NCBI GenBank assembly: GCA_001802645.1
Contig: MGZJ01000091.1
Span: 1-35,159, forward strand
Length of the DNA stretch: 35,159 bases
Direction: 5' to 3'
Origin: Geobacteraceae bacterium GWC2_53_11
GTDB lineage: Bacteria > Desulfobacterota > Desulfuromonadia > Geobacterales > Pseudopelobacteraceae
Numbering within the stretch: position 1 is the first letter of the stretch; every line of letters starts with the position of its first letter. A program made the translations under genes and the position numbers. A model generated the notes under the pieces. That model saw only the letters and a list, made by a program, of their open reading frames with translations. It had not been told where the DNA came from and searched no databases. Shown one piece after another: positions 1-35,159 of this stretch.

Positions 1-99
1 TTTCAGGAAGTTGTGCCTGGTCAGCACGCGCACGATTTGCATCAATCGTGGTCCTGATCGCAGCAGACTGCTCTTCTCCAGGTCGATGAGTATTGCCAT
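1..99 (-). CDS. N-terminal fragment of an unidentified protein, possibly an ABC1/UbiB-type kinase
   Basis: An ATG at position 99 (read leftward) opens a frame that stays open for 33 codons to the window edge, so only the N-terminus is visible. It begins MAILIDLEKSSLL and continues with an amphipathic, basic stretch containing RLMQIVRVLTRHNFL. A GGGAGGA ribosome binding site lies a few bases upstream of the ATG. The pattern 'xxIxxVLxRHxFL' recalls the N-terminal helix of ABC1/AarF/UbiB family proteins, but 33 residues cannot settle this. It lies 34 bases downstream of the histidine kinase gene on the same strand and is probably in the same transcript. Confidence 0.5.
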   Translation of the reverse strand, partial: MAILIDLEKSSLLRSGPRLMQIVRVLTRHNFLK

Positions 100-132
100 A
101 TCGTCCTCCCGCCGCCTTACATGCCAACTTCC

Positions 133-1812
133 TCATTGCTGCAGCGTGAAGTAAAAGGTTGCGCCCTTGCCCGGCATACCTTCGGCATATACGCTGCCGC
201 CGTGGCGTTTGATAATCCGCTCCACCGTGGCCAGGCCGATGCCGAACCCCCTGCATTCTTCCGCGCCGGGGAGCCGCTGGAACGGGATAAAGATTTTTCC
301 CGCATCTGCATTGGCAAAACCGATGCCGTTGTCCCGGACGAAAAATGTCGGCTGTCCGGCGATCACCTTCATGCCAAACTCGATGACCGCTTCCTCCCGC
401 TGGAAGGTATACTTCCAGGCGTTGCCCATGATGTTCGTCAGGACCACCCGCAGCAGGTTTGCATCTCCGGTGACGACCAGACCGGAGGCGATCCTGAACT
501 TGACCCGGTGTTCAGCTTCTGTTTTCTGCAGTTCTCCGGCGACTTCCCTGGCCATGTTGCTGAGATCAACCCGTTCCATGTTCAATTCCGTATGTGTCAG
601 CCGGGAGAAATTGAGCAGTGCCTCAATCAGCCGGTTCATGCGCAGGGTGCCGTCGTAGATCTCCTGGACGTAATGCCTGCATGGCTTGTCAAGTTGCTCG
701 TTGCACATCTCCTTGATCGCCTGGCAGTAGCTGCTAATGACGTTCAATGGATTGCGCAGGTCGTGGGCTACGGTGTAGTTGAACGCTTCCAGTTCCCGGT
801 TGACGTCCTCCAGATCGGCAGCCCGCGCCCTCAAGGCCACGTTCAGCCGCTCGATCTCCTCCTCTGCTGCCTTGCGCTCGGTGACATCTCTGACCAGGAT
901 AAGCATGTACCGCTCTTCATCAAGATCAATCAGTTCCCCAGAACAGAGACCGGTCAGGATTTTGCCGCTTTTCGCTTTGAATCTGACTTCCAGGTTTGTC
1001 ATTGAACCCTGTTCTTTGAAATCCCGCATCAGCCTGACACGTTCCTCTTCATCTTCCCAGAGGCCGAGTTCCCGTGCGGTTTTGCCGACTATCTCATCAC
1101 GCTGGTACCCCAGCGTTTGCAGAGATGCCTGATTGACATCGACAAACCTGCCTTCGCGCAAGTTGCAAATGCCGATCAGCGCCGGTACGGAATCAAAAAT
1201 CCGGGAGAACTTCTGCTCGGATTTCCGGAGCGCTTCTTCGGTTCGCTTGCGTTCCTCCTCGGCCACTCTGCGTTCGGTGATATCGATAACCGCGATGCGG
1301 CACTCTTTAGCCGCCGCCTCTGCTATGGCCTCAATCTGCACAAAGTGCGGATGACTTTCTTTTGCCGTAAGCGTCACTTCACACGATTGCTTTTCCAGAC
1401 TTGAAAACACTTTATCGAGGAAATTCGAGAAAATCAGGCGGTCTTCAACAGTTATGAACAGCCCGAAATGCCGGCCAATCAGCTTGGAACGCTCAACCCC
1501 CAACAGAGTTGCACCGCTCAGGTTCACCGCATGTATGGTTCCGGTGTTGTCAAGCGTCAGGTAGCCGATGGGGGCGAAATCGTAGAGGTCGGTGTACTTT
1601 TTTAACGCGGCTTCAGCCTCGTTCCTGGCCCGGAACAGTTCCTCGTTCTGCATTTCCAGCTCGATCTGGTGAACTTCAAGCTCATGGACAAGTTTTCTCG
1701 TCCCTTCCTTGGACAGGGGCAGACGCAGCTCCGCCTTTTTGGTGCGTAACCGCACTATCGCCAGGCGGCGGCGCTCCTCTCGATCAATAGGCAGAACTAT
1801 TTTCCCGGTCAT
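133..1812 (-). CDS. Two-PAS sensor histidine kinase
   Basis: A 559-residue cytosolic-looking protein without signal peptide or obvious membrane helix. Order of parts: N-terminal helical segment with a HELEVHQIELEMQNEEL coiled coil (about 42-75), PAS domain 1 (about 75-180, ending at the DITERR PAC signature), PAS domain 2 (about 200-315, ending DVTERK), a coiled-coil linker, then a HisKA dimerisation domain with the phospho-acceptor His at about 350 in VAHDLRNPL. The HATPase domain carries the N box (NIMGNAWKYT), G1 (DNGIGF) and G2 (GFGIGLATV) motifs. There is no receiver domain, so its partner regulator is elsewhere. The start is supported by GGAGG about 7 bases upstream. The first 150 residues are clearly paralogous to those of the kinase at 3289-4578. 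The signal sensed is unknown. Confidence 0.93.
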   Translation of the reverse strand: MTGKIVLPIDREERRRLAIVRLRTKKAELRLPLSKEGTRKLVHELEVHQIELEMQNEELFRARNEAEAALKKYTDLYDFAPIGYLTLDNTGTIHAVNLSGATLLGVERSKLIGRHFGLFITVEDRLIFSNFLDKVFSSLEKQSCEVTLTAKESHPHFVQIEAIAEAAAKECRIAVIDITERRVAEEERKRTEEALRKSEQKFSRIFDSVPALIGICNLREGRFVDVNQASLQTLGYQRDEIVGKTARELGLWEDEEERVRLMRDFKEQGSMTNLEVRFKAKSGKILTGLCSGELIDLDEERYMLILVRDVTERKAAEEEIERLNVALRARAADLEDVNRELEAFNYTVAHDLRNPLNVISSYCQAIKEMCNEQLDKPCRHYVQEIYDGTLRMNRLIEALLNFSRLTHTELNMERVDLSNMAREVAGELQKTEAEHRVKFRIASGLVVTGDANLLRVVLTNIMGNAWKYTFQREEAVIEFGMKVIAGQPTFFVRDNGIGFANADAGKIFIPFQRLPGAEECRGFGIGLATVERIIKRHGGSVYAEGMPGKGATFYFTLQQ

Positions 1813-1841
1813 GTCCTGACCTCCGAAATAACAACCAAATT

Positions 1842-1905
1842 ATGAAGGATGAATTATGAAGTATGAAAATAGAACCGGAACTTCCTCACTCTTCACCCCT
1901 CACCC
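1842..1905. repeat. Short heptamer tracts in an intergenic gap
   Basis: The 100-base gap between the kinase start and the ferritin-like gene holds two 7-base periodic tracts. Four consecutive ATGAANN heptamers lie at 1842-1869, and three YTCACYC heptamers at 1885-1905. Related G-rich heptamers (consensus NRGTGAG) in the opposite orientation occur near 3103-3156. No role is visible; they resemble the short tandem heptamer repeats known from some other bacterial genomes. Confidence 0.6.
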
Positions 1906-1912
1906 ATGTCCA

Positions 1913-2413
1913 TTATCCTTCCATTTCGCAGTGCGGCAGAGACAGAATTGATTGGTAGCGTTGCAGATCTGCCATGTGGCCATTGTCAGCTTCGCTGAGC
2001 GCCTTGAACATATCCTGCATCGATGCTTCCTTGAATTTCAGCGCCGTGTTGACATGGAGGGCGGCGAGTTTCTTCTCCATCTCAATGGCCTTGGAGACCG
2101 CCGTCAGGAGATCCGGTTTGGAGCTTTTGATGTTGTTCATGAACGTCATGAGCTTGTATTGGATCGTATAAGCCTGTTTCAGGCTGTCATTCAATACGTC
2201 GAATTCAGTTTCGTCCCAGAGTCTTAGAGCCAGCTCGAACTGTTTCTGATGGTTCTCTTCCTCAAGAGCGGTCTTCTTCCAAAGACTGGCCGCTTCGGGA
2301 ATGTCCTGATAAATTGTGCTGTAATGGTGGTACAGATCGGCGCAGAGCTTTTCGATACCTGCGCACACATCCAGGAATACTTTTTTTGTCATGTCGTCGG
2401 TCATATCGCTCAT
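1913..2413 (-). CDS. Ferritin-like / rubrerythrin-type domain protein
   Basis: A 166-residue, all-helical protein that looks like a four-helix ferritin-like fold. Acidic and histidine residues sit where a di-iron site would be expected: IEKLCADLYHHYS in helix 1, EEENHQKQFE in helix 2, EMEKKLAALHVN in helix 3 and EADNGHMADLQ in helix 4. The chosen start is MSDMTDD, because GGAG lies 6-7 bases upstream of it; an ATG ten codons further upstream lacks such a site. No signal peptide, so cytosolic. It follows the coiled-coil gene by 41 bases on the same strand. A role in peroxide or iron handling is likely from the family, but whether both irons are bound cannot be proved here. Confidence 0.75.
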   Translation of the reverse strand: MSDMTDDMTKKVFLDVCAGIEKLCADLYHHYSTIYQDIPEAASLWKKTALEEENHQKQFELALRLWDETEFDVLNDSLKQAYTIQYKLMTFMNNIKSSKPDLLTAVSKAIEMEKKLAALHVNTALKFKEASMQDMFKALSEADNGHMADLQRYQSILSLPHCEMEG

Positions 2414-2454
2414 TATGGGCTCCTTTAATCCAGGGACGTACACTGCTGAATGTT

Positions 2455-2742
2455 TTATTTGAAACGTGATCTGGCCGAATCAAGGGCTTCCGCCATTGCC
2501 GTCAGGGCCAGGTCAATGCCGGATTTCAGGTCTTCCCAGGCGCCTTCTCCGGCATGTTGAAGTTCATCGATCTTTGTGTGCGCGGCTGCCTGCTTTGCCT
2601 TGAGAATCTCAATCTGTTCGGCGTACTCCTGTTTGACATCCGTCGTGACTTTGCCTGCCTTGGCGGTCAGCGCGTCAATTTCAGCATTCCACTCTCCAAG
2701 TTTGGCCTGCAACATCCGAACGTACTCGTCTCTGTTAGTCAT
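2455..2742 (-). CDS. Small coiled-coil protein
   Basis: A 95-residue hydrophilic protein, predicted almost entirely helical, with heptad-like spacing through residues 5-75 (MLQAKLGEWNAEIDALTAK and the following KQEYAEQIEILKAKQ segment). It has no Cys, no signal peptide and no recognisable catalytic motif. A strong ribosome binding site (GGAGAAAG) precedes the ATG. Similar short coiled-coil proteins are often annotated as hypothetical in Geobacter-type genomes. It is the first gene of the leftward unit that includes the ferritin-like protein and a histidine kinase, behind the promoter proposed at 2981-3009. Function unknown; a stress-related structural or sequestering role is only a guess. Confidence 0.8.
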   Translation of the reverse strand: MTNRDEYVRMLQAKLGEWNAEIDALTAKAGKVTTDVKQEYAEQIEILKAKQAAAHTKIDELQHAGEGAWEDLKSGIDLALTAMAEALDSARSRFK

Positions 2743-2760
2743 GATCTTTCTCCTTTTTTA

Positions 2761-2912
2761 GCCCCCCTCCTGTATTCGCTTGGAAGCGCCTACTTTTGGT
2801 AAGGAGGGGCTGGGGGTGGTCAGGTTTTGGCTTTTGACTTCGCTTTTATCCTTAAGATTGATGGGAATCAAAGGCGACCACCCCTAACCCCTCCTTAAAG
2901 GGAAGGAGGGGG
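2761..2912. repeat. GC-rich palindromic intergenic repeat, copy 1
   Basis: Two C-rich/G-rich palindromic blocks separated by about 50 bases. The left block contains the 19-base cassette GAAGCGCCTACTTTTGGTA (2783-2801), found identically at 20320-20338. The cassette sits next to CGCTT-N2-AAGCG, a small hairpin. The outer arms are of the CCCCTCC...GGAGGGG type followed by GGGGGTGG. The block lies in the 5' leader of the leftward gene at 2742. Confidence 0.8.
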
Positions 2913-2980
2913 ATCTGGTTGTCCACCTCTCTGTACTACTTGAGCAGCAACCATGCCATGTGTTGAATGGATAAAATCCT

Positions 2981-3009
2981 CTTATAAACAGCACGTTGCA
3001 ATGTTGTAA
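2981..3009 (-). promoter_or_regulatory. Candidate sigma-70 promoter for the leftward ferritin/coiled-coil unit
   Basis: Read on the minus strand, TTACAA (3009-3004) and TATAAG (2986-2981) are separated by exactly 17 bases. This would start a transcript near 2974 with a leader of roughly 230 bases running through repeat copy 1 before the start codon at 2742. It is the best promoter-like match seen in the gap, but based on pattern only. Confidence 0.45.
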
Positions 3010-3102
3010 GGTTTGCTTTTATGTGCTTGATAGAAACAAATGTTGCAGAGGGAAGGAGCATTACGGCTCAGGGGCTGGTGCGTTGGGTGAATATCAACGC
3101 AG

Positions 3103-3156
3103 GTGAAGAGTGAAACAATTGTGGCATGTTTAAAAGGGTGAGGAGTGAGGAGTGGT
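3103..3156. repeat. G-rich heptamer tracts
   Basis: GTGAAGA GTGAAAC at 3103-3116, and three G-rich heptamers (GGGTGAG, GAGTGAG, GAGTGGT) at 3136-3156, show a 7-base period. They look like the complement of the C-rich heptamers at 1885-1905. The tract runs directly into the GC-rich repeat copy 2. Confidence 0.5.
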
Positions 3157-3288
3157 CCCCTCCCCCCTGGCGGGGGAGGGTTAGGGTGGGGGGGCGGTTG
3201 CCATGAAATCAGCATGCTGCAACTTCACCCACCCCCCAACCCCCTCCCGTCACCAGAAGTAGGTGCCTCTAGGCAAGGGAGGGGGAGT
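3157..3288. repeat. GC-rich palindromic intergenic repeat, copy 2
   Basis: Contains CCCTCCCCCC...GGGGGAGGG followed by TTAGGGTGGGGG on the left. On the right is an inverted, degenerate form of the internal cassette (CACCAGAAGTAGGTGCC, 3251-3267) between CCCCCTCCC and GGGAGGGGG. The right edge abuts the stop codon of the kinase gene ending at 3289, so it may also act as its transcription end. Confidence 0.75.
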
Positions 3289-4578
3289 CTAAATTTCGAT
3301 CCTGAACTCCGCGCCGGTTCCGGTGTTGCGCATGGTCAGGGTTCCTCCCATGCTTTGCTCGATGATGGTTTTCGACATGAACAGCCCGATTCCGGTTCCT
3401 TTGTCCGGTCCCTTGGTCGTGAAGTAGGGCTCGAACAGCCGGTCCATGATTGCTTCGTCAACGCCCCCGGCGTTATCGGTTATGGTCACGACCGTTTTGT
3501 CACCTTCCACATAAGACCGGAGGGAAATCAGGGCATGGTCAATGTTGCGTTCGATCAGTACATCCCGTGCGTTCGTCAGGATATTCAGGATTACCTGGCC
3601 GTATTCGTTGGGATAACCGGTAGCCGGTGCCTCACCGTCGCTGTGGAGGATAACGTTGATTTTCTGGTGCTGAAAATTCTGCTCGATAAGTGCGATAGTT
3701 TTTTCAAGTATCTCGTTGACGTCGAACTGCGCCGGTTCCTTATCTGATTTGAAAAAATCTCTGAAGTCGTCAATGGTTGCCGACATGTGCTGGATCAGCT
3801 TCATCGCCTTGTCGGTGTTGTTCTGTAAAAAATCCCGCGAAAATTTCGGGGTGTCATGGAACAGCATGGTTTGTTGAACAACCAGACCCAGCGTGTTCAG
3901 CGGCTGACGCCATTGATGGGCGATATTGTTGATCATGTCTCCCATGGCGGCCATGCGGGCCTGCTGTATCAGCATCTGATCCTTCAGGCGCAGTTCTTCT
4001 ACAGCCCGTAAAATCCGGGTTTCCAGAGTCTTGTTAAGGTCGCTGAGTTCCCGGCGATTTTCGGCCAGCGCTTCTTCAGAGCGCCTCCGCTCGGTAATGT
4101 CCATGACGGCGATGCGGCATTCGAGTCCCGATGCCAGGCTGATGCCTTCCATCTGCCCGAAAAGAGTTTCGTTGTTTTCCGAGGAAAGTTTTACCTGGCA
4201 GGATTGTTTTGTCTGGGATGCAAACACCTCTGCAAGGAATTCTGAAAAAATATGGCGGTATTCGTCGGTTACGAACAGGTTGAAGCTACGGCCCTGCAAG
4301 CGGGAGCGCTCGATGCCGAGCAGGGAGGCGCAGGCGATGTTGGCATTTCTTATGATCCCGGTGCGGTCGAGGGAAAGGTAGCCGATCGGGGCAAAATCGT
4401 AGAGGTCGGTATATTTTTCCAGCACGGTCTCGATATTGTCCCTGACCGTGCGGAGTTCCTCGTTCTGCAATTCCAGTTCGATCTGGTGAACTTCAAGTTC
4501 ATGGAAAAGCCGCTGTGTTTCCTGTTTGCTTCGGGAGGGGCGGGCACCGGTAACTCCATCGTCTTTGGGCGTTTTCAT
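3289..4578 (-). CDS. PAS sensor histidine kinase
   Basis: A 429-residue soluble kinase. An N-terminal coiled coil (HELEVHQIELELQNEEL, about 26-45) leads into one PAS domain (about 55-165, PAC end DITERR), then a long coiled coil and a HisKA domain with His at about 221 in NIAHQWRQPLN, a signature of one common family of Geobacter kinases. The HATPase core has NILTNARDVL, DNAGGV and GTGIGLFMSK. The start codon overlaps the stop of the upstream CheB/CheR gene by one base (TGATG), and GGAGG lies inside the end of that gene, so the two are translationally coupled and probably act together. Its first half is paralogous to the kinase at 133-1812. No receiver domain is present. Confidence 0.93.
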   Translation of the reverse strand: MKTPKDDGVTGARPSRSKQETQRLFHELEVHQIELELQNEELRTVRDNIETVLEKYTDLYDFAPIGYLSLDRTGIIRNANIACASLLGIERSRLQGRSFNLFVTDEYRHIFSEFLAEVFASQTKQSCQVKLSSENNETLFGQMEGISLASGLECRIAVMDITERRRSEEALAENRRELSDLNKTLETRILRAVEELRLKDQMLIQQARMAAMGDMINNIAHQWRQPLNTLGLVVQQTMLFHDTPKFSRDFLQNNTDKAMKLIQHMSATIDDFRDFFKSDKEPAQFDVNEILEKTIALIEQNFQHQKINVILHSDGEAPATGYPNEYGQVILNILTNARDVLIERNIDHALISLRSYVEGDKTVVTITDNAGGVDEAIMDRLFEPYFTTKGPDKGTGIGLFMSKTIIEQSMGGTLTMRNTGTGAEFRIEI

Positions 4579-7220
4579 CAGCTGCCTCCAGCTTTAAGCA
4601 GAGCCCTGAGCCGGGCATTTTCCTCGCGCAGTTCCTGTTCCAGCTTTCTTGATGCGGTGATGTCGGTAAACGTGAGCACTACTCCGTCAATAACATCGTC
4701 CATGGTACGGTAGGGCATGATGCGCACCGAAAACCACCGCCCATCGGCGGTCGTGATCATTTTTTCCGAAAACACCAGCGTCCGGAGTACTTCCCGTGCT
4801 TCTTCAGCCATATTTGAATACATAAGGTCGGTGACGATTTCGGACAGCGGCCTCCCCACATCGACTCCCCTCAGCTTGAAGAGTTTGTCGGCACCATTGG
4901 TAAAGCGGCGGATATGCAGCTCCTTGTTAAGGAATATGGTGACGATTTCCGTGCTGTTGAGCAGGTTCCTCATGTCGTTGTTCGTTTTTGTCAGCTCAGT
5001 CATTTTAGACTGCTGTTCGGCGTTCACCGTCTGCAGCTCTTCATTCATGGACTGCATCTCTTCCCGCGAGGTGGTCAGCTCCTCGTTGGTGGACTGCAGT
5101 TCTTCATTGGTGGATTGCAGCTCCTCATTGGTGGATTTGAGCTCTTCCTGAGACGACTGCATTTCCTCGCGGGTTGTTTGAAGTTCTTCACGGAAATTCT
5201 GGAGATCCTGCTCCAGCTCACGGACCCTGTCACTTCCCTTTCCAGCCGCTTTGGGCCGTCCCGGAACTTTGCTTTTCGGGTGCGCCGGCACATCGGTGAA
5301 GACGATCAGCACCATGCCCCGTAGCGCCTCCGGTTCCTTGATGGGGTGAACCGACAGGTTAAGGCTCCGGGTGTTGCCGCTGATTTCGATGGTGATGTCT
5401 TTGACAACGGCAGTTTCCCCGTGTCGCAGTGCTTTCTGGAAGGCACTGCCCAGATCGAAACGGATTCCTTCCCGGGCCATGGCAAAAATGTTCCAGTTGG
5501 CTTTACCGGCGGCCGGCTCAAGGTAGTTACCCGTCCGGCCGCTGATATAGAGAATGTCTCCCTTGGCGTTGGTCAATACCGCAGGGGGGGCAAAGTGCTG
5601 CAGGAGCAGCTGGTCCGCAAGCGCCTGGAGATTGGCGGCAGGGTGCGCCGACTGCAATACGGCGGGAACTCCCGGCTGTGCCGGGACAAACGATGGGGGG
5701 TAGGCTACGGTTTCAGTCAGCATTACCGATTCGCGGCGCTGGAAAAGCCGCGCTTTGATGTTCAGCGGTGCGAAGAAATCGGTGAACGCGTTGATGGTCT
5801 CGGCGCTGCCCAAAAACAGGACTCCATGCTTGTTCAGGCTGTAGTGGAAGAGCGGCAGCAGTTTTTTCTGCAGCTCCGGAGTCAGATAGATCAGCAGGTT
5901 ACGGCAGATGAGGATGTCAAGTTTGGTAAAGGGGGGATCCATGATGACGTTCTGGGTGGCGAAGGTTACCATCTCGCGGATTTCATTGCTGACTCGGTAG
6001 CCGCCCCCATCCTTGACAAAAAACTGGCGCAACCGCGCGGGAGAAACGTCTGCGGCAATGTTGGCCGGATACACTCCCCGGCGCGCCTTGTCAATGGCGT
6101 CCTTGTCAATGTCGGTGGCGAAAATCTGCAAGGTGAAACTTACCGGCACGTTGGCCTGCTGCAGCGCTTCCTTGAAGGAGATTGCCAGCGAATAGGCCTC
6201 TTCTCCGGTTGAACAGCCGGCGGACCAGGCGCGCAGCGAACCGCCGTCGGGATGGCGGGCCAGAAGCGCCGGAATGACCTCTTTCTGCAGCTGCTCCCAT
6301 GACGCGGGATCGCGGAAGAAGTTGGTCACGCCGATCAGCAGTTCCTTGAACAGGAGTTCCAGTTCCTGTGAATTCTCCTGCAGATAGCGGACGTACGAAG
6401 CGATCCGGTCTATCTGGTGAATACCCATGCGACGCTCTACCCGGCGGTAGATGGTGTTTTTCTTGTACAGGGAAAAGTCGTGTCCGGTCTTGGTCCGCAG
6501 CAGGATAAGGATTTTTTCAACCGAGCTGAGATCTTTCTCCTCAAGTGTCTGCTCATGCTTGGGGAGCGCAACGGTATGCAGCAGAAAGTCAAGGAGCTTG
6601 CCAAACAGCCCTTCCGCCGGTGCCGTCAGGTCAACCATCCCGGCTTCGATGGCGCTGCGGGGCATGCTGTCGAACTTGGCCGAGGCAGGATCCTGCGCCA
6701 GGGCAAGTCCCGCTTTTTCCTTGATGGCCCTGAGCCCCATGGTGCCGTCCGAGCCCATGCCGGACAGGATGATGCCGATGCTTCTTTCACGCAGGTCTTC
6801 GGCCAGGGAACGGAGAAAAAAGTCGATGGGGAGGCGCAGACCGCGGGGGGTCGTCGGCTCAAACAGGTGCAGTACGCCGTGCAGAATCGACATGTCACGA
6901 TTGGGGGGAATCACGTAGACGCAGTCCGGTTCGACCTTCATCCGATCCTTGACCTGGACTACTTTCATCCCGGTGGTGCGCTGCAGCAGTTCGGCCATGA
7001 TCCCCTTGTGAGTGGGATCCAGGTGCTGGACGATGACAAAGGCCATGCCGCACTTGTCCGGCACATTGCCGAGAAACTGTTCCAGCGCTTCCAGGCCTCC
7101 AGCGGAAGCGCCGATTCCAACAATGGGAAACAGTGACCCTGCAAGTTTCGATGGGGTTTTTGTAAGGGCTTCAGAAATGCTAGTTGAGCCGGTTTCCTGT
7201 TTTACTTGAGTTTTTTTCAT
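4578..7220 (-). CDS. CheB-CheR fusion protein with coiled coil and PAS domains
   Basis: An 880-residue hybrid. The CheB methylesterase domain (about 33-215) shows the catalytic Ser in GIGASAGG, His in QHLDPTHKG and Asp in GMGSDGT. The CheR methyltransferase domain (about 235-490) follows, with FFRDPASW, the SAM-binding AWSAGCSTGEEAYSLA and DILICRNLLIYL. A PAS-like segment (about 540-650), a coiled coil of ELQSTNE heptads (about 675-740) and a final PAS domain (about 745-860, PAC end FTDITAS) complete it. It ends without a kinase domain, and the coupled gene at 3289-4578 probably supplies one. Such proteins modify chemoreceptor-like substrates or use the CheB/CheR modules as signalling scaffolds. 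The start lacks a clear ribosome binding site; no better in-frame ATG exists before the CheB core. Confidence 0.92.
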   Translation of the reverse strand: MKKTQVKQETGSTSISEALTKTPSKLAGSLFPIVGIGASAGGLEALEQFLGNVPDKCGMAFVIVQHLDPTHKGIMAELLQRTTGMKVVQVKDRMKVEPDCVYVIPPNRDMSILHGVLHLFEPTTPRGLRLPIDFFLRSLAEDLRERSIGIILSGMGSDGTMGLRAIKEKAGLALAQDPASAKFDSMPRSAIEAGMVDLTAPAEGLFGKLLDFLLHTVALPKHEQTLEEKDLSSVEKILILLRTKTGHDFSLYKKNTIYRRVERRMGIHQIDRIASYVRYLQENSQELELLFKELLIGVTNFFRDPASWEQLQKEVIPALLARHPDGGSLRAWSAGCSTGEEAYSLAISFKEALQQANVPVSFTLQIFATDIDKDAIDKARRGVYPANIAADVSPARLRQFFVKDGGGYRVSNEIREMVTFATQNVIMDPPFTKLDILICRNLLIYLTPELQKKLLPLFHYSLNKHGVLFLGSAETINAFTDFFAPLNIKARLFQRRESVMLTETVAYPPSFVPAQPGVPAVLQSAHPAANLQALADQLLLQHFAPPAVLTNAKGDILYISGRTGNYLEPAAGKANWNIFAMAREGIRFDLGSAFQKALRHGETAVVKDITIEISGNTRSLNLSVHPIKEPEALRGMVLIVFTDVPAHPKSKVPGRPKAAGKGSDRVRELEQDLQNFREELQTTREEMQSSQEELKSTNEELQSTNEELQSTNEELTTSREEMQSMNEELQTVNAEQQSKMTELTKTNNDMRNLLNSTEIVTIFLNKELHIRRFTNGADKLFKLRGVDVGRPLSEIVTDLMYSNMAEEAREVLRTLVFSEKMITTADGRWFSVRIMPYRTMDDVIDGVVLTFTDITASRKLEQELREENARLRALLKAGGS
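5079..5141 (-). repeat. Three in-frame 21-base repeats encoding coiled-coil heptads
   Basis: Units at 5079-5099, 5100-5120 and 5121-5141 are near-identical 21-mers, each encoding a seven-residue ELxSTNE-type heptad of the CheB/CheR linker. The unit length equals exactly two turns of a coiled coil, so copy-number change would stay in frame. Confidence 0.8.
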
Positions 7221-7229
7221 GACGTTAAT

Positions 7230-7273
7230 GGTACCAGTATTTGAAAATATGTATACCGTAAAAACGGTACCAG
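7230..7273. promoter_or_regulatory. Palindrome and direct repeat in the divergent promoter region
   Basis: Within the 190-base gap between the divergently transcribed CheB/CheR gene and the kinase at 7411 lies a perfect inverted repeat, TACCGT-AAAA-ACGGTA (7254-7269). The octamer GGTACCAG occurs twice in direct orientation at 7230-7237 and 7266-7273, with starts 36 bases apart. The arrangement resembles a regulator binding site controlling one or both genes, but no binding protein is identified. The rest of the gap (7274-7410) shows nothing further that I can support. Confidence 0.45.
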
Positions 7274-7410
7274 CAAATGGAAGTTGCCGGAGAAAAAAGG
7301 TCTTGATTGTTCAAAAAGGGGCGTGATAAGAATAAATGCTTTCATTTCATGTTTTGATACCTGATAATACAGGTACTTCTGTTCTTCATTAAACCATCGG
7401 GCGGGACTTC

Positions 7411-8592
7411 ATGCCGATTAACGAAAAGCTTTTCAGGCTTCTGATCGACAACGCCATGGTCGGTGTCTATATCGTTGATGAAGAACAGTTGTTTCAATAT
7501 GTTAATCCGGCTTTGACCGCCATGCTGGGTTACACTTCTGAAGAGGTTATCGGTACGTTCCGCTTTCCCTCATTTATCCACCCGGATGATATCCCCCTGC
7601 TTGTTCACAATTATCAGCAACGTCTCAGCGGCGAGATTCCTTCTGCCCGCTATGAAGCCCGTGCGCTTCACAAATCGGGGCGTGTCGTCAATATTGAAAT
7701 TTACGGCACCTACGTCGATATCAACGGTAAGCGTTCACTGGCTGGGACGGTTATCGATATCACGCAGCGTGTTACCGCCGAACAGGCCCTGGAGGAGTTG
7801 AACCGTACCTTGGAACAGCGCATCGCCACAGAGCTGGCACTCAGCCGTGAAAAGGATCGCATGGTCATGCAGCAGTCGCGTTTTGCCGCTTTGGGAGAAA
7901 TGGTGGCCGGGATTGCGCATCAGTGGCGTCAGCCGCTCAACATGCTGGGGATGTCGGTTCAGGCGTTGCAGCTTGCCCATGGCAAAGGAATCCTGACGGC
8001 CGAATTCATGGAACGCCACACGGAAAAATCGCTGGAAGTTCTGAAATACATGTCCCAGACGATTGATGATTTCCGTAACTTTTTTCGTCCGGAAACCGCT
8101 CCCCGTAATTTCCGTCTGGACGAGGCGGTCGAGCGGGTCGTCGTCTTTTTTACTTCCAGTGTCAATACCATTGCCATCACAACCGATGTACAGAACAGAG
8201 CGACAATGTGCGGGCATATGAACGAACTGTCGCAAGTGCTGCTCAATATTCTCAACAACGCCCGTGATGCCCTGCTGGAGCGTCAGGTCGAGGCACCCGC
8301 GATTGTCGTTGCCGTTACGCGCAGTGATACCGCGAACCTGATCAGGGTGAGCGATAATGGAGGCGGAATTCCGGATGAACTGATCGACCGGGTCTTTGAT
8401 CCGTTCTTCAGTACCAAGGACGCTGCCAAAGGTACCGGGCTTGGTCTGTACATGGTTAAATCAATTGTGGAAAAGAGCATGAAAGGGACCGTTACGGTCA
8501 GGAACACCGGAACAGGCGCCGAGTTTACCATTACGCTGCCGTTCCCTGGTGCCGATGACTGCGGTGTTGAACGCAAGGGAGAACATACATGA
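7411..8592 (+). CDS. PAS sensor histidine kinase
   Basis: A 393-residue soluble kinase. A single PAS domain occupies about 1-120 (LLIDNAMVGVYIVDEE; PAC end VIDITQR), followed by a short coiled coil. The HisKA segment has His at about 170 in GIAHQWRQPLN, and the HATPase domain has NILNNARDAL, DNGGGI and GTGLGLYMVK. It is the same HisKA type as the kinase at 3289-4578, but the PAS half is different. Its stop overlaps the start of the receiver gene by four bases (ATGA), so this receiver is its likely partner. A G-rich but weak ribosome binding site precedes the ATG. The ligand is unknown. Confidence 0.93.
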   Translation: MPINEKLFRLLIDNAMVGVYIVDEEQLFQYVNPALTAMLGYTSEEVIGTFRFPSFIHPDDIPLLVHNYQQRLSGEIPSARYEARALHKSGRVVNIEIYGTYVDINGKRSLAGTVIDITQRVTAEQALEELNRTLEQRIATELALSREKDRMVMQQSRFAALGEMVAGIAHQWRQPLNMLGMSVQALQLAHGKGILTAEFMERHTEKSLEVLKYMSQTIDDFRNFFRPETAPRNFRLDEAVERVVVFFTSSVNTIAITTDVQNRATMCGHMNELSQVLLNILNNARDALLERQVEAPAIVVAVTRSDTANLIRVSDNGGGIPDELIDRVFDPFFSTKDAAKGTGLGLYMVKSIVEKSMKGTVTVRNTGTGAEFTITLPFPGADDCGVERKGEHT

Positions 8593-8981
8593 GATGTCTT
8601 ATCGTTGAAGATGTTGATTTTGAACGTGAAATGATGGAATTTTTTCTGGCTGATTATGCGGTAACCGAAACTGCCTGCAATGGCGAAGATGCTGTCGAGC
8701 TGTTTACACGGGCAGTGGCGGAAGGGCGCCCGTATCAGCTGGTCTGTCTTGATATCCTGATGCCGAAAATGAGCGGTCAGGCAGCGCTGAAAAAAATGCG
8801 CCAGGCCGAGGCGGCGGGAGATCCGGCGCACAAGGCGGTCATCATCATGACCACCGCCATGAATTCGCGGGAAGATATGGAAGAGGCCCTGTGGCAGGGT
8901 GATTGCACCGATTATCTGGTCAAGCCGATCATATTGGCCGATCTGGTTGCCTTGATGCGTAAATATAAACTGATTTCCTGA
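8589..8981 (+). CDS. Single-domain response regulator (CheY-like receiver)
   Basis: A 130-residue receiver domain with no output domain. The acidic pocket is seen in LIVEDVD near the N-terminus, and the phospho-acceptor Asp is at about 55 in VCLDILMPKMSG. The switch Thr is in IIMTTAM and the conserved Lys in YLVKPI. The 4-base overlap with the upstream kinase argues for a dedicated pair. The PilZ gene follows after 11 bases, so phosphorylation may feed into c-di-GMP-dependent behaviour; that link is inference. Confidence 0.95.
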   Translation: MRCLIVEDVDFEREMMEFFLADYAVTETACNGEDAVELFTRAVAEGRPYQLVCLDILMPKMSGQAALKKMRQAEAAGDPAHKAVIIMTTAMNSREDMEEALWQGDCTDYLVKPIILADLVALMRKYKLIS

Positions 8982-8992
8982 CGGGAGCGATC

Positions 8993-9712
8993 ATGGACTT
9001 CTCGTATCTGTATAGTACCAGACCCCGGAAGAATGTAGATGAAGACATGGCGGACATCGTCGCCACGTTCCGGGATCTGCTCAAAGTAAAGAAAACCGCC
9101 GTCAAGCTGGTTAATTATTACCAGGGGCTGCCGCTTTGTTACCCTGCTACGATTGTGGGGGTGGATCATGGCATGCTTGACCTGGATATTCACCCGCAGC
9201 AGGCGGTGGCGATCGAACGGGGTCATTACACGTTTATCAAGTGTGACGGTTTCCCCCACATGATCGGCGCCCATGTGCAGTACATCAATGTCCATAAACG
9301 GGCGGTCACGTTGATGAAGTTCTTTTTTGCCGAAATCATGGCTGAACATCGTCATGCTATCCGTCTGATGCTGACTCCGCCGACGAACGCCGCCTTCGAG
9401 GCTCCGAAAGGTCCGGTCAAGGGGCAACTGTACGATCTGTCGGTGAACGGGGCCGGTATCCTGGTCGATCACCCCTGCGAAATGCCGGAAGGGACGGAGC
9501 TCAAGCTGCAGCTCATGGTTCCGAATATTGTCCAGAATACCCATGTCATTGCAACCACGTCCGCGTCCTTTGTCGGCACATCGGAGCGGGACGGGGCATA
9601 TCTGGTCCGTCTGGCCATTTCGCCTGACAAGGCGGTCGAACAGCATATCTCCCAGTATCTGTTTCAGCGCCAGGTCGAGATTATCCGCGACCTGAAAGAG
9701 GCGTCGGTCTGA
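8993..9712 (+). CDS. PilZ-domain c-di-GMP-binding protein, YcgR-like layout
   Basis: A 239-residue protein. An N-terminal domain (about 1-115) resembles the YcgR N-terminal flagellar-brake type domain in position and size. The C-terminal PilZ domain (about 118-225) holds both c-di-GMP contact motifs: RxxxR as RHAIR (120-124) and DxSxxG as DLSVNG (148-153). No signal peptide or membrane helix is present. GGGAG precedes the start. It lies between a kinase/receiver pair and a GGDEF/EAL enzyme, so it is probably the effector of local c-di-GMP signalling, acting on motility, pili or matrix. The precise target is not shown. Confidence 0.88.
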   Translation: MDFSYLYSTRPRKNVDEDMADIVATFRDLLKVKKTAVKLVNYYQGLPLCYPATIVGVDHGMLDLDIHPQQAVAIERGHYTFIKCDGFPHMIGAHVQYINVHKRAVTLMKFFFAEIMAEHRHAIRLMLTPPTNAAFEAPKGPVKGQLYDLSVNGAGILVDHPCEMPEGTELKLQLMVPNIVQNTHVIATTSASFVGTSERDGAYLVRLAISPDKAVEQHISQYLFQRQVEIIRDLKEASV

Positions 9713-9733
9713 TCCGGAATAGATGGCAGCGAC

Positions 9734-9761
9734 TTGTCTTATCCGTAATAATTGCTATAGT
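9734..9761 (+). promoter_or_regulatory. Candidate sigma-70 promoter of the GGDEF/EAL gene
   Basis: TTGTCT (9734-9739) and TATAGT (9756-9761) are separated by 16 bases and would start transcription near 9768, about 60 bases before the start codon. It is a pattern match only; the gene could also be read from the upstream unit. Confidence 0.4.
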
Positions 9762-9829
9762 TTTTGAAGCTGAAACGCCACTCACTCCGGTATCTGTCGC
9801 GTTTATATTAATGAGCGGGAAGGGATGTC

Positions 9830-12409
9830 ATGTACCTGTTGAATAGAATCATTTCGTTCACGTCGGTTTCGCTTAAACGCTTTATTTTTACGGCGACCCT
9901 TATTGTTTCAGTCGTAACCTTCGTCACGGTCAGCGGCATTGCTTCGTGGGTTTTTCTGCGCCAGGCCGGAGCGGTTTCCACCAAGGATTCCCTGGCCATG
10001 GCGAACCAGATGGTCAGCTCCATCTCCCGGGCCATGCTGGAGGGGCGTAATCTTGCCGACATGACGAAAATTCTGGATGACTACCGGAGTTCGTTTCCCG
10101 GGCGCTTTTCCATCGCGCTGTACCCCGGCAAAACGATCAATCCTGCGTCGTCTCCCGTACCGCCCGAACAGGCCGACGTTGCCGCAGCATTTTCAAAGGG
10201 TGAGGTTATCCACCAGCAATCCCTTTGCACCTTTGAGCATGTGTTCCCCCTCAAGGCAGAAGACAAATGCCTTTCCTGTCATGCCAACGCCAAAACGGGA
10301 GAAGTCCTGGGCGTGCTGGTCATCAAGGAGGATATCCAGGAGAACCGTGACACGTTCCTGAAACAGATTTTTCTCTATTTTGCACTGCTGCTCCCGATTC
10401 CCTTTCTGATGTCGTTCCTTGTCACCCGCTTTGTCAATTCGCATATCGGCGCTGCCGTTACCAATCTCCACAACAAGGTGCGCTCGGTGAGCAGCATGGG
10501 TGAACTGGCCAAACTGGCGGATCTGGAAAAAGAGGAACAGAAGTTCCGTGAGCTGGACGACATCTTCACCGAGTTCGGCAATCTTGTTCACCGGATCAGG
10601 GAGGTGGCGGTCGGCAAGGAGATGCTGGAGTTCGAAATCAAGGTGCTGGAACGCTTCATTATCACTTCGGAAGCGATCAGGGATTGGAAGGAACGGGTCA
10701 GTTTCCTGCTCAACGAAGTCAACAAGGTCATGCCCGCCTATACGATTTTCTGCATTTTCCAGATTGATGAAGAAATCTATGATATCGAGGTGTTCTGGTC
10801 AAATCCTCCTACAAAATCAACTCAAGCCACCATGGAGGAAATCATACTCCAGCGGGTCAGCCAGGAAAAACTTGCCCTGGGAGGTGTTGCCGACACCAAA
10901 ATAGTCCACAATATCGCCAATTCGAGCGGCGCTCCGCTTGATCTGGACCGGGCGGCCATCGATCTTCAGACCAAATCACTCTTTCTTGAAAAGCCCCAGA
11001 TCGGCGGAGTTGTCGGCATCGGTGTGCAATCGCTGGTGGCGGTCGATCCGATCAGGTCGCTGGTTATCAACGGCATTTTGACGACTCTCCTCAATGTAGT
11101 CGGTTCCATCAAGGCGATCTATAAATATACCAAGGATCTAGAATACTACGCGACCCGCGACCCGCTCACCAACCTCTTTAACCAACGACTGTTCTGGGAA
11201 ATGCTCGGCTACGAGGTAGGCCGCTCCGAACGGCACGGTAACAGTTTCGGCGTGCTGGTCATCGACATGGACAATTTCAAGAACGTCAACGATACCTACG
11301 GCCACCTGATCGGCGACATGTATCTCACCAGGGTTGCCGACACGATCCACAACGCCCTGCGTCTGGGCGACATCCTCGCCCGTTACGGCGGTGACGAATT
11401 TGCCATTGTCCTCCCCGAAGCGGACCAGGAACAGGTGTATATGGTCGCCTGCCGCATCAGGGAAGAGCTGGAAAAACTGATTGTCAGCACGCCTGACGAG
11501 GCCAGGATTCGTGCGACCGCATCCATCGGCATGGCGGTGTATCCTCTGCATGCCCAGACCGCCAAGGATCTGTTCCTGTTTGCCGACAACATGACCTACA
11601 AGGCCAAGAACATGGGGAAAAACTGCATCGTGGTGCCCACCAACGATGACGTGCTGGATGTCTTCCAAAAAAGCAGTGAAATGTCCAAAGCACTGCTTCA
11701 GGCACTGGAAGAAAAGAAGCTTACCCCGTATTTCCAGCCGATCGTCGCAACGGCGGACGGTTCTGTTGTCTGCCATGAAGTGCTCTGCCGCATGGAGGTT
11801 AACGGCACCATCCTGCCGGCGGCGGATTTTATTGAGTTGGCGGAAGTGCTGGGGATTGTCAGCACGCTAGACGGCATCCTGATGGAGAAAGTTTTTGAAA
11901 TGGTTCACCGGGTCGGCTACGAAGGCCTTCTCTTTATCAATCTTTCGCCCAAATCGCTGATCGTCAAGGAATTTGTCCCCATGATCATCAGGCTGGCCCG
12001 TACCTACAAGATCAAACACGAAAATGTGGTGTTCGAAATAACCGAACGGGAAACGGTAAAAAATATCACCCTGCTGGAAAGCTTTGTCCATGTGCTCAGG
12101 CTGGAAGGTTTCAAATTTGCTATCGACGATTTCGGTTCCGGCTTTTCATCATTCCAGTATGTCCGCAGACTGCCCATCGATTTTGTGAAAATTGAAGGCA
12201 TGTTTGTACGGAATATGCTGAATGACCCCAAAGACATGGCGTTTGTCAAAACCCTTGCCGTACTGGCACAGGAGTTCAACATCAAAACCATTGCGGAATA
12301 TATCGAGAGCGAAGAGCTTTTCGAGGCGGTGAAAGCCCTCGGCATCGATTACTCCCAGGGGTACTATACCGGCATGCCGTCGCCGGAGATTATTATGAAG
12401 AAAAGCTGA
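9830..12409 (+). CDS. Membrane GGDEF/EAL protein with a periplasmic c-heme motif
   Basis: An 859-residue sensor enzyme of c-di-GMP metabolism. Transmembrane helix 1 (about 16-38) and helix 2 (about 177-200) flank a periplasmic domain that contains a single CLSCH heme-c motif (147-151). A HAMP-like/coiled segment (about 205-250) and a GAF-like region (about 265-440) follow. The GGDEF domain has an intact GGDEF signature (520-524) and an RxxD inhibitory site (RLGD) five residues before it. The EAL domain has EVL (650-652) in place of EAL, and retains FINLSPKS, FEITERE, DDFGSGFSS and QGYYTG; KIE replaces the usual KID. Cyclase activity is likely intact, while phosphodiesterase activity is uncertain. 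The heme suggests redox or gas sensing. AAGGGA supports the start, and a terminator follows the gene. Confidence 0.93.
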   Translation: MYLLNRIISFTSVSLKRFIFTATLIVSVVTFVTVSGIASWVFLRQAGAVSTKDSLAMANQMVSSISRAMLEGRNLADMTKILDDYRSSFPGRFSIALYPGKTINPASSPVPPEQADVAAAFSKGEVIHQQSLCTFEHVFPLKAEDKCLSCHANAKTGEVLGVLVIKEDIQENRDTFLKQIFLYFALLLPIPFLMSFLVTRFVNSHIGAAVTNLHNKVRSVSSMGELAKLADLEKEEQKFRELDDIFTEFGNLVHRIREVAVGKEMLEFEIKVLERFIITSEAIRDWKERVSFLLNEVNKVMPAYTIFCIFQIDEEIYDIEVFWSNPPTKSTQATMEEIILQRVSQEKLALGGVADTKIVHNIANSSGAPLDLDRAAIDLQTKSLFLEKPQIGGVVGIGVQSLVAVDPIRSLVINGILTTLLNVVGSIKAIYKYTKDLEYYATRDPLTNLFNQRLFWEMLGYEVGRSERHGNSFGVLVIDMDNFKNVNDTYGHLIGDMYLTRVADTIHNALRLGDILARYGGDEFAIVLPEADQEQVYMVACRIREELEKLIVSTPDEARIRATASIGMAVYPLHAQTAKDLFLFADNMTYKAKNMGKNCIVVPTNDDVLDVFQKSSEMSKALLQALEEKKLTPYFQPIVATADGSVVCHEVLCRMEVNGTILPAADFIELAEVLGIVSTLDGILMEKVFEMVHRVGYEGLLFINLSPKSLIVKEFVPMIIRLARTYKIKHENVVFEITERETVKNITLLESFVHVLRLEGFKFAIDDFGSGFSSFQYVRRLPIDFVKIEGMFVRNMLNDPKDMAFVKTLAVLAQEFNIKTIAEYIESEELFEAVKALGIDYSQGYYTGMPSPEIIMKKS

Positions 12410-12445
12410 GCATATCCATCCTGCTGAAACTACCTGCCATTATGC

Positions 12446-12480
12446 GAGGGCAACGGAGTACGCGTTGCCCTCTTTTATTT
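12446..12480 (+). terminator. Rho-independent terminator after the GGDEF/EAL gene
   Basis: A perfect 10-bp stem (GAGGGCAACG, 12446-12455, with CGTTGCCCTC, 12463-12472) and a 7-base loop are followed by TTTTATTTT. It ends the signalling block that begins at 7411. Confidence 0.92.
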
Positions 12481-12535
12481 TACCGTGATCAATTCATAAC
12501 TCCCCCCTTACGTCTTTGATCTACCGCAATTCCCT

Positions 12536-12710
12536 GACCCTCTGGGGCCTAAAGGAGAAGTGGCCGAAGGCCGGATGAGGGGGCAGCAGTGACATGTATT
12601 TCAACGTTTCCCCCTCACCTTAGCCCTCTCCCTCAGGAGAGGGGATTGTTTTTCCACCAGAGGGGGAGCTTTTCTCCTCCCCTTTAGCTAAAGGGAGGCC
12701 GGAAGGGGGT
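12536..12710. repeat. GC-rich intergenic repeat region, divergent copy
   Basis: This fills most of the 412-base gap between the signalling block and the efflux operon. It contains several C-rich/G-rich inverted segments: CCCTCACC...AGCCCTCTCCCTCAGGAGAGGG near 12605-12645, and CTCCCCTTTAGCTAAAGGGAG near 12677-12697. It resembles the other GC-rich repeats in composition and arm sequences but lacks the 19-base internal cassette. No gene was recognised in it. Confidence 0.6.
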
Positions 12711-12767
12711 ACGTTTTACCTTTTCCTGTTCTCTGTTAGACTTCTCCGTTAGGTTATGAATTTAGTG

Positions 12768-12795
12768 TTGACGTATTCAGTTTTATATATATAAT
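12768..12795 (+). promoter_or_regulatory. Sigma-70-type promoter of the RND efflux operon
   Basis: TTGACG (12768-12773) and a consensus TATAAT (12790-12795) with a 16-base spacer lie in an AT-rich stretch. They end about 26 bases before the start codon of the TolC-like gene, whose ribosome binding site is GGAGGGG. The leader would be about 20 bases. Confidence 0.7.
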
Positions 12796-12821
12796 GATTT
12801 ATATAATTAAACGGAGGGGCT

Positions 12822-14162
12822 ATGTCTCGTTTACTCATGGTTTGTATGGTCATAGTGATTTCGGCGGGTGCTGCCAGTGCTGAGACGCTGCAGTTGACGC
12901 TCAAGGATGCCATAGGCAGGGGGCTTGAAAATAACAACCGGATCAAGGCGGCGCTGTTTACCTCGCAGGCCGCCCGGCAGGGCGTCACCAGTGCCACGTC
13001 CCGCTATCTGCCCGCCATTGCGTTCGAAGAAACCCTGGTGGTGTCAAATTCGCCGATCAATACGTTTATGATGAAGCTCGACGAGGGGCGTTTTACCAAT
13101 AACGATTTTCAGATCAGTAACCTCAATAACCCCTCGGCGCAGCATGATTTCAAAACGGCCCTGTCAATCCAGCAGCCGCTGTTTGTACCGGCGCTCGCTT
13201 CGATGAGGGAGCTGGCCGTCAAGGATGCGCAGAAATCAGAACTGGATCTGGAAGCGGCGCGTCAGGGTATTGCGTTTCAGGTGTTTCATACCTACCTGAA
13301 TGTGCAGCGGGCTGCTGCACAGCTGAAGGCCTCTGATCAGGCGGTTGCCGATGCCCGGGAAAACATGCGTCTGGCTACCGTCAGAACCGCTTCCGGTGTC
13401 GGGCTCAAATCGGACGAGCTGCGCTCCCGCACCAATCTTTCACAGGTAGAGCAGCAGCAGATCACCGCCCGGAACAATGTGACGCTGTCACGGATGAAAC
13501 TGGCGCAGCTGATCGGTCTGCCGGAAGATGCGTCCTATGAGGTATCCGGATTGCTGGAGGACGTCAGTGTGCCTGAGATGAATGAGCAGGTTGTAACGGA
13601 AGCTCTCCAAAATCGGGTTGAAATCAAACAATCGCAAACTGATCTGGAGAAATCAGATACGGCGCTCCGCCTTGCCCGCAGCGAATATCTGCCGACGGTG
13701 GGTGCCTTTGCCTCCTATCAATTGAACGCCCAGGATACGCCGTTCGGGGCCGACAACGATGCCTGGACCGCCGGTGTTTCCCTCAAATGGAACATTTTTG
13801 ACGGGTTCCGCACTACCAGTGAACGGAAGCGGGCGCTCTCCGGTCAATCGGCAGCACGCGAAATGCTGGAATCGGCTACCAAGGATGTCCGTTATCAGGT
13901 CAAAGAAAGTTATATCCGGCGTGATGAAGCGGCCAAGCAGCGTGAGGTGGCGCGGAATTCCGTGCAGGATGCGGAAGAAACGGTCCGGCTGCTCACCAAA
14001 CGGTACGAAAATTCGCTGGCAACCATGGTGGAACTGCTTGACGCACAATCAGCACTTAACCAGGCCAGGGCAAATCTGGTGGAAACAGAGGCCGGATACG
14101 CACTTGCAGGCGGACAGGTCTATTACATGACGGGAACATTCGTGAAGGAGATACGTAAATGA
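12822..14162 (+). CDS. TolC-family outer-membrane efflux protein
   Basis: A 446-residue outer-membrane factor of a tripartite exporter. A signal peptide (about 1-20, ending ASA) precedes two repeated, mainly helical OEP modules (about 25-230 and 240-430). Typical features are the N-terminal LTLKDAIGRGLENN, DLEKSDTALRLARSEYLP at the start of the second half, and VELLDAQSALNQARANLVE near the end. It forms the trimeric channel across the outer membrane, to which the adaptor encoded next docks. The next gene starts inside its stop (ATGA). GGAGG lies upstream of the start. It is the first gene of a three-gene unit behind the promoter at 12768. The exported substrate cannot be read from the sequence. 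Confidence 0.94.
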   Translation: MSRLLMVCMVIVISAGAASAETLQLTLKDAIGRGLENNNRIKAALFTSQAARQGVTSATSRYLPAIAFEETLVVSNSPINTFMMKLDEGRFTNNDFQISNLNNPSAQHDFKTALSIQQPLFVPALASMRELAVKDAQKSELDLEAARQGIAFQVFHTYLNVQRAAAQLKASDQAVADARENMRLATVRTASGVGLKSDELRSRTNLSQVEQQQITARNNVTLSRMKLAQLIGLPEDASYEVSGLLEDVSVPEMNEQVVTEALQNRVEIKQSQTDLEKSDTALRLARSEYLPTVGAFASYQLNAQDTPFGADNDAWTAGVSLKWNIFDGFRTTSERKRALSGQSAAREMLESATKDVRYQVKESYIRRDEAAKQREVARNSVQDAEETVRLLTKRYENSLATMVELLDAQSALNQARANLVETEAGYALAGGQVYYMTGTFVKEIRK

Positions 14163-15271
14163 GGAATAATGTACTGGTTGTTACGGGGTTGATGACGCTT
14201 GCGCTCGCCTCTGCCGGATGCTCGAAGCATGAAGCGGGAAAGGTTGAAAGCGCACCGGCAGCGGTTGTCAAGGGAGCAACGCTGGAAACCGTCAAGCGTG
14301 TTGCCATGCCTGAATTGCTCGATGTTGTCGGGACGGTGCGTGCGCGTACCAGTGCCGTTGTCTCGACCCGTATTCCGGGGAGCATCAACGTGCTGCGCGT
14401 CCGCGAAGGCGACCGGGTGAAGAAAGGGCAACTGCTGATTCAGCTGGATGCCCGTGAAAATCAGGCCACCGCCGCCGTGGCGACTGCGGCAATCGACGAA
14501 GCCCGCAGAGGACTTGATGAAGCGCTGTCGCGCAAAAAGCTGAGCGATACGACCTTTGACCGCTACCAGAACCTCTTCAAGGAACAGGCGGTCAGCCGTC
14601 AGGAATTCGATGTCCGTCAGACCGAAAAAGATATGGCTTCCCAAGGGGTGGCGCGTGCCGAAGCGCGGCTGAGGCAGGCCCAGGAAGGTGCTAAAGCCTC
14701 CGGTACCATGTCGGACTACACGAAAATTGTCGCCCCGATTTCGGGAATTATTGCCAGCAAACAGGCCGATCTTGGCGCAACGGTGTTCCCGGGGCAGCCG
14801 CTCCTGACGATTGAGGATGAAGGAAGCTATCAGCTGGAACTGGCTCTGCCGGAAAGCGATGCCGCCAAAGTTAAGCCGGGTTCGTCGCTACAGGTGACGC
14901 TTGATTCCGTGGGGAGTACCTTTGCCGCGAAAATCGCCGAAATCGTGCCGACCGCCGACCCGGGGAGCCGTACCTTTACGGCCAAGATCACGCTCACCCA
15001 GAAAGGGCTTAAATCCGGTATGTTCGGCCGTGCTTCCATCAACCTCGGCTCCACGGTTGACGGCATCACCGTACCGAAAAAAGCGGTTGTCGAGCATGGT
15101 GCGCTGGCTTCGGTCTGGGTTGTGGAGAAAGACGGCAGCGCCCGCATGAGGATCGTCAAGGTCGGCAGACAGACCGGCGAACGGGTGGAGATTCTTTCCG
15201 GATTGTCGGATGGTGACCGGGTGATTGTCACCGGTATCGAAAAAGTAACTGAAGGGGCAAAGGTGGAGTAA
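14159..15271 (+). CDS. RND efflux periplasmic adaptor (membrane fusion protein), probable lipoprotein
   Basis: A 370-residue adaptor. The N-terminal signal ends in ASAGC with Cys at 21, a relaxed lipobox, so it is probably lipid-anchored to the inner membrane. Barrel-sandwich (lipoyl-like) halves (about 60-100 and 180-215; GDRVKKGQLLIQLDARE and ISGIIASKQADLGATV) surround an alpha-helical hairpin (about 100-175). A beta-barrel (about 215-290) and a membrane-proximal domain (about 295-365) follow. It overlaps the TolC-like gene by four bases and is followed by the permease after 3 bases. The family bridges permease and outer-membrane channel. Confidence 0.94.
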   Translation: MRNNVLVVTGLMTLALASAGCSKHEAGKVESAPAAVVKGATLETVKRVAMPELLDVVGTVRARTSAVVSTRIPGSINVLRVREGDRVKKGQLLIQLDARENQATAAVATAAIDEARRGLDEALSRKKLSDTTFDRYQNLFKEQAVSRQEFDVRQTEKDMASQGVARAEARLRQAQEGAKASGTMSDYTKIVAPISGIIASKQADLGATVFPGQPLLTIEDEGSYQLELALPESDAAKVKPGSSLQVTLDSVGSTFAAKIAEIVPTADPGSRTFTAKITLTQKGLKSGMFGRASINLGSTVDGITVPKKAVVEHGALASVWVVEKDGSARMRIVKVGRQTGERVEILSGLSDGDRVIVTGIEKVTEGAKVE

Positions 15272-15274
15272 CCC

Positions 15275-18200
15275 ATGGAAAACCTTGGTTTTGCCGGAAA
15301 AATTGCCCGTGCTTTCATAAATTCAAAGCTGACACCGTTGATTGTGGGGGCGTCCCTGCTGCTCGGCCTGTTCGCCGTCAAGATGACCCCGCGTGAGGAA
15401 GAGCCGCAGATCGTCGTACCGATGGTGGATATCTATCTGCCGATGCCCGGTTCGTCGCCGCAGGAAGTGCAGGAGCGGGTGGTCAAGCCGTTCGAAGCCA
15501 AGCTGTGGGAGATCAAGGGGGTTGAATACCTCTATTCCATGAGCCGTCCCGGCATGGGAATCATCACGGTTCGCTATCAGGTCGGTCAGCCGATGGAAGA
15601 GTCGCTGGTCAAACTGTACAACAAGGTCATGAGCAACCGCACGTTGCTTCCACCCGGCGCCTTCGATCCTCTGGTTGTGCCGAAGTCCATCGATGACGTG
15701 CCGATTGTAGCCCTGACCCTCTGGTCGGACCGTTATGACCACGGCACGCTCAGGACGCTGGCCCGCGAAGTGGCCGACGAGTTGAAAAAGAGTGAGAATA
15801 CTGCCGAAACAACCATTACCGGCGGGCTTTCCCGCCAGCTGCGGGTCACGCTGGACGCGCCCCGTCTGGCCGGGTTCGGCCTGTCACCGCTCCAGGTTGC
15901 CGGCGCCTTGCAGAAGGGTAACGCTTCGTTGCCGTCGGGCAGTTATGCCAGCGACAATAAGTCCATGCTCGTGCAGACCGGCGGATTCCTTGAAAATGCC
16001 GATGCGGTCAAACGTCTGGTGGTCGGCGTTTATGGCGGCAAACCGGTGTACCTGTCCGACGTTGCCAAAATAGAAGATGGCCTCAGCGAGCCGGATGACT
16101 ATGTCTTTTTCGGCATGGGACCGGCTGCCGCGCACAAGAAAATATCCGGTAACGCCCGGCAGGATTACGCGGCAGTCACCATTGCCGTTGCCAAGCGGAC
16201 CGGTGCCAATGCCACCTGGATTGCCGACGATCTTCTGAAAAAGATCGAAAGCATGAAGGGGAAAACAATCCCTTCCGATGTACAGGTCTCCATCACCCGC
16301 AACTATGGCGAGACCGCACGGGAAAAGAACAACGAACTGCTCTTTCACATGTTCCTGGCAGCCATCTCGGTTACCATCCTGATTGCACTATTTATGGGGT
16401 GGCGTGCCGGTGCGGTGGCGGCGATAGCCATTCCGGTCACCCTGGCGCTGACCCTGCTGGTGATTTACCTGATTGGCTACACGCTTAACCGCATCACCCT
16501 GTTTGCGCTCATTTTCTCCATCGGTATCCTGGTGGACGACGCGATTGTGGTCGTGGAAAACATCCACCGTTTTTTCACCACCAAGGTGATGAATCCCCTG
16601 GATGCGGCTATTCAGGCGGTTGACGAGGTCGGTAACCCGACCATCCTGGCCACCTTTGCCGTTATCGCGTCGGTTATGCCGATGGGATTTGTCGGTGGAC
16701 TGATGGGGCCGTACATGCGTCCGATCCCGGTTGGCGCAAGCACCGCCATGATGCTCTCCATGTTTATCGCCTTTATTGTGACCCCCTATTTTGCCTACCG
16801 TTTTATGAAGGGTGAGGCGCATCACAAGGCAACCGACGAAGTAAAGGTCTCGATGCTGACCTCCTTCTATCGCCGTTTGATGGGGTCGTTCCTGCATAAC
16901 CCGAAAATGCGCACGGCGTTTCTGGCCGGTGTGGTGCTGCTGTTGCTGGCGTCCTGCTCGCTCATCTACTTCAAGGCGGTCACCGTAAAAATGCTGCCGT
17001 TCGACAACAAGAACGAGCTGCAGATTATCATCGACGCCCCGGACGGAACCCCGCTGGAGCAGACCGCCCGAATAACAAAGGAGATGGGGGATGCCCTCCG
17101 CACGGTTCCCGAAGTCACCGATTTCCAGCAGTATATCGGCACCAGCGCGCCGTTCAATTTCAACGGTCTGGTGCGTCACTACTACCTGCGCAAAGGGTCC
17201 AGCCTGGCTGATATCCAGGTCAACCTGCTTCCCAAGGAAGAGCGTAAGGATCAGTCCCACGCCATTGCCAAGCGTATCCGTCCTCTGGTAAAGGCGATTG
17301 CCGACAAATACGGCGCACGGGTGAAAGTTGCCGAAATACCGCCGGGTCCGCCGGTGCTGGCAACCCTGGTGGCGGAACTGTACGGTCCGGATGACGCTTC
17401 CCGCGCAGCAACCGCTGCCAAGGTTAAGGCCATCATGGCCAAGACCGAAGGCGTGGTCGATGTGGATTGGTACCGTGAGGATAATCAGGCGAAAACAACC
17501 TTCACCGTTGATCGTGAGAAAGCCGCCCTGTCCGGTGTAGCAGTGGATGATGTGGCCAAAACCCTGCACATTGCCCTGAATGGTCAGGATGCCGGGTTGC
17601 TGCACCTGCCCAAAGAAAAAGAGCCGGTGACCATCAACCTGCGGCTTCCGGCCGGACAACGCAGCTCTGTCGCAGCTCTGTCATCGGTCTATGTTACCGG
17701 TGCAAAGGGTAATATACCGCTCTCGCAATTGGTGAAGGTCACGAGTGGCAGTGAAGAGAAAACCCTCTATCGCAAGAACCTTAAGAACGTCATCTACGTA
17801 ACCGCCGATGTGGCGGGACAGATCGAAGCGCCGGTCTATGCGATTCTGAAAATGCAGAAGGAAATCGACGCCATCGCCTCTGCTGACGGGCAGAAGATAG
17901 AGGTCCTAGCTTCGAAACAGCCTTGGAGTGAAGAGCATATCGGCATGAAGTGGGATGGCGAATGGCATATTACCTTTGAAGTGTTCCGTGACCTGGGTAT
18001 CGCCTTTGGCGCGGTAATGGTGCTGATTTACATCCTGGTGGTCGCCTGGTTCAGGGATTTCACCACGCCGCTGGTCATCATGGCGCCGATTCCGCTGACC
18101 CTGATAGGTATTCTACCGGGACATGCCATGTTTGGCGCGTTCTTTACCGCTACCAGTATGATCGGTTTTATCGCCCTGGCCGGAATCATAGTGCGAAACT

Positions 18201-18499
18201 CGATTATTCTCATCGACTTCGCGGTACTGCGCAGGGAAGAAGGGCTGTCGCTGGACGAGGCGATTATCGAAGCCGGAGCTGTCCGGTTCCGCCCCATGCT
18301 GCTGACTGCGGCGGCGGTTGTGGTGGGGAGCTTCGTTATTCTGTTCGACCCGATTTTCCAGGGTTTGGCCATTGCCTTGATGTGCGGCGAAATAGCTGCT
18401 ACAACACTGTCCCAAATTACGATTCCGATACTCTATTTTCTTGTACAACGACGGAAAGAACCGCGTAAAGCAAACCTTACCACCCCTAGCCCCTCCTAA
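15275..18499 (+). CDS. RND-family efflux permease (AcrB-like)
   Basis: A 1074-residue inner-membrane proton-driven pump. It has the usual twofold layout: TM1 at about 20-42, a large periplasmic loop (about 45-345), TM2-6 (about 345-510), TM7 (about 545-570), a second loop (about 570-890) and TM8-12 (about 895-1060). The proton-relay pair is visible as LVDDAIVVVENIHR (Asp 420/421). The layout fits hydrophobe/amphiphile exporters more than metal CzcA pumps, but specificity is not certain. The last eight or so residues (NLTTPSPS) and the stop codon are encoded by the left end of the GC-rich repeat at 18475. This suggests that the repeat inserted into, or was recruited by, the 3' end of the gene. 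Confidence 0.95.
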   Translation: MENLGFAGKIARAFINSKLTPLIVGASLLLGLFAVKMTPREEEPQIVVPMVDIYLPMPGSSPQEVQERVVKPFEAKLWEIKGVEYLYSMSRPGMGIITVRYQVGQPMEESLVKLYNKVMSNRTLLPPGAFDPLVVPKSIDDVPIVALTLWSDRYDHGTLRTLAREVADELKKSENTAETTITGGLSRQLRVTLDAPRLAGFGLSPLQVAGALQKGNASLPSGSYASDNKSMLVQTGGFLENADAVKRLVVGVYGGKPVYLSDVAKIEDGLSEPDDYVFFGMGPAAAHKKISGNARQDYAAVTIAVAKRTGANATWIADDLLKKIESMKGKTIPSDVQVSITRNYGETAREKNNELLFHMFLAAISVTILIALFMGWRAGAVAAIAIPVTLALTLLVIYLIGYTLNRITLFALIFSIGILVDDAIVVVENIHRFFTTKVMNPLDAAIQAVDEVGNPTILATFAVIASVMPMGFVGGLMGPYMRPIPVGASTAMMLSMFIAFIVTPYFAYRFMKGEAHHKATDEVKVSMLTSFYRRLMGSFLHNPKMRTAFLAGVVLLLLASCSLIYFKAVTVKMLPFDNKNELQIIIDAPDGTPLEQTARITKEMGDALRTVPEVTDFQQYIGTSAPFNFNGLVRHYYLRKGSSLADIQVNLLPKEERKDQSHAIAKRIRPLVKAIADKYGARVKVAEIPPGPPVLATLVAELYGPDDASRAATAAKVKAIMAKTEGVVDVDWYREDNQAKTTFTVDREKAALSGVAVDDVAKTLHIALNGQDAGLLHLPKEKEPVTINLRLPAGQRSSVAALSSVYVTGAKGNIPLSQLVKVTSGSEEKTLYRKNLKNVIYVTADVAGQIEAPVYAILKMQKEIDAIASADGQKIEVLASKQPWSEEHIGMKWDGEWHITFEVFRDLGIAFGAVMVLIYILVVAWFRDFTTPLVIMAPIPLTLIGILPGHAMFGAFFTATSMIGFIALAGIIVRNSIILIDFAVLRREEGLSLDEAIIEAGAVRFRPMLLTAAAVVVGSFVILFDPIFQGLAIALMCGEIAATTLSQITIPILYFLVQRRKEPRKANLTTPSPS

Positions 18500-18557
18500 A
18501 ATAGGAGGGGGACGTTTAAGCTCCCCTCCTTGATAAGGAGGGGTTGGGGGTGGTGGC
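18475..18557. repeat. GC-rich palindromic repeat, copy 3, overlapping the permease 3' end
   Basis: Begins CCTTACCACCCCTAGCCCC and ends GGAGGGGTTGGGGGTGG, with an internal GGAGGGGGACGTTTAAGCTC. Its left end and its interior are near-exact reverse complements of the right end and interior of the copy at 20234-20360. It supplies the last codons and the stop of the permease gene, and its stems could act as a transcript end. Confidence 0.85.
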
Positions 18558-18591
18558 TTTTGAAATAATAGAAATGAAGGAGTAAGTTGTT

Positions 18592-19026
18592 ATGTTCTGG
18601 AACAAACATAAAGAATTATCACAGCAGGAAGTGGCCTTGAGCAAAAAGTGTCAGGAAGAGGCCGAGCAGCTGTACCGCTCGGGCAAATATCATTGTGCGG
18701 AAGCCGTATTGGAAACCATCAGGCGTCAGTATGCTCCGAATCTGCCCGAATCTATTGTCGGCACCGTGTCCGGTTTCGGCGGCGGTTCCAGCTCCGGCTG
18801 TATCTGTGGCGCCGTATCCGGCGGCACCGTTGCCATCGGCCTGGTAAACGGGAACAAAAAGGAAACGACACATTTGACGAAAGAGCTGCATGATTGGTTC
18901 AAGGGAAAATACGGCGTGACCTGCTGCAAAACCATCCGTCAGACGCATAAGGGTGTCTGCCCGGTACTGACCGGGGAAGTGGCCGGCAAGATTGCGGAAA
19001 TGCTGGGCGGTAAGGGACATGAATGA
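18592..19026 (+). CDS. C_GCAxxG_C_C family protein
   Basis: A 144-residue cysteine-rich protein matching the C_GCAxxG_C_C (PF09719-type) pattern. It has YHCAEAVLETI, then VSGFGGGSSSGCICGAVSGG with small-residue-rich helices, then KYGVTCCKTI, and a final CPVLTGEVAGKIAEML. There is no signal peptide; the small-residue segments are family-typical. The conserved cysteines are presumed to be redox-active or cofactor-binding, but no reaction is established for the family to my knowledge. GAAGGAG precedes the ATG at a slightly long distance. Its 3' end overlaps the small UGA-containing frame by 8 bases, so it heads a tightly packed four-gene cassette. Confidence 0.9.
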   Translation: MFWNKHKELSQQEVALSKKCQEEAEQLYRSGKYHCAEAVLETIRRQYAPNLPESIVGTVSGFGGGSSSGCICGAVSGGTVAIGLVNGNKKETTHLTKELHDWFKGKYGVTCCKTIRQTHKGVCPVLTGEVAGKIAEMLGGKGHE

Positions 19027-19180
19027 TGCATTGATGCTGATCGGAGCAGTGGTCTTCTGGATTGTTCTTCAGAAATACATACTGCCGCGCCTCGGGGTGC
19101 CTACCTGAATGTCCGATTCATGTGACCTCGGGGACCGGGGCAAAAAGAAAGACATAAAAGATGAGGAGAAACACCCATGA
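19019..19180 (+). CDS. Candidate selenocysteine-containing small membrane protein (in-frame UGA)
   Basis: A 53-residue frame read through one UGA (19106-19108, residue 30). Residues 1-29 form one transmembrane helix (LMLIGAVVFWIVLQKYILP) ending in RLGVPT. The UGA follows, then MSDSCDLGDRGKKKD and a charged tail. The frame after the UGA ends at a UGA overlapping the next gene's ATG by four bases (ATGA), as in the neighbouring genes, which is not expected if translation stopped at residue 29. A hairpin with a GGA loop begins 17 bases after the UGA. The candidate Sec and Cys35 form a UxxxxC pair. If UGA is a stop, a 29-residue membrane peptide remains. The 15 residues from 21 to 35 align without gaps to the end of the next protein (ILPRLGVP with ILQKMGVP). 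Function unknown; membrane thiol/selenol redox chemistry is inferred. Confidence 0.6.
19126..19140 (+). promoter_or_regulatory. SECIS-like hairpin downstream of the in-frame UGA
   Basis: CCTCGG (19126-19131) pairs with CCGGGG (19135-19140) in a 6-bp stem with one G-U pair and a GGA triloop. The loop begins 23 bases after the UGA. This fits what is known of bacterial SECIS elements: a short stem, a small apical loop with G in its first two positions, and a loop roughly 16-37 bases after UGA. Confidence 0.55.
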
Positions 19181-19401
19181 AAGAAGAATTCTACGTTGAA
19201 CGCATCGTGCGCATTGTGGCTGGAACATTTATTTTGATTTCACTCGTGCTGTCCCACTTTCATTCCCCCAACTGGCTCTGGTTCACCGGTTTTGTCGGCT
19301 TGAACCTGCTTCAATCCGGCTTTACCCAGTTCTGCCCGATGTTTAATATCCTGCAGAAAATGGGTGTGCCAAGATTCCCGAAGAGCAGCTGCTGCAAATG
19401 A
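19177..19401 (+). CDS. DUF2892 (YgaP-like) inner-membrane protein
   Basis: A 74-residue protein with two hydrophobic helices (about 10-26 and 31-47) and the signature NLLQSGFTQFCPMFNIL, typical of the DUF2892/YgaP transmembrane domain. The C-terminus, MGVPRFPKSSCCK, carries a vicinal Cys pair. In YgaP this domain is fused to a rhodanese; here a separate exported rhodanese gene lies about 1 kb downstream. GGAG lies upstream of the start. It overlaps the neighbours on both sides by four bases. A role in sulfane-sulfur or thiol export is plausible from the family but unproven. Confidence 0.88.
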   Translation: MKEEFYVERIVRIVAGTFILISLVLSHFHSPNWLWFTGFVGLNLLQSGFTQFCPMFNILQKMGVPRFPKSSCCK

Positions 19402-20231
19402 ATTTTCGCATCACGGTACTCTGCGAAAACTCGGTCGGACCGCTTTCCGGAACATTGGGTGAGCACGGTTTTGCCGCTTTGATCGAACCATCCGAAGGGG
19501 CTCCGCTGCTGTTCGATACCGGCCAGGGTTTGACCCTGCTGCACAATGCCCGGCGCATGAACAAGGATCTCACCAGGGTCAGGCAGGTCGTACTCTCGCA
19601 CGGTCATTATGATCATGCGGGGGGCTTGAAGCCGCTCTTGGATGAGTGCGGTCCGAAACAGGTTTTTGCTCATCCCGAGCTGTTCAGATCCCGTTACCGT
19701 GTTAAGGATACCGGAGACTGCTACCCTATCGGCATGCCGGTCGCCCGTGATGAACTGGAGGCGGCAGGCGCTGCTTTTGATCTGTCGGCTGATTTTCGCA
19801 CAATTGCTTCCGGTATCAGCCTTACGGGTGAGGTTCCGCGCGTGAACGTGTCTGAAACCGGCGACCAGGGGCTGTACTGTGACTGCACCGGCCAGGAACT
19901 TGATACGACACCGGATGACCAGTCGCTGGTGCTGGAAACTGACAAGGGGCTTGTGCTGCTTCTTGGCTGCTGTCATGCCGGCCTGGTCAACACGGTGGAA
20001 CATGTGGCCTATGTCACCGGCAGGCGTGATATTTACGCCGTGATCGGCGGCACCCACCTCGGTTTTTGCGGTCAGGAACAGCTTGGCACAACGGTTGACA
20101 TGCTTAAGGATCTGGGTGTGAAGAAGCTTGCCGTCAGCCACTGTACCGGTTTTGCCGCGTCGTTGCGTTTGGCGCGGGAGCTGCCGAAAGAGTTTCAGAC
20201 CGCCATGGTAGGCTATGCGTTGGAAGTGTAA
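19398..20231 (+). CDS. MBL-fold metallo-hydrolase (COG1237-like)
   Basis: A 277-residue metallo-beta-lactamase-fold protein. It has LLFDTGQG near residue 40, the zinc/iron motif LSHGHYDHAGG (HxHxDH, about 66-76), GCCHAGLVNT (metal-ligand His, about 193) and GGTHLGF (about 218). The order and spacing resemble the family of 7,8-dihydropterin-6-yl-methyl-aminobenzene phosphate synthase-like hydrolases rather than glyoxalase II. No signal peptide is present, so cytosolic. Substrate unknown. The start overlaps the DUF2892 stop by four bases (ATGA), making it the last gene of the redox cassette. The GC-rich repeat copy 4 begins right after its stop. Confidence 0.88.
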   Translation: MNFRITVLCENSVGPLSGTLGEHGFAALIEPSEGAPLLFDTGQGLTLLHNARRMNKDLTRVRQVVLSHGHYDHAGGLKPLLDECGPKQVFAHPELFRSRYRVKDTGDCYPIGMPVARDELEAAGAAFDLSADFRTIASGISLTGEVPRVNVSETGDQGLYCDCTGQELDTTPDDQSLVLETDKGLVLLLGCCHAGLVNTVEHVAYVTGRRDIYAVIGGTHLGFCGQEQLGTTVDMLKDLGVKKLAVSHCTGFAASLRLARELPKEFQTAMVGYALEV

Positions 20232-20233
20232 TA

Positions 20234-20360
20234 AACCCAACCACCCCCAACCCTTTATGCCCCAGAGGGTACTCCTTTAGTAAGGAGGGGAGCTTAAAGT
20301 CCCCCTCCTATTTCGCTTAGAAGCGCCTACTTTTGGTAGGAGGGGTTAGAGGTGGTAAGG
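20234..20360. repeat. GC-rich palindromic repeat, copy 4 (inverted relative to copy 3)
   Basis: Starts CCAACCACCCCCAACCC and ends GGAGGGGTTAGAGGTGGTAAGG. It carries GGAGGGGAGCTTAAAGTCC and the cassette GAAGCGCCTACTTTTGGTA (20320-20338), identical to 2783-2801. Its right end is the reverse complement of the left end of copy 3 with two mismatches in 22 bases, so copies 3 and 4 bracket the cassette 18592-20231 as inverted repeats. Confidence 0.85.
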
Positions 20361-20428
20361 TTTCAGCTTGATTGCAATGTGGAATTACAATCAACACCGG
20401 TCTCACCCAAATGAAAGGAATTATGTTG

Positions 20429-20803
20429 ATGAAAAAGATTGTGCTCGTGTTGTTAATGATGGTGTCTCTTGTGTCACAGGTCTGGGCGGCAGAGAAGGAC
20501 ATTACCTCCCGTGACGCCAAAGCGCTGCTGGACAGGAACAAGAATATCTATCTGCTCGATGTCCGGACCCCCCAGGAATACAGCCAGGGGAAGCTGGCCG
20601 GATCGGTGCTGATCCCGATTGGCGAGTTTGAGCGGCGCGTTGGCGAAGTACCTAAGAATAAAACGATTATTGTCTACTGCGCCGTTGGTTCGCGTTCAAA
20701 ACCGGTGGCCAATTTTCTGGCCCAGCGCGGGCATAAGGATGTCTATAATATGACCGATGGTATTGTCGGCTGGTATCGCAATAAATTCCCCATTCAAAGA
20801 TAA
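20429..20803 (+). CDS. Exported single-domain rhodanese
   Basis: A small rhodanese with signal peptide (about 20 residues, ending VWA). The domain shows ITSRDAKALLD, LLDVRTPQEYSQGKLAGS, and the active-site loop with catalytic Cys in VYCAVGSRSKP. Such domains transfer sulfane sulfur through a Cys persulfide, here in the periplasm. Two close ATGs compete for the start (20423 and 20429). AAAGGA is 9 bases from the second and only 3 from the first, so 20429 is preferred; a start at 20372 would wrongly add 19 residues. It follows repeat copy 4 and precedes the porin gene after an AT-rich gap. Confidence 0.88.
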   Translation: MKKIVLVLLMMVSLVSQVWAAEKDITSRDAKALLDRNKNIYLLDVRTPQEYSQGKLAGSVLIPIGEFERRVGEVPKNKTIIVYCAVGSRSKPVANFLAQRGHKDVYNMTDGIVGWYRNKFPIQR

Positions 20804-21134
20804 GCTGTCAAACGTACATCGCGAACAGCAAATATCGTAATTATGCAATTTCACGGGTGATATTTATAATTATAGCGCTGTCGAGTTGCTTGTGTTTTCT
20901 GAAATAACCGCTGTAATGCAGTTATTTGGCGGTAGAAACGTAGTTAAAAGGCGTGATATTTTATAGAATTCCATTCTATTATTTTATAGCTGATTTTGTG
21001 ATCCGCTATAAACATTCGCGAAATAATATAGTTAGAATGTGCGTTGTTTTATAAAATAGAATTATCCATATAATTGGAGTTATGTTTGCAATTGTTCCAT
21101 GACAGCAAAATCTTTTTTAGTAAGGGGAGGCAGT
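20804..21134. other. AT-rich gap with small inverted repeats
   Basis: This gap of about 330 bases between the rhodanese and the porin gene is clearly AT-richer than its surroundings. It contains AAATAAC-N12-GTTATTT (20902-20927) and ATAGAAT-TCC-ATTCTAT (20963-20979), and an ATAGAATT motif again near 21056. No gene was recognised. It probably carries the porin promoter and regulator sites, but no single promoter could be chosen. Confidence 0.5.
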
Positions 21135-22694
21135 ATGAAAAAGAAGAACATCAGAAAAATTGCCGTAACGCTTGTGATGGGGATGCTGGTTCCGTTGGCG
21201 GCACATGCGGCGGAGGCGGATTTACAGCTGAAGATTGACCAGTTAAGCAAGGAGGTTGCCAACCTTAAGGGTTCGGTCAAGAAGGTTGAAGACAAGTCTC
21301 TCAGTAGATGGTTGTCCATCGGCGGCGACTATCGTTTCCGGGTTGATTCTCTGCGTGGGAAAACCGCGGAGTACACAAATGCCATGGGCGTTTCGCAATA
21401 CCTTGCCGGCCTTAACCTTACAGCTCCTCCGACGGCGGCACAGTTTGGCGCTGCAATGACCGCCGCTCATGTAGGTGAAGACAAACCCAAGAATGAAACT
21501 CTCTACACTAATAAATTCGGTCTCGATCTTCACGCAAAAGCTACCCAGGATGTTACGGTAAACGTCAAGCTGGCCATGTACAAGTCATTTGGCTCACAGG
21601 GCACTGAAGCGACCAGTGGCACCTATTTCGCTGACCGTGTTGGCGTAATGGACGGCACAATCGGCCATGTCCCATCCACAAGTTTGTTGGATGTAGATCG
21701 CGTGTATGCCACATGGAGCAACATCGGCGATCAGCCGGTATGGCTTTCTGTCGGTCGCCGTCCTTCGACCAATGGTGCCCCCAGCAATCTCAAGCTTAAC
21801 AATGAACGCCCCGGCAACGGCGGCACGCCGTCACTGCTGGTTGATTACGCCTTCGATGGCATGACTCTGGGCTGGGCTCCGGACATTGACGCTCTGCCGG
21901 GCGCATACGCCAAAGTTTGTTACGGTCGCGGCTTCGACAGCGGTTTCAAAACAGCAACCAATAGCCTTAAGGACACCGACATGCTCGGCGTTGCTATCCT
22001 TCCTATAGACACCGACCCGCTGCGTGTCTGGCTACAGTGGAATCGCGGTTTTGACATTTTTGATGCTTCAGCTATGAGCTCCACCTCATTTGGTCAACCG
22101 TTTGCCGCTTCCACCAATCTTGGCTCAATTGACTGGTACGGCGCAGGTGCCATGAGCACGCTCAAGAATGTCGGCCCAGGCACACTTAATTTCTTTGCTG
22201 ACCTTGGCGTGAGTATCACACATCCAAACGGCAACACGTCAAATGGTCTGGGTCTTATGACCAATACCTTTGATGGGGTCTTTTCCGGAGCAGCGTCCTC
22301 AAGTGAAAGCAAAAACGGTTGGGCTACCTACGTAGGTGTTCGTTATGATCTCCCTTCAAAAACCAAGATTGGTTTTGAATTCAACCATGGCTCGGAAAAC
22401 TGGATTCCCTTTACCCCGGCATCAGACGATATGTGGACTAGTAAAGTTGGAACTCGCGGTAACGTCTATGAACCCTATATTATCCAGGAACTTGATCTCA
22501 AGCCTATTTCATCTCATTTGAGCAAGACCTTTTTCAAGATCGGCTACCAGTATTATGACTTCGAGTATACTGGCAGCAATAACTGGGTTGGCGCTCCAGT
22601 AAAAATTTCTTCCATCAAGCCGTCAACCGCGCTGATGATGGCTCCGGTAAAAACAGCTCATGATGTGTATGCAACATTCGAAGTGAAATTTTAG
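21135..22694 (+). CDS. DUF3373-type outer-membrane beta-barrel (porin-like)
   Basis: A 519-residue exported protein. The start at MKKKNIRK is chosen over an ATG 12 codons upstream because GGGGAGG lies just before it. A signal peptide (ending AHA, about 26) is followed by a short coiled coil (LQLKIDQLSKEVANLKGSV) and LSRWLSIGGDYRFRVDSLRGK, a hallmark of the DUF3373 porin-like family of Geobacter-type bacteria. The rest is rich in alternating polar/aromatic strands, and the C-terminus VYATFEVKF ends in the Phe typical of barrels inserted by BamA. No Cys in heme motifs. It lies beside rhodaneses and cytochromes, so it may be the outer-membrane pore for an oxyanion or an electron conduit partner. 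The rhodanese-barrel-cytochrome combination recalls ext-type clusters of Geobacter sulfurreducens; homology to any one of them was not tested. Confidence 0.82.
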   Translation: MKKKNIRKIAVTLVMGMLVPLAAHAAEADLQLKIDQLSKEVANLKGSVKKVEDKSLSRWLSIGGDYRFRVDSLRGKTAEYTNAMGVSQYLAGLNLTAPPTAAQFGAAMTAAHVGEDKPKNETLYTNKFGLDLHAKATQDVTVNVKLAMYKSFGSQGTEATSGTYFADRVGVMDGTIGHVPSTSLLDVDRVYATWSNIGDQPVWLSVGRRPSTNGAPSNLKLNNERPGNGGTPSLLVDYAFDGMTLGWAPDIDALPGAYAKVCYGRGFDSGFKTATNSLKDTDMLGVAILPIDTDPLRVWLQWNRGFDIFDASAMSSTSFGQPFAASTNLGSIDWYGAGAMSTLKNVGPGTLNFFADLGVSITHPNGNTSNGLGLMTNTFDGVFSGAASSSESKNGWATYVGVRYDLPSKTKIGFEFNHGSENWIPFTPASDDMWTSKVGTRGNVYEPYIIQELDLKPISSHLSKTFFKIGYQYYDFEYTGSNNWVGAPVKISSIKPSTALMMAPVKTAHDVYATFEVKF

Positions 22695-22706
22695 AGGTGT
22701 TAGTGT

Positions 22707-22740
22707 GCCGGGGAATCGAACGCTCCCCGGCAGTTTTTTT
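22707..22740 (+). terminator. Rho-independent terminator after the porin gene
   Basis: GCCGGGGA (22707-22714) pairs with TCCCCGGC (22724-22731), with a 9-base loop, followed by AGTTTTTTT. It separates the porin gene from the following small exported protein. Confidence 0.92.
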
Positions 22741-22749
22741 CTGATTGGA

Positions 22750-22777
22750 TTGAACAAAAAATATCTTCTGATACACT
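22750..22777 (+). promoter_or_regulatory. Candidate sigma-70 promoter for the small exported protein / triple rhodanese unit
   Basis: TTGAAC (22750-22755), a 16-base spacer and TACACT (22772-22777) follow directly after the porin terminator and precede the start codon at 22813 by 35 bases. Confidence 0.5.
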
Positions 22778-22812
22778 CATTTTTACGGAATCAATAAATA
22801 AGGGGAACAACA

Positions 22813-23136
22813 ATGAAAAGATTAGTAACAATCTGTATGGTAATGGCACTTGTGTTTGCCTCTTCACTTGCTGTAGTTAGCACAGCCAGTGCAGAGGAAG
22901 TAAAAATGACCGGTTCAATTTCAAAAATCGAACTTTCCGCCGATGGCAAATCGGCAACCGTGGTGTTGAAAGACAGCAAAAGCGAGGCTTCGGTCACGAT
23001 AATCGTTACTGATGATCAGACCCTGGACAAGTTCAAGGACAAACGCATCGTGGAAGGTGATGAAATCCGCACCAAGTTTGATAAGGACGGTGACAAGAAT
23101 ACCAGCAAAATGTTCAAAAAAACCGCCGGTTGCTAA
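22813..23136 (+). CDS. Small exported protein with a C-terminal cysteine
   Basis: A 107-residue protein. A signal peptide (about 1-27, ending ASA) precedes a compact beta-rich domain (VKMTGSISKIELSADGKSATVVLKD and VTIIVTDDQTLDKFKDKR) that looks like a small OB-like or repeat fold. The only Cys of the mature protein is the final residue, in the basic tail MFKKTAGC. AAGGGG lies before the ATG. The triple-rhodanese gene starts 33 bases downstream, so the two are probably co-transcribed. The Cys-tailed design resembles swinging-arm sulfur carriers such as SoxY or DsrC in principle, though no sequence homology is claimed. Function unknown. Confidence 0.82.
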   Translation: MKRLVTICMVMALVFASSLAVVSTASAEEVKMTGSISKIELSADGKSATVVLKDSKSEASVTIIVTDDQTLDKFKDKRIVEGDEIRTKFDKDGDKNTSKMFKKTAGC

Positions 23137-23169
23137 TCTTGATGTAAACCCAAAGGAGGGAATTGTTTC

Positions 23170-24585
23170 ATGAACTATCGATGCCGACTTCCGAAAATTG
23201 TGACTCTGACAGCAGGAATAATCGTAACGGCAGCTTTCACCGTTTCTGCCGAGCCGGCAGCTCCGGCGGCCAAACCGACCGTAGCCAAGATTTGCATTAA
23301 CTGCCACAAAGCCGAACCTGGTGCGGTTCGCGGACATTTTGATCTCGTATCGTTCAAGGCCAGAACCATCCAGGTGAAGATCGATGATGCCGTTGAACAG
23401 TTTAAATTCGACGAGGACGAGATCAAAGTTGTCAATGGTGCAGGCAAGACCGGCGATGGCGAGTTTATGAAAGACAACCTGGTTAAAAAGGGTCACGAAA
23501 TCAAGGTTGAGTACACAGAAGCAAACGGCGTCAAGACAGCGGTAAAGTTGATCGAAAAACCGCCGGTTCAGGTTTCGGAAGAGATGCTGATGAAAACGCC
23601 TGAAATCGAGAAACTCGTTGCCCTGGGACCGGAAAAGGGAAAATATTTCCTCTTTGATTCCCGGCCATTGCCGCGTTTCCAAGATGGCTCAATCCCGACG
23701 GCGGTAAATCTGCCGTATCCGGCGTTTGACAAGCTGGCCGGGAAACTGCTGCCGAAGGACAAGAACGCCCTGATTATCTTTTACTGCGCCGGAGTTACCT
23801 GCAACATGAGCCCCGGTTCTGCCGATAAGGCCAAGAAGCTTGGCTACACCAACATCAAGGTGTACAAGGACGGCATGCCTGCCTGGTCCCAGAAGAACTA
23901 TTCCGTACTGTCGGCTCAGTTCCTCAAGGAAGCCTGGCTTGACAAGGATATCCCTGTCGTGCTGCTGGACGTGCGTCCTGCTAAGGAAGCGGCCAAGGGT
24001 TCTGTCAAGGGAGCTGTCTCTTTCCCTGCTCACCATAATGCAGCGCCACTCGTGAAAAAGCTTGATCAGAAACTGAAAAAAGCTCCGATTGTTGTCATTG
24101 ACGGCAAGGGGGGGGCGCAGGCGGTCGGCGTTGCCAAAGAACTGCTCAAAGCCGGTTTTGTTAATGTCAAGGTGCTTACCGGCGGTATCGATGCCTGGCA
24201 GTCAGCCAAATACGAGGTTGTCTCCGGCAAACTTGCAACCAAGGTGAGCTACGTGCCCAAACCACGTCCCGGCGAGATTGCTCTGGACGAGTTCAAGAAG
24301 TACGCTGTCAACCTTCCTGCTAACGTCATGATCATTGATGCTCGCAGTGCCAGTGAGGGAAAAGCGGGCATGATCAAGACAGCCAAACTGATTCCTGCCG
24401 AAGAGATCAAGGACCGTCTGGCCGAGATTTCCAAGGATAAGCTGGTTGTGTTCTACTGCAATACCGGTACGATAGCCGAAGTTGCCTATAACACCCTGAA
24501 GGGTCTGGGGTATTCCAACGTCAAGTTCCTCAATGCCAAGGTGGTTTTTGACAAAAACGGCAGTTACAAGATTTCTAAGGATTAA
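23170..24585 (+). CDS. Exported monoheme protein with three rhodanese-like domains
   Basis: A 471-residue periplasmic protein. A signal peptide (ending VSA, about 27) and an Ala/Pro-rich linker precede one heme-c motif, CINCH (42-46), within a small domain (about 38-140). Three rhodanese-like domains follow: about 150-245 with catalytic Cys 206 in FYCAGVTC, about 250-350 without an active-site Cys (VVIDGKGG in its place), and about 365-470 with Cys 430 in FYCNTGT. The heme plus two active and one inactive rhodanese in one chain suggests sulfane-sulfur chemistry coupled to electron transfer. GGAGGGAATT supports the start. It lies directly upstream of the octaheme cytochrome operon and downstream of a Cys-tailed partner. 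A related idea is the rhodanese component of Geobacter ext clusters, but that comparison is from memory of architecture only. Confidence 0.88.
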   Translation: MNYRCRLPKIVTLTAGIIVTAAFTVSAEPAAPAAKPTVAKICINCHKAEPGAVRGHFDLVSFKARTIQVKIDDAVEQFKFDEDEIKVVNGAGKTGDGEFMKDNLVKKGHEIKVEYTEANGVKTAVKLIEKPPVQVSEEMLMKTPEIEKLVALGPEKGKYFLFDSRPLPRFQDGSIPTAVNLPYPAFDKLAGKLLPKDKNALIIFYCAGVTCNMSPGSADKAKKLGYTNIKVYKDGMPAWSQKNYSVLSAQFLKEAWLDKDIPVVLLDVRPAKEAAKGSVKGAVSFPAHHNAAPLVKKLDQKLKKAPIVVIDGKGGAQAVGVAKELLKAGFVNVKVLTGGIDAWQSAKYEVVSGKLATKVSYVPKPRPGEIALDEFKKYAVNLPANVMIIDARSASEGKAGMIKTAKLIPAEEIKDRLAEISKDKLVVFYCNTGTIAEVAYNTLKGLGYSNVKFLNAKVVFDKNGSYKISKD

Positions 24586-24592
24586 CCATTGT

Positions 24593-24632
24593 ACGGATGC
24601 ACTTTCAGTTTCATTGCTGAAAGTGCATCCGT
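24593..24632. other. Long perfect hairpin without T-tract
   Basis: ACGGATGCACTTTCAG (24593-24608) and its exact reverse complement (24617-24632) form a 16-bp stem with an 8-base loop just after the triple-rhodanese stop. No run of T follows on either strand, so it is not a standard terminator; it may stabilise the 3' end of the message or be a protein site. The remainder of the gap to 24770 is AT-rich, with no further supported feature. Confidence 0.75.
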
Positions 24633-24770
24633 GCGCTCGTGCTGCATTTTGGTCGCTTTTTATTTACCGATAATTATTCATAAATACATATAAATGGAAC
24701 AATAGCTATATGCAGTTCAGTTGCACCGCTACAGAGTTTACAATAAGCCAGTAGTCGAAAGGGAATGATC

Positions 24771-26138
24771 ATGTCAGGAAAAATTATTGCAATCTTGTTG
24801 GGATGCGCTCTGTTGTCAACAACCGTTCAGGCCAAGGAACACCCAGGGAAAGAACAGATACTGAAGGATGGCTACCAGGGGCCGAAAACCTGCGAAACGT
24901 GCCATCCCGGCAAAGCCAAGGAGTTTCTTGGCACGGTGCATTGGAAGCATGCCTCAAAGGTGGACCATGTCGATAACCTGAACCCCAACGAAGAATATGG
25001 TATGAAAAATCGCATCTACACGATGTGCAACGGCAACGATATCGTCAACAACCTGAAGGAAGTGCCGCCGAATGCGCTCGGCAAGACCAAGTTTACCGGC
25101 TGCAATACCTGCCATCCGGGTGACCACACCAGCGATGTGGGCAGCACCGGTTCCCAAGCGGAACAGGCCATAGACTGCCTGATCTGCCATTCCAGCAAGT
25201 ATGATTTCAGTAAACGAAAGCCGGTCAAGGATAAGGACGGCAAGGTTGTCATGACTCAGGACCGCAGTACCGAGGCTGCTGCCAATATCGGCAGGCCCAC
25301 CATCAAGAATTGCATGGTCTGTCACGAGGCTGCCGGCGGCGGAGCCATGATCAAGCGTGGATTTTCAATGTCCAAGGAGGCCGAAGTCCATGTCACCAAG
25401 GGTATAATCTGTGTTGACTGTCATCAGGTGAAAAACCACAAATTCCCCACCGGTCGTGATCCCAACAACTGGGCCCATGACGGCATCTACATGACCTGTG
25501 TCGGCGAATGCCACACCGCCAAACCTCATACTGATGCCGATTACAACAAGCATACGGCAAAAATAGCCTGCCAGACCTGCCATATCCCCAAGACCGGCGG
25601 TGCTTTTTCCAAGGACTTCACCAAATGGGAAAAACAGTCCAACGGTTTTTATGAGCCTTCCACCCTTAAACGTGAAGTCAATGAAACTGCTCCGGTGTAC
25701 GCCTGGTACAATCTGACTGTCAGCAATACGCCGACATTCATCGGCCCGAAGGGGAGCAGAACCGATGGAAAAAGCAAAATTTACCCGTTCAAGATCTTTC
25801 AGGGTAAAGCCTATTTTAACAAGAAAGACGGCCAGCTGATGTCGATGGACTTTGCCCCGCCGATTGCCAACGGTGATTCTCTTGCCGGAGTTGCGTCTGC
25901 CGCCAAAATTCTTGGCATCAAGGATTATGAGCCGGTTCCGGGATGGCAGACAATCTACTTTGGCAGCAATCATCAGGTAACACCGAAAAACAAGGCGTTA
26001 AGCTGTGCCAACTGTCATGCGCTCAATGGTGTGCTTGATTTTAAGGAATTGGGTTACAAGCCTGCGGAAGTGGAAAAACTTACCAATCCTGAGCTCTATT
26101 TTGAAAAGCTGCTCAAGCAACAGCAGGAGAATGAATAG
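24771..26138 (+). CDS. Octaheme c-type cytochrome of the tetrathionate-reductase (OTR) type
   Basis: A 455-residue exported cytochrome. The ATG at 24771 is preferred over 24765 because AAAGGGA is 6 bases from it and only 0-1 from the other. After the signal peptide (ending VQA) come seven CxxCH motifs (CETCH, CNTCH, CLICH, CMVCH, CVDCH, CQTCH, CANCH) and one CxxxCH (CVGECH). That makes eight probable hemes, but only if the CX3CH binds heme. Size and motif order fit the octaheme tetrathionate reductase-like family known from Shewanella, whose members reduce tetrathionate, nitrite or hydroxylamine in vitro. It is the first gene of an operon with a molybdoenzyme, an NrfD-like protein and a four-cluster ferredoxin, so it may be the enzyme's electron donor or a second reductase. 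Confidence 0.9.
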   Translation: MSGKIIAILLGCALLSTTVQAKEHPGKEQILKDGYQGPKTCETCHPGKAKEFLGTVHWKHASKVDHVDNLNPNEEYGMKNRIYTMCNGNDIVNNLKEVPPNALGKTKFTGCNTCHPGDHTSDVGSTGSQAEQAIDCLICHSSKYDFSKRKPVKDKDGKVVMTQDRSTEAAANIGRPTIKNCMVCHEAAGGGAMIKRGFSMSKEAEVHVTKGIICVDCHQVKNHKFPTGRDPNNWAHDGIYMTCVGECHTAKPHTDADYNKHTAKIACQTCHIPKTGGAFSKDFTKWEKQSNGFYEPSTLKREVNETAPVYAWYNLTVSNTPTFIGPKGSRTDGKSKIYPFKIFQGKAYFNKKDGQLMSMDFAPPIANGDSLAGVASAAKILGIKDYEPVPGWQTIYFGSNHQVTPKNKALSCANCHALNGVLDFKELGYKPAEVEKLTNPELYFEKLLKQQQENE

Positions 26139-26188
26139 AATCCTGCTCCCACGTTTTTACATCCAATGTCGTAAACGGGAGGTAATTT

Positions 26189-28387
26189 GTGTCGCTAAAA
26201 TTTTCACGCAGAACATTTCTTAAGGCGAGTGGCGCGGTGACCGCAGGTGTCGCCGCCGCCACAACCGTGCCGAAGAAGTTTCTTTCCTGGGCTGAAGAGA
26301 CGGGACAGAAGGACATGAAGCAGATACCCACCTTCTGCGAGCTCTGTTTCTGGAACTGCGGCTTGGTCGCCAAGGTGGAAAACGGCAAGGTCGTCAAGGT
26401 GGACGGCAATCCTTTGAGCCTGCGTGGACGCGGGCGCTTGTGCGGTCGCGGCAATGCCGCGCTGGGTGCGCTGTATGACACGGATCGGCTCAAGTTCCCG
26501 CTGATCAATATCGGCAAGCGGGGCGAGCCGGTCTGGAAACGGGCCACCTGGGACGAAGCGCTTGGGGTTATTGCCGGGAAGATGAAGGGCATCAAGGAGA
26601 AGTACGGCGCAGAATCCATGGCGCTGATCTATCACGGTACCGGCGCGGCTTTCTGGAAACATCTGATGCATGCTTACGGCAGCACACTGTCCGCTGCGCC
26701 GTCGTTTGCCCAGTGTCGCGGACCGCGCGACATCGGTTTCGTGCTGACCTTCGGTTCGGACGTGGGGTCACCTGAATACTACGACTTCAGTAAAAGCAAA
26801 TATATTGTCCTGTTTGGTTCTCATCTGGGGGAAAATGCCCATAACAGCCAGGTGCAGGATATCATGAACGGGCTGGCGGAAGGCGCCAAGCTGACCGTAG
26901 TCGATCCCCGTCTCTCCAACATTGCCTCCAAAGCTGATCATTGGCTGCCGATCAAGCCTGCCACCGATCTGGCGCTGATTCTGGCCTGGATTCGCATTAT
27001 TATCGAAGAGGGACTGTATGACAAGGAGTACGTTGCAAAATATGCCACCGGCTTTGACGAACTGCGTGCGGCCGTCCAGAAGTACACACCTCAATGGGCC
27101 GAGGAAGAGACATCCATCGCCAGTGATGTGATTGTCAGGGTTGCCCGCGAGATGGGGGAGTTTGCTCCGAATATCTGCATCGGCGCCGGGCGTTTTTCAG
27201 CCTGGTACGGTGACGATACCCAGCGCAGCCGGGCCATTGCCATTCTGAATGCTCTGCTGGGCACCTGGGGCAGGGAAGGGGGGTATTTTTTCCCCACGGG
27301 AGCAAAAGTGCCGGAATATCCGGGGTTACCCGCCTATCCCGAACATGTTGAGGTGGCAAAGCTGGATGAGGTCTATCCCTTCGCCCTGCTGCCGACAACC
27401 ACCTCCATCAAGCAGGCCTCCATCACCGGACAGCCGCGTCCGGTCAAGGCCTGGTTCGTCTACGGATCGAACCTGATGAAGACCATGCCGGACAAGGAGG
27501 AGACGATCAAGGCCATTCAGAATCTGGATCTGATGGTGGCTATCGACACCATGCCGATGGATATCATCAACTATGCCGATGTGGTGTTGCCGGAATGCAC
27601 CTACATGGAACGCTATGACAACATCAACCTCGGCAAGTTCAAAGGGGCAAGTGAAATCGCCCTGCGCCAGCCGACCATTGAGCCGCTGTGGGAATCAAAG
27701 CCGTCCTGGTGGATCACCAAGGAGCTGGGCAACAAGCTGGGCTTGGCTGAATTTTTTCCCTGGAAGGATGGCGAGGAGTATCTGGCCAAACGCTGCCAGG
27801 CCGGTAACATTGACTTCGCCCAGCTGAAACGGGACGGCGTAATCATCTCGAAGGGTGGTTCACCCTATATCACCGCTGAGAGTCAGCCGGAATTTGGCAC
27901 CCCTTCCGGCAAGATAGAGCTGTATTCCAAGCAACTGGCTGAAAACGGTTTCGATCCGGTGCCGCAATTCACCCGGCATAAGACTCCACCGGCCGGATAT
28001 TTCCGGCTGCTGTTCGGACGGGCGCCGCTGCACACCTTTTCCCGTACCACCAATAACTTCATGCTGACTGACCTGCAGAAGGAAAATTCTCTCTGGATCA
28101 ATGCCAAAAAGGGGAGAGAGCTGGGATTGAAAAACGGGGATTATGTTTCGCTGATCAATCATGACGGCGTCATTGCCAGCGGCCGGATCAAGGTGAAACT
28201 GACCCAGCGCCTGCGGGACGATGCCGTCTACATGAACCACGGCTTCGGCGTACATGCCAAAGGAATGGGGCGTGCCAATGGCATGGGGATTGCCGATGAT
28301 GACCTGATCACCAAGGCCGCCATCGATCCGATCATGGGTGGTACCGCATTGCGCGGAAATTTTGTCAAGATTGTGAAGGGGGCCTGA
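26189..28387 (+). CDS. TAT-exported molybdopterin oxidoreductase, polysulfide/thiosulfate reductase-like
   Basis: A 732-residue catalytic subunit starting with GTG behind GGGAGG. The twin-arginine signal is SRRTFLKASG (residues 6-15). An Fe4S4 site is formed by C50xxC53xxxC57 and C85, and the bis-MGD-binding domains fill the rest. The likely Mo ligand is Cys 176 in SFAQCRGPRDIGF, matching the Cys type of PsrA/PhsA. The length is closer to PsrA/PhsA (about 750) than to TtrA (about 1000) or ArrA (about 850). It acts in the periplasm and reduces, or oxidises, a small oxyanion or sulfur compound. The substrate (polysulfide, thiosulfate, tetrathionate, or selenium/tellurium/arsenic oxyanions) cannot be decided from the sequence. 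The NrfD-like membrane subunit gene starts one base after its stop. Confidence 0.93.
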   Translation: MSLKFSRRTFLKASGAVTAGVAAATTVPKKFLSWAEETGQKDMKQIPTFCELCFWNCGLVAKVENGKVVKVDGNPLSLRGRGRLCGRGNAALGALYDTDRLKFPLINIGKRGEPVWKRATWDEALGVIAGKMKGIKEKYGAESMALIYHGTGAAFWKHLMHAYGSTLSAAPSFAQCRGPRDIGFVLTFGSDVGSPEYYDFSKSKYIVLFGSHLGENAHNSQVQDIMNGLAEGAKLTVVDPRLSNIASKADHWLPIKPATDLALILAWIRIIIEEGLYDKEYVAKYATGFDELRAAVQKYTPQWAEEETSIASDVIVRVAREMGEFAPNICIGAGRFSAWYGDDTQRSRAIAILNALLGTWGREGGYFFPTGAKVPEYPGLPAYPEHVEVAKLDEVYPFALLPTTTSIKQASITGQPRPVKAWFVYGSNLMKTMPDKEETIKAIQNLDLMVAIDTMPMDIINYADVVLPECTYMERYDNINLGKFKGASEIALRQPTIEPLWESKPSWWITKELGNKLGLAEFFPWKDGEEYLAKRCQAGNIDFAQLKRDGVIISKGGSPYITAESQPEFGTPSGKIELYSKQLAENGFDPVPQFTRHKTPPAGYFRLLFGRAPLHTFSRTTNNFMLTDLQKENSLWINAKKGRELGLKNGDYVSLINHDGVIASGRIKVKLTQRLRDDAVYMNHGFGVHAKGMGRANGMGIADDDLITKAAIDPIMGGTALRGNFVKIVKGA

Positions 28388-28388
28388 C

Positions 28389-29546
28389 ATGCGTCTATTC
28401 GGAGTTCTTATTCCTGAAAAGGAACAGCTGATTGCCACGGTCTCTGATGTGGCCAAAGGAAGAGCAGGCCTGTCCCTGTATGCGTCCCTGTTCGGCCTGG
28501 CGATTGGATTTTATGCCATTGCCACCATCTTCATCCAGGGACACGCCCACACCATCAACACTTCAAACCTGGTGCCCTGGGGATTGCAGATATCCACCTA
28601 TGTCTATTTTGCGCTGCTCAGCACCGGCTGCACCTTTGTCAACTTTTTCGGCCATGTATTTTTTAAGGATCAGTACAAGCCGTTTGCTTCGCGGATTATC
28701 TTTGTCGGCATCATTACCGCAGTGGCGGCATTCTTCTCCCTGGCGACCGAGATGGGGCGCATCGACCGGATGTATAACTTCATTCTTTCTCCCAATCCCA
28801 AGTCTCCCATGTTCTGGATGGGTATCTGGTATACCTGCTACCTGATCGCCATCACGTGGGAATACATCAACATCCAGACCAACAGGCATTCCGACAAGGT
28901 CATGTGGGGGGCGTTTTTTGTCGCCGTCTTCACCCACAGCACCCTGGGAAGCCTGCTTGGGTCGGTCAGCTCCCGTGTCTACTACTACAGTGCCCTGATG
29001 CCGATCTACTTCCTGTTTATCGCCTTCCTGACCGGCTGTTCCCTCACCACCATCATTGCCGCCATGACGGTTAAACAGAAAAAGCTGGACGAGAACTACC
29101 ATCTTCATCCGTTTGTGACATTGCTCAAGGTCGGCCTGGGTCTGGCGTTGCTGATCACCTTCTGGCGCACCATGATCGGCCTTTCCGCTCATCTGGAGGG
29201 TTCCGAAGTCTTTTCGCTGACGCTGATCAACAGCGTGCTGTTCGGGATCGTGGTCGTCATCATTATCCCCTATATCCTGCTTAGAATGGGCAAAAGCGCC
29301 AACTGGCTGATCTTTGTGGGGCTGTTTATCATGATTACCCAGCTGAAAGCCCGTAACGATCTGGTAATCGGCGCGTTCAAGGTCCCGCTGTTTCGGGTCT
29401 ACGACATGCCGGAGGTGATTCATTACTCACCATCGGTGTATGAATATCTCGTTGTTGTGGCGTCCGCTTCACTCGTGACGGTGCTGTACATTATTTTCGA
29501 ACGCTCCGGCGTTTTTGAGGCACGCTTCATCAAGGAGGACCACTGA
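28389..29546 (+). CDS. NrfD/PsrC-family membrane subunit
   Basis: A 385-residue polytopic protein with about ten hydrophobic helices. Conserved-looking elements are LVPWGLQISTYVYFALLSTGC in the first half and TEMGRIDRMYN and FTHSTLGSLLGSVSSR in the middle. The length and helix number are closer to the longer NrfD proteins (HybB/ActC/TtrC-like) than to 250-residue PsrC. It would link the quinone pool to the ferredoxin-like subunit and the molybdoenzyme. It is separated from the flanking genes by only 1 and 2 bases, so it is certainly co-expressed with them. No heme motif is present. Confidence 0.92.
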   Translation: MRLFGVLIPEKEQLIATVSDVAKGRAGLSLYASLFGLAIGFYAIATIFIQGHAHTINTSNLVPWGLQISTYVYFALLSTGCTFVNFFGHVFFKDQYKPFASRIIFVGIITAVAAFFSLATEMGRIDRMYNFILSPNPKSPMFWMGIWYTCYLIAITWEYINIQTNRHSDKVMWGAFFVAVFTHSTLGSLLGSVSSRVYYYSALMPIYFLFIAFLTGCSLTTIIAAMTVKQKKLDENYHLHPFVTLLKVGLGLALLITFWRTMIGLSAHLEGSEVFSLTLINSVLFGIVVVIIIPYILLRMGKSANWLIFVGLFIMITQLKARNDLVIGAFKVPLFRVYDMPEVIHYSPSVYEYLVVVASASLVTVLYIIFERSGVFEARFIKEDH

Positions 29547-29548
29547 CC

Positions 29549-30265
29549 ATGGAACAGTATGATGGTAAAGATATTCTGGATATCATGCACGCAGACCTGC
29601 AGCGGGCCCTTAAGAAACCGCGTGCTGAGCGCCGTTGGGCCATGGCCATCGACCTGAAGAAGTGCATCGGCTGCCACGCCTGCACCACCGGCTGCATGTC
29701 GGAGAACCTGACCCCGCCCGAAATTCATTATCGGCCGGTAAAGGAAGAGGAAATCGGTGAATACCCCAATACCGGCATGCGTTTTCTGCCGCGTCCCTGC
29801 ATGCAGTGTGATGCTCCCACCTGCACGCCGGTCTGTCCGGTAACCGCCACCTATAAGCGGGATGACGGTCTGGTGGTGATCGACTATGACAAATGCATCG
29901 GCTGCCGCTACTGCCTGGTTGCCTGCCCCTACGGCGCCCGATCGGCCGATGTCGGGCACTATTTCACCGGTGATTTTCATGATAAAACCTATGAAGTTGA
30001 AAATTCCGGCGAATACGGCAAAAGCTACAAGCGCAAGAGCCACTGGCACTCCCCCATCGGCAATGCCCGCAAGTGTCATTTTTGCATCCATCGGGTGGAA
30101 AAGGGTGAGCTGACCCGCTGCACCACCACCTGCTTGGGACATGCCACCTTCTTCGGCGACATCAACGACCCGCAGGCGCTGATTACCAAACTGATTTCAA
30201 AGCCGAGCGTATTCAAATACAAGGAAGAGCTCGGCACCAGGCCGATGGTGTATTACATACCGTAA
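29549..30265 (+). CDS. Four-cluster 4Fe-4S ferredoxin-like electron-transfer subunit
   Basis: A 238-residue iron-sulfur subunit of the PsrB/DmsB/TtrB type. The four Cys groups are CIGCHACTTGC, CMQCDAPTCTPVC, CIGCRYCLVACPYG and CHFC paired with the later CTTTC. Together these give 16 ligand cysteines, consistent with four cubane clusters in a relay between the NrfD-like quinone subunit and the molybdoenzyme. No TAT signal is visible, which is usual for such subunits co-exported with their partner. AAGGAGG lies before the ATG. It is the last of the four tightly spaced oxidoreductase genes. A weak T-rich/A-rich inverted repeat (30278-30301) follows. Confidence 0.94.
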   Translation: MEQYDGKDILDIMHADLQRALKKPRAERRWAMAIDLKKCIGCHACTTGCMSENLTPPEIHYRPVKEEEIGEYPNTGMRFLPRPCMQCDAPTCTPVCPVTATYKRDDGLVVIDYDKCIGCRYCLVACPYGARSADVGHYFTGDFHDKTYEVENSGEYGKSYKRKSHWHSPIGNARKCHFCIHRVEKGELTRCTTTCLGHATFFGDINDPQALITKLISKPSVFKYKEELGTRPMVYYIP

Positions 30266-30358
30266 AGAAAACTGGACTTTTTTGGCAAATATGCTAAAAA
30301 ATGAATAATTGAATTATAACCGGTTCGCCGGAACATCATTATTCAAAGGAGATTCACT

Positions 30359-30601
30359 ATGAAGAAAATGCTGACCCTGCTGGTATCTGCTCTTACCGTT
30401 GTTTCGTTTGCATCCGTTGCCTTGGCAAGCAGTCACATGAAGAAGGAAGCAGGAAGTCCTGCTGAAACTGCTGCTCCGGCTGCCGAGAAGAAGGAAGGGG
30501 ACAAGAAGGACGCCAAAAAAGACACTAAAAAAGCGAAAAAGGATAAAAAGAAAGAAGCCAAACCGGCAGCCAAGGGCAAAAAAGAAGTTTCAGGCTGCTA
30601 A
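30359..30601 (+). CDS. Small exported Lys/Ala-rich protein with a C-terminal cysteine
   Basis: An 80-residue protein. A signal peptide (about 1-23, ending ALA) precedes a low-complexity, very basic mature part made of alternating Lys, Ala, Asp and Glu (KKDAKKDTKKAKKDKKK). It ends in KKEVSGC, with the only Cys as the last residue. AAGGAGA precedes the start. It sits directly after the molybdoenzyme operon and before a terminator. The same design (exported, small, single final Cys in a basic tail) is seen in the protein at 22813-23136, though the rest of the sequence differs. Function unknown; a sulfur-carrier role is speculative. Confidence 0.8.
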   Translation: MKKMLTLLVSALTVVSFASVALASSHMKKEAGSPAETAAPAAEKKEGDKKDAKKDTKKAKKDKKKEAKPAAKGKKEVSGC

Positions 30602-30625
30602 TTTGAACAAAAATATGGTAATCAG

Positions 30626-30657
30626 GAGGCATGAGCATCTGGCATGCCTCTTTTTTA
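30626..30657 (+). terminator. Rho-independent terminator after the Cys-tailed small protein
   Basis: GAGGCATG (30626-30633) pairs with CATGCCTC (30643-30650), with a 9-base loop, followed by TTTTTTA. It ends only 18 bases before the start of the next gene, so that gene must be read through it or start from a very short leader. Confidence 0.9.
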
Positions 30658-30675
30658 TAGTGGATAGGAGTTACT

Positions 30676-32313
30676 ATGCAGATTAAGACGAAAATAGTGG
30701 TTGGCGTCGGCTTCATGTCTATCCTGATGATTGTTATCGGAGCAATCGGTTTGATCGGCTTTGCCGAAGGCAACAAGGCGCTGGAGCATGTCTATGAAGT
30801 CAACATGAAGAACAGCGGTCTGTTGAACAAGATCAACGGACTGATGCGCGCCAATCGCATCCAGTTGCTCCTTTCCCTGCAGCATGATCCGAAAAGCGAA
30901 TTCAGTGCGTTGCATGAGCACCCTACCACCATGCATACCGATCTGGCTAAAAAGTACACTGAAGAAAGCGATGCCGCCTGGAAAGAGTACAGTGCAACCG
31001 TAACTTCCAAGGAGGGGCGTGAGCTGGCCGACGCCTTTCAGAAGGATCGCCTGAAATATGAAAAGGAAGGGCTTGAAGCGGCGAGCAAGGCGGTACTGGC
31101 GGAAAATTACCATGAGACCTATCGCATCACGTTCGACGTTATCAATCCGTCTATTCAGACGGCCAACAAATCACTGGATGCCCTGTCACAGTACGAGCTG
31201 ACACTGGCAAAGAGAGCCCACGAAACAGCAATATCACGCGCAACCTTATTCCGTTATATCATCCTGATTGCCATTGTGCTGGCCGTCGCGATCGGCGGCA
31301 GTATCGGCCTGATGATTGCCCGCTCCATCGGCGTTTCGGTGACGCAGCTCAAGGATACCGCCGCCGAGCTGGCGGCAGGTAATCTGACACGGCGCTCCAA
31401 CGTAGCGAGCCGTGACGAATTGGGAGAAATCAGTACCTGCTTCAACCAGGTGGCCGACACTCTGTACGGCGTCGTCAACCAGGTGCGCAGCAGCGCGAAC
31501 AATGTTTCCGGCGCCGCAGTGGAATTGCGGGCCAATGCCGAACAGATCGCCCTCGGTTCGGAGCACGTGGCCGCAGAAGCTGCCACTGTTGCTACCGCCG
31601 GTGAAGAAATGGCCGCCACCTCCAACGATATTGCCAACAACTGCTCGCTGGCGGTAGACAGCGCCAATCAAGCATCACAGACCGCCAACAGCGGCGCCGC
31701 CATCATCCAGCAGACTGTGGCCGGGATGGCGCGTATTGCCGTCAAAGTCCAGGATTCGGCCCGCACCGTGGAAACGCTGGGGGAAAAATCGGAACAGATC
31801 GGCGCAATCATCGGCACCATCGAGGATATCGCCGACCAGACCAATCTGCTGGCACTGAATGCCGCCATCGAGGCTGCCCGGGCCGGGGAACAGGGTCGCG
31901 GTTTTGCCGTAGTTGCTGATGAAGTCCGGGCTCTGGCCGAGCGTACCACCCGCGCCACCCGCGAAATCGGCGACATGATCAAGTCGATTCAGTCGGAAAC
32001 CCGCGTGGCGGTTGCCGCCATGGCCGAAGGGGTTGGTGAAGTGGAAAAGGGAACCGCCGATGCTGCCCGTTCGGGCGAAGCGCTGAACGAGATCCTTACC
32101 CAGGTGAACGACGTGACCGGACAGATCAACCAGATCGCCACGGCTGCGGAAGAACAGACCGCCACCACCAACGAGATCAGCAACAACATGCAGCGTATTA
32201 CCGATGTGGTGCAGGAAACTGCCGGAAGCTCCCAGCAGACCGCCCAGGCTGCAGGGCGCCTTTCGATCCTTGCCCAGGAACTGCAGCAGATTGTTGACCG
32301 GTTCCGGCTCTGA
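30676..32313 (+). CDS. Methyl-accepting chemotaxis protein
   Basis: A 545-residue chemoreceptor. TM1 (about 8-30) and TM2 (about 193-215) bracket a helical periplasmic four-helix-bundle ligand domain (4HB_MCP type, about 31-192). A HAMP domain (about 216-268) and the cytoplasmic signalling domain follow. The signalling tip is intact ([20 protein letters not shown] and [18 protein letters not shown]). There is no CheR-docking pentapeptide at the C-terminus. TAGGAG supports the start. Since it follows the oxidoreductase operon, it may steer cells toward that operon's electron acceptor, but this is only positional evidence. Confidence 0.95.
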
Positions 32314-32360
32314 ATCCTGCCGAATGAAAAGTCTTTGGGGATTCCTGGAAAAAACATGTG

Positions 32361-32436
32361 CCACGGAGACACAGAGACACAGAGAAAACCTTCAAAATAA
32401 CTCTCTGATTTCCTCTGTGGCTCTGTGGCTCTGTGG
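32361..32436. repeat. Inverted repeat built from CCACAGAG-type octamers
   Basis: The left arm (32361-32384) is three octamers (CCACGGAG, ACACAGAG, ACACAGAG). The right arm (32413-32436) is three copies of CTCTGTGG, the reverse complement of CCACAGAG. The arms pair with three mismatches in 24 bases across a 28-base AT-rich loop. It fills the gap between the chemoreceptor stop and the 12-heme cytochrome, and stays in frame with that gene, which would mislead start-codon prediction. Confidence 0.9.
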
Positions 32437-32461
32437 CTTGCTTGCCGTTTGTAATTGTATC

Positions 32462-34303
32462 TTGAAGAGGGGCTGCCGGCCGGCACCCCTCTTTTTGCTT
32501 TTCCTGTTTGTCCTTGCCGGCTGCACGTCATCAGCACCGTCTTCAACCTGCATCTCCTGCCACGGCGGGCTGGAACACGCATCACCCACCCACGGGGATT
32601 GTGTCTCCTGCCATGGTGGCGATCCGCGGGCTGGCGACAAGGCCAAAAGCCACGCCGCCATGTACGATCCGACGAACCCCTCGTCGCCGGAAACCTGGGA
32701 GAAAGCGTGCGGCAGCTGTCACCGCTATCAGCTGGAGCGGGTGAAATCGACCATCATGCAGACCAACGCCGGCATGATCCGCAACATCCAGCTGACCTGG
32801 GACGGTGAGGACGGCAGACAATACGGCACGACCGGCGGCACGGTGTACGACCCAACCGGAAAGCCGCTGGAGACCCTGGCGGTGGCGGAGCTGGACAACC
32901 TGTCCGGCGAACTGTACCGCAAGTTTTGCTCCCGCTGCCACATCGGCACGGCCAACGGCGACTCCTACGCTGCAGCGCACGGCTCGGGGTGCGCTGCCTG
33001 CCATTTTCCCTGGAATGACACCGCTACCTATGAAGGGAAGGACACAACCATGAAGGGGAAGGCGGGGCATTCCGCCAGCCATGCCATGAATCCGTTGCCG
33101 GATACCCAGGTTTGCACACGCTGCCACAACCGGAGCGGTCGCATTGGTTTGTCCTACCAGGGGCTGTATGACGGCAACAACGGCCTGGTGCCGACCAGGG
33201 GAGGCGAAGCGGGGCCGGTCATGTCCAGCGGCGCGCGCAACCTGACCAGCATCACCCCCGACGTTCACTTTGCCGCCGGGATGGAGTGCATCGACTGCCA
33301 CACGTCGCGGGATGTCATGGGGGACGGCTATGCCTACCGGAATATGTACCTGCAGACCGAGGTAGCGTGCGAGGATTGCCACGGCAGCGCTACGGAGGTG
33401 CCGCGCTATCGCGAGATCACCCGCGAAAACGACGAGGCGCTACGGGAATCCAGATCATACAAAAAGCCGGTGCGGCACGGCATGCAGATGATCCAGACCT
33501 CGAAAGGGCGCTCCTACTCCAATGTCTTCTACCGGGACGGCGCGATCTGGCTGCAGGGGAAACGGAGCGGCAAGCTGCACCGGAGCAAGGTCATCACCGG
33601 CACGCCGGAGCATACCATTGCCGGACATGGCCGCCTGGAGTGCTATGCCTGTCATTCCCGCACCTCGGTGCAGTGCTATGGCTGCCACACCCGCTACGAC
33701 AAGGGGAAGACCGGGATGGATTTCATCAAGGATGAAGAGACTCCGGGGGCGTTCAGCGAAACGGAAGACTACCGCATGCTCTCACCATTTCCGCTGGCGC
33801 TCAACCAGCGGGGACGGATTTCGCCGGTGACCCCCGGCTGCCAGACCTTTGTCACCGTGGCGGAGGAGGACGGCTCCCTGTCAAAGGCGGAATACGTCTC
33901 GTCATTCAAGGGGAAGCAGCAGCTCCGCTTTGCCCCGTTCTATTCTCACAACACCGGCAGGACGGCGCTCAGCTGCACGGAGTGCCACGGCAACCCGGCC
34001 TATCTCGGCTTTGGGCAGCACGTCGTAGAGGGAAACAACATCAAGGGAACGCTGATCTGCGAGCGCTCGGACTCCAAGCCGCTCGACGGCTTTCTGACCA
34101 TGACCAACGGCCAAGTCAACGCCTTCTCCGCCATTACCCGCGAAAAGTCGCGGCCACTGAGCGGAGCCGAAGTGAAGCGGACCCTGGCGGTTAACTTATG
34201 TCTCCCCTGTCACGGCGTCGCCCGTGACCCCATTTATCGGAAAGGACTGAACTATCGTGCGTTGGATGATATTCGTCATCGCAAGCTTCTGTCTGATCGC
34301 TAG
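32462..34303 (+). CDS. 12-heme c-type cytochrome, probable lipoprotein
   Basis: A likely 613-residue outer-membrane or cell-surface cytochrome. The chosen start is TTG at 32462, since the resulting N-terminus (a basic KRGCR, then PLFLLFLFVLAGC) is a good lipoprotein signal with Cys 21 as lipid anchor. The open frame reaches further upstream through a repeat, but that part is not protein-like. It contains twelve CxxCH motifs (CISCH, CVSCH, CGSCH, CSRCH, CAACH, CTRCH, CIDCH, CEDCH, CYACH, CYGCH, CTECH, CLPCH). In heme number and lipid anchor it resembles the surface cytochromes of Geobacter outer-membrane conduits (OmcB or Ext type), though sequence identity is untested. No clear ribosome binding site was seen. 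A terminator-like hairpin overlaps the first codons. The next cytochrome gene starts inside its 3' end. Third-position GC looks higher than in the preceding genes. Confidence 0.85.
   Translation: MKRGCRPAPLFLLFLFVLAGCTSSAPSSTCISCHGGLEHASPTHGDCVSCHGGDPRAGDKAKSHAAMYDPTNPSSPETWEKACGSCHRYQLERVKSTIMQTNAGMIRNIQLTWDGEDGRQYGTTGGTVYDPTGKPLETLAVAELDNLSGELYRKFCSRCHIGTANGDSYAAAHGSGCAACHFPWNDTATYEGKDTTMKGKAGHSASHAMNPLPDTQVCTRCHNRSGRIGLSYQGLYDGNNGLVPTRGGEAGPVMSSGARNLTSITPDVHFAAGMECIDCHTSRDVMGDGYAYRNMYLQTEVACEDCHGSATEVPRYREITRENDEALRESRSYKKPVRHGMQMIQTSKGRSYSNVFYRDGAIWLQGKRSGKLHRSKVITGTPEHTIAGHGRLECYACHSRTSVQCYGCHTRYDKGKTGMDFIKDEETPGAFSETEDYRMLSPFPLALNQRGRISPVTPGCQTFVTVAEEDGSLSKAEYVSSFKGKQQLRFAPFYSHNTGRTALSCTECHGNPAYLGFGQHVVEGNNIKGTLICERSDSKPLDGFLTMTNGQVNAFSAITREKSRPLSGAEVKRTLAVNLCLPCHGVARDPIYRKGLNYRALDDIRHRKLLSDR
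32466..32496 (+). terminator. Terminator-like hairpin inside the start of the 12-heme gene
   Basis: AGAGGGG (32466-32472) pairs with CCCCTCT (32486-32492), enclosing the self-complementary TGCCGGCCGGCA, followed by TTTT, then GC and TTTT. It has the shape of a strong rho-independent terminator for the chemoreceptor transcript, yet overlaps the proposed signal-peptide codons of the cytochrome. It may therefore act as an attenuator. Confidence 0.75.
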
Positions 34304-35159
34304 CACGGCTGTTGCTGCGACTCATGCGGGGCTGGCCTGCAATTCGTGCCATCGCCAGGGGGGCGCTGCCAGCGATCCGGCCTCGCGGTCGAGCCGTGCC
34401 AACGGCTGTGCCGTCTGCCACCGTGGCCATGAGCGGATCTTCGACCACGCCATGGGGCAGCGCAGCGGCGAGCAGGAGTTTGTCCGGCGCAGCTATGGCC
34501 GCTTCGATTCGGGCTTCTGGGACAAAAACTGTAACTCCTGCCATTTGAAGGGGTGTCTCGACTGCCACGGCGAAGGTCTGGCAAAGCCGACGGTGGCGAC
34601 CTGCCAGCGCTGCCACAACGGCTACTACACCGGCTGGGATTATTCGGGGCGGGCGCCGCGGGAAGACAACATGCGCTACCAGCGCGGCATTGCCGTGAAC
34701 GGCGAGACGTTTTTGAAGATGCTTCCCGACGTCCACTACCGGGCCGGGATGACCTGCGGCGCCTGCCATTCCATGGCCAGTCTGGCGGTGGGGAAAAAAT
34801 CATCCAAAGGGTGCCGCGACTGCCACAAGCCGAGTCCCAAAATCCCGGAACACCGCATTGCCGCCCATCTGGAGCGGCTGGAATGCTACGCCTGCCATTC
34901 GGCCTGGGCGCCGCAGGAGTACGGCACCTTTTTCCTCCGTTTCCGCGACCAGGGGATGAAGGAGGATTTCGACCTGAAGCCGGGGCCGAGCGCGGAGTAC
35001 CTGCGCAGCGCCTACCTGAAAAAGCAGGATGCGCCGCCGCTCGGGCTCAACGCCGCAGGAAAGGTCAGCCCGGTCAGGCCGATGTTCATCGCCTATTACA
35101 CCGACATCATGCGCGCCCGCAACAACGGCCCGGAAAACACACTGCTGGCTGCCGAGTGG
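34257..35159 (+). CDS. Multiheme c-type cytochrome, 3' end outside the window
   Basis: Starts with GTG at 34257 behind AAAGGA, overlapping the previous gene by 47 bases; an ATG at 34266 is the alternative but is farther from the site. The 301 visible residues begin with a signal peptide (WMIFVIASFCLIASTAVAA). Eight CxxCH motifs follow: CNSCH, CAVCH, CNSCH, CLDCH, CQRCH, CGACH, CRDCH and CYACH. The frame is open to the window edge, so heme number and length are minimum values. The arrangement CYACHSAW near the end resembles CYACHSRT of the upstream 12-heme protein, suggesting related folds. It is probably a periplasmic partner of that lipoprotein in an electron conduit. Confidence 0.9.
   Translation, partial: MRWMIFVIASFCLIASTAVAATHAGLACNSCHRQGGAASDPASRSSRANGCAVCHRGHERIFDHAMGQRSGEQEFVRRSYGRFDSGFWDKNCNSCHLKGCLDCHGEGLAKPTVATCQRCHNGYYTGWDYSGRAPREDNMRYQRGIAVNGETFLKMLPDVHYRAGMTCGACHSMASLAVGKKSSKGCRDCHKPSPKIPEHRIAAHLERLECYACHSAWAPQEYGTFFLRFRDQGMKEDFDLKPGPSAEYLRSAYLKKQDAPPLGLNAAGKVSPVRPMFIAYYTDIMRARNNGPENTLLAAEW

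Follow-up and report, generated by a model that had tools for sequence, protein, structure and literature searches.

An in-frame UGA codon in a short gene of Geobacteraceae bacterium GWC2_53_11 is very probably read as selenocysteine (Sec) in a membrane protein with a single predicted helix. The gene lies in the window, the whole 35,159-nucleotide stretch of DNA that was analyzed, and every coordinate below refers to its forward (+) strand. An earlier note, made from the letters of this DNA, had proposed a small selenoprotein here. Homologs that keep the UGA, forms with Cys in place of Sec, the Sec machinery, and a hairpin with compensatory changes support that interpretation.

A small gene with an internal UGA

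Translated with TGA as U, the frame covers 53 codons (19019..19180, +) and has homologs. Its ATG, at 19019, sits 8 bases inside the upstream open reading frame (ORF; 18592-19026). Twenty-nine codons, the last of which spell GVPT, precede the UGA at 19106-19108 (+), which encodes residue 30, the predicted Sec. The same frame then continues for 23 codons, reading MSDSCDLGDRGKKKDIKDEEKHP, up to a second UGA at 19178-19180 that overlaps the next ATG (19177) as ATGA. Cys35, encoded by TGT (19121..19123, +), follows five residues after the Sec, and the Sec protein is 53 residues long. All of this, as well as the hairpin described below, stands as the earlier note had described it. From sequence comparison, we are highly confident that the UGA at 19106 would be read as Sec. 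We are only slightly less so that the frame 19019-19177 would be a genuine selenoprotein gene in which the hairpin at 19126-19140 acts as the SECIS that directs this decoding.

Homologs keep the UGA

In a search of 147 relatives, 121 genomes had matches at E ≤ 2.7 × 10−6, each with an in-frame TGA; at E ≤ 1 the count was 129 genomes, the best matches of the other eight having E values of 0.1 to 0.6. With a profile of 14 members, matches appeared in 220 of the 277 class genomes and in 143 of the 345 phylum genomes. A profile of 22 members found them in 83 of 347 genomes of Acidobacteriota, the phylum of the Bryobacterales contig L063. The weakest matches in all three counts are chance. Among the matches listed, TGA was present in all of those from the class (down to E = 2.3 × 10−15) and in nearly all across the class, phylum, and Acidobacteriota searches. 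When 29 class genomes with weaker matches were searched again, all 29 showed TGA. Named hosts include Geobacter sp. OR-1, Geobacter sp. AOG1, Geomonas silvestris, Geomonas limicola, Oryzomonas japonica, Geotalea toluenoxydans, and Geomobilimonas luticola; 32 of the 33 named-host loci have UGA, and the remaining one, L063, has Cys. Strains with the UGA form include Geomonas silvestris Red330, Geomonas limicola Red745, Oryzomonas japonica Red96, and Geotalea toluenoxydans JCM 15764.

We examined 235 loci, of which 230 carry a family match and 156 are distinct; the five without a match are the selA locus, the selB locus, two chance matches, and one arbitrary filler. Since these loci were hand-picked from the search matches (the best ones, others spread over groups, and 16 that showed no stop), fractions of loci are not a census. 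TGA occupies the site in 154 of the 156 distinct loci, with TGC and TGT in one each; TAA, TAG, and codons for any other residue never occur there. The two exceptions, L063 (TGC, GVPTCMSNSC) and L156 (TGT, GIGTCMSGAC), are Cys-for-Sec homologs, which the earlier note had named as support for a selenoprotein. It had also held that homologs all ending at GVPT would speak against one, and this is not the pattern, with UGA at 154 and a Cys at +5 at 136 of the 156 loci. Elsewhere the Cys lies at +6 (four loci), +4 (one), or +8 (one). The remaining 14 loci have no Cys within 8 residues after the site, so the Sec-Cys pair is not universal.

Upstream of the site the motif LP(R/K)xG(V/I)xT is nearly fixed, and downstream of it (M/L)SxxC is conserved. 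The codons are mixed: the Ser at +2 uses six codons, and the Cys at +5 is TGC in 82 loci and TGT in 54. Conservation of the residues between the UGA and the hairpin despite mixed synonymous codons indicates selection on the protein there.

The 16 matches that appeared to have no stop (L156 to L171) were resolved individually. In 14 the UGA lies just past the aligned part (a few codons past it in L166, L168, and L171); of the others, L156 is the TGT form and L164 was rejected as a family member, as was the weak match L175. A few more weak phylum matches with no stop (e.g., G279 and G300) stand outside the site counts.

Several members depart from the common form. L167 (G474) and L170 (G555) have two UGAs each, GLPSU-GAPVDAGR...RPIPTUDGPSC, followed by a UAG or UAA stop; this looks like a PTUxxxSC motif duplicated within one protein. 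An Acidobacteriota branch (L157 to L161, L163, and L172) has UGA, then (G/A/S)V(P/R), and lacks the Cys at +5 (e.g., GVPTUGVPDPAGR); in L157, L161, and L163 an ArsR-type gene lies directly 5′. L166, L168, and L171, from genus g99 of the window's phylum, are divergent second copies reading KPPTSF(S/G)CPTUATK, with a Cys three residues before the UGA, and their genomes additionally carry a copy with an ordinary match. In L112 to L123 (family f13 of the class) the motif, GhGUGPxxCDLPVRK, is shorter by one residue; Sec-x4-Cys is kept in 11 of these 12, and the spacing in L123 is one residue shorter. The gene is present in two copies in genomes G002, G008, G012, G027, G076, and G079, and in G008 both copies have their own YgaP-like neighbor.

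A plasmid or phage origin was considered and set aside: there was no match in 72,556 plasmid records and none in viral contigs with one search pattern.

A conserved SECIS-like hairpin

Here and below, PMC13188914 and PMC12013277 stand for the portions of those papers that were covered. A bacterial SECIS-like hairpin, CCUCGG-GGA-CCGGGG, lies at 19126..19140 (+). Its stem of 6 bp includes one U-G pair, and 23 nt separate the UGA from the GGA loop. The bSECIS rules in PMC13188914 call for a loop of 3 to 9 nt, a stem of 4 to 16 bp, a G in the first two loop positions, a distance of 16 to 37 nt from the UGA, and a minimum free energy of at most −7.5 kcal/mol. The loop (3 nt), stem, and distance all fall within these ranges, as does the local fold, at −11.2 kcal/mol over the 45 nt after the UGA or −9.2 over 24 nt, where two more pairs form across a bulge; the bare 6-bp hairpin, at −7.2 kcal/mol, falls 0.3 short of the energy limit. 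Against dinucleotide shuffles, the 55 nt starting at the UGA (−14.9 kcal/mol) have a z-score of −2.4; the z-score over the 45 nt after it is −0.8. Taken alone, the window hairpin is mildly unusual and only suggestive. In Rfam, three matches scored far below the gathering scores, none of them at 19126-19140.

The family is far more telling. For each of 153 members, we scanned the 57 nt that follow the UGA and took the best hairpin. The loop starts 20 to 27 nt past the UGA in 118 of them, with a G within the first two loop bases in all 118; in the other 35 the best hairpin is out of register. Resampling of synonymous codons with family codon usage placed 35.2 ± 5.6 members in register (maximum, 46 in 30 trials), versus the 118 observed, and the in-register hairpins have 66 distinct stems. 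At the six pair positions, 71% of cells across 147 distinct sequences are paired in the main register versus 35 to 52% when the register is slid by 1 to 3 bases. At least five of the six pairs form in the main register in 68 sequences, in a register shifted by one base in 35, and in neither in 44. Among the 68 main-register sequences, which are selected for pairing, the outer pairs vary among CG, GC, UA, AU, GU, and UG. The predicted hairpin is conserved, with compensatory changes.

Under a stringent test that considers only hairpin energy, 96 of 153 members pass, compared with 10.2 ± 3.6 after resampling (at most 19 over 30 trials) and with 23 of 409 real neighboring TGA stops; the window hairpin misses this cut by 0.3 kcal/mol. 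Folding z-scores over the family average −1.00 after the UGA versus −0.55 before it (P = 4 × 10−5), a modest separation and a weak test. A chance hairpin is ruled out by the codon resampling, the slid registers, and the real TGA stops as controls, that is, by conservation across the family and not by the single sequence.

These results bear on the simplest alternative, in which the gene encodes an ordinary 29-residue peptide ending at 19106 and the tail and hairpin are due to chance or to a terminator-like element. UGA ordinarily terminates translation here, as it does at the ends of both flanking genes, and the z-score of −0.8 is mild. Nonetheless, both phyla retain the tail frame and the Cys at +5, neither UAA nor UAG occurs at the site in any of the 156 loci, and the hairpin stays in register across 66 different stems. 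We consider a plain stop exceedingly improbable and decoding as Sec the better reading of the site.

Sec machinery and co-occurrence

The earlier note had called for a check of the genome for Sec-decoding genes. The genome carries selA (608 bits), an adjoining selB (375 bits), and a tRNA-Sec gene on the other side of selA. SelB and tRNA-Sec would then decode UGA 19106 as Sec, directed by the hairpin at 19126-19140. Reassignment of UGA throughout the genome was rejected: neighboring genes end in TGA, and selA, selB, and selC are present.

Across the 39 genomes of the genus, 24 of the 25 that carry the gene also have selA, versus 4 of the 14 that lack it (P = 1.5 × 10−5). If selB over the cutoff is counted too, 6 of the 14 have a Sec gene (P = 3.6 × 10−4), four of these six selB matches spanning about the first 60% of the profile. 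Eight of the 14 have neither gene over the cutoff, and Sec machinery seems to be absent from part of the genus. The exception among family members is G018, which has a UGA homolog and neither selA nor selB over the cutoff at a completeness of 99%; the two genes are adjacent in G000, so mis-binning or the absence of a single contig might account for this.

In the phylum, selA is present in 313 of 345 genomes (136 of 143 with a family match versus 177 of 202 without; P = 0.02) and is so nearly ubiquitous that co-occurrence there is a weak test; for 12 of the 32 selA-negative genomes, the assignment was made by elimination. Six selA-negative genomes of the phylum have a UGA homolog. Five of these have selB over the cutoff, and the sixth, G441, has selB fragments; a seventh genome, G309, has a chance-level family match only.

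A second alternative accepts readthrough and holds that the inserted residue is not Sec: a near-cognate tRNA would read the UGA, or regulated readthrough would tune the next, ATGA-overlapping gene. In the window the second stop does overlap the next start, so coupling to the downstream gene is possible. Across the family, however, such a 4-base overlap is rare (5 of 64 same-strand downstream neighbors, from approximate gene calls). The two non-UGA homologs carry Cys and not Trp or Arg, the presence of the gene tracks that of selA across the genus, and the hairpin fits the published bSECIS rules (PMC13188914). We therefore regard insertion of another residue as very improbable and retain Sec.

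Protein features and comparison with known families

Family members, with a median length of 52 residues, have a helix, then the segment [IV]LP[RK]xG[VI]xT-Sec-x4-Cys, and then a basic tail. AlphaFold2 predicted one helix in the window protein (residues 2 to 24) and an unstructured, poorly predicted tail (mean pLDDT, 71). In all 154 members with a clear start, Lys and Arg are commoner around and after the helix end than in the first six residues, the stretches compared being unequal (32 versus 6 residues). By the positive-inside rule, this excess implies that the Sec segment should face the cytoplasm. The Sec-Cys segment and the basic tail would then lie in the cytoplasm at the membrane surface of what is likely a membrane redox protein.

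The family belongs to no named NCBIfam or Pfam family. The window protein had no match in NCBIfam at E ≤ 1 and only weak matches, below the cutoff, in Pfam (E = 0.04 to 0.07); 22 members had scattered weak matches in these libraries, the best with E values of about 0.014 to 0.022. A profile search of the PDB gave no match. Like known bacterial selenoproteins decoded through SelB and a bSECIS, the family has an in-frame UGA, a hairpin whose loop starts with G, Cys at the Sec site of two homologs, and selA, selB, and selC in the genome. Unlike them, its members are about 50 residues long with one predicted helix and no further predicted fold, whereas a thioredoxin-like fold is typical of selenoproteins (PMC13188914), and Cys forms are rare, at 2 of 156 loci.

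Four known families come closest. YgaP-like_TM (PF11127) proteins are also small membrane proteins, and the copies that neighbor the gene in the Geobacter group end in IL-x-K-x-GVP...C; they differ in having two hydrophobic segments and no UGA. The window protein had no match to this profile at E ≤ 1 (cutoff, 25.3 bits). The resemblance of this ending to ILPRLGVPTU...C spans 17 residues in hhalign, and 1 of 100 column shuffles was as good. Homology was rejected, the hhalign probability being 36% in one comparison and 6% in a larger one, and is kept as a lead. TsoB (NF045694), a rhodanese/DsbD fusion-like selenoprotein with the motif UxxxxU, shares two redox residues five apart and a rhodanese context, but its profile is far longer (572 positions) and leaves the small protein unmatched; in the window it touches rhodaneses only, at 24.5 and 67.2 bits versus a cutoff of 805. 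The YeeE/YedE thiosulfate transporter (PF04143; GUxSG), taken from Table 1 of PMC13188914, is likewise a membrane selenoprotein tied to sulfane sulfur, but it is a transporter. The C_GCAxxG_C_C selenoproteins (PF09719) match the upstream neighbor and not the small UGA protein.

The family might already have been described under another name in literature beyond that covered. In addition, deep-Sep counts 13 known selenoproteins in Desulfuromonas soudanensis WTL and none that are new (PMC12013277). Against this stand the results in NCBIfam and Pfam; moreover, no PTUMxxxC membrane protein is evident among the 119 families in Table 1 of the 2026 inventory, as far as it was covered (PMC13188914). 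By its own account, deep-Sep may miss families without Cys homologs (PMC12013277). We judge an earlier description improbable. The decoding mechanism is already known; the family is new among bacterial selenoproteins, as far as NCBIfam, Pfam, and the covered parts of PMC13188914, PMC12013277, PMC1914089, PMC5029168, PMC1242214, and PMC1794560 reach.

Neighborhood of the gene

Directly upstream lies an uninterrupted frame for a C_GCAxxG_C_C putative redox-active protein (18592..19026, +; PF09719/TIGR01909, 89 bits). Directly downstream, its start overlapping the terminating UGA, is a gene for a YgaP-like transmembrane domain protein (19177..19401, +; PF11127), the only PF11127 match at E ≤ 1 × 10−5 in the genome. 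Next come a metallo-beta-lactamase-fold (MBL) hydrolase (19398..20231, +; PF00753) and a single-domain rhodanese (20432..20803, +; PF00581), and farther upstream are TolC-type (PF02321), HlyD-type (PF16576), and RND (PF00873) efflux genes (12822..18499, +). All of these were assigned by profile matches.

Other features of the window were seen in passing. By eye, similar GGAGGGG-rich inverted repeats flank the cassette in intergenic DNA at 18478-18560 and about 20238-20350; Rfam matches to the repeat at 18478-18560 were far below the gathering scores. A protein with three rhodanese stretches (PF00581) is encoded farther downstream, at 23170-24585. ORFs at 24765-30265 resemble, by eye, a multihaem cytochrome, a molybdopterin oxidoreductase, an NrfD-like membrane protein, and a 4Fe-4S protein, perhaps a sulfur-compound reductase.

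We then surveyed four genes per side, from rough ORF calls, at 107 other loci with wide flanks. Labels were assigned by us to blastp clusters; of ten neighbor proteins checked against Pfam, nine matched. Neighbors included RND (21 loci), YgaP-like (14; nine Geobacter type and five in Acidobacteriota), TlpA/thioredoxin-type (11), ArsR-type (10), rhodanese (9), MBL (8), and C_GCAxxG_C_C (7) genes. At least one thiol/sulfur-labeled neighbor was found at 33 of 107 loci, and none within four genes at 74. The thiol/sulfur cassette of the earlier note is thus seen in the window and again in both phyla, though it accompanies the gene at only 33 of the 107 loci. In L185, L190, L174, and L196, thioredoxin-type genes adjoin the family gene (PF00085 confirmed in L185 and L196); by eye, their products have no signal peptide.

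The same survey bears on a further alternative, that of a selenoprotein for metal or selenium handling, e.g., one that serves the adjacent RND efflux pump as a small accessory subunit. RND genes within four genes at 21 of 107 loci and ArsR-type genes at 10 of 107 point that way. However, most members have neither neighbor, the thioredoxin/TlpA-type, rhodanese, and YgaP-like genes recur as well, and Sec-x4-Cys suggests a redox use. We regard a metal or selenium role as rather unlikely and favor a role in thiol/sulfur redox chemistry.

Proposed function

The N-terminal membrane helix (about residues 2 to 24) would anchor a cytoplasm-facing Sec-x4-Cys redox site. There, Sec30 and Cys35 may form a selenenylsulfide/selenol pair at the membrane face that is loaded with sulfane sulfur or a disulfide, possibly by or together with the YgaP-like membrane protein of the adjacent gene; this partner, with its terminal Cys, could be a substrate or a relay. 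A cytosolic thioredoxin could reset the pair, as the thioredoxin-type neighbors without a signal peptide suggest. The protein would belong to thiol/sulfur stress cassettes along with RND efflux genes, ArsR-type regulators, and rhodaneses; of these, the regulators and the pumps suggest that a thiol-reactive or metal stress induces the cassettes. Such links reportedly exist in another system, in a study on polysulfide sensing by SqrR and thioredoxin.

We infer, tentatively, that Sec30/Cys35 serves as a sulfane-sulfur or disulfide carrier reset by thioredoxin. More broadly, a possible though doubtful picture is that of a Sec-dominant family of single-pass membrane proteins in Thermodesulfobacteriota (Desulfobacterota) and Acidobacteriota, with rare and probably derived Cys forms and with side branches that have two Sec residues or no second Cys. 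It would act as a membrane-tethered selenol carrier between thioredoxin and YgaP-like proteins in sulfane-sulfur handling.

Implications

The family may have been overlooked because the frame up to the UGA, at 29 codons, is too short for ordinary gene calling. Rarity of Cys homologs may have contributed as well, since common selenoprotein finders depend on Cys/Sec pairs (PMC13188914). The finding suggests that further tiny, Sec-dominant proteins have escaped notice. The known selenoprotein families would gain one that has no profile in the libraries searched yet occurs in most of the genomes sampled (220 of 277) from a well-studied class of metal- and sulfur-reducing bacteria. The relatives in two phyla point to a widespread selenium protein family, unlisted in the reference collections checked, and its members offer a way to test a connection of selenium with thiol/sulfur chemistry at the membrane.
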